Positions 1 to 51,539 of a stretch of DNA of 51,539 nucleotides are shown in pieces (positions within the stretch are counted from its first letter, which is position 1; each line of letters starts with the position of its first letter). The position numbers and the translations under genes are program-made. Where the stretch lies: contig JAHHID010000055.1 in assembly GCA_019359015.1 (NCBI GenBank), forward strand, positions 1 to 51,539, in the 5' to 3' direction. The notes under the pieces are model-generated. The model was not told the origin of the DNA and did not search any database. It saw nothing but the letters and a program-made list of their open reading frames with translations. The stretch comes from Spirirestis rafaelensis WJT71-NPBG6 (GTDB taxonomy: Bacteria; Cyanobacteriota; Cyanobacteriia; Cyanobacteriales; Nostocaceae).

Positions 1-1
1 A

Positions 2-115
2 AATTTACGCGATCGCATCCAGGAAATATTCAATCAACTTACACCTGAGCAGGTGATATCTATTTCCTCTTATAACTTTATCCTAGAAGCTCTTTTCTAT
101 GCAGCTTCATATTAA
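2..115 (+). CDS. 3' end of an unidentified gene cut by the window edge
   Basis: An open frame runs from the first bases to a TAA at 113-115, giving about 37 residues that end in ILEALFYAASY. No start is visible because the gene begins outside the window. The segment is hydrophobic near its end and matches no family I recognise. It overlaps by 4 nt, tail to tail, the next gene on the opposite strand. It could be a chance open frame, but its codon use looks normal and it contains a HIP1 octamer. Confidence 0.4.
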   Translation, partial: NLRDRIQEIFNQLTPEQVISISSYNFILEALFYAASY

Positions 116-450
116 ATTGGTATAAGAATATATTTAGTAACATTTGTTATTACTTCATATCTAAAGAATTTGTGAACTTTTATCTTTGTAAATACAACAT
201 TCCCTAATATTTTATTTTTTATTTCATGTATCCGACCTGTCTCTCTATTTTCTTTACTCAAACTTTCAATTATTAAGTCAATAAGTTGTTCAATGTTATC
301 AGTTTTTTCGTCTGTTTTTAACCTCAACTTATTTTTAACTTTCTCATCAGTTAAATCGTAGTCACGCAGGTCTGGATAGTCGGGAACCCAACCAAGTCCT
401 TTTTTCTTCCAATCATTTTTTTGATTTTGTTTTTTTGCTTGATTTTCCAT
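112..450 (-). CDS. N-terminal fragment resembling cyanobacterial C1 (papain-type) peptidases
   Basis: The 112-residue product has a Lys/Asn-rich start followed by GLGWVPDYPDLRDYDL (residues 18-33). This resembles the propeptide start of cyanobacterial C1-family peptidases, which usually carry a G-W-x-P-D-x-P-D-x-R-D-Y motif before the catalytic domain. The active-site Cys/His domain is absent: the frame stops after a segment rich in charged residues. It is therefore either a truncated peptidase gene or a stand-alone propeptide-like protein (inference). The ATG at 448-450 has only a weak ribosome binding site. It lies just downstream of the AAA/WD40 gene on the same strand. Confidence 0.45.
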   Translation of the reverse strand: MENQAKKQNQKNDWKKKGLGWVPDYPDLRDYDLTDEKVKNKLRLKTDEKTDNIEQLIDLIIESLSKENRETGRIHEIKNKILGNVVFTKIKVHKFFRYEVITNVTKYILIPI

Positions 451-493
451 GACTGTTCTCTTGGGTAGTTTAAGAATTGGCTTGTTCCTTTTA

Positions 494-3400
494 CTAAAAA
501 AAAGACATTTTTAGATTAAAATTACCTAAATAAAGACGACCATCCAAACTCCACAACTTCACAGTACTATCTTGACTAGAAGTAGCAATGACTTGGTTAT
601 CAGGGCTAAAACGAATTTTATAGACTGACCCATCATGTGCCTTCCAGCTACGTAAAGGAGTTCCATTCAGGTTCCAAAGTTGTACTTTTCCATCCCTACC
701 AGGAGAGGCAATAATGTTGCCATCTGGACTAAAACTGACGTTAGAAATTCTTGTAATATTTCCTTTGAGAGTGTTTAAAAGTTTTCCTTCTCGATTCCAA
801 AGTTTCACAGTTCCGTCCAGACTACTACTCGCAAGTATGTTGCTATCGGGGCTAAAACTGACGCTAGTAACACTCTCAGTATGTCCTGCGAGTATTTTGA
901 TTAACTGTCCCTGCAAGTTCCACAGCCTAATAGTTTTATCGTTACTACCAGTCGCAATGATTTTACCATCTGGGCTGAAAATGGCACTAACTACAGTATT
1001 AGTATGTCCTACAAGTGTTTTGAGTTCTTGTCCTTGCAAGTTCCAAAGTTTTATAGTCGCATCACCACTAGCAGTTGCAATAATATTACCTTTGGGGCTG
1101 ATATCAACACTGTAGATTGAATCAGTATGTCCAGTAAAACTAGTTAGCCAATCATTCACTTGCCAAAGTTTAACTGTGTTGTCGTTGCTAGCAGATGCAA
1201 GTATATTCCCTTTAGGGTTAAAACTAACACTACTAACTTCATCTTTATGTCCCGACAAAGTTTGTAAAAGTACACCATTTCGCTGCCACACTTTTAGTGT
1301 TTTATCAGCACTCGCAGTCGCAATATTCTGATCATTAGGGCTAAAAACAACATCTATCACTGTCTTTTCATGCCCTGTTATAGTTAATAGCTTGGTTTTC
1401 TTGTTTACATCCCAATGAATAACAGTTTTGTCAGCACTGGCAGAAGCAATAATTTGACCATCAGGACTAAAAAGCGCACTAGATACCCAATATTTATGCC
1501 CTGTAAAAGTATGCAGTAATTTACCTTCAATATCCCAAAGTTTTACTGTTTCATCGAGACTAGCGGTGGCAATTTTCTTTCCATCAGGACTAAAGCTGAC
1601 GCTGGAGACTTCTCCGGTATGACCTGTTAAAGTCTTTAAAAGACGACCATCCGATGTCCAAAGCTTGACTGTTTTATCGGCACTAGCGGTGGTAATTTTC
1701 TTACCATCAGAACTAAAACTAACACTCCAGACTACATTAGTATCTGCTTTGAAATTTTTCAGAAGCTTTCCCTCTCGATTCCAGAGTTTTGCAGTTCCAT
1801 CTTGGCTAGCAGTAGCAATCGTTTGACTGTCGGGACTGAAACTAACATCTACAACTGGTTGAGTGTGTCCGCTCAAGGTTAAGAGTTCGTTGCCATCTGC
1901 ACTCCAAACTTTTGCTGTATTATCGAAACTTGCAGTGGCAATGGTCTTACCATCAGGGCTAAATCTAACCTTTACAACAAAGTCTTTATGGTTTTCTAGG
2001 CGATTGCTTTCTCTAACCCAGTAAGCTGCACTAAACGCTTCCATTACTTTAGCCTTCAGCTTTGGGTCGTTTCTATACCAAATAGAGCGCTTTAGCTGTC
2101 TTCCAGCTTTTAAAGCATCTATTAAGGCATCAAACGAACTTCGGTTTAATTTGAAGTTTGAATTTGAGGATATTGTTAATGCTTGAATCTGACCTTCATC
2201 TGCTACTCTCCACTGAAATCCTGCAAAGATTGCAATTCCCGTGATGCAGATAAGAGATGCGATCGCTAGTTGAATTTTCTGCTTTTGAAATTTAAGGTTT
2301 TCTCTAGCTCTTTTTACTTCAATTTCTGCTTTTTCTGCTTTTACGGCTGTTGCTTCAGCCTCTAAAAGAAGCTGAATATCGCGCTGTTCTACATATTGGC
2401 TAGCGGCTAAAAATTGATAATCCAAATCTGTTAAACTTTGCATTGCTACCCAAGCTTGAGCATCTCGTAGCGCTTGTCCCCGCAATAAGCGTGACTCATC
2501 TTGACGCTGTGAGGCTACCCACGCATTGAGGGTTTCAGCATAAGGACGCAGTTTTGCAAGTTGGCGATCGCACCATTCTTGATTAAATACCTCTTTATAT
2601 ATGCGGTTATAAATTCGCAGTTTACCATCGCGCTTCACTACCAATCCTGTCAACCGCAGTTCAGTTTGTTCGGCACTGTCATCGGCTATTATTTCTTCTT
2701 GCTGCAAAATTTGCTGACACAATCCTAATAACCTGCCGCTACGCTGTTCACTACTGTAGAGTATCCTATTTATAATTGTTTTCAAATGCTCTGGTTCATC
2801 CTGCGTTTCCCAATTTTTAATAATGCGCTTTCTGACTAAATCAGCAATTAACGATTGGCTATCACCAATCCCCAATTCGTATTTCTCAGTCTTTACTAAT
2901 TTACAGACTTTTTGTGTCAAAAACGGCTGTCCTCCTGTCCAATACAGCACTGCTTCTATCAATGCTTGTGGATTTCCTACCGTCGCTAATCCCTGCGCTA
3001 ACGGTTGCACTTCCTCAAGTTGGAAACCAGTTAAATCAATTGCTCTACCAATATTAAAAGGTGTTCGTCTCTTATCTTGAATCAAATCTGAAGGTGTAGA
3101 CACTCCCAATATTGCAAAGGTGAGACGACGATAAGCGGGGTTGTCTGCTCGACGGTTGTAGCAGTCGCGGATTACCGCAAAAAAATCATCAGGATTAAAC
3201 CCAAGGCTGAGAATACTATCAATTTCATCAATAAAAATAACAATATTTGTAACAACTAATTCGAGCAGTACTTCATCAATAAACTTATTTAATCTTTGAA
3301 CGTATGATAATAAATTGTTCTCAGTCCACCATGTATCTAAATCAAAAGTGGTGTAAAGATTGAAGCTGCCAATTAGTGTATCTATTACGCCAGCATACCA

Positions 3401-3715
3401 CTGCTCTGGTGTAATATCTGCCGTACCAATTGAGGTGATATCAATTACCGCACAAGCAATTTCTTCTTGTTGCAACTGCTGCATTACCTGCACGCGCAAA
3501 CTAGATTTACCCATTTGCCGGGAGTTGAGAACATAACAAAACTCTCCCGCTTTCAAGTGCTTATAAAGGTCTTCATCAGCTTGTCGCCGAACGTAGGTGA
3601 GAGACTCAATAGGTAAACTACCCCCAACTTGATATTCATAATTTGAAGCTGATTCTCGTGTCATCTGTTTTCCTAAGCAGGAATGAAAAATTTTCGGATT
3701 TTTTTCAACAACCAT
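494..3715 (-). CDS. AAA-like ATPase with transmembrane segment and 12 WD40 repeats
   Basis: The 1073-residue protein has three parts. Residues about 25-400 form an AAA-like ATPase domain (AAA_35 type) with a Walker A-like [10 protein letters not shown] near residue 64 and a Walker B-like [10 protein letters not shown] near 160. A charged helical region follows, then one membrane span near residues 480-502 ([18 protein letters not shown]). From about residue 575 to the C-terminus I count 12 WD40 repeats (GH...SPDGxxIATAS.D.TVKLW), enough for one or two propellers. Such proteins are common in multicellular cyanobacteria and are thought to act as NTPase switches with a propeller sensor; the function here is unknown. 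The start ATG at 3713-3715 follows an AT-rich leader. Confidence 0.85.
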
Positions 3716-3894
3716 TAAATTGACAATTCTAATTTAGAGTATTTTCAGACACGTTAATGTTAATTTTTTTCTTAACAAATATCACGTAGGCAGTAATTTA
3801 ATAAACTTTATTTTACGTGTTATTAATAAAGTGCATAATTTTCAATAGTAAATCCCATGCCAAAAATCTAATTAAAAAGCGATCAACACCCTAG

Positions 3895-4005
3895 AAGGGT
3901 GTCGCTATACGTACAAAGCCTGCCTTCGCAGGCTAAAATTTCCATAGCCTGCGAAGGCAGGCTTTGTTTGTGTAGCCCCAGGCTTCTAGCCTGAAGGCGT
4001 ATATT
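3895..4005. repeat. dispersed palindromic stem-loop repeat
   Basis: Two 22-base arms, ACAAAGCCTGCCTTCGCAGG.. and its complement, flank an 11-base loop. They are followed by GTAGCCCCAGGCTTCTAGCC. The same modules recur at about 22.00, 25.04-25.15, 30.42-30.47 and 50.95 kb, so this is a dispersed family. It fills most of the 374-bp gap between two divergent genes. It might act as a bidirectional terminator but has no clear T-run. Confidence 0.75.
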
Positions 4006-4089
4006 TACGCTAACTCACATTAAAATTAGGGAAAGTTCGCGCTTGTTATCACCCCACTATGCAAACACCACAAACAGCGGTAAAAAGTA

Positions 4090-4557
4090 ATGCAACTTTA
4101 TGAAACTGACTTCTACGCTTGGACTCAAAAACAGGCTAACCTGCTTCGTCATCAGCAATGGAATCAGCTTGATTTGTCCAATTTAATTGAGGAAATTGAA
4201 TCTTTGGGTAAACAGCAACGCGCTGAACTGCGAAATCGTTGGAGTGTCTTAATTGCACATTTACTAAAATGGGAATATCAGCATGAAAAACGAAGTCGTA
4301 GTTACTTAAATACGATTCGCATACAACGTCTAGATACTTTGGAATTACTTGCAGAAAATCGTAGTCTTAAACCTTACCTGCAAGAAGTTCTCCAAAAAGC
4401 TTATATCAAACCAATTTTACTCGCTTCTGGAGAAACAAATCTACTTATGAAAACATTTCCGCAAAATTGTCCCTATACCCTAGAGGATATATTAAGCGTT
4501 CGCGAAGCGTTGCCGTACTCGGCATCACTTTTTTCCAGGTTCACCCGCCACAGATGA
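4090..4557 (+). CDS. DUF29 family protein with a frameshifted C-terminal tail
   Basis: Residues 1-135 match DUF29, a family abundant in cyanobacteria and of unknown function: the start YETDFYAWTQKQANLLR, the LIEEIESLGKQQRAEL helix and the late NCPYTLEDIL. The normal ending is then lost. The current frame reads an Arg/Ser-rich tail and stops at 4555-4557. A 28-nt repeat at 4495-4522 shifts the frame by +1. Reading on in the other frame from 4523 gives HHFFPGSPATDEIME and a stop at 4568-4570, which is a typical DUF29 ending. The protein probably still folds but with an altered C-terminus. Confidence 0.8.
   Translation: MQLYETDFYAWTQKQANLLRHQQWNQLDLSNLIEEIESLGKQQRAELRNRWSVLIAHLLKWEYQHEKRSRSYLNTIRIQRLDTLELLAENRSLKPYLQEVLQKAYIKPILLASGETNLLMKTFPQNCPYTLEDILSVREALPYSASLFSRFTRHR
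4495..4522 (+). repeat. small dispersed repeat inserted in the DUF29 gene
   Basis: The sequence AGCGTTCGCGAAGCGTTGCC.. is a partly palindromic 28-nt unit (TTCGCGAA core). It lies exactly between the last good DUF29 codon and the displaced normal ending. Small dispersed repeats of about 20-28 nt are known in heterocystous cyanobacteria. A length of 28 (1 mod 3) explains the frameshift. Confidence 0.6.
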
Positions 4558-4640
4558 GATAATGGAATAATGACGATCGCATACTCATCAAACCAATTAA
4601 AAAGCGATACCTACGGTAAGCTACGCTAACGCATCCATAA

Positions 4641-5264
4641 ATGAATACATCACAAGACCTACGACAATTTGCACCAGCAACGGAACGCAACCGCGAAGCC
4701 ATCCTAGAAATACTTTTACAAGTTCTACCAGCAAGTGGCACTATTTTGGAAATAGCCAGCGGTACTGGGGAACATGCGGTATATTTTGCGCCACATCTCA
4801 AACGTCGTAAATGGCTACCTTCCGATCCTAATCCGCGATCGCGAGCCAGTATTGCTGCCTGGATTGCACATTCACCATCTGATAATCTTTATCCACCTCT
4901 CGATTTAGATGCTAGTGCGTCAGTTTTGGCTGTACCAGATCCCACCCAAATTACAGCGATAGTCAACATCAATATGATTCACATTTCTGCTTGGGGAGCG
5001 TGCCTGGGATTAATGGCTCTTAGCGATCGCATCCTACCACCTGGCGGCATCCTTTATTTATATGGTCCCTTCAAACAAGGGGGAGAACATACCTCACCAA
5101 GTAATGCAGCTTTTGACAGTTCTTTACGCGCACAAAATCCAAACTGGGGTGTGCGTGATTTGGATGACGTTATAACCGCAGCCAAAGCACGAAATCTCCA
5201 CTTGATAAATACTTACCAAATGCCAGCAAATAATCTTTCTGTAGTCTTTCAACGTGCTGAATAA
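4641..5264 (+). CDS. DUF938 family class I SAM-dependent methyltransferase
   Basis: The 207-residue protein has the DUF938 signature FAPATERNREAILEIL at residues 10-25. It is followed by the SAM-binding glycine motif ILEIASGTGEHAVYFA (about 36-51) and the DPNPRSRASI segment that follows it in this family. The length matches a complete member. The substrate is unknown. The start ATG follows a short leader and the stop abuts the tRNA-Ala gene on the other strand. Confidence 0.85.
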   Translation: MNTSQDLRQFAPATERNREAILEILLQVLPASGTILEIASGTGEHAVYFAPHLKRRKWLPSDPNPRSRASIAAWIAHSPSDNLYPPLDLDASASVLAVPDPTQITAIVNINMIHISAWGACLGLMALSDRILPPGGILYLYGPFKQGGEHTSPSNAAFDSSLRAQNPNWGVRDLDDVITAAKARNLHLINTYQMPANNLSVVFQRAE

Positions 5265-5337
5265 TGGAGGTTAGCGGACTCGAACCGCTGACATCCTGCT
5301 TGCAAAGCAGGCGCTCTACCAACTGAGCTAAACCCCC
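5265..5337 (-). tRNA. tRNA-Ala (anticodon UGC)
   Basis: Read on the minus strand, the 73-nt sequence folds as a cloverleaf. The acceptor arm is GGGGGUU paired with AACCUCC, followed by discriminator A. The D arm is TAGCTCAGTTGGTAGAGC. The anticodon stem-loop CCTGC-TTTGCAA-GCAGG gives anticodon TGC, and the T arm contains GGTTCGAGTCC. CCA is not encoded. Confidence 0.97.
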
Positions 5338-5419
5338 ATAAAATGAAAAAAGCAGGTTATTTAAACTGCTCTGGTCATTTTAACATATATTCTTTTTTTA
5401 TAAAAGGGGGACAAAAGAA

Positions 5420-6352
5420 ATGATATTAGTTGTAACATTCTATAAATTTGTCAGCTTGCCAGATTTTGCCGAAAAACAACCCATTCTGCTGTCTTACTGT
5501 CAAGCACAAGAAGTTAAGGGGACGATTCTCCTAGCAAAAGAAGGCATTAACGGTACAATTGCGGGTTTGCGTGACAGCGTTGACTCAGTTTTATCCTTTC
5601 TGCGTTCCGATCCTCGTCTAGCAGACTTAGAACATAAAGAATCTTTTACTGACACACCGCCATTTGAGCGGATGAAGGTGCGCTTAAAGCAAGAAATTGT
5701 GACTTTGGGTTTGCCAGAAGTTGATCCAAATGAGCAAGTTGGCGCTTATATTAGTCCTCAGGATTGGAATGACCTAATTAGCGATCCAGAAGTCACCGTG
5801 GTTGATACTCGCAACGATTATGAAGTAGATATCGGTACTTTCCAAAGAGCGCAAAATCCGCAAACTGAATCATTCCGGCAATTTCCCGATTATGTTCGCC
5901 ACCACCTCGACCCCTCGAAACACAAAAAGGTGGCATTATTTTGTACAGGTGGAATTCGCTGTGAAAAAGCTTCTTCTTTCTTGCTTGCTCAAGGATTTGA
6001 GCAAGTATATCATCTTAAAGGTGGCATTCTCAAGTATTTAGAAGAAGTTCCAGCAGAAGAAAGCTTGTGGGAGGGGGAATGTTTTGTCTTTGATGAACGA
6101 GTTGCGGTTTCTCACGGGTTGGAGGAAGGAACTTACGAGAAGTGTCCGAGTTGTGGACATCCAATTTCTGACGAAGATAAAGCTTCCCCAAAATATGAAT
6201 TAGGCATTTCTTGCCCACACTGTTTTGATAGCCTCACTGAGGATAAAAGATTACGAATGCAGCAGAAGCAACTACAGTTGGAATTAGCTAAAAAGAGGGC
6301 TGGGGAAGCTTCAACGCCAAAGTCAAACCATCCGCGATCGGCACTAGGCTAA
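5420..6352 (+). CDS. trhO: tRNA uridine(34) hydroxylase, rhodanese family
   Basis: The 310-residue protein matches the TrhO/YceA (UPF0176) family, which forms 5-hydroxyuridine at the wobble position of certain tRNAs using O2. The N-terminal domain contains [16 protein letters not shown] (about 34-49). The rhodanese domain carries the active-site loop [12 protein letters not shown] (about 174-185) with the family-typical CxGGxRC. A C-terminal CPSCGHP...CPHC pair suggests a zinc site. The ATG at 5420 follows AAAAGGGGG. The 3' end overlaps the convergent methyltransferase gene by about 65 bp. Confidence 0.93.
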
Positions 6353-6965
6353 GAGTAATTCGTGAGTCTTGATGTAGCTTTTGATTCAGGGCGCGAATCG
6401 TCTTCGTTCTGTTATCTTGCACTTGGGGATCGGCGACGCGCCCTGACCATAGTACATTATCGATCGCTATCAGTCCACCCACACGCACCAGTTGTAACGC
6501 CCGCTCATAATAGCCGTCGTAGCTGCTTTTGTCTGCATCGATGAAAGCAAAATCAAAAGTTTCCGCTTCACCATTTGCCAGCAATCGATCTAAAGTATCC
6601 ATTGCTGGGGCAATGTGCAAATCAATTTTATCTGCCACACCTGCTTGCTGCCAATAACGGCGAGCGATCGCTGTATACTCTTCACTAACATCACAAGCGA
6701 CAACTTTACCGGATGGTGGTAACGCCAATGCAACTATCAGCGAACTGTACCCCGTAAATACCCCTACCTCTAAAGTTTTCTTTGCACCCATTAACTGCAC
6801 CAGCAACGCCATAAATTGTCCCTGTTCCGGAGAAATTTGCATTTGTGAAAGTGGCTGCTGGTCTGTTTCCTGCCGTAATTGCTGTAAAATTTCTGGCTCT
6901 CGCACAGATACTGACTGCAAGTAGTCATAAATATGTTGTTCCAGACCTAAAGTTTGTTTTCCCAT
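6288..6965 (-). CDS. class I SAM-dependent O-methyltransferase (caffeoyl-CoA OMT type)
   Basis: The product resembles Methyltransf_3 enzymes that methylate catechol-like substrates. Visible motifs are [27 protein letters not shown] (SAM-binding glycine loop), [17 protein letters not shown], the metal-binding-type [19 protein letters not shown] and [14 protein letters not shown]. An upstream TTG at 6992 also keeps the frame open, but the conserved family start [16 protein letters not shown] corresponds to the ATG at 6963-6965, which I chose (225 residues). The substrate is unknown. Its tail overlaps trhO. Confidence 0.88.
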
Positions 6966-7051
6966 GTTTATGCGATCTGCCTTTGGCAGCAACGTTTCGT
7001 TATCGCGCTTTTTCCTACACTTTACCGAAAAACTGGGTTTAAAGCCCCGTC

Positions 7052-7195
7052 CTAGAAGGACGGCTTTCTCTTTGTCTTTAGGCTTCTAATGAGTTCTCTT
7101 AAGACATCTGATTTGGATCTTCCAGTTTCTTCGCAATACGATTCTAGGTTTGTGAATTCTTCATCCGTCAATCTAAAAAACACACTTTTTTTCAT
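7052..7195 (-). CDS. small ribbon-helix-helix protein divergent from tnpB
   Basis: The 47-residue product starts MKKSVFFRLTDEEFTNLESY and continues with CEETGRSKSDVLRELIRSL. This is a beta-strand followed by two helices with GRSKSDVLRE at the turn, as in Arc/CopG-like ribbon-helix-helix DNA-binding proteins. It begins 35 bp from the tnpB start on the opposite strand. The gap contains ATTGTATATC and GATATACAAT, an inverted repeat that could be its operator. Its stop lies inside the left-end hairpin. A role in repressing the element is an inference. Confidence 0.7.
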   Translation of the reverse strand: MKKSVFFRLTDEEFTNLESYCEETGRSKSDVLRELIRSLKTKRKPSF

Positions 7196-7202
7196 AGCAA
7201 TT

Positions 7203-7226
7203 GTATATCTAATTGATATACAATAT
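7203..7226. promoter_or_regulatory. palindrome between the RHH gene and tnpB
   Basis: GTATATCTAATTGATATAC lies between the two divergent starts. It is a near-perfect inverted repeat of a size suitable for a ribbon-helix-helix dimer and overlaps where both promoters must be. Operator function is inferred only from symmetry and position. Confidence 0.45.
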
Positions 7227-7230
7227 TAGC

Positions 7231-8350
7231 ATGAAAACACTGAAGTTTAAGTTGTACGAACACAAGCGCAATAGATACCTCAAGCGGTCAATTAACGCCG
7301 CAGGGGTAATCTACAATTATTGTATTGCCCTCCATCGTCGGTACTACCGGATGTGGGGTAAACACTTGAACTGTGCAAAACTTGGCTAACGCCACGCTAC
7401 GCGAACAGACTCATATTGCCAAGTTGCGGAAACGCAACCGATTTTGGCAGTTGGTAGGTTCTCAGGCAGTGCAGGATATTTGTCAACGCATTGAGAAAGC
7501 ATACCAACTGTTTTTCAAGCACAACAAGAAAGGGGTTAGACCACCAGGATTCAAGAAAGTTAAGAAGTACAAATCATTCACCCTTAAGCAGGCAGGATAT
7601 AAGTTTCTTGGTGGCAAGAGGGTCAAGATAGGTCAGAGGGTTTATCAATTTTGGAAGTCTAGAGAGATAGAGGGAACGGTCAAAACACTAACCATCAAGC
7701 GCACATCATTGGGTGAATTGTTTATGGTTGTTGTGGTTGATAATTGTCCTGAATCTGAAAGTAAATTCACGACTGGTAGAATAGCGGGGTTTGACTTCGG
7801 ATTAAAAACATTTCTCACTTGCTCAGACGGCTCCTGTATTGAATCACCACAATTCCTCAAACAGTCTTTAAATACCATCAAGAAAGCGAGTAGACAGCAC
7901 TCCAAAAAGTTGAAAGGCTCATCCAATCGGGAGCGAGCTAGAAAGAATCTGGTACGCAAGCATGAGGACGTTTCTAACCGAAGGCGTGATTGGTTTTGGA
8001 AACTCGCGCATGAGTTAACTAACAAGTTTGATGTGCTGTGCTTTGAGACACTCAACCTCAAAGGAATGCAACGTCTTTGGGGACGCAAGATATCAGACTT
8101 GGCTTTTGGAGAATTTCTACAAATTCTAGAGTGGGTTACCAAAAACAAAGGCAAGCAACTGGTGTTTGTGGATCAATGGTATCCGTCTACTAAAACTTGT
8201 TCTAGTTGTGGACACGTTCTAGAAAAGCTGAATTTGTCAGTCAGAGAGTGGCGTTGTCCGTCCTGTCAATCAGTTCAGGGGAGGGACGAAAACGCAGCTA
8301 AAAATATTTGTGCTGTTGGGGCATCAACTGCACAGGTTAGACGATGTTAG
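7231..8350 (+). pseudogene. tnpB: tnpB (RNA-guided nuclease family), frameshifted
   Basis: The gene starts at ATG 7231 (MKTLKFKLYEHKRNRYLKRS) and runs to a TAA at 7387-7389. The rest of the protein is in the next frame from about 7373 to 8350. It includes the RuvC motifs GFDFGLKTFLTCSDG (first Asp), CFETLNLKGM (Glu) and GRDENAAKNI (last Asp), and a zinc finger CSSCGHV...CPSC. All catalytic residues are intact. Removing a 22-nt repeat at 7384-7405 rejoins the frames as ..CAKLQTHIAKLRK... TnpB proteins are omega-RNA-guided nucleases, and that RNA usually overlaps the 3' end and right element end. A GTG at 7373 could still express most of the protein. Confidence 0.85.
7384..7405 (+). repeat. small dispersed repeat inserted in tnpB
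   Basis: GGCTAACGCCACGCTACGCGAA interrupts tnpB (22 nt, 1 mod 3). The overlapping 16-mer CACGCTACGCGAACAG at 7393-7408 occurs again at 30411-30426. Deleting the 22 nt restores one continuous tnpB frame. Confidence 0.65.
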
Positions 8351-8483
8351 ACGGGCTATACCCGCAATCGTTGTTTGAGCCTAGAATCCCCATGCCTTTA
8401 GGCATGGGAGTATGTCAAAGAATTTCACTGCGTTCAGCACATTAGGAACTGCATAACCCAATGCAATTTGTCATTCTGCAATA

Positions 8484-8541
8484 ACGTAGTGAGGACTAAA
8501 GTCCTCATCTTATAAAAAAAGAACTGAAGTCCTCACTACGT
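8484..8541. repeat. inverted repeat, dispersed family
   Basis: The arms ACGTAGTGAGGACT and AGTCCTCACTACGT are perfectly complementary over 14 bases and separated by 30 bases. A half copy with the same spacer words (AGTCCTCATTTTATAAA) lies at about 19810-19840, just upstream of the holin-like gene. It sits in the 350-bp gap after the IS element; no other feature is visible in that gap. Confidence 0.6.
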
Positions 8542-8700
8542 AGCTTTACAGAAAAGCTGTAATAATTTCCGTAATCGCTCTTAGTTTTTATCAAAACTAG
8601 ACTTTTTGCATCATGATATATTCATGAATTATTTAAATTAACTTACTTTTTCTAGGAGTTATTAAAGATATAAAAGTAATGTAATCTTTGGTAATCAAAA

Positions 8701-8991
8701 ATGATATTTAAAAAGAGTATTTTTTTCCTTTTAACTACAGCAGCAATGCTAACTACATCAACTATAGCAATGGCAGATTCATTAATTAATAACGGTGGAG
8801 GTGGCGATTATAAATATCAACTTTGGCGATCCACTGATAACACTCAATATTACCTAAAAATTTGGAGTCGCAAATCAGATCCAAATAGTGAACCTTTATA
8901 TATTACCCGTAGTCATCCATCTAGTCGTGAAGCACTAGATTATTTCGATTGTTATTACGCTCACAAGTCTTTACCATCTTGCCCGCGTTGA
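8701..8991 (+). CDS. small secreted protein of unknown function
   Basis: The 96-residue product begins with a signal peptide (MIFKKSIFFLLTTAAMLTTS, then TIAMADS with probable cleavage after AMA). The mature part is short and polar with tyrosine-rich strands (GGGGDYKYQLWRS) and two cysteines near the end (DCYYAHKSLPSC) that could form a disulfide in the periplasm. No known family is recognised. A hairpin lies about 30 bp after the stop. Confidence 0.65.
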   Translation: MIFKKSIFFLLTTAAMLTTSTIAMADSLINNGGGGDYKYQLWRSTDNTQYYLKIWSRKSDPNSEPLYITRSHPSSREALDYFDCYYAHKSLPSCPR

Positions 8992-9021
8992 TAAAAATTT
9001 AATTTAGGCAATTTATCTTAA

Positions 9022-9050
9022 AGGTAGGTGCAAAAATATTGCATTTACCT
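9022..9050 (+). terminator. possible hairpin terminator
   Basis: AGGTAGGTGCAA and TTGCATTTACCT pair with two weak positions around a 5-base loop, 30 bp after the secreted-protein stop. There is no clear T-run, so termination is uncertain. Confidence 0.4.
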
Positions 9051-9261
9051 AAGTATATACTTATAATATTAATTTTCATCACAAGCCCTTTGTAAATCGA
9101 TACAAAGGAATTGCGTATGCCATAAAAGCATTCATTGTATGTAATTTCGTCAGAAATACCTCAAGATTGTCATTGTTAAGAGACATTTTTATCTTGAGTT
9201 AAATCTGATTAGTTTCTAAAATAAGTAAAATAACATACAAAACATTAGTAACTTTGGGGGT

Positions 9262-10203
9262 ATGATGAGCCGTCCAATAATTCTTGGCATCGTTGGTGAT
9301 AGTGCAGCAGGTAAGACAACACTGACTAAAGGAATAGCTCAGGTATTAGGAACTGAGAATGTCACGATCATCTGTACAGATGATTACCACCGCTACGATC
9401 GCACACAACGTGCAGAACTCGGTATCACAGCTTTACATCCTGACTGCAACTATCTTGATATAATGCAGCATCACCTGTCTCAGCTACGAATAGGACAGCC
9501 AATCCTCAAGCCAATTTATAGCCACAAAACCGGCACATTTGAGCCACCAATATATATCAAGCCTGCTAAATTCGTAATTATTGAGGGATTGCTTGGTTAT
9601 TCAACTCGTGGCGCAAGGGATTGCTATGATGTAAAAGTTTACTTAGCACCCCCTGAATCGCTACGCGCTAAGTGGAAAGTCAAGCGGGATACGCAAAAGC
9701 GGGGCTACACTGAAGAACAAGTTCTGGCAGAATTAGAAAAGCGCGAACCAGACTCAGAGCAATTTATTCGTCCGCAGCGGCAATGGTCTGATATGGTAGT
9801 AAGTTTCTATCCCCCTAGTGAAGATGAAGCGCAAGCAAATGGGCACTTAAATGTACGCTTGGTATTGCGTCCGACAATTCCCCATCCGGATTTTACTGAG
9901 ATTGTCAAATCCACCAATGGTGATTCCAACTCAGCGATTCGTTTAGGATTAGATCGAGATATGGGTAAACCTGTGGATGTTTTAGAAGTTGATGGTCATG
10001 CAACTTTGGAACAAGTTAACAAATTAGAGCAGCTGATTTGTTCTGATATGCCCTACTTAAAAAATATATGCGATCGCGAAAGTAATCCAGAGTTGGGCAA
10101 AGTATCCGGTACAACCGGCGAAACGCTGCAAAGTTACCCGCTTGCTCTCACCCAGTTGCTGATTACCTACCATATGCTCAAAGCAACCCAAATTCACCAG
10201 TAA
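9262..10203 (+). CDS. phosphoribulokinase-like P-loop kinase paralogue
   Basis: The 313-residue protein belongs to the phosphoribulokinase/uridine kinase family. It has a P-loop (GIVGDSAAGKTTLTKG, residues 9-24), IICTDDYHRYDRTQRAELGITAL, KPIYSHKTGTFEPP, VIIEGLLGYSTR, and a Prk-like R-P-Q segment near residue 170. In the Calvin-cycle enzyme of cyanobacteria the P-loop reads GDSGCGKST and its Cys forms a redox disulfide with the Cys before DDYH. Here the P-loop Cys is Ala while the second Cys is kept, so thioredoxin/CP12-type switching by that pair is not possible. It is probably a second Prk-type gene, not the main Calvin-cycle enzyme; the substrate is unproven. Confidence 0.8.
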   Translation: MMSRPIILGIVGDSAAGKTTLTKGIAQVLGTENVTIICTDDYHRYDRTQRAELGITALHPDCNYLDIMQHHLSQLRIGQPILKPIYSHKTGTFEPPIYIKPAKFVIIEGLLGYSTRGARDCYDVKVYLAPPESLRAKWKVKRDTQKRGYTEEQVLAELEKREPDSEQFIRPQRQWSDMVVSFYPPSEDEAQANGHLNVRLVLRPTIPHPDFTEIVKSTNGDSNSAIRLGLDRDMGKPVDVLEVDGHATLEQVNKLEQLICSDMPYLKNICDRESNPELGKVSGTTGETLQSYPLALTQLLITYHMLKATQIHQ

Positions 10204-10365
10204 CAATTTGCTCATGCTTTTCTTTGGCGCTTTTATATGAAGCTAATATTTCGATAACCAGAGAAAATTGACATCATATTAAAGATTTTGTCAAATTAGG
10301 ACGCTTTGGAAAGTAAACAAGAGATAACTAGAGATAGGTTCATCTATCTCCAGTATATTCTCAAT

Positions 10366-11097
10366 ATGACCTACTGCCTCAGAGTTGCCGATATACCAAC
10401 CAGCGAGCGTCCGCGAGAACGGTTAATGACACATGGAGCGAAAATTTTAGCTACAGCGGAATTAATCGCAATTTTACTAGGCACTGGTCAAGGACCGGGA
10501 AAACTATCAGCGATCGGTTTGGGGCAATATATTCTACATGAATTGGCAAAATGCGATCGCGATCCCTTAGCAGTATTGCGAGACGTTACCCCCGCAGAGT
10601 TAATGCAAATACCTGGTATTGGTCCGGCAAAGGCGACAACCATTTTAGCAGCTATTGAATTAGGTAAACGAGCTTTTCAATCTCGCCCCTTAGACCGTAC
10701 ACCAATTGATAGTCCACTTGCGGCAGCGGCGGCTTTGAGTCAAGATTTAATGTGGCAAAATCAAGAACGTTTTGGAGTGTTGCTCTTAGATGTTAAGAAT
10801 TGTTTGCTGGGAACGCAAGTTATTACCATCGGTACAGCCACAGAAACTTTAGCCCCTCCCCGCGAGATTTTTCGCGAAGTCATTCGTCATGGGGCAACGC
10901 GAGTGATAGTCGGGCATAATCATCCTTCTGGTAACGTTGAACCTAGTCAGACTGATATCGACTTGACGCGCCAATTATTAGCCGGAGCGCAGTTGTTAGG
11001 CATTCCCCTCTTAGATCATCTCATATTAGGCGATGGCAATCACCAAAGTCTGCGGGAAACTACTGCTCTGTGGGACGACTATCCGCAATTGGATTGA
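10366..11097 (+). CDS. radC: RadC family JAB-domain protein
   Basis: The N-terminal part carries [17 protein letters not shown] and a helix-hairpin-helix ([21 protein letters not shown]). The C-terminal JAB metalloprotease-like domain has [15 protein letters not shown] with the H-x-H-x10-D zinc ligands. RadC proteins were named for DNA repair, but their role is unsettled. The frame is open from a TTG at 10306, but the family start [20 protein letters not shown] corresponds to the ATG at 10366, giving 243 residues, the usual length. Confidence 0.92.
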
Positions 11098-11504
11098 TAA
11101 GGGTGCGATCGCGCAAGATAAGTAGTCCAACCAAATTAAATCTAAAACCATTCTAAGGTGCGTTAGCGAAGTGCGTAACGTACCAAAACTCATATATAAC
11201 AACAAATTTTTCCTTTTAGTTTACCTCGCGCAAGGTAAGCATATAAATGACAATATAGCGGTTATTAATTAAGTTACAGATTGTTCCTAAAGGCACAAGA
11301 TGCTCTGCCTTTAAAGTTTATTTTTGCATATGTAATCAATCGTTACTATTTTTATCCTTAAAGTGCATAACTTGATTTGATTTATATCTATATCTGTATA
11401 AGAATGCATTTAAGTTAGCTTTGCGGAATCTCCCCAAAGAATACAGTTACTCACGAAATGCAGTTTTATTGCAACAAAACTCAACATCTCAAAGGAGAAT
11501 AAAC
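11098..11504. other. intergenic region with a small hairpin
   Basis: No gene is seen in these 407 bp. AAAGGCA and TGCCTTT at 11289-11312 form a small hairpin before a T-rich stretch. GTGCGTTAGCGAAGTGCGTAAC near 11160 resembles the small dispersed repeats of the window. The last part holds the leader and ribosome binding site (AAAGGAG) of the next gene. Confidence 0.4.
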
Positions 11505-11801
11505 ATGTCTAAGAATACGAATGATTCGCTGCTCAATGATTCAGAAAAACCAGGATTATCTGGCAACGAAAAGAAATCCTTGTTTCAAAGTTATTTACAA
11601 AATCCTTTTTCCGTCGCATGGTCAAAGTTAGCTAATTTGATTGAAACTACCGTAGCCAGTAAGCCAGAAACATCGGAAAATTCTCAACAAGAACAACACG
11701 AACCAGACTCAATCCGAATGCACCAGTTCTATTCTCGCTTCACAGATCGGGTTGATCCTTCGCTCTACTACACTATATTCTCTCCCTACGATAGGTTTTA
11801 A
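11505..11801 (+). CDS. small hypothetical protein
   Basis: The 98-residue product is polar, with Ser, Asn, Glu and Gln in the first half. It contains KSLFQSYLQNPFSVAWSKLANLI and a C-terminal RFTDRVDPSLYYTIFSPYDRF. The ATG at 11505 is chosen because AAAGGAG lies 8 bases upstream; an earlier in-frame start lacks one. No family or function is recognised. A hairpin terminator follows. Confidence 0.6.
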   Translation: MSKNTNDSLLNDSEKPGLSGNEKKSLFQSYLQNPFSVAWSKLANLIETTVASKPETSENSQQEQHEPDSIRMHQFYSRFTDRVDPSLYYTIFSPYDRF

Positions 11802-11821
11802 AAGCAAGTAAGGCATCTACA

Positions 11822-11860
11822 AGGGGAAGCCTTTTTCGCTACTGTAGCTTCCCCTGTTAT
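11822..11860 (+). terminator. hairpin terminator
   Basis: AGGGGAAGC and GCTTCCCCT pair perfectly across a 16-base loop that contains a T-run. GTTATTTCTTCTT follows. It separates the small hypothetical gene from tRNA-Val. Confidence 0.6.
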
Positions 11861-11902
11861 TTCTTCTTATTTGCAAGAAAATATGTTAAAATAGTAAGTC
11901 TT

Positions 11903-11974
11903 GGGCGATTAGCACAGGGGTAGCGCACATCCTTCACACGGATGGGGTCACTGGTTCAAATCCAGTATCGCCCA
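11903..11974 (+). tRNA. tRNA-Val (anticodon CAC)
   Basis: The 72-nt sequence folds as a cloverleaf. The acceptor arm is GGGCGAT with ATCGCCC and discriminator A. The anticodon stem-loop CATCC-TTCACAC-GGATG gives anticodon CAC. The T arm is ACTGG-TTCAAAT-CCAGT. CCA is not encoded. Confidence 0.95.
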
Positions 11975-12232
11975 TTTATTTTGCCGAATAACTAATTAAA
12001 TGTCGTCGTTAACAGATTAACGACACTGTTGACGATCTACTGTCATCTAATCACACCGCGTATACTCGATGTAAGGTGAAAAAAAGTCACCCTTAGATAA
12101 ATCTGGGTGTCAAGAAAAAGCTAATTATTTACGATAAAAGATGACGACTGGGTGAAATAATCATAGCGAAAATATGCAAAGCCTTATTTTTCGCTTTTAA
12201 GCTTTGCTTACTACTTATCACAAGACATGACT

Positions 12233-12553
12233 CTAAATATCTTCAACTTCCAGTTGAGCCATCGTTACGGCATCAAAAGCAAACGCCAAAACTAATGGCA
12301 TTGGACATTTTAACAAATAACTAGAAGCTACGGCGGCAATTGTTGTCACTACTGCTGAGATAGACAACCATTTTTCCTCGCACGTTAATCCCTTTTGGGC
12401 TTTAATCACGTTTAAAACTTTGGGAGGGATTGGTTCCGGCATTACTGCTGTTGGTGGAAAAGCCCAGAAATTATTACGCCGTTCAACAAATAAATCTGTC
12501 CAGCCATTTTCTTGACACCATTCTTCGATCCATTCAATTGCGTAATGTTTCAT
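12233..12553 (-). CDS. conserved-looking hypothetical protein with a hydrophobic C-terminal half
   Basis: The 106-residue protein has a Trp-rich N-terminal region (EWIEEWCQENGWTDLF, NNFWAFPP), a Pro-rich link (MPEPIPPKVL), then a hydrophobic stretch (LSISAVVTTIAAVASSYLLK and PLVLAFAFDAVTMAQL). The latter could be one or two membrane helices. The ATG at 12551-12553 is used instead of an upstream TTG. I do not recognise the family; it looks like a cyanobacterial protein of unknown role. Confidence 0.65.
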   Translation of the reverse strand: MKHYAIEWIEEWCQENGWTDLFVERRNNFWAFPPTAVMPEPIPPKVLNVIKAQKGLTCEEKWLSISAVVTTIAAVASSYLLKCPMPLVLAFAFDAVTMAQLEVEDI

Positions 12554-12796
12554 AATCAAAGTTGGGAATTTGGACTTAGGAAATTTCTGTAGAAGTTAAA
12601 TATTAGTTACTTGAGTCTTTCTGCTCTGCCCACTAATCGCCTTGTCAATGAACGATTGTTCTTAATGGTTAAGCTTTGTTAAGCATGTGAAACATTTCTT
12701 ATATAACGCTCAAACCATGCTTTTCTTAACTACAAGACTAACAGTAATCTATAGCCTCTTGGCGTTAAAAGATAATAAACTTTACTTAAAAACCTC

Positions 12797-12938
12797 AATA
12801 TAAAGAATTGTAAAGAATGGTGTGAGTCATTGCTTCGAGTACCCAAAATATATAGCCATTGATATCAAGCAGAACAAGCTTTTTGTAAATACTTATTCAA
12901 TAAAGAATTGTAAAGAAAGCAGTGAGGGCTTGCCTTGA
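12797..12938. repeat. pair of ~40-bp direct repeats exactly 100 bp apart
   Basis: TAAAGAATTGTAAAGAA occurs at 12801 and again at 12901. The following bases are also similar (GTGAGTCATTGCTTCGA versus GTGAGGGCTTGCCTTGA). They lie in a 724-bp gap (12554-13277) in which I see no gene. An imperfect inverted repeat (GTTAAGCATG and CATGCTTTTCTTAAC) lies at about 12676-12733. Function is unknown; the pair could be duplicated control sites of a nearby gene. Confidence 0.55.
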
Positions 12939-13277
12939 TTATAAAATGCTCTAACCCTTTGACAGTAAGACTTAGACAATAAAATTTTCGCGTTCAACAT
13001 AAAAACTGTTTTAAACTTTGGGCTTGTCTAATTGTGCCGCAGATGAACAATATTTATTAAGCAAACGCTTGATTATTTTCTTTGGTATTTGGTAAGAAAT
13101 TTTTTATTCAAGGCGTGCGATCGCTTGTTTCGCCCCAATCAACCTTAACAAACTGTTACAAGTTGCCTTTGTCAACGCCGAAAGCTAAAAGTTAAGCAAT
13201 AAAACATCAGGGACTTGCGGTAAGCTAAAACTTGAACCGTCGCGATCTGCGATTGAACACACAACCAGCAAGCGAAT

Positions 13278-13772
13278 ATGTTTTGGCGGCAAAAGTTAGC
13301 GTTAATTACCTTGATAATTGTATTTTGCTTGAACTGGGCAACACCAGCACTCGCAGACTGGACTCATCCATTGTCATTTAGCAATGCACAATTGACAAAA
13401 CGAGATTTTTCTGGGCAAAGTTTACAAGCGGCTGAATTTTCTAACGCCAATATGGAACTGACTAACTTTGCTGGTGCTGACTTGCGAGGTGCGGTGATGA
13501 GTGCTAGCACAATGACACAAGCGAATCTGCATAAAGCCGATTTAAGCAACGCACTCGTCGATCAGGTAAACTTAACTGGGGCTGATTTGAGCGATGCCAA
13601 TTTAACCGAAGCTCTTTTGCTTCGCGCTGTCTTTACTAATGTAGATATCAAAGGTGCAGATTTCAGCGATGCAATTTTGGATAAAGCGCAAATCAAAGAA
13701 CTGTGTGCAAAAGCTAGCGGTGTAAATTCTCAAACTGGCGTAGAAACTCGTGATTCTCTAGGATGTCAATGA
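13278..13772 (+). CDS. pentapeptide-repeat protein with signal peptide (thylakoid-lumen type)
   Basis: A signal peptide (LALITLIIVFCLNWATPALA) is followed by about 14 pentapeptide repeats of the A(D/N)LxX type (GADLRGAVMSAS, ANLHKADLSNA, GADLSDANLTEA), which fold as a right-handed beta-helix. The C-terminus (LCAKASGVNSQTGVETRDSL, then GC) has a Cys pair. It resembles the cap of plant and cyanobacterial lumenal pentapeptide proteins. It is probably exported to the thylakoid lumen or periplasm; function unknown. The stop overlaps the purK start (ATGA), which suggests co-translation. Confidence 0.85.
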   Translation: MFWRQKLALITLIIVFCLNWATPALADWTHPLSFSNAQLTKRDFSGQSLQAAEFSNANMELTNFAGADLRGAVMSASTMTQANLHKADLSNALVDQVNLTGADLSDANLTEALLLRAVFTNVDIKGADFSDAILDKAQIKELCAKASGVNSQTGVETRDSLGCQ

Positions 13773-14917
13773 AGCGTGTTGGTGTAATTGGTGGTGGACA
13801 GCTCGCCTGGATGATGGGAGACGCTGCACAAAAGTTAGGATTAGAATTGGTGGTGCAAACTCCTAGCAGAGAAGATCCGGCTGTAGCGATCGCGGCTGAT
13901 ACAGTTTTAGCTAAAGTTGATGATGCCACAGCTACGGCTGTTTTAGCTGGCAAATGCGATATCATCACCTTTGAAAACGAGTTTGTTGACCTAGACGCTT
14001 TATCAATCCTGGCACATCAAGGCGTTTGCTTCCGTCCCTCTTTAGAAGCTTTAATTCCCCTTTTAGATAAATATCATCAACGCTGCTATTTACGCGACTT
14101 GGGTTTACCTGTCCCTGAGTTTTTCGCCATCGAGCCTCAAGACAAGGAAAAAATCGCATCCAAGTTGGGATTTCCCTTAGTTCTCAAATCCCGTCGTCAC
14201 GGTTATGACGGTCAAGGTACTTTCATCATCAAAGATTTTGCGAGTTTACAGCCCAAGCTAGATTATAATATCACGGAAAGCGCTTTTTTGATAGAAGAAT
14301 TCGTCCCTTTTGAACGAGAATTAGCGATAATTGCCGCGCGTTCAGTCGATGGCGAGGTTGTAACTTACCCAGTCGTGGAAACTCAGCAAGAAGAACAAGT
14401 ATGTCGGCGGGTAATTGCGCCGGCAAAGATTACACCCAAACAAGCAGCAGAAATAGAAGCGATCGCTCACACTATATTAAATAGCCTGCAAGTCGTAGGC
14501 GTTTTTGGAATTGAGCTATTTCTCACCGCTGATGGGAAGGTGCTGGTAAATGAAATTGCCCCTCGTACCCACAATTCTGGGCATTTTTCCCTTGATGCTT
14601 GCGAAACCTCGCAATTTGAGCAACATTTGAGAGCAGTGTGTGGTTTTACTTTGGGTAATCCCGCTTTGCGTTGCGCTGCTGCTGTGATGGTTAATCTTTT
14701 AGGATATGAAAATTCTCAAAGCGATTACGAACAAAAGCGATCGCACTTATTGCAAATTCCCCAAGCGCACCTGCACTGGTACGGCAAAACTGAATCGCGT
14801 CTAGGGCGCAAATTGGGACACGTCACCGTTTTGCTGGATAATCAAAATCAAAATGAAGCGATGGATGTCGCCCGCAGCATAGAATCTATCTGGTATCCAA
14901 ATATCCCCATAGGCTAG
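13769..14917 (+). CDS. purK: 5-(carboxyamino)imidazole ribonucleotide synthase
   Basis: PurK is an ATP-grasp enzyme that joins bicarbonate to AIR in purine synthesis. Visible motifs are VGVIGGGQLAWMMGDAAQKL at the start, DIITFENEFVDLDAL, the ATP-grasp LKSRRHGYDGQGTFII, the LIEEFVPFERELAII segment, VNEIAPRTHNSGHFSLDACE and TSQFEQHLRAVCG. The length (382 residues) is normal. The ATG at 13769 overlaps the upstream stop as ATGA; one at 13763 is also possible. The 6S RNA gene follows, an arrangement known from cyanobacteria. Confidence 0.96.
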   Translation: MKRVGVIGGGQLAWMMGDAAQKLGLELVVQTPSREDPAVAIAADTVLAKVDDATATAVLAGKCDIITFENEFVDLDALSILAHQGVCFRPSLEALIPLLDKYHQRCYLRDLGLPVPEFFAIEPQDKEKIASKLGFPLVLKSRRHGYDGQGTFIIKDFASLQPKLDYNITESAFLIEEFVPFERELAIIAARSVDGEVVTYPVVETQQEEQVCRRVIAPAKITPKQAAEIEAIAHTILNSLQVVGVFGIELFLTADGKVLVNEIAPRTHNSGHFSLDACETSQFEQHLRAVCGFTLGNPALRCAAAVMVNLLGYENSQSDYEQKRSHLLQIPQAHLHWYGKTESRLGRKLGHVTVLLDNQNQNEAMDVARSIESIWYPNIPIG

Positions 14918-14980
14918 AAGCCTAAGCCTATACCAACACTCGTGTGCCGACCCAGCCTTTTTTCGTCATTCCACACGATT

Positions 14981-15009
14981 GTAGAGACGTTCCGCCGGAA
15001 CGTCTCTAC
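14981..15009. repeat. GTAGAGACG...CGTCTCTAC palindromic repeat
   Basis: This 29-bp perfect palindrome has the core TTCCGCCGGAA. The same outer arms with different cores occur at about 22693, 23603 and 23690. It belongs to a family of high-copy palindromes in this genome. It lies between purK and the 6S RNA promoter. Confidence 0.7.
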
Positions 15010-15117
15010 GAGGGTTTTATGGTCAAATCAAGGGTCAGACCTACCATTCGCCAACGGTATCCTTCCTTGAGGACTTTATTATTTTCCAGATTAAACACAC
15101 AATATCTTTTTGATAGT

Positions 15118-15123
15118 TATAAT
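15118..15123 (+). promoter_or_regulatory. -10 box of the 6S RNA promoter
   Basis: A perfect TATAAT lies six bases upstream of the predicted 5' end of the 6S RNA. No convincing -35 hexamer is seen at the usual distance. Confidence 0.65.
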
Positions 15124-15128
15124 GGGTG

Positions 15129-15313
15129 AAGTTCCACTACGACGTTGGTGACTGCCATCAAGTTTTTTGATCTATGCCTTTAAAGAAAAGGGAGTCAACT
15201 GTTCTCGTGGCAGTAGACCGAGCAACGACTCGGAAACTTTAAACGAGGAATTAGGTTCCCACCTGGATAAACCCAGGTCATAAACTTAGGTAAAACGGCG
15301 TCGCGGTGAACTT
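15129..15313 (+). ncRNA. ssrS: 6S RNA
   Basis: The RNA is predicted to be 185 nt. The closing stem pairs AAGTTCCACTACGACG (15129-15144) with CGTCGCGGTGAACTT (15299-15313). 6S RNA is a long hairpin with a central bubble that mimics an open promoter and binds RNA polymerase. Support comes from the length, the closing stem, the TATAAT just upstream, the terminator just downstream, and the position after purK, which is the usual place for ssaA/ssrS in cyanobacteria. Primary sequence is poorly conserved, so a covariance-model search would confirm it. Confidence 0.85.
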
Positions 15314-15322
15314 CAAATTTTT

Positions 15323-15356
15323 AGCTCCCAGAGTCAGCAAAGACTTGGGAGCTTTA
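15323..15356 (+). terminator. intrinsic terminator of the 6S RNA
   Basis: AGCTCCCA and TGGGAGCT pair around GAGTCAGCAAAGACT and are followed by TTAACTATAT. It lies 10 nt after the 6S closing stem. Confidence 0.7.
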
Positions 15357-15588
15357 ACTATATAAATTAGTTATCAATCAATTAATCAAAAATTATCTAA
15401 AAATAAAGCAAAACAAGTTATTCCAAGCATTTTAGCTGCATTGAGGATGCAAATTACCTATCTATATAAGTTAGGAAATGGTCACTTTATCTTTGGTAAA
15501 AAAATCTGTATAAATTGATTCTAATTTAGATGTCAATAAACGTTAATATAACCAAAACTGCGTTAAATTTTGGTGAAAGCAGCAAAAA

Positions 15589-16854
15589 TTGTCACAACAG
15601 CTAATTAATACGGTGTTTCCAGCCTCAGTTTTTCAACTAGACAATGGTGTTACTTTTATTCATCAAGAAATTGCCACCACCCCTGTTGTAGTGGCTGATG
15701 TTTGGGTGCGTGCTGGTGCAACAAGAGAGCCAAATCCGTGGTTCGGCATGGCACACTTTTTAGAACATATGATTTTTAAAGGTACTGCGACCCTAGCCCC
15801 CGGAGTATTTGACGAGAATATTGAAAATAGAGGTGGCGTGACTAATGCGGCTACCAGTTATGATTATGCTCATTACACTCTGACCACAGCTGCCACATAT
15901 CTAGAAGATACTTTGCCTCATTTAGGGGAACTGTTGCTTAATGCTGCAATTCCGGAAGCGGAATTTGACCGAGAGCGGGATGTGGTATTAGAGGAAATTC
16001 GTCAAGCGCAAGACGATCCCGATTGGCTGGGATTTCAAGCTTTGATTCAAAGCGTATACCCGCAGCATCCCTACGGACGTTCGGTGCTGGGTACTGAGCA
16101 AGAATTGATGCAGCAATCCGCAGAAGAAATGCGCTGTTTTCATCGCGCTCACTATCAACCAGAAAACATGACGGTGGTGGTGGTGGGGGGGATTGGCGAA
16201 AAACCAGCTTTAGAATTAGTAAATCGCACCTTTGAAAAATTTGGCGATCGCACTTCTTGTCCGCAGTTTGAGCCTGTAGTCCAATCACCTATTATCGGTA
16301 TTCGCCGTCAAGAACTACATTTACCACGCTTAGAGCAAGCGCGGTTAACGATGGCATGGACAGCACCAGGAGTCGAAAAACTCCGCAGCGCCTACGGTTT
16401 AGATTTATTATCAGTACTATTAGCAGAAGGACGGACATCGCGGTTAGTTCGCGATTTACGAGAAGAATTGCAATTAGTGCAGGGAATTTGCGCTAATTTG
16501 TCTCTGCAACGCGAATCGAGTTTATTTACAATTAGCGCTTGGTTAGAAGCAGAAGAACTAGAAAAAGTTGAAGCTTTAATTTGCGCTCACCTGGAAGATT
16601 TGCAGAATGTGGAAATTAGCGATGCTGAACTGGCACGTACCCGCAGACTGCTATGTAATGAATATGCCTTTTCTACCGAAACCCCAAATCAACTCACCGG
16701 GCTTTATGGCTACTATAATACCATCGCCCAAGCTGAATTGTCCGTAACCTATCCCCAGCAAATTCAATCATTTGATGCCCAAGAACTGCAACAATTAGCT
16801 CAAGATTATCTTTCGCCGCACAATTATGCGGTTACGGTACTCAAACCTTGTTAG
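15589..16854 (+). CDS. M16 family zinc peptidase, active subunit type
   Basis: The 421-residue protein has the inverted zinc motif HFLEH (AHFLEHMIFKGT, residues 57-68) with the downstream Glu region (ERDVVLEEIRQAQDDPDW). The C-terminal M16 half contains ARLTMAWTAPG and the R-Y-type LLAEGRTSRLVRDLREELQL. It is probably a cytoplasmic or envelope peptidase working with the second M16 gene at 17115. The start is a TTG at 15589, matching the expected SQQLINTVFPASVFQLDNG beginning; the start is less sure than the rest. Confidence 0.9.
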   Translation: MSQQLINTVFPASVFQLDNGVTFIHQEIATTPVVVADVWVRAGATREPNPWFGMAHFLEHMIFKGTATLAPGVFDENIENRGGVTNAATSYDYAHYTLTTAATYLEDTLPHLGELLLNAAIPEAEFDRERDVVLEEIRQAQDDPDWLGFQALIQSVYPQHPYGRSVLGTEQELMQQSAEEMRCFHRAHYQPENMTVVVVGGIGEKPALELVNRTFEKFGDRTSCPQFEPVVQSPIIGIRRQELHLPRLEQARLTMAWTAPGVEKLRSAYGLDLLSVLLAEGRTSRLVRDLREELQLVQGICANLSLQRESSLFTISAWLEAEELEKVEALICAHLEDLQNVEISDAELARTRRLLCNEYAFSTETPNQLTGLYGYYNTIAQAELSVTYPQQIQSFDAQELQQLAQDYLSPHNYAVTVLKPC

Positions 16855-16857
16855 TCA

Positions 16858-17114
16858 TTGGGCATGGGGGATGGGGCATTGGGGAGGCAGTGCGGTCTTC
16901 TCCCAAAGGGAGAGGCTAGCGCCAAGGGGTCTCACGCCACTCCCCTCAAGTCGGGAAACCCGCCCACGGGGGTGGCTCCCCAAGTGGAGCATCTGCCGTC
17001 ATGGGGCATTGGGCATTGGACTCCTGACTCCTGACTTTTGATTTTTAACTCCTGACTCCTGATTCCTAACTCCTGACTCCTGACTCCTGGCTCCTAACTC
17101 CTAACTTTTGACTA
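16858..17114. repeat. short tandem repeats with an interrupted dispersed repeat
   Basis: From 17020 to 17114 a heptamer (CTCCTGA and variants such as CTCCTAA) is repeated about 12 times; GGCATTGGG-type words occur before it. Such short tandem repeats are known in filamentous cyanobacteria. Between about 16885 and 17002 lies a copy of the repeat also found at 25328-25377 (GGCAGTGCGGTCTT ... CCCAAGTGGAGCATCTGCCG), but split by about 75 bp of extra sequence. No gene is supported here. Confidence 0.7.
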
Positions 17115-18398
17115 ATGACTCAAACTCTAAAATCTTCTATTTCTCACTCGCCGATCGCTCGCACTGTATTAAGCAATGGCATCGTATTATTAGTAGCAGA
17201 AAATCCCGCTGCCGATATTATTGCAGCGCGGATTTTTATTCGTGCTGGTAGTTGTAACGAAAATCCAGAGCAGTCAGGGTTAGCACATTTGTTGTCTACA
17301 GTGCTGACAAAGGGATGCGATGGACTTTCTAGCTTGCAAATCGCCGAACATGTAGAATCTATGGGCGCGGGTTTGAGTGCAGATAGTGCCGCCGATTATT
17401 TTTTGGTGTCATTGAAGACCGTTACCGCAGATTTTGCCGATATTTTGGGATTGGCGGGGCGAATTATGCGATCGCCTACTTTTCCTGAACTTGAAGTAGA
17501 ACTAGAACGCCGTTTAGCTTTACAAGATATTCGCTCTCAAAAAGAGCAACCATTTACCATCGCCTTTGACCAACTGCGCCAAGTGATGTATCAAAATCAT
17601 CCCTATGCTATGTCGGTGCTGGGAGATGAAACAACTATGGGCAGTTTGACTCGCGCTGATTTAGTCAAGTATCACCAGACGTATTTTCGTCCAGATAATC
17701 TGGTAATTAGTATTGCCGGTCGAGTCACATTAGAAGATGCAGTTAGTTTAGTAGAAAAAATATTTGGAGATTGGCAAGCTCCGTCGGAACCACTGCCTAT
17801 AGTACATTTTCCCGATATTAAGATTGAGCCACAGCAAAGACTCAAAGTGCAACAAACACAGCAATCAGTCATCATGCTGGGTTATCTCGGACCATCAGTG
17901 CGGACTGCGGAATATGCTGCGTTGAAGTTGTTATCTACCTACTTGGGAAATGGGCTTTCTAGTCGCTTGTTTGTGGAATTGCGCGAAAAGCGGGGTTTAG
18001 CTTACGAAGTGTCTGCATTTTATCCTACAAGGCTGCATCCTGCTTCGTTTGTAGTTTACATGGGAACCGCGCCAGAAAATACCAGTATCGCTTTAACCGG
18101 ACTGCGTACAGAAGTAGATTTATTATCTAGCAACCAACTAGAAGAAAGCGCACTTCAAGCGGCGAAAAATAAGATACTAGGGCAGTATGCTTTAGGTAAA
18201 CAAACTAACGCTCAAATTGCTCAAGTATACGGGTGGTATGAAATTTTGGGGTTAGGAATTGATTTTGATTTATTGTTTCAGGAGTTAATTGCCGGTGTAA
18301 GTGTTAAAGACGCGATCGCAGCAGCTAACCAATATTTACGGGAACCTTATTTATCCTTAGTTGGTCAACAGGAAGCTATTAATAGTGCAATAAACTAG
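17115..18398 (+). CDS. M16 family peptidase-like protein, inactive subunit type
   Basis: The 427-residue protein has the M16 fold (NGIVLLVAENPAADIIAARI, SGLAHLLSTVLTKG, LEVELERRLALQDIRSQKEQ, RADLVKYHQTYFRPDNLVIS, LFVELREKRGLAYEVSAFY). The zinc motif HxxEH is degenerate: H-L-L-S-T replaces H-F-L-E-H, so it should not bind catalytic zinc. The R-G-L-A-Y segment used for substrate binding is kept. In many bacteria an active and an inactive M16 protein form a heterodimer; its neighbour at 15589 is the likely partner. Confidence 0.9.
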   Translation: MTQTLKSSISHSPIARTVLSNGIVLLVAENPAADIIAARIFIRAGSCNENPEQSGLAHLLSTVLTKGCDGLSSLQIAEHVESMGAGLSADSAADYFLVSLKTVTADFADILGLAGRIMRSPTFPELEVELERRLALQDIRSQKEQPFTIAFDQLRQVMYQNHPYAMSVLGDETTMGSLTRADLVKYHQTYFRPDNLVISIAGRVTLEDAVSLVEKIFGDWQAPSEPLPIVHFPDIKIEPQQRLKVQQTQQSVIMLGYLGPSVRTAEYAALKLLSTYLGNGLSSRLFVELREKRGLAYEVSAFYPTRLHPASFVVYMGTAPENTSIALTGLRTEVDLLSSNQLEESALQAAKNKILGQYALGKQTNAQIAQVYGWYEILGLGIDFDLLFQELIAGVSVKDAIAAANQYLREPYLSLVGQQEAINSAIN

Positions 18399-18458
18399 CT
18401 TTGTTGTAAAGCCAAGCCGCTGTACTATTAGCATCAGAATCAACCGGGGGTAAATTCC

Positions 18459-19640
18459 ATGAAAGGCAGCCAGACAGTAAGTAGATGTAACTACTTACAA
18501 ACATCAATAGCATCTCGTTTTTTTTCTGCGAGCAAGTTTTATTTGTTACCTCTGTGCTTTGCTACACCTGTGCTAATTGGCTCAACAGCCGTAGTATCAT
18601 TTGCAGCACCACCAGAAATTGCACAAGTAGTTGTTGGAGGTAGCGTCAATCGTCCTACCCTAAAACTTGGTAGTCAAGGAGAGCGCGTCTCCGAGCTACA
18701 GGGAACGCTAAAACTTTTAGGCTATTACACCGGCGCAGTTGATGGGAATTTTAACCAAACGACGGCAAACGCTGTTTCTCAATTTAAACAAGCAGCTGGC
18801 TTGCCTCCAGATGGCATTGTTGATGCTAACACTTGGGCTAGACTTTTTCCTGGCGAAGGAACGGTAGCTTCTTCGACTGCTTCACCGAACCCCGCAGCCA
18901 ATTTTCCCACTCCCAGCAAGACTCCAAATGCCGTGACTGGTAATGCCACTCCTGAGCCAAAACCGTCTAGCCCAAGAGCGACAACAAGCAGTTCACAAAC
19001 AACCGTCAGACAATCATCGCCCGGCAGTGGTACCTCAACCAGTAGTTCTGAGCAAACTTTGCGTACTACCTCAACCGATGGTGCTGGACAAACTTCTCGC
19101 TCTGAGCAAACTGTTCGTACTACTTCCACCAGTGGTTCTCGCGAAACTGTTCGTACTCGCCAAACTCCTCGAAACCAAACTAGCAGTTCTCGCGAAACTG
19201 TTCGCACTCCTCGAAGCCAAACTAGCAGTTCTGGACAAACTACTCGCACTCGTCAAGCTAGTACTTCTGGACAAACTCCTCGAAGCCAAACTAGAAGTTC
19301 TGGACAAACTACTCGCACTCGTCAAGCTAGTACTTCTGGACAAACTACTCGAAGCCAAACTAGTACTTCTGGACAAACTACTCGGCAGACGCCTAGTATT
19401 CAATACACCGCAGCGGGAATGCCGATTTTGCGGATAGGAATGCGTGGTTCTGAAGTTGTTAAACTGCAAGAAAGACTGAAAAGGCTTGGTTTTTTGGATG
19501 GTAGTGTAGATGGAGATTTTGGCACATCTACTGAAGCAGCGGTGAAAGCAGCACAACAACGCTATGGTTTAGAGCCTGATGGTGTTGCTGGTGGTGCTAC
19601 TTGGGATGTTCTCACACGGCGTCGCAGTCAACCGCGTTAG
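18459..19640 (+). CDS. peptidoglycan-binding protein with two PG_binding_1 domains and a repetitive linker
   Basis: The 393-residue protein begins with a membrane or signal segment (residues about 24-50). Domain 1 (about 65-130) reads LKLGSQGERVSELQGTLKLL...DGNFNQTTANAVSQFKQAAG. Domain 2 (about 325-390) reads LRIGMRGSEVVKLQERLKRL...DGDFGTSTEAAVKAAQQRYG. Between them is a 190-residue Ser/Thr/Gln/Arg-rich linker with repeated SSGQTTRTRQAS and TSGQTPRSQT units. It probably binds the cell wall from outside the membrane, with a flexible spacer of variable length. The start is supported by GGGGG 11 bases upstream; a strong terminator follows. Confidence 0.88.
   Translation: MKGSQTVSRCNYLQTSIASRFFSASKFYLLPLCFATPVLIGSTAVVSFAAPPEIAQVVVGGSVNRPTLKLGSQGERVSELQGTLKLLGYYTGAVDGNFNQTTANAVSQFKQAAGLPPDGIVDANTWARLFPGEGTVASSTASPNPAANFPTPSKTPNAVTGNATPEPKPSSPRATTSSSQTTVRQSSPGSGTSTSSSEQTLRTTSTDGAGQTSRSEQTVRTTSTSGSRETVRTRQTPRNQTSSSRETVRTPRSQTSSSGQTTRTRQASTSGQTPRSQTRSSGQTTRTRQASTSGQTTRSQTSTSGQTTRQTPSIQYTAAGMPILRIGMRGSEVVKLQERLKRLGFLDGSVDGDFGTSTEAAVKAAQQRYGLEPDGVAGGATWDVLTRRRSQPR
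19227..19385 (+). repeat. in-frame ~69-bp coding repeats in the linker
   Basis: A 69-bp unit starting AGTTCTGGACAAACTACTCG occurs at 19227 and 19296, with a partial copy from 19365. The length is a multiple of three, so copies can be gained or lost without shifting the frame. The preceding region has diverged shorter copies. Confidence 0.7.
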
Positions 19641-19688
19641 ATTAGCCCTTGGGACTGATGTAGAGTAAAAAGAGAATTTTACCTTTAG

Positions 19689-19736
19689 TGAGTCGATTTT
19701 CTCCTACTGAAAACTTCATCAGAGAAAATCGACTCA
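19689..19736 (+). terminator. strong intrinsic terminator
   Basis: TGAGTCGATTTTCTC and GAGAAAATCGACTCA are fully complementary over 15 bases around an 18-base loop and are followed by TTATTTAATT. It lies 48 bp after the peptidoglycan-binding gene. Confidence 0.8.
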
Positions 19737-19853
19737 TTATTTAATTGCTTCGCTATTAGCAGCCTGTCTGATAATATAAGTATCCAAAAGAACTTTAACT
19801 GATAAATTCGTAGTGAAGACTTTAGTCCTCATTTTATAAAGTGTAATAAAGTT

Positions 19854-20207
19854 ATGGCACACTTCTTGTTAACTTGGTTAGGCACAGCGATCGCATTGCT
19901 GATTACGGCTCATTTCGTTCCTGGCTTTATCGTCACGACTTTTGTCACAGCGCTTGTTGCTGCTATTGTTCTAGGGCTAGTTAATGCGATAGTTCGACCG
20001 ATTTTAGGACTTTTGACGTTGCCAATCAACCTGATTACTTTTGGGTTGTTTACATTTGTGATCAACGCCTTTACACTTTGGCTAGCAAGTGCCCTTACTC
20101 CTGGTTATGGTTTTGAGATTCGGGGCTTCTTACCTGCTTTGTTGGGTTCAATTGTGTTGGCGATCGTTTCTACGATAATTAATTACTTACTCAGAGTAAT
20201 TGACTAG
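19854..20207 (+). CDS. phage-holin-like four-helix membrane protein (superfamily IV)
   Basis: The 117-residue protein has four hydrophobic segments (about 3-23, 27-50, 54-80, 93-115) with AIVLGLVNAIVRPILGLLTL and TFGLFTFVINAFTLWLAS. This is the pattern of the widespread mycobacterial-type phage_holin_4_2 family. Despite the name these are common chromosomal membrane proteins of unknown role, and no phage genes are nearby. A partial dispersed repeat precedes it. Confidence 0.87.
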   Translation: MAHFLLTWLGTAIALLITAHFVPGFIVTTFVTALVAAIVLGLVNAIVRPILGLLTLPINLITFGLFTFVINAFTLWLASALTPGYGFEIRGFLPALLGSIVLAIVSTIINYLLRVID

Positions 20208-20433
20208 AAATAGGTAAAAAAAGATATTTTCTCTTTCTCAACCAAAACCCAAACCGCTTTATAATACAGCAGAATTCAGAAGTCAGGAGTACAGGAGTCA
20301 GGAGTAAAAAAACTTTTATATATGACTTTCACTTTTTAGGTACTGTACTTTATTTACGCAGCATCGTGCTGTATTACTCTTTTTTTAAGAGGCGTCTCTA
20401 CAAAGAATATGTGTCCCAACGCTAGATATGATA
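20208..20433. other. intergenic region
   Basis: It holds short tandem words (AGTCAGGAGTACAGGAGTCAGG near 20280) of the same type as the heptamer arrays. No gene or terminator is convincing. Confidence 0.3.
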
Positions 20434-20982
20434 TTAAATGTATTCTTCTTCCGCTTGGGCAATGGCTATTGTCACTGCCCCTTGTAAAGTAGAGGGGGAG
20501 ACATTTTCATGATTGTAGCTTGATTTAAATATTTGTTTCGGAACCAGCAGAGTTTGACACTTAGCTGCTAGTAAAGCTGCGGCTTCAGCTACACTGGCAG
20601 TTCCCGTCTTGAGCGCGACATCTGGGGAAGAGGTGGGGACATCAATAGAAGCCAAAATATCTGCGGGAAAGGTTTTCAAAGGCAAATTGCGTTGATGACA
20701 AAGTTCTAGCAAACCGACTTCATGCGCTTTAATGTCGATAGTAGCAATCCCAGCGATCGCACTCAGATTGAGTTGATTTTTTTTAAAAGTTTCTTCAATT
20801 GCTATTGCAATCAAGTCTCGCGAAGTCAAGCGCGTACAACCAATTCCCACCCACAAAACTTTTATTGGTTGTACTGTTGTAACATTAGCGACAGAAATTA
20901 TATTTTTAGTCACAACAGCTTTGTTAGGTAAAAAAATAGCGATCGCGCAAAATAATCTCAAATCGTCGCAAACAACCGCCAT
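20434..20982 (-). CDS. cbiG: cobalamin biosynthesis CbiG, C-terminal domain protein
   Basis: The protein matches CbiG_C: LWVGIGCTRLTSRDLIAIAI, GIATIDIKAHEVGLLELC, TFPADILASIDVPTSS and VALKTGTASVAEAAALLAA. CbiG opens the ring lactone of cobalt-precorrin-5A in cobalamin synthesis. Only the C-terminal domain is encoded here (182 residues). In several cyanobacteria the rest of CbiG is fused to CobJ elsewhere, so a stand-alone C-terminal domain is not necessarily broken. The first 35 residues are not part of the domain, so the true start may be internal. Confidence 0.85.
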   Translation of the reverse strand: MAVVCDDLRLFCAIAIFLPNKAVVTKNIISVANVTTVQPIKVLWVGIGCTRLTSRDLIAIAIEETFKKNQLNLSAIAGIATIDIKAHEVGLLELCHQRNLPLKTFPADILASIDVPTSSPDVALKTGTASVAEAAALLAAKCQTLLVPKQIFKSSYNHENVSPSTLQGAVTIAIAQAEEEYI

Positions 20983-21209
20983 TAAATGATTCGTTTTATT
21001 TAGTATCGTATTGATACATCAAAACTGATCATTATAATACTGTTCCATCCCAAAATAATCTATATATTCCTATTAGCACAGTAGGAACGCCGAGGGGGAA
21101 ACAAGGTAAAAGGTAAGGGGTAAATTTCCTTCTTCACTTTTGCTCAATTAGCATTTTGATGGAGCAGGCTTTTTGCTTGTAATATCTTGGTGTTTCACTA
21201 ATTTTACTA

Positions 21210-21244
21210 CTCCGTTGCAACAACTCTTTACAGTTGCAACGGAG
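21210..21244 (-). terminator. strong hairpin terminator
   Basis: CTCCGTTGCAAC and GTTGCAACGGAG are perfect 12-base arms around an 11-base loop, 15 bp past the stop of the minus-strand coiled-coil gene. It also has a T-rich 3' flank on the plus strand (TTTTGTT), so it may work in both directions. Confidence 0.7.
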
Positions 21245-21259
21245 TTTTGTTAACTAATA

Positions 21260-21655
21260 CTACGCGGTTTGCTCTTTCTTCTTCGATACTTCCTCTGCAT
21301 CTGCTTTTAAGCGACTAGATAAACTTCTGCGGATGCGTTCGCTTTTGCGAACACCACCTGCCATTTCATATTCGCGGCTATCTTTGCCGTATTTAAAGGC
21401 AACTCCAGTCAACATTTTGTCACAGAGATCGCCCAAGGTTTTTTCTAATTGATCCATTTCCGTTTTGGAAGAGTCAATCACGGATAAAGCAGTATTATAA
21501 GCATTAATTTTGGTGCGTAACTGCTCAACTATTTGTGTTAGATTTTGCAAGTTGCGACTATCCCCAAAATCCATGCTAGGGTCTATTGCTTTGAGTCCAG
21601 CGGATCTCAATTCAGCTTTTTCTAGAACGCGGTATGTACGTTTTTGACGGGACAT
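21260..21655 (-). CDS. conserved-looking coiled-coil protein of unknown function
   Basis: The 131-residue, basic, helical protein begins MSRQKRTYRVLEKAELRSAG and contains SRNLQNLTQIVEQLRTKINA (coiled coil), then LEKTLGDLCDKMLTGVAFKY and SREYEMAGGVRKSERIRRS. It has no membrane segment and no enzymatic motif. It resembles a cyanobacterial hypothetical family, but I cannot name a function. It is transcribed alone and ends at a strong terminator. Confidence 0.7.
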   Translation of the reverse strand: MSRQKRTYRVLEKAELRSAGLKAIDPSMDFGDSRNLQNLTQIVEQLRTKINAYNTALSVIDSSKTEMDQLEKTLGDLCDKMLTGVAFKYGKDSREYEMAGGVRKSERIRRSLSSRLKADAEEVSKKKEQTA

Positions 21656-21814
21656 AAATATATTCCTTACTTCTTTAGCGTAAGTCCTAATGATGTTCTA
21701 GAGCTAGCTTGCCTTACTCAAGCTGGATTTGAGGTCAGCATAACCCACAAATATTTGTCTGTTTTAGAACAATACCTTTGGGTAATATTGGCGATGTTTA
21801 AGCATTGGCGTAAA

Positions 21815-21962
21815 AACCAAAAGCGTGATGTTCGTAACCAAAAGCGCGATGTTTGTAACTAAAAGCGCGATGTTTGTAACCAAAAAGCGCGATGTTCGTA
21901 ACCAAAAGCGCGATGTTCGTAACCAAAAGCGCGATGTTCGTAACCAAACGCGCGATTTTCGT
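21815..21962. repeat. 21-bp tandem repeat array (7 copies)
   Basis: The unit AACCAAAAGCGCGATGTTCG(T) is repeated seven times head to tail: 21815, 21836, 21857, 21878 (22 bp, extra A), 21900, 21921 and 21942. Copies 5 and 6 are identical. An eighth decayed unit may follow. Because 21 is a multiple of three the array stays open in several frames, but no start, signal or homology supports a gene. Confidence 0.85.
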
Positions 21963-21984
21963 AACGATCGCTTGTTTGAACACA

Positions 21985-22165
21985 AAAAGCGTAGCCTCAG
22001 GCTTCTAGCCTGAAGGCTTTTAGAGGAGCGAAAACACGCCCTAACTTCCAACCCCTTGCCAGAATAGGTAAGGGGAGTAACCCTCGAAGCTTCTCTCCTT
22101 GCAAGAGCGAAAAGTTTGAGCGGACGTTTCCTCCGCTCAAAGCTTTTCAAGAGAGAGGAATGAAA
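21985..22165. repeat. palindromic repeats between genes
   Basis: CAGGCTTCTAGCCTG (about 22000) is the short module of the dispersed stem-loop family. At 22108-22156 there is an imperfect inverted pair (AAAAGTTTGAGCGGACG and CGCTCAAAGCTTTT). No gene is supported before 22269. Confidence 0.5.
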
Positions 22166-22268
22166 GCGAGGTCAGATTGTATCTATATAAGTCGTTTAAC
22201 TTAATTACGAGATTTCAAACAAAAGCAGTGTGTTAATAAATGGGATAAACTTAGACATAAAGTGGCAT

Positions 22269-22667
22269 ATGGAACCTTTGACTACTGCGGCGATCGCTAT
22301 TGGCACTGTAGTTGCTACCAAAGCCTTGGAAAAAACCGGCGAAAAGGTAGGGGAAGCTTTATGGGACAAGACTGGTAAGTTTCTCCTCACGCTGAAAAAA
22401 CAGTCTCCCCATACTGTAACAGCTATCCAAAAAGCACCAGAACAAGCACTAGATTATGGCAAGGCTGTAGTGGAGGTAGAATCGGCGGCTATTGCTAATC
22501 CGGAAGTCAATCAAGCTATGCAGGATTTAGCCGCAGCAGCTAAAGCCGAACCAAATCCCAAATTCGCTGAAATTCTGGCTATGCCTAACCTGGAAAAATT
22601 GGCAGACAAGATTGGTCAGGTAGTCATGCCAGGTGGAACAGGCAACATTCAAAATATGTCTTTTTAA
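22269..22667 (+). pseudogene. N-terminal piece of an NB-ARC/TPR (STAND-type) protein
   Basis: The 132 residues start MEPLTTAAIAIGTVVATKAL and continue through SPHTVTAIQKAPEQALDYGK to VVMPGGTGNIQNMSF, then stop. This resembles the N-terminal part of cyanobacterial STAND proteins that continue with an NB-ARC NTPase and TPR repeats. The NTPase is missing; the C-terminal part resumes at 22862 after about 190 bp of repeats. The ATG at 22269 matches the family start. The short protein could still be made, but it looks like a remnant (inference). Confidence 0.6.
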
Positions 22668-22680
22668 TCTAATAGACATC

Positions 22681-22764
22681 TGTTATAGCGTCTGTAGAGA
22701 CGGCGATTTATCGCGTCTCTACAAAGGTTTCAGGTAACGCATAATTAATTTACCCACCTATGTC
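22681..22764 (+). repeat. left copy of an ~80-bp inverted repeat pair
   Basis: Reading GTAGAGACGGCGATTTATCG.. through ACGCATAATTAATTTACC to CACCTATGTC, it matches the reverse complement of 23649-23731 with about 80-85 % identity by eye. It starts with the GTAGAGAC..GTCTCTAC palindrome. Confidence 0.75.
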
Positions 22765-22796
22765 TAATAACTTACAGCATTCTCGGTTAGTCCCAC

Positions 22797-22865
22797 ACCC
22801 CACCCCCAACCCCTCCCCGCTTGCGGGGAGGGGAGACAAAGCGCAGCTTTGGCGGGGTGGGGTTC
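22797..22865. repeat. G/C-rich palindromic repeat, copy 1
   Basis: CCCCACCCCCAACCCCTCCC, then CGCTTGCGGGGAGGGG and GGCGGGGTGGGGTT. An inverted-orientation copy is at 51001-51072. The long arms can fold on themselves. It forms the junction directly before the TPR fragment. Confidence 0.7.
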
Positions 22866-23574
22866 CGATGAATTAAACGAGGCAAAAAAGCAGCTTTACC
22901 AGCGCAACTTGCTGCAACAAGTAGATGAAAGATGTTATAAAATTCATGCCTTAGTGCGGTGGTTTTTGCAAGGGCAGTTAGCCGAGTCTGGCGAGATGCA
23001 ACGAGTTTTAGAAACAACCTTCGCTACTGCCATGATAGCCATTGCCAAAAGCCTTCCTCAGTCACCCACCTCTGAGGATATCGAAGGCATCAAGGATGTT
23101 GTTCCTCATATTGAAGACCTGGGAAACCGTTTAATTGCAGAGGTCAACAAAGCAAGAGAGGGACAAGCAATTTCCCCAGCATCAGTTCCTAATGATGAAG
23201 TAATCTGGGTATTTGTGGGGGTGGGAAGATTTTATGAAGGACAAGGATTATATAAATTAGCAGAACCTTGGCGTGAGGATTGCGTAAATGTCTGCCAAGC
23301 TTTGTTTGTCGGCGACCATCCCAACGTGGCTGCTAGCTTGAACGGTCTAGCTGAACTCTACAAAAGCCTTGGGCGTTACAGCGATGCCGAACCCATGTAC
23401 ATTGATGCTTTGGCAATATGCGATCGCCTTTTAGGAGTTAATCATCCAACTACGGCGATGGTTCGAGAAAATCTAACAATTCTGCAACGCCAGTTAACTC
23501 CCTGTGCCATCTGGTTACGTCGGTTATGTCAGTTTGTGCAAGCTTTATACAATTTATTAAATCGACGCTCGTAA
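22862..23574 (+). pseudogene. C-terminal piece of an NB-ARC/TPR (STAND-type) protein
   Basis: From SDELNEAKKQLYQRNLLQQV the frame contains the winged-helix-like YKIHALVRWFLQGQLAESGE that follows NB-ARC in these proteins. Then come IEDLGNRLIAEVNKAREG and TPR-type repeats (EGQGLYKLAEPWREDCVNVC, HPNVAASLNGLAELYKSLG, EPMYIDALAICDRLLGVNHP). No native start codon is present, as it begins at the repeat junction. Full-length relatives have an NTPase upstream and often more TPRs. It is therefore the tail of a decayed gene. Confidence 0.75.
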
Positions 23575-23648
23575 GGTTTAACAGGGTATTGTGATTCCTG
23601 ACAGACGCGATTTATCGCGTCTCTACAAGTTCTGATTTCTTTTCAATA

Positions 23649-23731
23649 GACATAGGTGTGGAAATTAATTATGCGTCACCTAAAACCCTTGTAGAGACAA
23701 CGATTTATCGCGTCTCTACATCTTTTTGAAC
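23649..23731 (-). repeat. right copy of the ~80-bp inverted repeat pair
   Basis: GACATAGGTGTGGAAATTAA..GCGTCACC..GTAGAGAC..GTCTCTAC is the inverted partner of 22681-22764. Together they bracket the TPR fragment. An additional half palindrome (GACGCGATTTATCGCGTCTC) lies at 23603-23622. Confidence 0.75.
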
Positions 23732-23737
23732 AGATGA

Positions 23738-25018
23738 CTATTCCTCTGCGCTAGCTGCCCGCAGACTTTGCACCACATCTTCATAACCATTAAATTCAGC
23801 GATCGCCAAAGCTGTATAACCACCTTTATTTTTTAAATTCACATCTGCACCAGCTTTAATTAACATCTGCACTGCTTCGTTATAACCCCGCGATGCTGCC
23901 CACATTAAAACTGTTGCCCCGGCTGAATCTATATAATTGACATCTGCACCCTTATCTAGCAGTTGCTGCATTATGCTTATTTGATTGCCTTCCGCTGCTT
24001 TAATCAAAACAGTTTTGCCATCATCTCCTTGAGTATTAACATCAGCACCGTAGTCTAGCAATACTTTCGCTGTCTCAGCATGTCCTTGCGATACAGCTAG
24101 TATCAAAGGCGTTTCGCCCGATTTACCGTTTACATCTGCACCTTGCCGCAACAGCGCCTCAACAATTTTACTATGTCCCTGCAACGCGGCAACAAGCAGT
24201 GGTGTATCACCCAGGTGGTTTTTTATTTGCACATCCGCACCTCGGCTGAGTAACACTTCTACCACATCAGCGTAGCCTTCAACAGCGGCAAGATGTAAAG
24301 CAGTTTCACCATCTTGGTCTTGGGTATTCACATCAGCCCCATGATCTAATAGGATTGAGGCGATCGCATCATGTCCCGCTGCCGCAGCTGCTGATAGTGC
24401 AGTTCCCCCATCTTGATTTCTCCGCTTGACATCAGCCCCCGCTGCCAATAATGCTTGTACAACTTCCAAGTGTCCCAAGTCTGCCGCTACCATCAACAAA
24501 GTTTCGCCATCTTCATCTTGGGTATTGACATCTGCACTCGTTTGTAGTAGGATTTTTACAATCTCCGAATGTCCCTGCTTAACTGCCACTTTCAAAGCAG
24601 TGTCATCATCTTTATCTGTGACATTCACATCTGCATTTGCGCCAAGCAAGACTTTGACCACATCAACATAACCTTTCAAAGCTGCTGCCATTAAAGCTGT
24701 ACTGCCATCTTCGTTAATCGCATTGACATCAGCACCTCTAGATATTAAAAGCTGGACAATATCAACTTGATTGGCGATCGCTGCCAACATTAAAGCTGTC
24801 AACTTATAGCGTTTTCTGGGTAAATTGATATTTGCGCCCGCATCGAGAAGCGATCGCACAATTTCCGTGTAGCCTAAAGAAGCACCAAACATTAACGGCG
24901 TAGTTCCAGTGCGATCGCACGTATCAGCAAGCGTACCATTATTTAGTAGCGCTTGCACTTGTTTGAGATCGCCACGAGTAGTAGCACGTATTAACGGAAT
25001 ATCTTGAGTAGAAACCAT
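23738..25018 (-). CDS. ankyrin-repeat protein (13 repeats)
   Basis: The 426-residue protein is built almost entirely of ankyrin repeats (GETALHLAAVEGYADVVEVL-type); I count 13, with degenerate first and last units. No signal peptide, membrane span or catalytic domain is seen, so it is probably a cytoplasmic protein-binding scaffold. The start is the ATG at 25016-25018 (MVSTQDIPLIRATTRGDLKQ), which follows a good ribosome binding site (GGAGGG). An upstream start in the same frame would read through a dispersed palindrome and is rejected. Confidence 0.9.
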   Translation of the reverse strand: MVSTQDIPLIRATTRGDLKQVQALLNNGTLADTCDRTGTTPLMFGASLGYTEIVRSLLDAGANINLPRKRYKLTALMLAAIANQVDIVQLLISRGADVNAINEDGSTALMAAALKGYVDVVKVLLGANADVNVTDKDDDTALKVAVKQGHSEIVKILLQTSADVNTQDEDGETLLMVAADLGHLEVVQALLAAGADVKRRNQDGGTALSAAAAAGHDAIASILLDHGADVNTQDQDGETALHLAAVEGYADVVEVLLSRGADVQIKNHLGDTPLLVAALQGHSKIVEALLRQGADVNGKSGETPLILAVSQGHAETAKVLLDYGADVNTQGDDGKTVLIKAAEGNQISIMQQLLDKGADVNYIDSAGATVLMWAASRGYNEAVQMLIKAGADVNLKNKGGYTALAIAEFNGYEDVVQSLRAASAEE

Positions 25019-25039
25019 AAATAACCCTCCGAAGAAACG

Positions 25040-25155
25040 CCCGCAGGCTCGAAGCCTGGGGCTACACGTACAAAGCCCACCTCCGTGGGCTTCCATTTTT
25101 ATAGGCTGCGGAGGCAGCCTTTGTTCGTATAGCCCCACCCTTCTAGGGTGAGGGT
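25040..25155. repeat. dispersed palindromic stem-loop repeat
   Basis: CGCAGGCTCGAAGCCTGGGG, CTACACGTACAAAGCC..., then GGCTGCGGAGGCAGCCTTTG and TATAGCCCCACCC. This is the same family as 3895-4005, with modified arms. It lies in the 5' region of the ankyrin gene. Confidence 0.65.
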
Positions 25156-25179
25156 ATTTTGGCATACCCCTGGAGAAAC

Positions 25180-25545
25180 GATAGCTAGCGTAGGGTGTCC
25201 CTTACGACAAGGTATTACTGAATAAACCAGGTTTCTCGCCTCTCATCAGATCAAGGCAGAGTACACAAATAAATATTATCTGTGTTTACGTGCATTTATC
25301 AAGGAGGGGTTTTAAACCCCTTCACGGCAGATGCTCTACTTGGGGAGACCCCAAGACCGCACTGCCTCCCCTTTCCCCCCCTTCATGAACTAAGAAGTTT
25401 TCATGTATTTAAACCACACTCTTATTTCTTCCTTTGCTACGAGTGCGAACGTCAGGTGCTACAACCCTCGTGACCTCCGCAACGCACTGGCTCCTTTGCG
25501 TGAGATAAAAATAACCTGGTTCATTTATCTGAAAATTGCTCTAAC
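25180..25545. other. non-coding repeat-like region
   Basis: AATAAACCAGGTTTCTCGCC near 25220 and AATAACCTGGTTCATTTATC near 25510 are partly inverted copies. CACGGCAGATGCTCTACTTG at 25325 starts the repeat shared (inverted) with 16.9 kb. Open frames here are short and have no homology I recognise. Confidence 0.45.
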
Positions 25546-26308
25546 TTATCCGCCTAGCTTGCTGAGGACAAACGCAGCGAGGAAGCCGACAACAGTAATC
25601 AATCCTGCGAAATTATGCGCTTTCTCAAATGCCTCTGGAATCATCGTATCAACGAGCATCGATAAAATGGCGCCTGCGGCTATCGCGGTTGTTGCGGCGA
25701 TGATTTCCCGCGATAAGTGACTAAAAACGGTGTAACCCAAAAGTGCTGCCACACCGCAAAGAACTGCAATAGTAGCCCAAACACCGAAAACGTAGCGCAA
25801 CGATCTACCTGCATTTTTCATGCCAGCAGCGCTAGATAGTCCTTCGGGAATATTAGAGAGAAAAACTGCTGCGACTGCGACAGCGCTGACAGATCCGCCA
25901 GCAATCATACTAACGCCGATGACAATCGATTCGGGGATACCATCTAAAAGTGCGCCGACAGCGATCGCCAAACCACTACCACTATCTTCGTCTTCTGATG
26001 GTTGATGCTTGCCAGATCGCTTGCGATGCTTGGCTCCCTGAATTGCTAAATACCAGTTAGCAGCAGTATACACAACTGCACCTGCAACAAAGCCAATTGC
26101 CGTAGAGTCGAAACCGCCTTGTTTATAGGCTTCATCCATCAACTCAAACGACAACGCCGAAATTAATACCCCAGCCCCAAAAGCCATAATTGCGGCAATT
26201 ATCCGTTGCGGAACGAACCCGCGCAAAATAGCCAATTGCTGCCCCAAGCAGCAGCGCTGAACCACTAAATAAACCCCAAAACCCCGCTTGTAACCAGACC
26301 GGAAACAT
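25546..26308 (-). pseudogene. ZIP-family metal transporter, frameshifted near the N-terminus
   Basis: The main frame encodes a ZIP-type membrane protein: IIAAIMAFGAGVLISALSFE, a cytoplasmic loop with charged and His residues (HRKRSGKHQPSEDEDSG), ALLDGIPESIVIGVSMIAGG and the metal-site segment FLSNIPEGLSSAAGM. The proper start, MFPVWLQAGFWGLFSGSALL at ATG 26308, is in another frame. The two join at 26211-26218, where GAAC is duplicated (GAACGAAC, plus strand). One copy less would give a continuous protein of about 252 residues. It is a recent frameshift, a slippage variant or an error in the sequence. It would move zinc or similar ions across the inner membrane. Confidence 0.8.
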
Positions 26309-26458
26309 TCTTAGTTTCTTTCAACACCCCGAAAGTCTCATAGTATCTCTATTAAAACTTTCGCTCCTCTTCTATAAGAAATAGCTTTCCAATCTTTTCT
26401 AAAGCGATTATGCTAACTTTTATAAAGATTTAATAACTAGGCGGGAACACGTATCAAT

Positions 26459-26923
26459 ATGGAACTTTCTCCATCGGTGAAATATTGGCTGAACTTCTTT
26501 CACCCGGTAATGATGTGGGCACTATTGCTATTCTCAATCTACGCTGCCTACTTAGGGTTACAAGTACAACGTACTAGACATGCTCAAGGTGAAGAGAAGA
26601 AAGAACTGATTAAAGGTAAATATAACGTTAAACACTATCAAATCGGATCGATACTTTTAGGTTTGATGGTGGCAGGTGCGATCGGTGGTATGGCTGTCAC
26701 CTACATCAATAATGGTAAGTTATTTGTCGGACCTCACCTGCTTGCAGGGTTAGGAATGACGAGTTTGATTGCATTTTCTGCGTCTCTATCTCCTTTTATG
26801 CAAAAAGGCGCCAATTGGGCGCGGGTAACTCATATTGTGTTGAATTTCGCACTTTTAGGGCTTTTTACTTGGCAGGCGATTACCGGCGTGCAAATTGTTC
26901 AAAGAATTCTTACTAATGCATAG
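26459..26923 (+). CDS. DUF4079 membrane protein
   Basis: The 154-residue protein has four predicted membrane helices (about 13-33, 60-82, 92-112, 121-143) and conserved His residues in or near them (FFHPVMMWALLL, VGPHLLAGLGM, VTHIVLNFALLG). This matches DUF4079, a family of cyanobacteria and plastids; the His pattern suggests a cytochrome-b561-like heme or metal site, which is not proven. Length is typical. It begins at ATG 26459 with GGCGGGA upstream. Confidence 0.85.
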   Translation: MELSPSVKYWLNFFHPVMMWALLLFSIYAAYLGLQVQRTRHAQGEEKKELIKGKYNVKHYQIGSILLGLMVAGAIGGMAVTYINNGKLFVGPHLLAGLGMTSLIAFSASLSPFMQKGANWARVTHIVLNFALLGLFTWQAITGVQIVQRILTNA

Positions 26924-26929
26924 TTAGTT

Positions 26930-27062
26930 AGTGGTTGGGCAATGGGCAATGGGCTTTTTGAAGAGGGGAAAAGGGGAAAGGGGAAAGGGAAAAGGGGAAA
27001 GAATTATTACCAATGCCCTATGCCCGATGCCCCATGCCCCATGCCCGATGCCCCATGCCCCA
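26930..27062. repeat. short tandem repeats (GGGCAATG, AAAGGGG, GCCCCAT)
   Basis: It has a purine-rich (AAGGGGAAA)n part followed by (ATGCCCC)n-type heptamers. Similar words occur at 31.0 and 33.4 kb. It fills the gap between convergent genes. Confidence 0.75.
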
Positions 27063-27070
27063 CTAACCAC

Positions 27071-27748
27071 TTAACGCTTTTTCTGATTAACAGGAAAATC
27101 TATTCCTAAAGATTGATGAAAATCTCGCTGAACCTTGTGGGTAAGGCGCTTTGAAACTTGACGGACGACTTGATTAAGTAAGCGATCGCCTGTAGATTGC
27201 ACCAAAGATTTTGGCAAACGCTGAATAAACTTGGGAAAGTGAATATCAACAATCAAATCCAATTCCCATTCAACTCGTGTGATCTCAGAAATACTTGTTA
27301 GTGCATCGTTTGCCGGAGCTTCTATCATACGTAGCGATGCTTTATAGTCTACGTCATAACCGGGCGGATAGTAATCTGGGATGGGTATAGTGTGGATGCG
27401 GTAAATACCATCCTCTGGAGGTAACAGTTCTAAACCAATTTTTGGCTCCACCTCATAACCAAAAGAGCCAAAACGACCGATTCCTAAAGCGTAACCATTT
27501 TCCCCTAGCGGTTGCACCTTCATCGGTTCAGCGCAGCGCGAAAACCATGAAGAATGAGCATTGAGATACTCAGCAACCAAGCTTGCTGGACCATACATTT
27601 CCATAGAGTCGTGATAACGACCATAAAACTTTGCAGGTGTTCCACCAATTGCTTGCTCTAGCGCGTCTTCAGTATCCGCTGGTGATGGCACAGGTACAGC
27701 TGCTTCGCTTATTTCAAAGGATTGATATTCACGATTTTGTGAAAGCAT
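27071..27748 (-). CDS. DUF1997 family protein
   Basis: The 225-residue protein shows the DUF1997 pattern known from cyanobacteria and plastids: FYGRYHDSMEMYGPASLVAE, LGIGRFGSFGYEVEPKIGLE, VEWELDLIVDIHFPKFIQRL and LNQVVRQVSKRLTHKVQRDF. The family has a START/SRPBCC-like look and no proven function. The C-terminus is basic. The start ATG is at 27746-27748. Confidence 0.87.
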   Translation of the reverse strand: MLSQNREYQSFEISEAAVPVPSPADTEDALEQAIGGTPAKFYGRYHDSMEMYGPASLVAEYLNAHSSWFSRCAEPMKVQPLGENGYALGIGRFGSFGYEVEPKIGLELLPPEDGIYRIHTIPIPDYYPPGYDVDYKASLRMIEAPANDALTSISEITRVEWELDLIVDIHFPKFIQRLPKSLVQSTGDRLLNQVVRQVSKRLTHKVQRDFHQSLGIDFPVNQKKR

Positions 27749-27926
27749 ATAAACATTCCTGTATAATCTGGCGTTTACCTGTATTCATAGTTCCCATATA
27801 GGGTGAGATTTTTCGCACTAAGAGTACATTTTGACGGAAAGCTCAAAAATGTGCCAGCAACTTCATAGAATCACTAAAATAAGGAACGAAGAAATCAAAT
27901 ATTAGTTTCCCAGGATAGCGTTTATT

Positions 27927-28586
27927 ATGAAAGCATTTGTAGCAGGGGCAACAGGTGAAACAGGTCGCAGGATAGTACAAGAACTAATTGCAAAAAATAT
28001 TCCCGTCCGTGCTTTGGTGCGCGACGCAGAGAAAGCGAAGGGAATTTTGCCTCCTAATGTTGAGTTGGTAGTTGGGGATGTGTTAACACCAGAAAGCCTG
28101 ACGACTGCTTTAGGGGATAGCACAGTAGTGCTTTGTGCTACCGGAGCAAAACCTAGTTTTGACCCCACAGGACCTTATAAAGTGGATTTTGAAGGCACTA
28201 AAAATTTAGTAGATGCTGCCAAAGCGAAGGGAATAGAGCATTTTGTTTTCGTTTCTTCGTTGTGTACTTCCAAGTTGTTTCATCCTTTGAACTTGTTCTG
28301 GCTGATTCTGGTATGGAAAAAGCAAGCTGAGGAATATATCCAGAAAAGCGGTTTGACTTATACAATTGTCCGTCCTGGGGGGTTAAAAAATGAGGATAAT
28401 TCCAACCAAATCGTGATGCAAAGTGCTGATACACTGTTCGATGGCAGCATTCCCCGGCAGAAAGTCGCCAAAGTTTGTGTCGAGTCGCTGTTTGAAAGTG
28501 CTGCACGCAACAAAATTGTTGAGATTGTTGCTAAAGAAGAGGCTACCTCAAAAAGCTTTGGGGAGTTATTTGCTAACGTTGCTTAA
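27927..28586 (+). CDS. NAD(P)-binding atypical SDR (NmrA/SDR_a5-like)
   Basis: The 219-residue protein opens with the Rossmann motif MKAFVAGATGETGRRIVQEL. It then has VRALVRDAEKAKGILP, ELVVGDVL, VVLCATGAKPSF, VDFEGTKNLVDAAKAKGIEH and FVFVSSL. The catalytic YxxxK of classical SDRs is replaced by KKQAEEYIQKSGLTYTIVRP, as in atypical SDRs. Plastid relatives are linked to electron transport or pigment metabolism. The role here is unknown. Confidence 0.87.
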   Translation: MKAFVAGATGETGRRIVQELIAKNIPVRALVRDAEKAKGILPPNVELVVGDVLTPESLTTALGDSTVVLCATGAKPSFDPTGPYKVDFEGTKNLVDAAKAKGIEHFVFVSSLCTSKLFHPLNLFWLILVWKKQAEEYIQKSGLTYTIVRPGGLKNEDNSNQIVMQSADTLFDGSIPRQKVAKVCVESLFESAARNKIVEIVAKEEATSKSFGELFANVA

Positions 28587-28600
28587 TCAAGAGTGCTGAG

Positions 28601-28684
28601 TTAATGGTTAATGGTCAATAGTCAAGGGTCAATGGTCAATGGTCAACAGTCAATCTTTGGACTCTTGACTCTTGACTTTTGACT
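28601..28684. repeat. heptamer tandem repeats (TCAATGG, TCTTGAC)
   Basis: About ten seven-base words of the TCAATGG and ACTCTTG types follow one another. They are the same class of short tandem repeat as at 17.0 kb. Confidence 0.75.
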
Positions 28685-28697
28685 AGTTAGGTGAACT

Positions 28698-29417
28698 TTG
28701 TCGTTTAAAAGTGCGTCTATTATTGTTGAATATACGCAAATTGTAAGGAGTCAGAGTCTGAAAAGCGTGGAATCGAAAGGTGTTGAAAAACTTATTGGAC
28801 CGATAGCCGCACTTCTCGGCTTTGTATATTTGTTGCAGTGGTATGTATTTGGGGATTTGCGATCGCATAGCGATCCCGTCTTTGCTCAAAAAAATCCACC
28901 CTTGGTAATGAAAGGTGGCGATCCTTACCTTCGTGCTTTAATGCGAACTATATCAGCGAGTGAGGCAAATAGCGCTCGCCCTTATTCTCTGTTATATGGT
29001 GGACAGCAAGTCAATGATTTGAGCCATCATCCTCAAATATGCGTCACAATTGTTAATGGTCCCAACAAAGGCAATTGCTCTACGGCTGCTGGTAGATATC
29101 AAATCATCAACACTACTTGGTATAGAATAGCCCCACGCTATCATCCCAACCCGACGCGGTTTATGTTTTGGGCATCTTATAGTTTTGCAGCAGAATATCA
29201 AGACGCAGTAGTTTACAGTTGGTTAAGCGATCGGCAAGTTTGGGGAACTGATATTTCTCAACAACTGCATAAAGGAAAGTTAAACGAAGTTTTGCGCCGG
29301 CTTTCCCCCACTTGGACAAGTCTCGGATATGGTATAGAAACTAATTCCGTAAGTCGATATCTACCTAAGATTTATCAGAAAAACTTGCAAGAAGAACTAA
29401 AATCCGCGACAAATTGA
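28698..29417 (+). CDS. lysozyme-like glycoside hydrolase with N-terminal membrane anchor
   Basis: After a hydrophobic segment (LIGPIAALLGFVYLLQWYVF) the protein reads YLRALMRTISASEANSARPY. The Glu in SASE aligns with the catalytic Glu of lambda-endolysin-like lysozymes. It continues YSLLYGGQQVNDLSHHPQIC and TAAGRYQIINTTWY, both typical of that fold. It probably cleaves peptidoglycan from the outer face of the membrane. No holin, spanin or phage genes adjoin it, so it is probably a cell-wall enzyme and not phage. The start is uncertain: TTG 28698 and GTG 28767 are both possible. Confidence 0.78.
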   Translation: MSFKSASIIVEYTQIVRSQSLKSVESKGVEKLIGPIAALLGFVYLLQWYVFGDLRSHSDPVFAQKNPPLVMKGGDPYLRALMRTISASEANSARPYSLLYGGQQVNDLSHHPQICVTIVNGPNKGNCSTAAGRYQIINTTWYRIAPRYHPNPTRFMFWASYSFAAEYQDAVVYSWLSDRQVWGTDISQQLHKGKLNEVLRRLSPTWTSLGYGIETNSVSRYLPKIYQKNLQEELKSATN

Positions 29418-29504
29418 CTTAATTCGTAGTAAGCCTTTCAACACTTATTCAAACCCCAAAATAACAACGTATTTCTCAAACAACCATAACCCCTATATAT
29501 AACT

Positions 29505-30320
29505 TCAAACCTCAATCAAAAACTTACTAATATCTTCTACAAACGCCAAAGTACTTTCAAAATGTATATTATGCCCAGAATTACTAATCACCCGTAATGC
29601 AGCAAATTTACATACTTCCGCCATTTTTGTATTAATAACTATAAATTTTTCATCATACTCACCAACTAATAACAGCAACGGGTTTGTATTCTCTTCGAGT
29701 TTTTCCCACAAACATGGTTGCCATCCAGTACCCATGAAGCGCAATGATTTCGCCAACTCTAAAGGGTTATTCTGCAACCGACTTTCTATCATGCGCTCAA
29801 ACTGAGGATGATTTTTTATATAACCAAAAATAGGTTGATTGTACCAATTTAGTAGAAAAGCTTTAAAATCAGTTTTTTCAACACATCTTATTAATTTTCT
29901 CGCTATTTGCTCATCATATTTAACTCGTTCTAATCGTTCGCCTTCTGTTAGCAAACCTGGAGAAGCTGATTCTAGAATAACTTTAGGAAAACGTTGAGGA
30001 AAATGCAAATTTAGGTATAAAGCCAATCTTCCACCCATTGAATAACCAACTAAAAAGCATTGAGAAATTTTTAGCTTATCTAGTAAGTTGATTAATGCTT
30101 GTGCCGTGTTTGCCATTGTATAACAATCATCGCCACCAATAACTTGAGTCTTACCATGTCCGGGAAGGTGAATTGTCAGACAATAAAAATCATCAGATAG
30201 TAATTTTATTGTTTCATCAAATTCATGGCAATTACCCATAAATCCATGTAAAAAAAGAATGACTTTTTTATCTGGATTGCCAATGAAAGAATAGTGAAAT
30301 TGATAATTTTCCAGGGACAT
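29505..30320 (-). CDS. menH: MenH: SHCHC synthase of phylloquinone synthesis
   Basis: The 271-residue alpha/beta hydrolase carries LFLHGFMGNCHEFDE (oxyanion loop), LPGHGKT, the nucleophile elbow VGYSMGGRLALYL, the MenH-typical LRFMGTGWQPCLWEKL and the late SGHNIHFE with catalytic His. MenH removes pyruvate from SEPHCHC to give SHCHC. In cyanobacteria the pathway makes phylloquinone for photosystem I. The Asp of the triad is probably in LLLLVGEYDEKF. The gene is AT-rich and stands alone. Confidence 0.87.
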   Translation of the reverse strand: MSLENYQFHYSFIGNPDKKVILFLHGFMGNCHEFDETIKLLSDDFYCLTIHLPGHGKTQVIGGDDCYTMANTAQALINLLDKLKISQCFLVGYSMGGRLALYLNLHFPQRFPKVILESASPGLLTEGERLERVKYDEQIARKLIRCVEKTDFKAFLLNWYNQPIFGYIKNHPQFERMIESRLQNNPLELAKSLRFMGTGWQPCLWEKLEENTNPLLLLVGEYDEKFIVINTKMAEVCKFAALRVISNSGHNIHFESTLAFVEDISKFLIEV

Positions 30321-30350
30321 TAACTTGGTAGATTTAATTAATTAAATATA

Positions 30351-30556
30351 AACTAGGGTGCGTTATACCAATTCTATGTGAGGTTGCATATTATCGCCCT
30401 GCGCCGAGCGCACGCTACGCGAACAGGCTGGAAGCCTGGGGCTACACAAACAAAGCCTGCCTCCGCAGGCTCATTCTATGGATCTTTAAAAAGAATTGGT
30501 ATTAGGCGAACGCTCCTTGCGTGTCCGCAGGGCAAGCCATAACACACCCTAGTTTT
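30351..30556. repeat. MITE-like element with inverted ends and nested insertions
   Basis: The left end AACTAGGGTGCGTTAT..ACCAATTCT and the right end (complement) AACTAGGGTGTGTTAT..ACCAATTCT form terminal inverted repeats. The right one is split by about 37 bp containing GGCGAACGCTCCTTGCG, another small repeat. Inside lies a copy of the dispersed stem-loop family (GGCTGGAAGCCTGGGGCTAC, AAAGCCTGCCTCCGCAGGCT) and the 16-mer shared with tnpB. No coding potential is present. Confidence 0.65.
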
Positions 30557-30563
30557 TTATTTT

Positions 30564-30959
30564 TTAAGGGAAAAACCGATCCAATGCAGCTTTGAGTTGT
30601 TCAATTTCAACTTCAATATTGCCTTCTTTGGAGGCTCTACCAATACATTCAGTTAAATGTTCATCGAGAACAATCCGCGCCACTTTATCTATTGCACCTC
30701 TAACGGCGGCAATTTGCAATAAAACATCAGGACAAGGACTATTTTGTTGCACCATTGTTTTTATGCCGCGAACGTGTCCTTCTATACGCGACAGCCGATT
30801 AACAATTCGCCGCAATGACTCTTCGCTATGGACGTGTGGATGAGCCGACTGTCCATGCCCATGAGTATGATCTGTGTGGCTGTGGTCTATATCGTTTTGG
30901 GAATGTTCTGCTGAAGTTCTGGACAAGGTTCCTTCAGCTAATCGGTTTAATCCATTCAT
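30564..30959 (-). CDS. CsoR/FrmR-family metal-sensing repressor with His-rich N-terminus (InrS-like)
   Basis: The 131-residue protein has a His/Asp-rich lead (HSHTDHTHGHGQSAHPHVHS) and then the all-helical DUF156 fold: LRRIVNRLSRIEGHVRGIKT, QQNSPCPDVLLQIAAVRGAI and VLDEHLTECIG. The Cys before the second helix and the H-x3-C in the third are the CsoR/InrS metal ligands. An N-terminal His, as in the nickel sensor InrS of Synechocystis, adds to the site. It probably represses metal-efflux genes in the apo form. The ATG at 30959 is preferred over TTG 30968. Confidence 0.88.
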   Translation of the reverse strand: MNGLNRLAEGTLSRTSAEHSQNDIDHSHTDHTHGHGQSAHPHVHSEESLRRIVNRLSRIEGHVRGIKTMVQQNSPCPDVLLQIAAVRGAIDKVARIVLDEHLTECIGRASKEGNIEVEIEQLKAALDRFFP

Positions 30960-30974
30960 GGTTATCAAAGTTCT

Positions 30975-31110
30975 GGCAATAGTAAGATCCTAGCCTAGAG
31001 AGGGAGGGGGAAAGGGGAAAGGGAAAAGGGAAAAGGGGAAGAATTATTACCAATGCCCGATGCGAGCGTGCCCATTGCCCGATGCCCAATATCCAAAGAC
31101 AGAAGTTGGG
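30975..31110. repeat. short tandem purine/heptamer repeats
   Basis: GAGGGGGAAAGGGGAAAGGG-type repeats are followed by CAATGCCCGATG-type heptamers. They are the same words as at 26.95 kb. They occupy much of the region between the divergent repressor and protease genes. Confidence 0.65.
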
Positions 31111-31285
31111 GAGAGTAGGCGATCGCCACAAGCTCAAAACAAACAAACGTCAATACACAGGAATTTCTATCAAACCTGTAAAAATAGCTGTAGATACAGA
31201 AGTCTGAGCAGCGGTTTTCGTAGTTCAACATTTCTGTATTAATCAAGATTAAACAACAATTACGCTGAAACATTCTTGTGTGGTT

Positions 31286-32503
31286 ATGCGATTTTCCCAA
31301 GTACCCCGGTCTATACGGCAACTTAGTACCCATATCTTAGCCATCTTTCTAGGAGTTTTGCTAACCGTTAGCAGCCTGCAAGTGTTACCCTCAGTGGCAG
31401 AACCTGCGCCAAATTCTCTAAGTACGGATTTGTCACAAATAGTTGCTCAAAGGCAATCACCAGCGACGGCTGTTATCGGTAATAGTAGTTTTGTTACAGC
31501 TGCGGTGAATCGTGTGGGTTCAGCAGTTGTCAGAATTGATATTGAGCGGACAGTTACTCGTCGCGTAGATCCGATGTTTGACGATCCGTTTTTCCGCAGG
31601 TTTTTTGGTGACAGTTTGCCTCAAAGGTTGCCTTCGGAACAATTACGCGGTTTAGGATCTGGTTTCATTATTGACAAAAGTGGCTTGGTTCTCACTAATG
31701 CTCACGTAGTCGATAAAGCTGATAAAGTAACAGTCCGCCTCAAAGATGGACGCAGCTTTGAAGGAAAAGTGCAAGGTGTTGACGAAGTGACAGATTTAGC
31801 AGTGGTCAAAATTAATGCTGGTGGAAATTTACCAACTGCGCCCTTGGGTTCTTCAAGTAATGTGCAAGTGGGAGACTGGGCGATCGCTGTCGGTAATCCT
31901 TTAGGATTCGATAATACTGTTACTTTGGGAATCGTCAGCACCCTCAGACGTTCCAGCGCTCAAGTAGGAATTCCTGACAAACGCTTGGAGTTTATTCAAA
32001 CCGATGCAGCAATTAACCCTGGTAACTCCGGGGGACCACTGTTAAATGACCGAGGTGAGGTGATTGGAATCAATACAGCAATTCGTGCTGACGCAATGGG
32101 AATTGGATTTGCAATTCCCATAGATAAAGCAAAAGCGATCGCCTCTCAACTTGAAAGTGGTGGAAAAGTTGCTCACCCCTATTTAGGTGTGCAAATGTTA
32201 ACTTTGACTGTTGATGCTGCAAAGCAGAATAACAATGACCCCAATTCACCACTGCAAGTAGCAGAAGCTAATGGTGTTTTGGTGATGCGAGTTTTACCCA
32301 ATTCTCCAGCTGCTGCTGCGGGTATGCGTCTGGGTGATGTGATTGTGCAAATTGATGGACAACCGGTTGCTACAGCCGAACAGTTACAAGATATTGTGGA
32401 AAATAGTAGCCTAGGTCAGACTTTGCAGATAAAAGTCCTACGCGGTAACCAGACACAGCAGCTATCTGTACGCACGGCTGAGTTGCAAAATGCTTCTTTA
32501 TAA
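31286..32503 (+). CDS. HtrA/Deg-type serine protease (HhoA/HhoB-like) with one PDZ domain
   Basis: After a signal or membrane segment ([20 protein letters not shown]) comes a trypsin-like domain. It has the triad His in [12 protein letters not shown], Asp in VTDLAVVKI and Ser in [15 protein letters not shown]. One PDZ domain follows ([33 protein letters not shown]). Cyanobacteria have three Deg proteases (HtrA, HhoA, HhoB) for periplasmic or lumenal protein quality control. I cannot decide which this is from sequence alone. The GTG at 31280 or the ATG at 31286 may start translation. Confidence 0.93.
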
Positions 32504-32566
32504 TTAGTGCTGAGTCTTGAGTTCTGATGGGGATAGGCGATCGCGATCGCCTATCCCTATTTTTTT

Positions 32567-32684
32567 GCGATCGCGGTCTGGAGAAGATACGAAAAAAACT
32601 GCGATCGCGGTCTGGAGAAGATACGAAAAAAACTGCGATCGCGGTCTGGAGAAGATACGAAAAAAACTGCGATCGCGGTCTGGA
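32567..32684. repeat. 34-bp tandem repeats each starting with a HIP1 octamer
   Basis: Three identical 34-bp units (32567, 32601, 32635) read GCGATCGCGGTCTGGAGAAG and then ATACGAAAAAAACT. A partial fourth starts at 32669, and another HIP1 site follows at about 32701. Just before them GGCGATCGCGATCGCC at 32537-32552 is a double HIP1 palindrome. The array lies between the convergent protease and Hsp20 genes. Confidence 0.9.
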
Positions 32685-32745
32685 AATTTATCTACAGACA
32701 GCGATCGCGGTTACTTTAATTACCACAAAACTAAACCGATGTCAA

Positions 32746-33234
32746 TTAAGCAGCTTTAGCTTCTTCAGTTTGGTTAGCTTCAGGAGCTGTTTGAGCAGTA
32801 TTCTCTCCTAAATTAATTTTCACAACTTGGTTACGTGCTTCAATTACTTTGGGCAGTGTCAGCGTCAAAATACCATCTTTAAATTGAGCTTGCACCTTGT
32901 TGTTTTCAATCGCAACTGGTAGAGGAATTACCCGCTGGAACTTACCATAACGAAACTCGGAACGGAAGGAACTACCATTTTCAGTTTGATTGTCTTGACG
33001 CTTTTCGCCGGAAATAGCTACTACTTGCTGTGTTACCCGGATATTTAAATCTTTAGCTTCCACACCGGGAATTGATAAGCGCAAAATTACGTTATTATCT
33101 GTATCTTCGAGTTCAGCCGCAGGCTTCCAAGTAATTGCATCGCGCTTTTGGGTTAACATTTCATCAAAAATTTGATCCATTTGACGGCGTAGAGTTTCCA
33201 TTTCTGAGAAAGGTTGCCAACGAATGATTGCCAT
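32746..33234 (-). CDS. hspA: small heat-shock protein Hsp20 (alpha-crystallin family)
   Basis: The N-terminal MAIIRWQPFSEMETLRRQMD is the usual cyanobacterial HspA start. The alpha-crystallin domain covers about residues 35-130 (ILRLSIPGVEAKDLNIRVTQ, GKFQRVIPLPVAIENNKVQA, FKDGILTLTLPK) with the L-x-L dimer strand. The C-terminus is rich in Glu, Ala and Gln. It is an ATP-independent chaperone, important for membranes in cyanobacteria. The ATG at 33234 fits the family better than ATG 33279. Confidence 0.92.
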   Translation of the reverse strand: MAIIRWQPFSEMETLRRQMDQIFDEMLTQKRDAITWKPAAELEDTDNNVILRLSIPGVEAKDLNIRVTQQVVAISGEKRQDNQTENGSSFRSEFRYGKFQRVIPLPVAIENNKVQAQFKDGILTLTLPKVIEARNQVVKINLGENTAQTAPEANQTEEAKAA

Positions 33235-33374
33235 AGGTAACGTACTTCGATTACTCTTTGTAATTGACTTTTGTTTCATCCCTCTCTATAATGTCCGCGC
33301 CTTACTTGAAAGCTTGTGAGGTAAACCAGATCGAGATGGGAGTGAATACCAGAAATTAATTGGGAATTCCAGGA

Positions 33375-33467
33375 GGGGAAAAGGGGAAGGGGGAAGGGGG
33401 AAAGGAAAGAAAAAGAAAGTTCTTTATTCCTTTACCCTTTACCCTTTAACCTTTTCCCCTCTTTAAA
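33375..33467. repeat. purine-rich arm followed by a complementary pyrimidine-rich arm
   Basis: GGGGAAAAGGGGAAGGGGGA-type repeats (33375-33418) are followed by TTACCCTTTACCCTTTAACC and TTTTCCCCTCT (33432-33464). They can form a long imperfect hairpin or an H-DNA-like structure. It lies in the 450-bp gap before psaC. GGCGATCGC occurs at about 33492, and no further gene is seen. Confidence 0.65.
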
Positions 33468-33686
33468 ATGCCATTTTCCGATTTTGTAATAGGCGATCGC
33501 AATCTCAAATAGGCAACTGACGTACAATTAAAACCAGAGCAGCGCCTAGCAGACTTCCTTTTACACTGTCAAGTTGTTTAAAGTTATGTAGCCTTTTGCT
33601 TACAGGTGCTAGAACACTGCGGTAAACTATGCCTTGATTATGATTCTTTGGCAGAGAATAACACTTCAGTTAGGAGATTTTTTTGA

Positions 33687-33935
<249 letters not shown>

Positions 33936-34001
33936 GAAATTCACCAGAATTTCTGATTCGACTGGCAATTCCCAGTCAATAAAAAGCAGATAACAGCATC
34001 T

Positions 34002-34053
34002 TAGGGTAATGATTATACACTATTCTAGTCAATAGTGTATAATCATCACCCTA
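34002..34053. terminator. long perfect stem-loop after psaC
   Basis: TAGGGTAATGATTATACACT.. (23 bases) pairs with ..AATAGTGTATAATCATCACC.. with one mismatch, around a six-base loop, and is followed by AAAAAAAT. A smaller hairpin (AGAAATTC-ACCA-GAATTTCT) lies right after the psaC stop. They probably stabilise or end the psaC mRNA; there is no U-run after the large stem. Confidence 0.6.
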
Positions 34054-34247
34054 AAAAAATATCTGATGATGGCGAAAGTCGAAAATAAGATCGCGCGATC
34101 GAGTGATAGAGAAAGCAAATTGCTCTTTTTTTGCTTCACATATATATAAAGTTTGTTGAAGCTTGGCGAAAACCCCGCATCTAACCCCGCATCTATGTTA
34201 GTAACTATACTAAGTTTAATCGTCCTCTAAACAAAGTGGTGTGAGCA

Positions 34248-36131
34248 ATGTGCGGCATCGTTGGTTATATCGGCACTCAAGCAGCGACAGAAATTTTGCT
34301 CTCTGGGCTGGAAAAACTCGAGTATAGGGGTTACGATTCCGCCGGAATCGCTACTATTTGGGAAGGTGAGGTTAATTGCGTCCGCGCCAAAGGCAAACTG
34401 CATAACCTACGTTCCAAACTAGAAGCCGTCGAAGCCCCGGCACAAATTGGTATTGGTCACACTCGCTGGGCAACTCATGGTAAGCCAGAAGAGTATAATG
34501 CTCATCCGCACATGGATACAGCAATGCGGGTGGCGGTGGTGCAAAATGGCATTATTGAAAACTACCGCGAGTTACGCCAGGATCTCAAACAAAAAGGCTA
34601 CGTGTTTCGTTCCGAAACCGATACGGAAGTAATTCCCCATTTAATCGCGGAATTCTTAAAAAATCCCCCCTCTTCCCAGCTCGCACAGTGTTCCTCTCCC
34701 TTCTTCGAGGCAGTGCGTCAAGCTGTGAATAAACTCAAAGGGGCATTTGCGATCGCCTGCGTTTGTGCTGACTTTCCCGATGAACTAATCGCCATTCGAC
34801 AACAAGCACCGCTGGTGATTGGTTTTGGTCAAGGCGAATTTTTCTGCGCTTCGGATACGCCGGCGATCGTTTCTCATACCCGTGCGGTGCTAACCCTGGA
34901 AAATGGCGAAATGGCACGCCTGACACCTTTAGGGGTGGAAATATATAACTTTGCTGGTGACAGGTTGAAAAAACAACCGCGCTTACTCAACTTGAGTCCC
35001 ATGATGGTAGAAAAGCAGGGATTCAAGCACTTCATGCTCAAGGAAATCTACGAGCAACCGGGAGTAGTCAGGGCTTGTTTAGAAGCTTACTTTACAAATG
35101 ATATAAATGCGCCGATTAATTTAAGCTTACCAGCAGAATTTTACGATGATTTAGAGCAAATTCAAATCCTCGCTTGCGGTACTAGTTGGCATGCTGCTTT
35201 AATCGGTAAATATTTAATTGAACAATTGGCAGGAATTCCTACACAGGTGCAGTATGCTTCTGAGTTTCGCTATGCACCATCACCTTTAACAGCAAATACT
35301 CTCACAATTGGCGTAACTCAATCTGGCGAAACTGCTGATACACTAGCAGCTTTAGCAATGGAAAAAGAACGCCGCAGCGCTTTAGAACTTAAGTATCAAC
35401 CGCGACTGCTGGGAATTACCAATCGCCCAGAAAGCACCTTGGGTGAAATGGTATCTCAGATTATCAATATCCACGGGGGGCTAGAAATTGGCGTAGCGGC
35501 AACGAAAACTTTTATCGCCCAACTGATGGCATTTTACGCCTTAGCTTTGGATTTAGCTTATCGTCGTCAAACAATTTCTCCCGACAAATTAGAGGACATT
35601 ATTAACTCTTTGCGACAGATTCCGAAAGAAATTGAAGCAACTTTGGAAAGACAAGAAAATTTAATTGAACAGTTAGCGCACGACTTTGCGGAAACCACAG
35701 ATTTTATTTTTGTGGGTAGGGGAATTAACTTTCCCATTGCTTTAGAAGGAGCGTTGAAATTAAAAGAAGTCAGCTACATTCACGCTGAAGGCTATCCAGC
35801 CGGAGAAATGAAACATGGTCCGATCGCCTTATTAGATGCGAAAGTACCAGTAGTAGCGATCGCTATGCCTGGTAATGTTTACGAAAAGGTGCTTTCTAAC
35901 GCTCAAGAAGCAAAAGCCAGAGATTCGCGGTTAATTGGTGTGACTCCCGTCAACGATGGTGAAGCAGCGGAAATTTTTAACGACTTGCTCCCCGTCTCCA
36001 ACGTGGATGAATTACTTTCGCCAATCCTAACTGTAATTCCTTTGCAATTATTGGCTTATCATATTGCAGCGCGACGTGGTTTGGATGTCGATCAGCCCAG
36101 AAATTTAGCCAAGTCAGTAACGGTTGAGTAA
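34248..36131 (+). CDS. glmS: glutamine-fructose-6-phosphate aminotransferase (isomerizing)
   Basis: GlmS makes glucosamine-6-phosphate, the first step to peptidoglycan and lipopolysaccharide amino sugars. The 627-residue protein has the N-terminal nucleophile Cys after Met (MCGIVGYIG), EYRGYDSAGIAT, the glutaminase motif GHTRWATHGKPEEYNAHPHM, and two SIS domains (ILACGTSWHAALIGKYLIEQ, SGETADTLAAL, FVGRGINFPIALEGALKLKE, EGYPAGEMKHGP). It ends PRNLAKSVTVE, which is the conserved tail whose DNA TnsD-type proteins recognise in attTn7. The transposon-end repeats begin 9 bp after its stop codon. Confidence 0.98.
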   Translation: MCGIVGYIGTQAATEILLSGLEKLEYRGYDSAGIATIWEGEVNCVRAKGKLHNLRSKLEAVEAPAQIGIGHTRWATHGKPEEYNAHPHMDTAMRVAVVQNGIIENYRELRQDLKQKGYVFRSETDTEVIPHLIAEFLKNPPSSQLAQCSSPFFEAVRQAVNKLKGAFAIACVCADFPDELIAIRQQAPLVIGFGQGEFFCASDTPAIVSHTRAVLTLENGEMARLTPLGVEIYNFAGDRLKKQPRLLNLSPMMVEKQGFKHFMLKEIYEQPGVVRACLEAYFTNDINAPINLSLPAEFYDDLEQIQILACGTSWHAALIGKYLIEQLAGIPTQVQYASEFRYAPSPLTANTLTIGVTQSGETADTLAALAMEKERRSALELKYQPRLLGITNRPESTLGEMVSQIINIHGGLEIGVAATKTFIAQLMAFYALALDLAYRRQTISPDKLEDIINSLRQIPKEIEATLERQENLIEQLAHDFAETTDFIFVGRGINFPIALEGALKLKEVSYIHAEGYPAGEMKHGPIALLDAKVPVVAIAMPGNVYEKVLSNAQEAKARDSRLIGVTPVNDGEAAEIFNDLLPVSNVDELLSPILTVIPLQLLAYHIAARRGLDVDQPRNLAKSVTVE

Positions 36132-36220
36132 AATAATACTGTGGAGAAATAATAATGTGGAGGAATAATAAAGTTGGAAAATAAATAAAAAAGTCGTATA
36201 ACAAATAAAAAAGTTGTACA

Positions 36221-36388
36221 ATTTGTCCTGTGGGTGGATATGCAAGCATCTACAGGACCTTTTTATGTCTAGAAGCAAACGAGACTGGACAACAAGCCAA
36301 GTTTGAGCGCTACAGAAAGGAAAGTCTAGGTCACGATGCACTCTTGTCAATGCGATCGCAAGCCTCATACCTTACAACAATAGCTTAA
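36221..36388 (+). pseudogene. possible coding remnant inside the Tn7-like element
   Basis: One frame is open from 36209 to a TAA at 36386-36388. Its last 40 codons look protein-like: LEANETGQQAKFERYRKESL, then GHDALLSMRSQASYLTTIA. There is no start codon with a ribosome binding site, and the frame begins inside the transposon-end repeats. It may be the 3' end of a cargo or transposition gene left after internal deletion. I cannot assign a family. Confidence 0.3.
36225..36264 (+). terminator. probable terminator after glmS
   Basis: GTCCTGT and ACAGGAC pair around a 20-base loop that is itself partly palindromic (GATATGCAAGCATC) and are followed by CTTTTTAT. It sits inside the transposon-end array, 94 bp past the glmS stop. 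Confidence 0.5.
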
Positions 36389-37312
36389 AACCTCTGCCTA
36401 TTAAGCTTTCGTAAAATTGTACAACTTTTTTATTTGTTAATTTTAGTAATTTTAGATAAATGGTACAACTTTATTTTTTATTGCTCGTACTATTAGCGAT
36501 GAAATAATAAGGTTTTCAGATGCTAAAATTGTATGATTTTTTTATTGATATACAGAGATTTGTAGATCAATAAAACGGTTCAACAATAGATAAAACGGTT
36601 GAACAATAACCCCGGAAATAGTACGATTGGATTAATAGAGATGTGCGATCGCTTTCAAGGGTTGTTTTTTATGGTTAGGTGCTTAACAGTTTTTAATATG
36701 GAAGCTTTAGGGGCGATCGCATAATTCACTTTGACTTACTCTTTATGAGCTTCGATGCGATACTCTTTCAGAGTCACTTCGTGAACGCACAGAAGAGCAA
36801 AAGTAGATTTGCGGGTGAGGTTTGCGCCAAGACGGCGGCGATCGCAGCATTACCCATTATTTTTTGCTTGTACAGATGTGCTAATCCGCCATGCCTATCT
36901 TAAGCCCTGGCTCAAAAAGACTATTATGTAAGGCTTTGAAGCAATTTTCCAACTTTTTTATTTTAAATTTGGCTGAAAATATCAAAATGGCAAAGTTATT
37001 TTCCAACTTTTTTATTTGTTTACAGCGATCGCATAACATTGTGCCGCAGCAGAACGTCTCAACTTAATCTTGAACTTATTGAGCTATCCCAAACCTTTAT
37101 GAGTAAAGAGTTTACAGAATTGTTTAACCGTTTTATTCGATTTTTTTGCTGAAAACCAAGTCTACTACAGAGAGTGCGCTTAAATTGTTCAACCGTTTTA
37201 TTCTGTAACCCACGATAAATTAAGCATTTGAGTGGCAAAAATTGTTCAACCGAATTATTCGTCTACATGAGAAGCCCGCGCTGTACACGCAAGTGTTAGC
37301 GTTGGGAGGATG

Positions 37313-38617
37313 TCACACTATACGGTTAGGAATGCCCCTCATGTCAGATACGCTATATCTAGCTCTATTAGCTTGAATGACTTGCTCAATGATATTGGCT
37401 GCTCTTGCCACGCCACCTGAAACTTGAATTGACTGCTGAATCCTCCGTGCATTCTTTGTGTATGATTTTTCTGTCAATACTCGCTCAATTGCTAATCTTA
37501 AACTGGACATATTGAGTTTCGGTAGAGAAAGTACTTCTCCCACTCCTGTCGAGCGAATTCGAGCGCCAGTTCCAGGCTGTTCAAAAGTAATAGGAATTGC
37601 TACCAGAGGTACGCCATAGCTTAGGGAATCCAATGTTGTATTCATACCTCCATGAGTAACTGTAAGACTAGCTTTCGCCAGGATGTCCGGTTGGGGAGCA
37701 TACTCGACCACTAACGGGGAACCAGGTAGCGATCGCACTGCTTCTGCATTCATCCCACCTCCATGCGAAATTACCAATTGTACATCCAGTCCAACGCATG
37801 CAGCAGCAATACAATGAAATACTGATTGTTTAGTATTCTGCACGCTTCCTAAAGAGGCATAAATCATTGGCTGTCCGGTTAACTTCTCATATGGAAACTG
37901 AACCAATGGTGCTGAAGGATTTCGTAATGAACCCACATAATGGAGATGTGATGGCAAGTCGGGAATAGGAAACTCAAACGCTACAGGCTGTTGACTAATA
38001 TGGGCAAGTCGTGAATTGGAAGCGTAAATATGGCGGTAGTCGGGCAACTTCCACTCTTTGCGGTAATGATTAATTGCTCGTAAAATCGGTTGACAGCTGC
38101 GATCCAACAGCGAATACGCTATTTGATTGCGGATCTTTGCCCACTGTGTATTCTGGTAACTCCAAGAAGTAAAGAAAGGTGGAACATCGGCTCGGCGGTG
38201 AATTACCTGAGCGGAAGAAACACAAATAAACGGGAGGTCGAGATATTCCGCCACTGTCTCGCCAGCGGGTTCGAGTTGATCTACTAGCAAGGCTTCAATA
38301 CCTGTCGCTGCGATCGCCTTGGGTGCATCTTGGCAAACTATTTCAACCATTTGCTGGCAAAAGTCGAGGGAGTAACGTAGCGCTTCCAGAGCGCTTAACT
38401 TACCCAATTGAGCAAAGGTTTCAGCGATTGAGCCAGGTCGATAAATGGTTTGTCCAATAGGATAAAAATTTACCCCCTCTAATTGCACCTTAAATTCTAA
38501 ATCTGGGATTTGTAAAAAGGTTACCTGATGACCGCGCGATTGGAGTTCTCTAGCTAATGCAGCTAGGGGATTCAGGTGTCCGGGATAGGGAGGACAAATA
38601 ATACCAAAGTGAGTCAT
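37313..38617 (-). CDS. UGT-type glycosyltransferase (GT1, MGT/CrtX-like)
   Basis: The 434-residue protein has the GT-B N-terminal sugar-transferase start (GIICPPYPGHLNPLAALARE with the catalytic-type His after P-G) and the C-terminal donor-binding signature YAPQPDILAKASLTVTHGGM, then NTTLDSLSYGVPLVAIPITF and EQPGTGARI. The His-Gly-Gly-x-Asn and Pro-x-x-x-x-Gln parts bind the nucleotide sugar. It may glycosylate a lipid, carotenoid or other small molecule. It is the first gene beyond the transposon ends and points toward them. Confidence 0.88.
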   Translation of the reverse strand: MTHFGIICPPYPGHLNPLAALARELQSRGHQVTFLQIPDLEFKVQLEGVNFYPIGQTIYRPGSIAETFAQLGKLSALEALRYSLDFCQQMVEIVCQDAPKAIAATGIEALLVDQLEPAGETVAEYLDLPFICVSSAQVIHRRADVPPFFTSWSYQNTQWAKIRNQIAYSLLDRSCQPILRAINHYRKEWKLPDYRHIYASNSRLAHISQQPVAFEFPIPDLPSHLHYVGSLRNPSAPLVQFPYEKLTGQPMIYASLGSVQNTKQSVFHCIAAACVGLDVQLVISHGGGMNAEAVRSLPGSPLVVEYAPQPDILAKASLTVTHGGMNTTLDSLSYGVPLVAIPITFEQPGTGARIRSTGVGEVLSLPKLNMSSLRLAIERVLTEKSYTKNARRIQQSIQVSGGVARAANIIEQVIQANRARYSVSDMRGIPNRIV

Positions 38618-38814
38618 AGATTGGTTAAACTTGAGTCAATAAATGTTTAATAGATTCGCTCAGTCCGAGAGAAATATAAGAGTGCTCACTACTTTTGAAA
38701 ATATTGCGGTATTATCTTCTCAAAAACTTAAGTGAGTCGATTGCACGACGAGTATCAGGTGATGAGATTGAGAGTTTTTGGATTTTTGCAAGATATGTAT
38801 TGGCAATCAAACAG

Positions 38815-39351
38815 TTAGCTCGCACTTTCTTGCACTTTCTTCAGGTACTGACGAATTCCTTCACTCATTTGTTGGAAATTAGGTGTAATCTGTTTTACTA
38901 ATGAATTCTCAACGATACGGGCGATCGCCACTGTTAACTGCTGTGGTGTACCCTTTATCTGCTGCGGGTCAATGACTAGTTCGCCCCGGCTCTGGATTAG
39001 CGTTCCTTTATCATCTTCCAGAAAGTGATTTTTGCCTGTACAGTGAACTGCTTCAGTAAAGGCGTGGGTTTTGATGTGCCAACTAGTTGTATATTCCAAA
39101 TTATTCCAAATAGAATCTTCTGTCCAATTGAGTAAATCTTCGCTTAAGAAAGCACGGGCTAATGCTGGAATATTGGCACCACCATACCACTCATGTACTA
39201 GGTATAAAAGTCCATCTTGCTCTTGCCTTGATTTGAACACAATTTGTCTGACCTTTGACATGTAGGGCACAAGTTCCGTTAGCTTGTCTCGATAAGTGGC
39301 ATAAACCAAAGGACGAGGAAAGGGGATATGAGCATCGATAGAAATCAACAT
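38815..39351 (-). CDS. START/SRPBCC-like protein
   Basis: The 178-residue protein starts MLISIDAHIPFPRPLVYATY, a usual opening of SRPBCC (polyketide-cyclase/dehydrase-like) lipid- or ligand-binding folds. It continues with strands such as LLYLVHEWYGGANIPALARA and WNNLEYTTSWHIKTHAFTEA, and a C-terminal helix (ITPNFQQMSEGIRQYLKKVQ). The ligand is unknown. An upstream in-frame start at 39384 is possible but less fitting. It lies 198 bp upstream of the glycosyltransferase on the same strand, so both may serve one small-molecule pathway (inference). Confidence 0.68.
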   Translation of the reverse strand: MLISIDAHIPFPRPLVYATYRDKLTELVPYMSKVRQIVFKSRQEQDGLLYLVHEWYGGANIPALARAFLSEDLLNWTEDSIWNNLEYTTSWHIKTHAFTEAVHCTGKNHFLEDDKGTLIQSRGELVIDPQQIKGTPQQLTVAIARIVENSLVKQITPNFQQMSEGIRQYLKKVQESAS

Positions 39352-39671
39352 GGAAAGTCCTGCGGTAACGCACGTTGGTAACACAAAGCCTTATTTAGGT
39401 TGTAGTCAAGAAAGCTTTCAGTTGCTTCTATCAAAGTGGATAGTTACCGCTTTATTCCCAACCAGCAGCCTAAAGCTACGATAAAAGACTTAACTGGGCG
39501 TTGTGCCCGAAAGTTTATCAAGTTTCCTTTTTACATAGTCGGCTATTATTTTTATTTTCAAAACATAGCTTTTAATTTTTCCTAATTTATCTAGTTTTTA
39601 TTAGTAGCTTTAGATATATTTGATTGAAAATTTTCAATTAAATTAACTAGACAAATCTTAGCCAATAAATA
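39352..39671. other. AT-rich intergenic region
   Basis: No gene, strong hairpin or repeat is seen in these 320 bp. They contain the upstream region of the START-like gene. Confidence 0.3.
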
Positions 39672-39776
39672 CTAAGTTTTATCTATGAGCGGGTCGTAGT
39701 CTTGGGCAGTACCTCTTAGTGGATGAGCCGCTTCATGTAATGCATCAGTTAGCTGTGTTGCTGCTGCATCTGACAT
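39672..39776 (-). pseudogene. N-terminal fragment of an erythromycin-esterase-like gene
   Basis: Thirty-four residues, MSDAAATQLTDALHEAAHPL then RGTAQDYDPLIDKT, end at a TAG (39672-39674). The words AAHPLRGTAQDYDPLID match the start of erythromycin-esterase/succinoglycan-type proteins, which are normally about 400 or more residues and continue with a G-D-A-R-x-V-L-x-G-E segment. Nothing of that follows, so only the 5' end remains. Confidence 0.6.
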
Positions 39777-40028
39777 GATAATTAGTTATTCAAAAGTTTG
39801 TGTTCTTGACTATGATTTTAGATGCTGTAAAACGAGCGGGAGTTTTAGCACAATAGCAGGTAATAAATTAGCGTGCTTTCAAATTCCTGTTGTTATACTT
39901 TTATCTTAAAATTCACTAAGTATAGTATCGTCTTACTATAGTTGTGTAATTTAAAGTATAAGCTTGCCGAAAGGTTGAATTTAGTTTGAATTTTAGGTGT
40001 AAATCACGACACAATTAAGCATTAATGC

Positions 40029-40190
40029 TCATAAGCAAAAAATCTCTTCGGCACTTGATGGATGAATACCAATATTTTTCTTAAAGTCATTTTTGGTAGC
40101 ACCTAATTTTATAGCTACAGCAATGCTTTGAATAATTTCTGATGCTGATTCACCCATCATATGAGCGCCCAAAACTCGCGTAAAAGTCAG
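40029..40190 (-). pseudogene. C-terminal fragment of a glutathione-reductase-like flavoenzyme
   Basis: The frame ending at TGA 40029-40031 reads [40 protein letters not shown] and [10 protein letters not shown]. This is the dimerisation end of the pyridine-nucleotide disulfide oxidoreductases, with the catalytic His in GIHPSSAEE. The FAD and NADPH domains are absent: upstream of about 40190 the frame meets a TGA. It is a remnant left after deletion. The space between this and the esterase fragment (39777-40028) shows nothing else. Confidence 0.75.
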
Positions 40191-40265
40191 AGGATATCAA
40201 ACATTTCAGCCGAATTTACTAGCAGTTGTGGCAATAAAGAATGCTGGGTAGGTAAGAAGGAATCG

Positions 40266-41102
40266 TTAATTTCCGTTCGGTGCTGGTTGAGTAAACCACT
40301 TCATAGCTCTTTGGGCGATCGCGCTCGGAACTGTGTGTAACCCGTTGAACTCAAGGTACTGGACATCATAGTCTGCTTGTCTTAACTGCTGCACAATCGG
40401 GCGACTGCACCGTTCAATCGGCAACACCGTATCCCACTTTCCATGAGAGATGAACAGACGCGGTGTCCCGGATTGTCTAGCAGGAGCCATGAATCCGGGT
40501 GAAAAGGCAATAATGTGGTTAAACAGGTCGCCATTGGTAATGCCAACCGAAAGGGCGTAGGAAGCACCATCAGAGAAACCAGCGATCGCTACCTGGTTCG
40601 GATCGATAGCGTAATGACTGAAAGTTTGTGCTAGTGCCCGTTCGATAAAGGCAATATCAGGACCGTAGCCACCCCGAATAATATCCCAAGTTTGTTGGCG
40701 TGAGTCTACTGCTAACAGAATTGTCCCAAAGGGATTTGCCAGATGACGGAGGATTTTCAGCGCACCCTCCGCATCGCCTCCTGCTCCATGCAATATCAAC
40801 ACTAGTGGAGCCGGCTGATCTGCCCGATAGGTTTTGGGTACATAGACAAAACCATCTCGCTGTTCATGCAGTCCTAGTGGGTGTAACCCCGCCAAAGCGC
40901 TTGTTGTCGGGCGAGTTGGGCGGGACAACAACCGTCCTTCAGTAGCTCTTGAATCAACCTGCTTTGAGCTTTCCATAACTAATAAGTTCCTCTTCTGGCA
41001 ATTGGATAGTTGAGAGACAGCGAGCGGTAAAATCATGCCTGCTAGCCCAAACCGCAGTAGTTGCCGTCGTGTCCAGTAAGGAGGATTGTTGTTTTGTCTC
41101 AT
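40266..41102 (-). CDS. Tat-type exported alpha/beta hydrolase (LpqC/PHB-depolymerase-like)
   Basis: The 278-residue protein has a twin-arginine leader (TRRQLLRFGLAGMILPLAVS, followed by a Cys that could be lipidated). The hydrolase domain has LVLILHGAGGDAEGALKILR (oxyanion), the nucleophile motif AIAGFSDGASYALSVG, SHGKWDTVLPIERC (acid Asp) and FNGLHTVPSA (His). It probably acts on an ester outside the cytoplasmic membrane; the substrate is unknown. The ATG at 41102 is preferred over a TTG at 41123. HIP1 lies at the start. Confidence 0.82.
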   Translation of the reverse strand: MRQNNNPPYWTRRQLLRFGLAGMILPLAVSQLSNCQKRNLLVMESSKQVDSRATEGRLLSRPTRPTTSALAGLHPLGLHEQRDGFVYVPKTYRADQPAPLVLILHGAGGDAEGALKILRHLANPFGTILLAVDSRQQTWDIIRGGYGPDIAFIERALAQTFSHYAIDPNQVAIAGFSDGASYALSVGITNGDLFNHIIAFSPGFMAPARQSGTPRLFISHGKWDTVLPIERCSRPIVQQLRQADYDVQYLEFNGLHTVPSAIAQRAMKWFTQPAPNGN

Positions 41103-41381
41103 GGCGATCGCCTCAATCAGCAACTACCTGACACTACACCGGAGGATCTAACCGTCCTGGTGCTGAGAAATGAGGTTTGGGAGTTTGTCCGGGGGAAGTA
41201 GGGCTTTTGTGGTTCTCGCGAGCCAGGTGGTTCCGGCGTGGGTAGCTTCGGTGGATAAGGCAGTTCTAAGGTAGGACTTTCGGTTTCGGAATTGATTTTT
41301 CTTTGATACTTGGCGAATTAAGATTGCAAAAAATTCTCTTTTAAGCAATCCGTCCATGCAGCTACTTCAATAAGATGTCAA
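41103..41381. other. intergenic region
   Basis: A 69-codon open frame on the minus strand is present, but no start signal or family supports it. No repeats are evident. Confidence 0.3.
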
Positions 41382-42404
41382 TTAAATTTGTGCCCCGTTT
41401 TTGAACACTTGCGTTGCCACTACTCCTAATGCTGCCACTCCCAAGCTGAAGAGTGTACCCCACTTTACCCTTGGATGAGTTTCTAACCAGGTAGAGATGC
41501 TTGCCTGTGCCTTTTCGCTAAAATCTCCCTCAACGCGATCAAAGTCCGAGATAGGCTCAAATAGATTGTCTGGAGCATCTTCTGGCTTTGGTTCTGTTGT
41601 CTTTTGTAACTTAAAACCAGCTTGCAGTAGCAAAGTATCCATCAAGCGTGGTGATAACCGTTGGGTGAAATTCATTACTTGCCCAGCATCGCCAACGATG
41701 ATGTCACGGGTTGGATGTTCAGCAACATAAACAATAGCGTCCGCAACAGCCTGCGGTTGATATATTGGTGGCAGACCTTGTGGTTTAACGCCCAGCTTAG
41801 TGCGGGATTTGTTAAACATAGGCGTGTTAATCGAGGCTGGCATCACATTAGTGACGTTAATAGGTAATTTTTCGTGCATCAATTCAACCCGCAAAGCTTC
41901 TAGAAAGCCATCTATTCCATGTTTGGATGCACCATAAGCACTATGAAATGGAAATGAACGCTTGGCTTCCACTGAAGAAACATGAATTAGCGATCCCCGA
42001 CCTTCGCGTTTAAGATGAGGTAATGCTGCCATTGCCCCGTGTACCTGTCCGATCAAATTGACATCGATAACGCGTTTAAATTCTTCTGGCGTTGTTTGCT
42101 CAAAAGTTGCATAGAGATTGACAGCAGCGCAGTGTACCCAGCTATCCAGGCGTCCGTAAATTTGAATTGCCTTATCTGCTATTGCCTTGACTTGCTCAAA
42201 CTCGGATACATCCGCAGTTACGGCAACAACTTTACCGCCGATTTGAGAGATTTCATCCACTAAGGATTCTAGTCCTGGTTGACTGCGGGCAGACACAACT
42301 AGCGATGCACCTTTTTTGGCAAACAGCAGCGCAGTTTCTCGCCCGATGCCACTTGAAGCTCCTACGACTGCAACAACCTGCTGATTTATCGGCTTTAATT
42401 CCAT
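41382..42404 (-). CDS. SDR family oxidoreductase with C-terminal membrane tail
   Basis: The 340-residue protein has the NAD(P) motif VAVVGASSGIGRETALLFAK, VTADVSEFEQV, the catalytic Ser in LIHVSSVEAKRS and Y-x-x-x-K in AYGASKHGIDGFLEALRVEL. The C-terminal region after residue 260 has an acidic stretch (EPISDFDRVEGDFSEK) and ends in a hydrophobic helix (GTLFSLGVAALGVVATQVFK), a possible tail anchor. The ATG at 42404 follows AAAGGAG. It resembles the SDR part of the fused protein at 46253. The substrate is unknown. Confidence 0.87.
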   Translation of the reverse strand: MELKPINQQVVAVVGASSGIGRETALLFAKKGASLVVSARSQPGLESLVDEISQIGGKVVAVTADVSEFEQVKAIADKAIQIYGRLDSWVHCAAVNLYATFEQTTPEEFKRVIDVNLIGQVHGAMAALPHLKREGRGSLIHVSSVEAKRSFPFHSAYGASKHGIDGFLEALRVELMHEKLPINVTNVMPASINTPMFNKSRTKLGVKPQGLPPIYQPQAVADAIVYVAEHPTRDIIVGDAGQVMNFTQRLSPRLMDTLLLQAGFKLQKTTEPKPEDAPDNLFEPISDFDRVEGDFSEKAQASISTWLETHPRVKWGTLFSLGVAALGVVATQVFKNGAQI

Positions 42405-42983
42405 TGCTTCTACTCCTTTATTGTCCAAATGTCTATAAGTCAAAGTTGAGGAAATACTATGTACTCACAATGTCTTTTAATTGCGTTTCAGATGAACTAT
42501 TTAGTTATTTTATTAAATGGATTTTATTAATATTTAGAGTGTGATACTGGTACTTAAAGAAGATTGTTATAAACTAAAAATACTTGATTTAAAAGAAGTT
42601 TTTTTCACTTTACTTATTTTTATTTTTGTTCAGAAATGAATTTCTAACTTTCAGTAAAGTTTCGCTATATTTAAGGGCTAATCATTCATAATAGCAAATT
42701 AAACATAATACTTTCAATCAATCTAGCACTTGCCTTTTTGACAAAAACTCTTTCAAAAGTTTGAATTTATTTAAAGAATGATTGTGGTAATTAATACAAA
42801 TTAAGAATAAGCCCAAAATATTAAATGATAAAGCCATTGGAAGGTTAAATTTTTGTTATTTACTTAAATATTGAATTTGACAAAAAATTTCTCTCCTGCT
42901 AGAGGCATATATTAACTCTACTTTGTCAGTCTATGGAGAGTAAAATATTAGGCTTATTCTAAACCTCAGGTATGAAGAAAGCA
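42405..42983. other. AT-rich intergenic region
   Basis: No gene or clear repeat is visible; the base composition is strongly AT-rich. It includes the upstream region of the SDR gene. Confidence 0.3.
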
Positions 42984-43145
42984 TTATTCATCATCTACTT
43001 GTTGAGTTATGTCAACTCTATAGCAATCAATCGTTACCTGCCTTAATATTTCTGCATGATTTGCAACTACTAAAACGCGAGAATCGTCATCGGTACTATT
43101 TGTTAAAAATAAAATAGTTTCCCAACTTTTTGTCTTGTAGCTCAT
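42984..43145 (-). CDS. small (53-residue) hypothetical protein
   Basis: An ATG at 43143-43145 opens a 53-codon frame: MSYKTKSWETILFLTNSTDD, DSRVLVVANHAEILRQVTID, CYRVDITQQVDDE. It has alternating beta-strand-like hydrophobic patterns and a normal codon look. No strong ribosome binding site is seen, and the family is unknown. It is reported with low confidence because other evidence is lacking. Confidence 0.35.
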   Translation of the reverse strand: MSYKTKSWETILFLTNSTDDDSRVLVVANHAEILRQVTIDCYRVDITQQVDDE

Positions 43146-43280
43146 GCATCACATCAATTTAATAATTTCCTCAATCTGGAGGAGGAGCAAGCGTTGTGAT
43201 AGCGCCTTACGTTAGCTAGAGGAAAGCTAATATTTAACAGCTTAGGATATCAAATATGAGGGCAATTCCACACAAAAACG

Positions 43281-43814
43281 ATGAGCCTATTATTGATAGA
43301 CTTAGACGGCACAATTCGAGAACCACTCAGCGGGAAACAATACTTTCAACATCCTCAAGACCAAAAAATTATTCCGGGTGCTGAAGTTGCTATTGGTACT
43401 TATAAAGATGATTGGATTATTGTCGGCATCACCAATCAAGGCGGAGTTGCCGCAGGGTACAAGTCTATCCAAGAGTGCGTCAGGGAACAGCAGTACACGC
43501 TTGAGCTATTTCCAAAATTAAGGGAAATTTACTTCTGCCCTGACTTTGAAGGCAGTAAATGCTTCCGCGTCACTCGCCACAATGTCCACAACCATAGTAA
43601 AACTAAATGGTCTGGACAATATCGCAAACCCGGAGCCGGGATGTTGCAGTTGGCAATGGTTCGGCACAAACACACTCCGGAAAATACCTATTATGTAGGC
43701 GATCGCCCCGAAGATGAAGCTGCTGCCCGTCGTGCAGGGGTACACTTCCAATGGGCAAAAAATTGGATTGAGCAACATCAGGTGACGAGCATCTCTCAAC
43801 TTGCAGAAATCTGA
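43281..43814 (+). CDS. HAD-IIIA phosphatase (histidinol-phosphatase/polynucleotide phosphatase type)
   Basis: The 177-residue protein has HAD motif I DLDGTIREPL (residues 7-16; DxDGT), motif II in GITNQGGVAAG (T/S-N-Q-G as in HAD-IIIA), YFCPDFEGSKC, RKPGAGM (motif III K-P) and motif IV YYVGDRPEDEAAARRAGVHF. This fits small-substrate phosphatases such as GmhB or HisB-N. GmhB-type Cys ligands are only partly present (CPD, CF). It acts in the cytoplasm; the substrate is not known. Confidence 0.87.
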   Translation: MSLLLIDLDGTIREPLSGKQYFQHPQDQKIIPGAEVAIGTYKDDWIIVGITNQGGVAAGYKSIQECVREQQYTLELFPKLREIYFCPDFEGSKCFRVTRHNVHNHSKTKWSGQYRKPGAGMLQLAMVRHKHTPENTYYVGDRPEDEAAARRAGVHFQWAKNWIEQHQVTSISQLAEI

Positions 43815-43984
43815 ATAGGAAACAATTAATCCAGAAACCAAAAAATTTAGTGACAGCGTTAATTAATAATTAATAGCTGAACACCACACTAACGATATTC
43901 TTTAAAATATCCGATTTAACGCTCCAAGTTAATACTAGTATTTAGCTTTCTTTCAAGAATCTTAGATATAAGGAGATGTCGCAA

Positions 43985-44374
43985 ATGCAGATTGACGAAC
44001 TGAAACAGAAATATGCAGCAAATGAGAGAGATTTTTCAGGAATTGACTTGGGTGGAGCCGATCTCACTGGAGTTGACTTGAGCGGAATCAACTTGACTAA
44101 AGCGAATTTGAGTAAGGCAATGTTAACAGAAGCAAACCTGAGTGAAGCCAACCTCCGTGAAGCAAACTTGATAGGAGCCAATCTAGATAGAGCCAACATG
44201 ACAGCAGCCAATCTCAGTGGAGCTAATCTTAATTCGGCTGACGTGCGTGAGGCAAATCTGACTGGAGCGGATTTGAGTGAATCTAATTTAAGTTGGGCTA
44301 TCTTCAGGGGTAGCAATTTAACAGATACTAATCTAACCGGGGCTGACTTGGATGGCACAAAGCTGCCTGATTAG
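43985..44374 (+). CDS. pentapeptide-repeat protein A
   Basis: The 129-residue protein begins MQIDELKQKYAANERDFSGI and is followed by about 20 pentapeptides A(D/N)LxX with no signal peptide. The ATG at 43985 has AAGGAG at the right distance; the ATG at 43976 touches that site and is unlikely. The N-terminal 20 residues match those of the second pentapeptide protein at 45234 (EELRQLYAAGERDFS). The two are paralogues flanking an acidic protein. The function of such cytoplasmic beta-helices is unknown. Confidence 0.87.
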   Translation: MQIDELKQKYAANERDFSGIDLGGADLTGVDLSGINLTKANLSKAMLTEANLSEANLREANLIGANLDRANMTAANLSGANLNSADVREANLTGADLSESNLSWAIFRGSNLTDTNLTGADLDGTKLPD

Positions 44375-44713
44375 TTACTATTTTTTGGTTCAAGTTTGAG
44401 AAGCAAACTCATGGCGATTAAATAGCAATACCAACTTTGTTTGTAGTTAAGATCTCATTGAAAACTTAAATAGAATAATTAGCAAAGTAAGTTCAAGCAA
44501 TCGTAGATTTATCTATCGTCAGACTAATTGCCAAAAGTTAATTGAATTGTGTTGAGTGATAAGCGATGTCTGACGAGAAGGGTGGACGGGTTTCCACAGC
44601 ATAAAGCAAGTGGCATCCAAGACTGCGACCCCCTCACCGCTTTGCGCCTACATCTGCTATGCAAAATACTTCATTACCCTTATTTTCCTACTACTAATAT
44701 TGAGGCTAACAAT
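44375..44713. other. intergenic region
   Basis: A frame extends upstream of the next gene from 44549, but it has no homology and no start signal. No repeats are seen. Confidence 0.3.
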
Positions 44714-45109
44714 ATGAGCGAGAACGACCCATCTTTATCAAATCCAGCTATTACCCCAGATCAATCTACTATTGCATCCCAGCAAGCTCAACCTCATACA
44801 CCCACTAATGTTGCAGGAAGTGCAATGCTAGATGCACAAGCCGCAGCAGGAGGAAACGAACCAGAGGGAGATCCAACTAACTTTCCTATTGCCACCAACT
44901 TTACAAAAGCTGATGCAACTGGCGATCCCAAAACTGCTGGAGCTTCTACTATCATGGGACCTTATTCTACAGACAAGCAGATCTCAGAAAAGGGTTCTGT
45001 CAACCTCCACAATAATCCAGATGTTCCGAGCGATGAGATGCAAGGAACTTTGCCTAATACTGACCGTATTGGGATGCCGATTGATGCTGAAAACAACCTT
45101 CAAGAGTAG
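44714..45109 (+). CDS. acidic low-complexity protein of unknown function
   Basis: The 131-residue protein starts MSENDPSLSNPAITPDQSTI and is rich in Asp, Asn, Ala, Pro and Thr with no hydrophobic core (GGNEPEGDPTNFPIATNFTK, GASTIMGPYSTDKQISEKGS, NLHNNPDVPSDEMQGTLPNT). It is probably disordered in solution, like some desiccation- or stress-related cyanobacterial proteins (inference only). The ATG at 44714 has GAGG 10 bases upstream. It is flanked by two pentapeptide genes on the same strand. Confidence 0.65.
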   Translation: MSENDPSLSNPAITPDQSTIASQQAQPHTPTNVAGSAMLDAQAAAGGNEPEGDPTNFPIATNFTKADATGDPKTAGASTIMGPYSTDKQISEKGSVNLHNNPDVPSDEMQGTLPNTDRIGMPIDAENNLQE

Positions 45110-45233
45110 TCTAGAGCATCTTATTTTTTGGATCTCCCGAAATAAGTGTTCTGACTTTGAAGTATTTTCAGTAATCCATCATTTCAACAAAAAGCTCAAG
45201 TCTTTTATTTGAACAAAAACGGAGTGTTAGCCG

Positions 45234-45779
45234 ATGAACGTAGAAGAACTCAGGCAACTATATGCCGCAGGAGAGCGAGACTTTAGTATCGCTGACTTGA
45301 GGGGTGCAGCCTTAAAAAACATCGATCTCAGTGGTGCAATCTTACATGGGGCGATGCTGGATGAAGCAAATTTGCAACAAGCAAATCTCAGTCGGGCTGA
45401 CTTAAGCGGGGCTAGGCTCAATGGTGCAGATTTAACAGGGGCTAATCTAAGTAAAGCCGATTTGAGTGATGCAATTCTTGACAATGCAATATTAGAAGGT
45501 GCAATTCTTGATGAAGCCGTTTTAAATCAGGCTGATCTCAAAGCTGCTAACTTGGAACAGGCGATTCTTACTCAGGCTGACATCCGTGAAGCTGATCTGA
45601 GTGAAGCTAATTTAGAAGCAGCAGATTTGAGCGGGGCAGATTTGGCGATCGCGGATTTGCATCAGGCAAATCTGCACCAAGCTGCATTAGAAAGAACCAA
45701 TCTCACCGGAGCTAATTTAGAAGATGCCAATTTAGAGGGGACTATTTTAGAGGGCGGCGACAACAATCTTGCAACCTAA
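45234..45779 (+). CDS. pentapeptide-repeat protein B
   Basis: The 181-residue protein begins MNVEELRQLYAAGERDFSIA. The rest is about 31 pentapeptide repeats (ADLSGARLNGADLTGANLSK, ADLSEANLEAADLSGADLAI) forming a regular right-handed beta-helix. No signal peptide. It is a longer paralogue of the protein at 43985 and has the same N-terminal cap. It may be co-transcribed with the acidic protein 125 bp upstream. Confidence 0.88.
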   Translation: MNVEELRQLYAAGERDFSIADLRGAALKNIDLSGAILHGAMLDEANLQQANLSRADLSGARLNGADLTGANLSKADLSDAILDNAILEGAILDEAVLNQADLKAANLEQAILTQADIREADLSEANLEAADLSGADLAIADLHQANLHQAALERTNLTGANLEDANLEGTILEGGDNNLAT

Positions 45780-45984
45780 GGTGATTTCTAGGAAAGAATT
45801 TACCGATGGAGATAAAATGTACTCTTGATGCGAAGGAAACAGGAGAAAGCATTTTGGATAGGTTAGCCCGAGCAGGCGCACCCAAAGCATTAACATTATC
45901 GCTCTCTCGAAGACTTGCGGTTGGCAGGATCGAAAATGAATGGAGTAGAACGTTGGGCATTTATCAACAGGAACTATTCAATCT

Positions 45985-46134
45985 ATGGCTAAAATTTTTG
46001 AATCCATCACTGAACAACTGCAAGAATTTATTGAAGCTCAACACCTTTTCTTTGTAGGTTCTGCACCCTTAAGTCCCACTGGTCATGTTAACCTTATGAA
46101 AAAAGCTGGGCTTCTGATTTCCATAGTTTTGTAG
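45985..46134 (+). pseudogene. N-terminal fragment of a pyridoxamine-5'-phosphate-oxidase-like gene
   Basis: The 49 residues MAKIFESITEQLQEFIEAQH, LFFVGSAPLSPTGHVNLMKK and AGLLISIVL match the first 40 residues of cyanobacterial PNPOx-like FMN proteins, which continue after H-V-N-L-S with P-K-G. Here the frame is lost after HVNL and stops at 46132-46134. The remaining domain is missing. A continuing open frame in another phase (SDFHSFVENVLKKSALLNME) to 46199 may be its displaced tail. Confidence 0.65.
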
Positions 46135-46252
46135 AGAATGTTTTAAAAAAATCGGCGTTACTAAATATGGAGTTAGCAGAAGAAGGCACAAAGGCGTAGG
46201 GAAGGGGAAAAAATTACAACTGACAACTGACTGATTCCCCATTCCCTACTCC

Positions 46253-48226
46253 CTACTCCCTATTCCCTATGGTCACTGGTTGAACTCCTCTTAGACCAAA
46301 ATGAAACAGAGCATTTTGCACGATTAGTTCCGGCAATATATCCTTGAACATCTGCACCATCTGCTGAATCTGCTCGAAATCATCAGGAGTATCTAGAATA
46401 TCTCGCACTTCTCGCTCACCAACCCACACAGCAGGAGATAGGCGGCTGGCAGCTTCTTCTGCTTTCTGCACGACATCTTGCACGAGAAGTTGATACTCGG
46501 GTCGCTCTCGCCAAAGCTTGATGTCTTCCCAAGCCGGCAGAAAGAAAGCGGGCCATCGTGCTAATGCTTGGTAATCGGAGTTTACAATCGGTACACCCAA
46601 AGTTTGTTTAATATCTTGATAAACTCGTGGCATTTCTGCCGAAATTTCCTGAGCTGACTGCTCGTCTATCAGTTGGATTTGGTGATGACGATTAGCATTT
46701 GGCGCGCGGGGAGAATCGGCACTGCCATCCTGACCTATTACCTCACCTGCGAGTGACCGACTTAGTGCAACTTGCTGGATTAGCAGTTGCGGATTACCAA
46801 AAATAAAAGCGTTAAGTTCTTGCTGGATGTGACGCCGCTGTGCCTGTCCTACCTCAATCTGATAACCTGGTTGATACCAATCATTGATATCGCGATAAAC
46901 ATGCTCAGAAATTGCGATCGCATCCTCTAAAAATGCTTCTGTTTGCATCGCTCTTTTGAGACGTTGCCAAAATAACTGCATCACATCTGGATACATAGCA
47001 TAGCCACGCCAGTTACCAGGTACCCAAGGAATTCCTAAAGTGTCTTGAATATCCTTGAAACAAGCTTGAATTTCAGGTGTTGCTTGGGAAGGTTGGATTA
47101 ATTGGATTTCAGATTTATCAGTTGCGGCAGTTGTTGTCTGTGGTGTTGGCTGCGGTACAACTTGCTGATCTCCAGCCCCATTGCCATCTGCAACGGTAAT
47201 TGTGTTATTACGCCGTGCGGCTCTGTTACTCAAATAGGTTAACCAAGAGGGCGACAAGAAAGAATGGCTGTCTTTTCCTAATGCTCTTTCAGTGCCAATA
47301 CCACCCGATGCGGCAGGTAGAAACCAATTTACCAAAGTGAGCAAATTGGTATTCAGCCCTGGAAAAAGTCCATGAAATCTGGCAGCAATCTGAGCCGGAA
47401 GCGATAGAATTATCTCTGCATCACCTCGCTTCAAGGCGGCAATAGTTTTCTTAGCTACAGCTTCAGCACTCATTGAGAGCAAGGGTAAGGAATCACTGAT
47501 CGTAAACCAAGCATATTCTTTGCGGTGCTGACCTTTAAAGATAACATTCTCAGGAGCGCCTGTGCGGATAAAACCAGGACATACGGTTGTGACACTAATT
47601 CCCTCATTAGCCAGTTCTGTCCGCATTCCTTCCGATAGTCCAGTTAAGGCAAACTTGCTAGCACAGTAGGGCAGCATATGGGGGAAAACTACCTTACCAC
47701 CGATTGAGGAAATATTGACAATTCGCCCTTGATGTCGATCGCGCATTTGGGGCAAAACTGCATAGGTGGTGTATAATGGTGCCCAAAAATGCAACTTCAT
47801 CGCATCGTCGTAGTCCTCCAGGGTCATCACATCCATTGGACCGACAACATCGACGCCAGCATTGTTAATTAAAATGTCGATCGCCCCGAAGCGATCGCGT
47901 ACTTGTTGCACCATCTGCTCGACCTGAGTTTTGTCAGTTACATCACAAGGTACAGCTAGAACTTCTCCACCTCGTTGCTCTAATTCAGTACGCGATCGTT
48001 CCAGCTCGCTTGCATCGCGGGCACAAATTGCCAAACGTGCTCCTGCCTGAATCAACTGGCGTGCTATGACTAGACCTAATCCTCGTGAACCACCTGTAAT
48101 TAGTACAGTCTTGCCGTTCAGTTCGTATATACGTTCGCGCCACCATCGATCCAATAACAGTGAACTCCATAATATACCGATGATGACTAGTGTAAAAATA
48201 AGTAGATTAGGATAGTTTACATTCAT
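46253..48226 (-). CDS. fusion of an SDR oxidoreductase with a DehI-like haloacid dehalogenase-type domain
   Basis: Residues 5-25 are a membrane anchor (LLIFTLVIIGILWSSLLLD). Residues about 38-300 are a classical SDR: TVLITGGSRGLGLVIARQL, ILINNAGVDVVG, IVNISSIGG and YCASKFALTGLSEG with Y-x-x-x-K. After a Thr/Gln-rich linker, residues about 380-650 hold two similar halves (ACFKDIQDTLGIPWVPGNWR.. and RVYQDIKQTLGVPIVNSDYQ.., each followed by an Arg/Trp-rich helix). This is the pseudo-dimeric layout of DehI-type dehalogenases. Whether the DehI catalytic residues are kept cannot be settled by eye. The ATG is at 48226. Confidence 0.85.
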   Translation of the reverse strand: MNVNYPNLLIFTLVIIGILWSSLLLDRWWRERIYELNGKTVLITGGSRGLGLVIARQLIQAGARLAICARDASELERSRTELEQRGGEVLAVPCDVTDKTQVEQMVQQVRDRFGAIDILINNAGVDVVGPMDVMTLEDYDDAMKLHFWAPLYTTYAVLPQMRDRHQGRIVNISSIGGKVVFPHMLPYCASKFALTGLSEGMRTELANEGISVTTVCPGFIRTGAPENVIFKGQHRKEYAWFTISDSLPLLSMSAEAVAKKTIAALKRGDAEIILSLPAQIAARFHGLFPGLNTNLLTLVNWFLPAASGGIGTERALGKDSHSFLSPSWLTYLSNRAARRNNTITVADGNGAGDQQVVPQPTPQTTTAATDKSEIQLIQPSQATPEIQACFKDIQDTLGIPWVPGNWRGYAMYPDVMQLFWQRLKRAMQTEAFLEDAIAISEHVYRDINDWYQPGYQIEVGQAQRRHIQQELNAFIFGNPQLLIQQVALSRSLAGEVIGQDGSADSPRAPNANRHHQIQLIDEQSAQEISAEMPRVYQDIKQTLGVPIVNSDYQALARWPAFFLPAWEDIKLWRERPEYQLLVQDVVQKAEEAASRLSPAVWVGEREVRDILDTPDDFEQIQQMVQMFKDILPELIVQNALFHFGLRGVQPVTIGNRE

Positions 48227-48779
48227 AGATAAATAACTCTCGATGACTTTGCTAGTAATTGAAATTTAAATTTAGCCAAGGCTTTGAAGTTCTTGCAGTG
48301 AAAAGTGCTATTGCCGATCTTAAGTAAACTAAAAGGCTGTTTCCTTCTCACTAAAGTTGTGCTATCTCAACCCTCAAGCTATCGAAGGATATATATAAGT
48401 TTTAAGTTTTGATGTATCAGTTAAAACAGAGATAGTTAAAATTGTAAAATTTTATTATGTTTCAGGGATTTTCTTTTTCTTCTTCTTCCTTTACCCTTTA
48501 CCCCTAAGATGGGAAATAACTTCACCAACCGATTAGCATTGTTTTGATTGAAGTTGACAACACAAATAGTATTAATAAGGACAATATTAATGCCGTGGAA
48601 CTATTTGAGTTTGGTTATTACATCTTCAATAAATAAGATTTATATGTTAATTTTTATGAAATAGTTAACACTTAGCGCTATTTACGGTGGGAGTAGAAAC
48701 ACTTGTCAATCAAAATCAATGGTTGCCTATAAAATACGAGATTAGGCTAAAGCTCTAAGTTATATTCGGACGCTGAAAA
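48227..48779. other. AT-rich intergenic region
   Basis: A pyrimidine tract (TTTCTTCTTCTTCC..TTTACCCTTTACCCC, 48470-48507) resembles the repeats at 33.4 kb. No gene is seen. The last part is the leader of the CheR-PAS gene. Confidence 0.35.
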
Positions 48780-50852
48780 ATGAATGAGACTCAATTTAAC
48801 GCTCAAGCTGAATCGACTGAATCCGAACTAGTCGAACAGCAAGAAAATAAAGAATTATTTGCTACTCATATGCCTGACAGCGAGGATGCTTTGGAAAATA
48901 TCTTCAGGTTGCTGTGGGCTGGCACGAAAATTGAGTTTACCGATTATAAGCACACCATCCTGAAGCGACAAATTATGCGGCGGATGGCTTTGCACAGGTT
49001 AGAAAGGCTGGAGGATTATATTATATATCTTCAGGGCAACTCTACAGAAGTGGAAGCTTTATTTCACGATTTATTAATTCATGTTACTAGTTTTTTCCGT
49101 GACCCGGAAGTATTTGAAGCTTTAAAAAATTACGTATTTCCCAATATTATCAACAAGAAAGCGCTTGGTGAGCCAATCCGCATCTGGGTGGCTGGGTGTT
49201 CAACAGGTGAAGAAGTTTACTCGATTGCCATTTGCTTACTTGAGTTTTTAGGTACTCAGCAAATGCCCACAATCCAAATCTTTGGCACAGATATTAGTGA
49301 GCCAGCGATTGAGAAAGCCCGTTTAGGTATATACATTCCCAGTTTAGTAACTGACATTTCACCAGAACGTCTACAACGCTTTTTTGTCAAAGTGGAGGGT
49401 GGATATCAAGTCTCCAAGGCTGTCCGGCAGATGTGTGTCTTCGCTAAACAAAACCTGATTTCTGACCCAGCTTTTTCGCATTTGGACTTAATTAGTTGTC
49501 GAAATGTATTAATTTATTTCAAACCTCTTTTGCAGAATAAGGTGATACGGCTGTTTAATTACAGCCTCAAACCAACAGGCTTTCTTTTGCTAGGAAGCTC
49601 AGAGAGTATAACCGACTGTTCAGACTTGTTTAGGTTAGTAGACAAAAAGCAGAGAATTTATTCGCCCAATTTGAGAGCTTCTCAGTTCAAGGCTGATTTT
49701 ACCGACAATTATTTTGAACCGAGAATCAATGGTGATAACAGAAATAAACTTGCTGGACAAAGACTTGATTTGTTGTCCCGACAAGCTGACCGGATTGTCT
49801 GCAATAAATACTCCCCAGCAGGTGTAATTATCAACAACGATCTAGAAATTATCCAATTTCGGGGAGAGACTAGTCCTTACTTAACATCTCCACTGGGAAA
49901 GGCAAGCTTAAACTTGCTAAACATGGCTGAAGCAAGTTTGCTATTAGATTTACGTGCAGCTATCCTTGAGGCTAAAGGGTTAGATATTGCGGTGAGAAAG
50001 GAAGGTATACGAGTTACAAATAAAGAGCAATTTAACGAAGTCAATTTGGAAGTTATTCCTTTCAAGATTTTCTCTGACGAAGAACGCTATTTTTTAGTTT
50101 TGTTTGAAAAACTTCCTAAAATAATCGCCTCACCAGATGACAACGTGAAGGTGAAGCCAAGAAGAACAAAGCAAACATTAGCCGAGCAGGAACTTATGGA
50201 GCTAAAACAGGAACTTGCTGCCACTAAACAAGAGCTTTCTGCTACTGAAGGTTATCTGCAATCTATTATTTACGACCAGAAAGCTGTCAACCAAGAACTC
50301 AGGACTATGAATGAGGAGATATTGTCGAGCATTGAGGAGTTACAAAGCACAAATGAGGAACTACAAACAGCCAAAGAAGAAATTAAAGCCACTAATGAAG
50401 AAGTTATTACGATTAACCAGGAATTGAACAGTCAAATTCTCGAATCAAACCAAATCAATAGCGATTTGCAGAATCTCCTGAGCAGTGTCAATATTCCGAT
50501 TATTATGTTAGGAAACAATCTGAGTATCCGACGTTTCACTCCGATGGCGGAAAAAATTTTTAAGCTGACTCGGACTGATGTGGGACGACCGCTCAATCAT
50601 ATTAAGTCAAATATTAACGTTCCTAATTTAGAGCAATTGATTTTAGAGGTGATTGACACCCTAGAAATTAAACAACAAGAAATTCAAGATAAACAGGGTC
50701 ATTGGTATGATTTATGGATACGCCCTTACAAAACTCTAGAAAATCGGATTGATGGTGCGGTAATAGTATTGCTCGATATTGATGCTCGAAAACGCAATGC
50801 GGAGCAGTTGAAAGAATGCCGCGATTATGTCGAAGTGATTTTGACACAATAG
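48780..50852 (+). CDS. CheR-type methyltransferase with coiled coil and PAS domain, 3'-truncated
   Basis: Residues about 35-300 are a CheR methyltransferase: helical N-domain (FTDYKHTILKRQIMRRMALH), SAM site IRIWVAGCSTGEEVYSIAIC, FGTDISEPAIEKARLGIY and LDLISCRNVLIYF. A long coiled coil follows (about 450-555, with ELQSTNEELQTAKEEIKATN), then a PAS-like domain (about 560-680, LLSSVNIPIIMLGNNLSIRR). In cyanobacteria this module is usually part of CheB-CheR-PAS-histidine-kinase hybrids. Here both CheB and the kinase are absent. The frame ends at ECRDYVEVILTQ where relatives continue into the next PAS/kinase. It was probably cut by deletion. Confidence 0.88.
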   Translation: MNETQFNAQAESTESELVEQQENKELFATHMPDSEDALENIFRLLWAGTKIEFTDYKHTILKRQIMRRMALHRLERLEDYIIYLQGNSTEVEALFHDLLIHVTSFFRDPEVFEALKNYVFPNIINKKALGEPIRIWVAGCSTGEEVYSIAICLLEFLGTQQMPTIQIFGTDISEPAIEKARLGIYIPSLVTDISPERLQRFFVKVEGGYQVSKAVRQMCVFAKQNLISDPAFSHLDLISCRNVLIYFKPLLQNKVIRLFNYSLKPTGFLLLGSSESITDCSDLFRLVDKKQRIYSPNLRASQFKADFTDNYFEPRINGDNRNKLAGQRLDLLSRQADRIVCNKYSPAGVIINNDLEIIQFRGETSPYLTSPLGKASLNLLNMAEASLLLDLRAAILEAKGLDIAVRKEGIRVTNKEQFNEVNLEVIPFKIFSDEERYFLVLFEKLPKIIASPDDNVKVKPRRTKQTLAEQELMELKQELAATKQELSATEGYLQSIIYDQKAVNQELRTMNEEILSSIEELQSTNEELQTAKEEIKATNEEVITINQELNSQILESNQINSDLQNLLSSVNIPIIMLGNNLSIRRFTPMAEKIFKLTRTDVGRPLNHIKSNINVPNLEQLILEVIDTLEIKQQEIQDKQGHWYDLWIRPYKTLENRIDGAVIVLLDIDARKRNAEQLKECRDYVEVILTQ

Positions 50853-50939
50853 GGGAACGTCTAATAAGTTCCACATCTAACTTGCATACAGTCAGCAGCC
50901 AGGATACCAATTAATTTGGCAGCATCACAATGGGTGCAA

Positions 50940-50975
50940 AAACGCCCACAGGCTAGAAGCTTGGGGCTAAATAGA
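50940..50975. repeat. module of the dispersed stem-loop family
   Basis: ACGCCCACAGGCTAGAAGCT, then TGGGGCTAAATAG, matches the CAGGCT..AAGCCTGGGGCTAC module at 25.04 and 30.42 kb. A decayed copy (ACGCCCACAAGCTAGTAGTC) follows at 51180. Confidence 0.6.
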
Positions 50976-51000
50976 CTTCTTGCATAAATCAAAAAGAAGA

Positions 51001-51072
51001 ACCCCACCCCGCCTTTAACTTACGTCAAAGTCTCCCCTCCCCGCAGGCGGGGAGGGGTTGGGGGTGGGGTTT
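51001..51072. repeat. G/C-rich palindromic repeat, copy 2
   Basis: AACCCCACCCCGCCTTTAAC, then TCTCCCCTCCCCGCAGGCGG, and GGAGGGGTTGGGGGTGGGGT. It is the inverted-orientation counterpart of 22797-22865. Confidence 0.7.
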
Positions 51073-51201
51073 TGGGGAATGAGTCTTGAGGTCTAATGAA
51101 CAAGGCAGGCTTGGTGCGTATAGCGATACCCACGCGCGGGTGTTGCCGCTTTCATTGGGATGCTCCGAATGCGTGCAAAACGCCCACAAGCTAGTAGTCT
51201 G

Positions 51202-51539
51202 TCAATAAACAATTGAGGGATAAAGACGCTTAAGTTTAATTCGTGCATTTGCGGTAGTAAACTGCCTTTTCCCCAGTGTGTGACAAATTATTTCTGCGTG
51301 CTTCCCAGGCTGCAATCTCAGTTTTTAAAGTAGCTTTGTTAGGAATACGTCGGTCAAGACATTCACGGGCTAAAACACGCTCATTCACTTTCTGCCATGT
51401 TCAGCCAACTAGCATGTTTAGGAGTGTAACGAAACTCAATTCTGTCAAAAATGCGTTTAGCTTCGGCGGGTTCAAAAGCTTTGTAAAGAGATGCTGGAAC
51501 ATGAGTATTAAGTTGGTCATGTACGATGGTAATTTTAGT
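51202..51539 (-). pseudogene. IS630-type transposase fragment with frameshifts, cut by the window end
   Basis: On the minus strand the words TKITIVHDQLNTHVPASLYK, AFEPAEAKRIFDRIEFRYTP and KHASWLNMAESE are typical of the IS630-family DDE domain (D in HDQLNTH, then the last Glu after W-L-N-x-x-E). The frame then meets a TGA. LARECLDRRIPNKATLKTEI, AAWEARRNN and TTANARIKLKRLYPSIVY follow in two other frames to a stop at 51202-51204. At least two or three indels have disrupted it. Its 5' part lies outside the window. Confidence 0.85.

Follow-up and report, generated by a model that had tools for sequence, protein, structure and literature searches.

The transposon Tn7 of E. coli inserts about 25 nt past glmS, with packed sites in its right end, spaced sites in its left end, and TGT...ACA termini. 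In PMC11406308, type I-B1 CRISPR-associated transposons (CASTs) are described as close relatives of Tn7 that possess a glmS-targeting TnsD and occur only in cyanobacteria. Here we analyze a 51,539-nt stretch of the cyanobacterium Spirirestis rafaelensis WJT71-NPBG6 (contig JAHHID010000055.1; hereafter the window), in which the DNA behind glmS very probably consists of stacked scars left at the glmS attachment site by Tn7-family elements, which were most likely type I-B1 CASTs. The locus is like Tn7 in its insertion about 25 nt past glmS, its packed right and spaced left sites and its TGT...ACA termini, and the TnsB of a related full element (genome G168) is similar to Tn7 TnsB (E 5e-112). Unlike Tn7, it has a different site sequence, the related elements carry CRISPR genes, and the window is stacked and emptied. 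With the type I-B1 CAST AvCAST (Tn7743; PMC11406308), the locus shares the glmS attachment site, the cyanobacterial host and a right end facing glmS, as well as related full elements with tnsA, tnsB, tnsC, tniQ, tnsD and type I-B cas genes. It differs from AvCAST in holding ends and tnsA starts only, from several elements, and the likeness is drawn from features other than the AvCAST end sequences.

The glmS gene (34248–36131, plus strand) is a 627-aa ORF with a match in 192 of 192 family genomes, and its 3′ end forms the attachment site of Tn7-like elements. Scanning the window with a matrix built from its own repeats, we found 13 sites of 18 bp with at least 18 bits between 36164 and 37259, and none above 10.2 bits in the rest of the 51.5-kb window. 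The preliminary description had counted about 14 repeats; 13 stand, plus two copies of the terminus. Chance repeats are ruled out, as the simulated region (100 first-order Markov runs) yielded on average 0.34 sites of at least 8 bits, and never more than 3, versus the 13 observed. Because the matrix was trained on the same window sites, the independent test is where such sites fall in relatives; a second matrix, retrained on the relatives' sites together with the window, recovered the identical 13 sites. Searching the own genome (G000) for the consensus, we obtained 24 matches with up to two mismatches, 10 in the repeat stretch and 14 scattered (17 in the reversed-pattern control), and with up to one mismatch 6 of 7 matches fell in the repeat stretch. 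No comparable repeat cluster was found elsewhere in the own genome by this consensus search.

As had been proposed, packed arrays face glmS and spaced arrays face away. The right-type sites lie on the minus strand in 20-bp steps (36164, 36184 and 36204; 36569 and 36589), and the left-type sites are spaced along the plus strand (36417, 36461 and 36529; 36945 and 36999; 37120, 37185 and 37242). A TGT begins 8 bases ahead of each outermost right site (36156 and 36561) and an ACA closes 8 bases past each outermost left site (36554, 37024 and 37267), giving the TGT...ACA termini of the Tn7 family. The stop codon TAA of glmS occupies 36129–36131, and the terminus TGTGGAGG begins 24 bases later at 36156, at the TnsD site and, as previously suggested, at the Tn7 distance. 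The same place is used widely: in 44 of 102 loci, a right-type site starts 34–38 nt from the first base of the glmS stop. An additional TGTGGAG copy begins at 36140, 8 bases past the stop; it belongs to an extra copy of the right-end terminus (36140–36155, minus strand) that is cut after 16 bases and forms a direct repeat with the sequence from 36156 onward. Within 36131–36184, the right terminus (TGTGGAGRAATAATAA) is repeated directly over 16 bp on the glmS side of the main right end; the extra copy may have arisen by slippage, or by insertion of an element into a right end already present.

Reading outward from glmS, the proximal right end (36156–36221, minus strand) is a mixture, with an A′-like outermost site and class A-like inner sites. 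It is followed by a hairpin (36225–36258) and a T-run (36260–36264), both on the plus strand directly 5′ of a tnsA start and detected by folding and compensatory changes. Next come 69 bases of a frame-broken class A tnsA (36265–36333, plus strand), at the end of which DNA similarity to full elements stops, then about 80 bases of other DNA, and then the class A left end (36417–36554, plus strand). Positions 36166–36331 match the right-end stretch of G171 at 85% identity, and the complete TnsA proteins of G171 and G039 have a start similar to this tnsA remnant. The class B right end (36561–36606, minus strand; terminus TGTAGATC) continues through a hairpin with a T-run (36605–36670, plus strand), which stands in the same place in full B-type elements, into the first 12 bases of tnsA (36671–36682, plus strand), where similarity to G168, G133 and others stops. 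Farther out lie the class A′ left end (36945–37024, plus strand) and the class B left end (37025–37267, plus strand), the latter 86% identical over 243 bp to the left end of a 31-kb element in G133 (Nostoc carneum NIES-2107). A short dispersed repeat at 36754–36790 is also present on contigs C2, C46 and C72 of the own genome and in many relatives.

In total, two right and three left ends are present in the window, along with two starts of tnsA, and the number of left ends requires at least three insertions. The ends enclose two remnants, of 399 bp (36156–36554) and 707 bp (36561–37267); the A′ left end, which has no clear partner, sits inside the latter, 243 bp from its end. We looked for an A′-type left end in 57 kb of G075, whose right end is the same mixture, and found none. 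No relative's match spans the inner junctions of the remnants, with two candidates scored per genome. Of tnsA, tnsB, tnsC, tniQ and tnsD, only the two tnsA starts remain between the ends, and the ORFs listed for 36156–37267 leave no space for cas6/8/7/5 and a CRISPR array. The claim that transposition genes are absent therefore holds for full genes, but not for the two short tnsA starts. The earlier choice between miniature elements and deletion scars came out partly on both sides, the sizes of 399 and 707 bp being miniature and the retained tnsA starts looking like deletion.

Comparing the B-type left ends of the window (37025) and of G133, G059, G168, G155 and G190:C4, we noticed that the shared sequence starts at the HIP1-like word GCGATCGC. 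In these six ends, the word lies about 243 bp from the terminus, and the sequence to its left differs in each; in the window, it is the A′ left terminus that abuts the word. Cargo exchange or deletion at GCGATCGC words is possible. A class A left end also lies within the class B element of G168, about 25.8 kb past glmS, comparable to the A′ left end within the B remnant of the window. The word GCGATCGC is contained as well in a 34-bp tandem repeat of 3.5 identical copies at 32566–32684, between ORFs that by eye are serine-protease-like and small heat-shock-like.

In relatives, the same repeats bound Tn7-like elements behind glmS, 23–34 kb long in the five measured. The proposal of stacked Tn7-like ends at the attTn7 position of glmS is thus supported, as elements bearing tns genes and the same ends occupy this place in relatives. 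The G168 element reads tnsA, tnsB, tnsC, tniQ, cas6, cas8, cas7, cas5, three 37-nt CRISPR repeats at 72-nt spacing, tnsD and cargo. Its TnsB has no Pfam match and matches the solved Tn7 TnsB at E 5e-112, and its Cas8 matches a solved type I-B Cas8 (8fcj) at E 7e-93. By these similarities, the set corresponds to that of a type I-B1 CAST, and the suggested link to glmS-homing type I-B CASTs is borne out by the type I-B cas genes and tnsD of this element. The family and PDB searches cover G168 only; for G171 and G039, the likeness is one of ORFs, which form the same series and start similarly. The tnsB of G039 is in two pieces, and that of G179 has one stop. Away from glmS, class B left ends were seen in G190:C4 (glmS on C61) and G183:C112 (glmS on C159). 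On G076:C4, a 6.4-kb class C element with a related TnsB and CCTAG at both sides is not behind glmS, the preceding 66 bases not encoding a glmS end. It may be a non-CRISPR Tn7-like element with related ends, so that end class alone is no proof of a CAST.

The end sites of the window have the class and the geometry of intact elements. In A-type left ends (..GTACAACTTT..), 14 of 18 rows place two sites 111–112 and 67–68 bp ahead of the last one; G159, G163, the second G172 end and the small G155 pair depart from this. B-type left ends (..GTTCAACCG..) have them at 121–122 and 57 bp in 6 of 8 rows (exceptions: G189, with 122 only, and G190, with 65), and C-type left ends at 143–144 and 67 bp in 2 of 2 rows, all classes being assigned by eye. 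The A and B left ends of the window, with offsets of 112/68 and 122/57, reproduce these class geometries. Building a TnsB tree of 18 rows, we find that the five B-type proteins form one clade (support 100/100) and that the six A-type proteins group weakly (33/52); the four end classes together need three changes on the tree, the least possible. The TnsB proteins of A and B types are 64–70% identical. Judged from these alignments, repeat class and left-end geometry appear to go with the TnsB clade, strongly for B and weakly for A, in agreement with the earlier suggestion of more than one TnsB specificity at one site.

To survey the family, we compared the DNA behind glmS in the 102 best of 192 glmS matches, that is, 101 relatives and the window. 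Of the 44 loci with a right-type (minus-strand) site at 34–38 nt, 43 qualified by their first site and G168 by its second; the remaining 736,725 bases of the 102 loci contain 20 minus-strand sites. Right-end sites occur in 45 of the 102 loci: 8 with tnsA and tnsB, 5 with pieces, 27 with neither by tblastn in the surveyed stretch, and 5 at a contig end. The window is counted under neither, its tnsA starts being too short for tblastn, and loci were called full when at least 250 aa of TnsA and at least 480 aa of TnsB aligned, broken frames being allowed. Full tnsA plus tnsB is thus missing from 32 of the 40 loci that have right-end sites and can be judged, a tally that omits G182, G150, G035, G081 and G011, where the contig ends within 3.2 kb. 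The site counts are lower bounds, as G053, G057 and G058 have decayed right ends by eye and were counted as site-free. In other scar loci, the tnsA tails are of unequal length, about 19 to 175 codons.

No right-end sites were found in the three same-genus loci, G001–G003. In G002, a decayed B-type hairpin and tnsA start persist (75% over 83 bp), as does a shared piece of 90 bp; no similarity to the window stretch was found in G001 or G003. Vertical sharing with the genus was rejected, G002 alone keeping decayed traces.

The proposed search of the own genome for tnsB genes with matching ends came back empty. With the G168 TnsB as query (E <= 1e-20), no TnsB of the same family was found in the own genome (completeness 99.98%), so the remnants cannot move by themselves. 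Since the tns genes are missing as well, the stretch is a remnant and not a working member of the family. The domain PF09299, which would miss the TnsB of interest because that protein has no Pfam match, has two matches in the own genome, on C46 and C141. The set on C141 (29–5424) comprises a fused TnsA-TnsB (904 aa; 22% identity to the G168 TnsB over 313 aa), a TnsC-like ATPase, an XRE-type regulator and a TniQ-like protein, the genes other than the PF09299 match being named by eye. The set on C46 (5555–8844) has tnsB in two frames (298 and 335 aa), then TnsC-like and small TniQ-like ORFs, and by eye resembles Tn5053 or V-K type sets. In 20 kb of C46 and 10.2 kb of C141, no window-like site scored above 11.4 bits. 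A matching transposase acting in trans from the same genome was thus rejected: no TnsB of the family was found at E <= 1e-20, and the stretches of C46 and C141 gave no window-like site above 11.4 bits.

Tandem stacking, also anticipated earlier, recurs in relatives. A left terminus is followed after 4–6 bp by the next right terminus in the window genome (G000), G133, G155, G059, G163, G183 and G177, and in G122 a left terminus adjoins a right end with a decayed terminus; the control with a reversed pattern gave 1 match in the listed genomes. In the window, the A end pair (36156–36554) is followed after 6 bp by the B right end (36561), whose left counterpart closes at 37267. The clearest stack is in G155 (C20; Nostoc calcicola FACHB-3891), where a 33.9-kb B-type element has ATTGT at both sides and is followed by a 192-bp A-type end pair. 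The newcomer in such a stack thus settles next to glmS, and the older element is pushed outward. Target duplications of 5 bp were also seen in G189 (GTTTA at both sides) and G122 (GTAAT at both sides); the flanks of G133 gave a shifted match (TCTTG, CTTGT) and those of G179 no match. Among the end pairs of the window, no flanks match as a 5-bp duplication: GAGAT follows A, GCGAT follows A′, TGAGA follows B, and AATAA or AATAC precedes the first right end. The insertion history is therefore not clean, and its exact order is not recoverable from the window sequence. Of eight direct junctions, seven are heterotypic, as many as these types allow (re-pairing P = 0.07, or 0.18 with A and A′ merged), in a test that omits the junctions of G008 (second site below score) and G175 (left end a fragment). 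A preference for heterotypic stacking is not significant and is only suggestive.

We propose that each arriving element was placed by its own TnsD about 24–27 nt past the glmS stop, with its right end towards glmS, and that each newcomer would have pushed the older elements outward. At least three elements, of end classes A, A′ and B, would have arrived in this way. Deletions would then have removed tnsABC, tniQ/tnsD, cas and cargo, leaving the end pairs and the first codons of tnsA. The ancestors presumably carried cas genes, TnsB would bind the end sites, and the right-end hairpin could end glmS transcripts. The proposal builds on the observed site classes, geometry, position, similarity to full elements and lack of a matching TnsB in the assembly.

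Folding the right ends, we found that all 9 loci with full tnsA have a hairpin (−17.5 to −26.9 kcal/mol) in the interval from the last right-end site to the start of tnsA; the search required a T-rich tail, which is thus present by construction. In shuffle tests, which cover the window hairpins only, the A hairpin at 36225–36258 (−18.9 kcal/mol) reached z −4.39, and the B hairpin (−17.8 kcal/mol) z −2.02, with 9 of 200 shuffles as good, that is, modestly better than shuffles. In A-type stems, changes on both sides occur at 6 of 13 pairs in 17 sequences, a level reached by 0 of 500 shuffles, and pairing is destroyed when the partner is slid; these are 17 of the 21 A-type hairpins (without G180, G010, G162 and G149), and having been found by folding they are biased towards the structure. 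B-type stems have a different sequence in the same place. An Rfam search yielded no match, and a simple terminator scan of 36000–37400 reported none, its loop limit of 8 being shorter than the hairpin loop. The right-end hairpin nevertheless combines the stable stem, U-run and compensatory change of an intrinsic terminator.

In E. coli, Tn7 inserts into the glmS terminator. An element may bring a replacement terminator, which would favour retention of its right end; this terminator role is a prediction from sequence. The right end would then have been kept because the hairpin and T-run replaced a glmS terminator split by insertion, a reading that we consider possible and hold tentatively, and that adds to the scar reading and does not oppose it. 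Besides the compensatory changes and the presence of the hairpin in every one of the 9 loci with full tnsA, it draws on G189, where the joined flanks form a native hairpin that the insertion interrupts midway. Among the 36 loci without full tnsA and tnsB, the element hairpin is kept in 19, but it is gone from the other 17 (this tally keeps all 45 loci, and G182 counts as one of its 9 full loci). For eight of the 19 keepers (G016, G172, G180, G010, G111, G011, G191 and G022), similarity stops by eye at the T-run or the start codon; however, G172 and G180 have common DNA after the break, and their breaks may be one event. The T-rich tail as a search requirement and the empty terminator scan also weigh against this role. 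Going further, the scars might still work in two ways, the hairpin as glmS terminator and the old ends as "vaccination marks" through target immunity, which we regard as rather unlikely. The TnsB of a same-class CAST would bind the old ends and block re-insertion at glmS, and only CASTs with another TnsB specificity could dock, which would promote the split into classes A, A′, B and C; the seven heterotypic junctions of eight are no more than suggestive of this.

The remaining alternatives concern the origin of the scars. The end pairs could be non-autonomous, MITE-like units formed elsewhere and carried to glmS by TnsABC and TnsD in trans. Like MITEs, the remnants are short, with two ends and no genes; the A pair still has three sites at each end, spaced as in its class, and the 192-bp A-type pair of G155 stands right behind a full element. 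MITEs are expected in several near-identical copies moved in trans, whereas the own genome has this one copy and no second, the target duplications do not match, and no match spans the inner junctions with two candidates scored per genome. The tnsA starts appear left by deletion, and their unequal tails across loci look like the product of separate deletions, so that we find this origin quite improbable. It is unlikely, in our judgment, that the vanished elements were Tn7-like but lacked cas genes. The scars hold no cas sequence, and the class C element of G076, with its related TnsB, fits such a history, but the A- and B-type elements of G168, G171 and G039 share the tns-cas series (by family search in G168 only), and the nearest match to the B left end comes from an element of 31 kb. 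Finally, such sites stand behind glmS in many species, as ancestral or chance repeats of the locus with no tie to transposition might do. We give this reading almost no credence: the same sites bound elements with 5-bp duplications (G189, G155 and G122), which refutes ancestral glmS repeats, and they also occur away from glmS (G190:C4, G183:C112 and G076). The comparison of glmS 3′ regions called for by the preliminary description revealed full elements in relatives and same-genus loci free of right-end sites, and the repeats form no comparable cluster elsewhere in the own genome; neither result points to repeats that are widespread outside glmS or ancestral to the locus.

Tn7-like and CAST elements at glmS are of a known kind, and the window is a well-resolved new case. 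Neither such scars nor the right-end hairpin is described in the titles or abstract openings among the matches listed for the Tn7/CAST literature, a scope that leaves Hsieh and Peters 2023 outside. What may be new to a specialist is the stacking of several end classes that survive only as scars, together with the geometry specific to each class and the conservation of the right-end hairpin. Scars and full elements together form a natural set of TnsB end classes, each with its own geometry, of use in picking CASTs that do not cross-react. The scars also open two questions to experiment: is target immunity conferred by the ends by themselves, and can the end of a transposon take the place of a host terminator? 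In summary, the findings indicate that the glmS site in Nostocaceae has been hit repeatedly by Tn7-like/CAST elements, and that the residue is often a scar.
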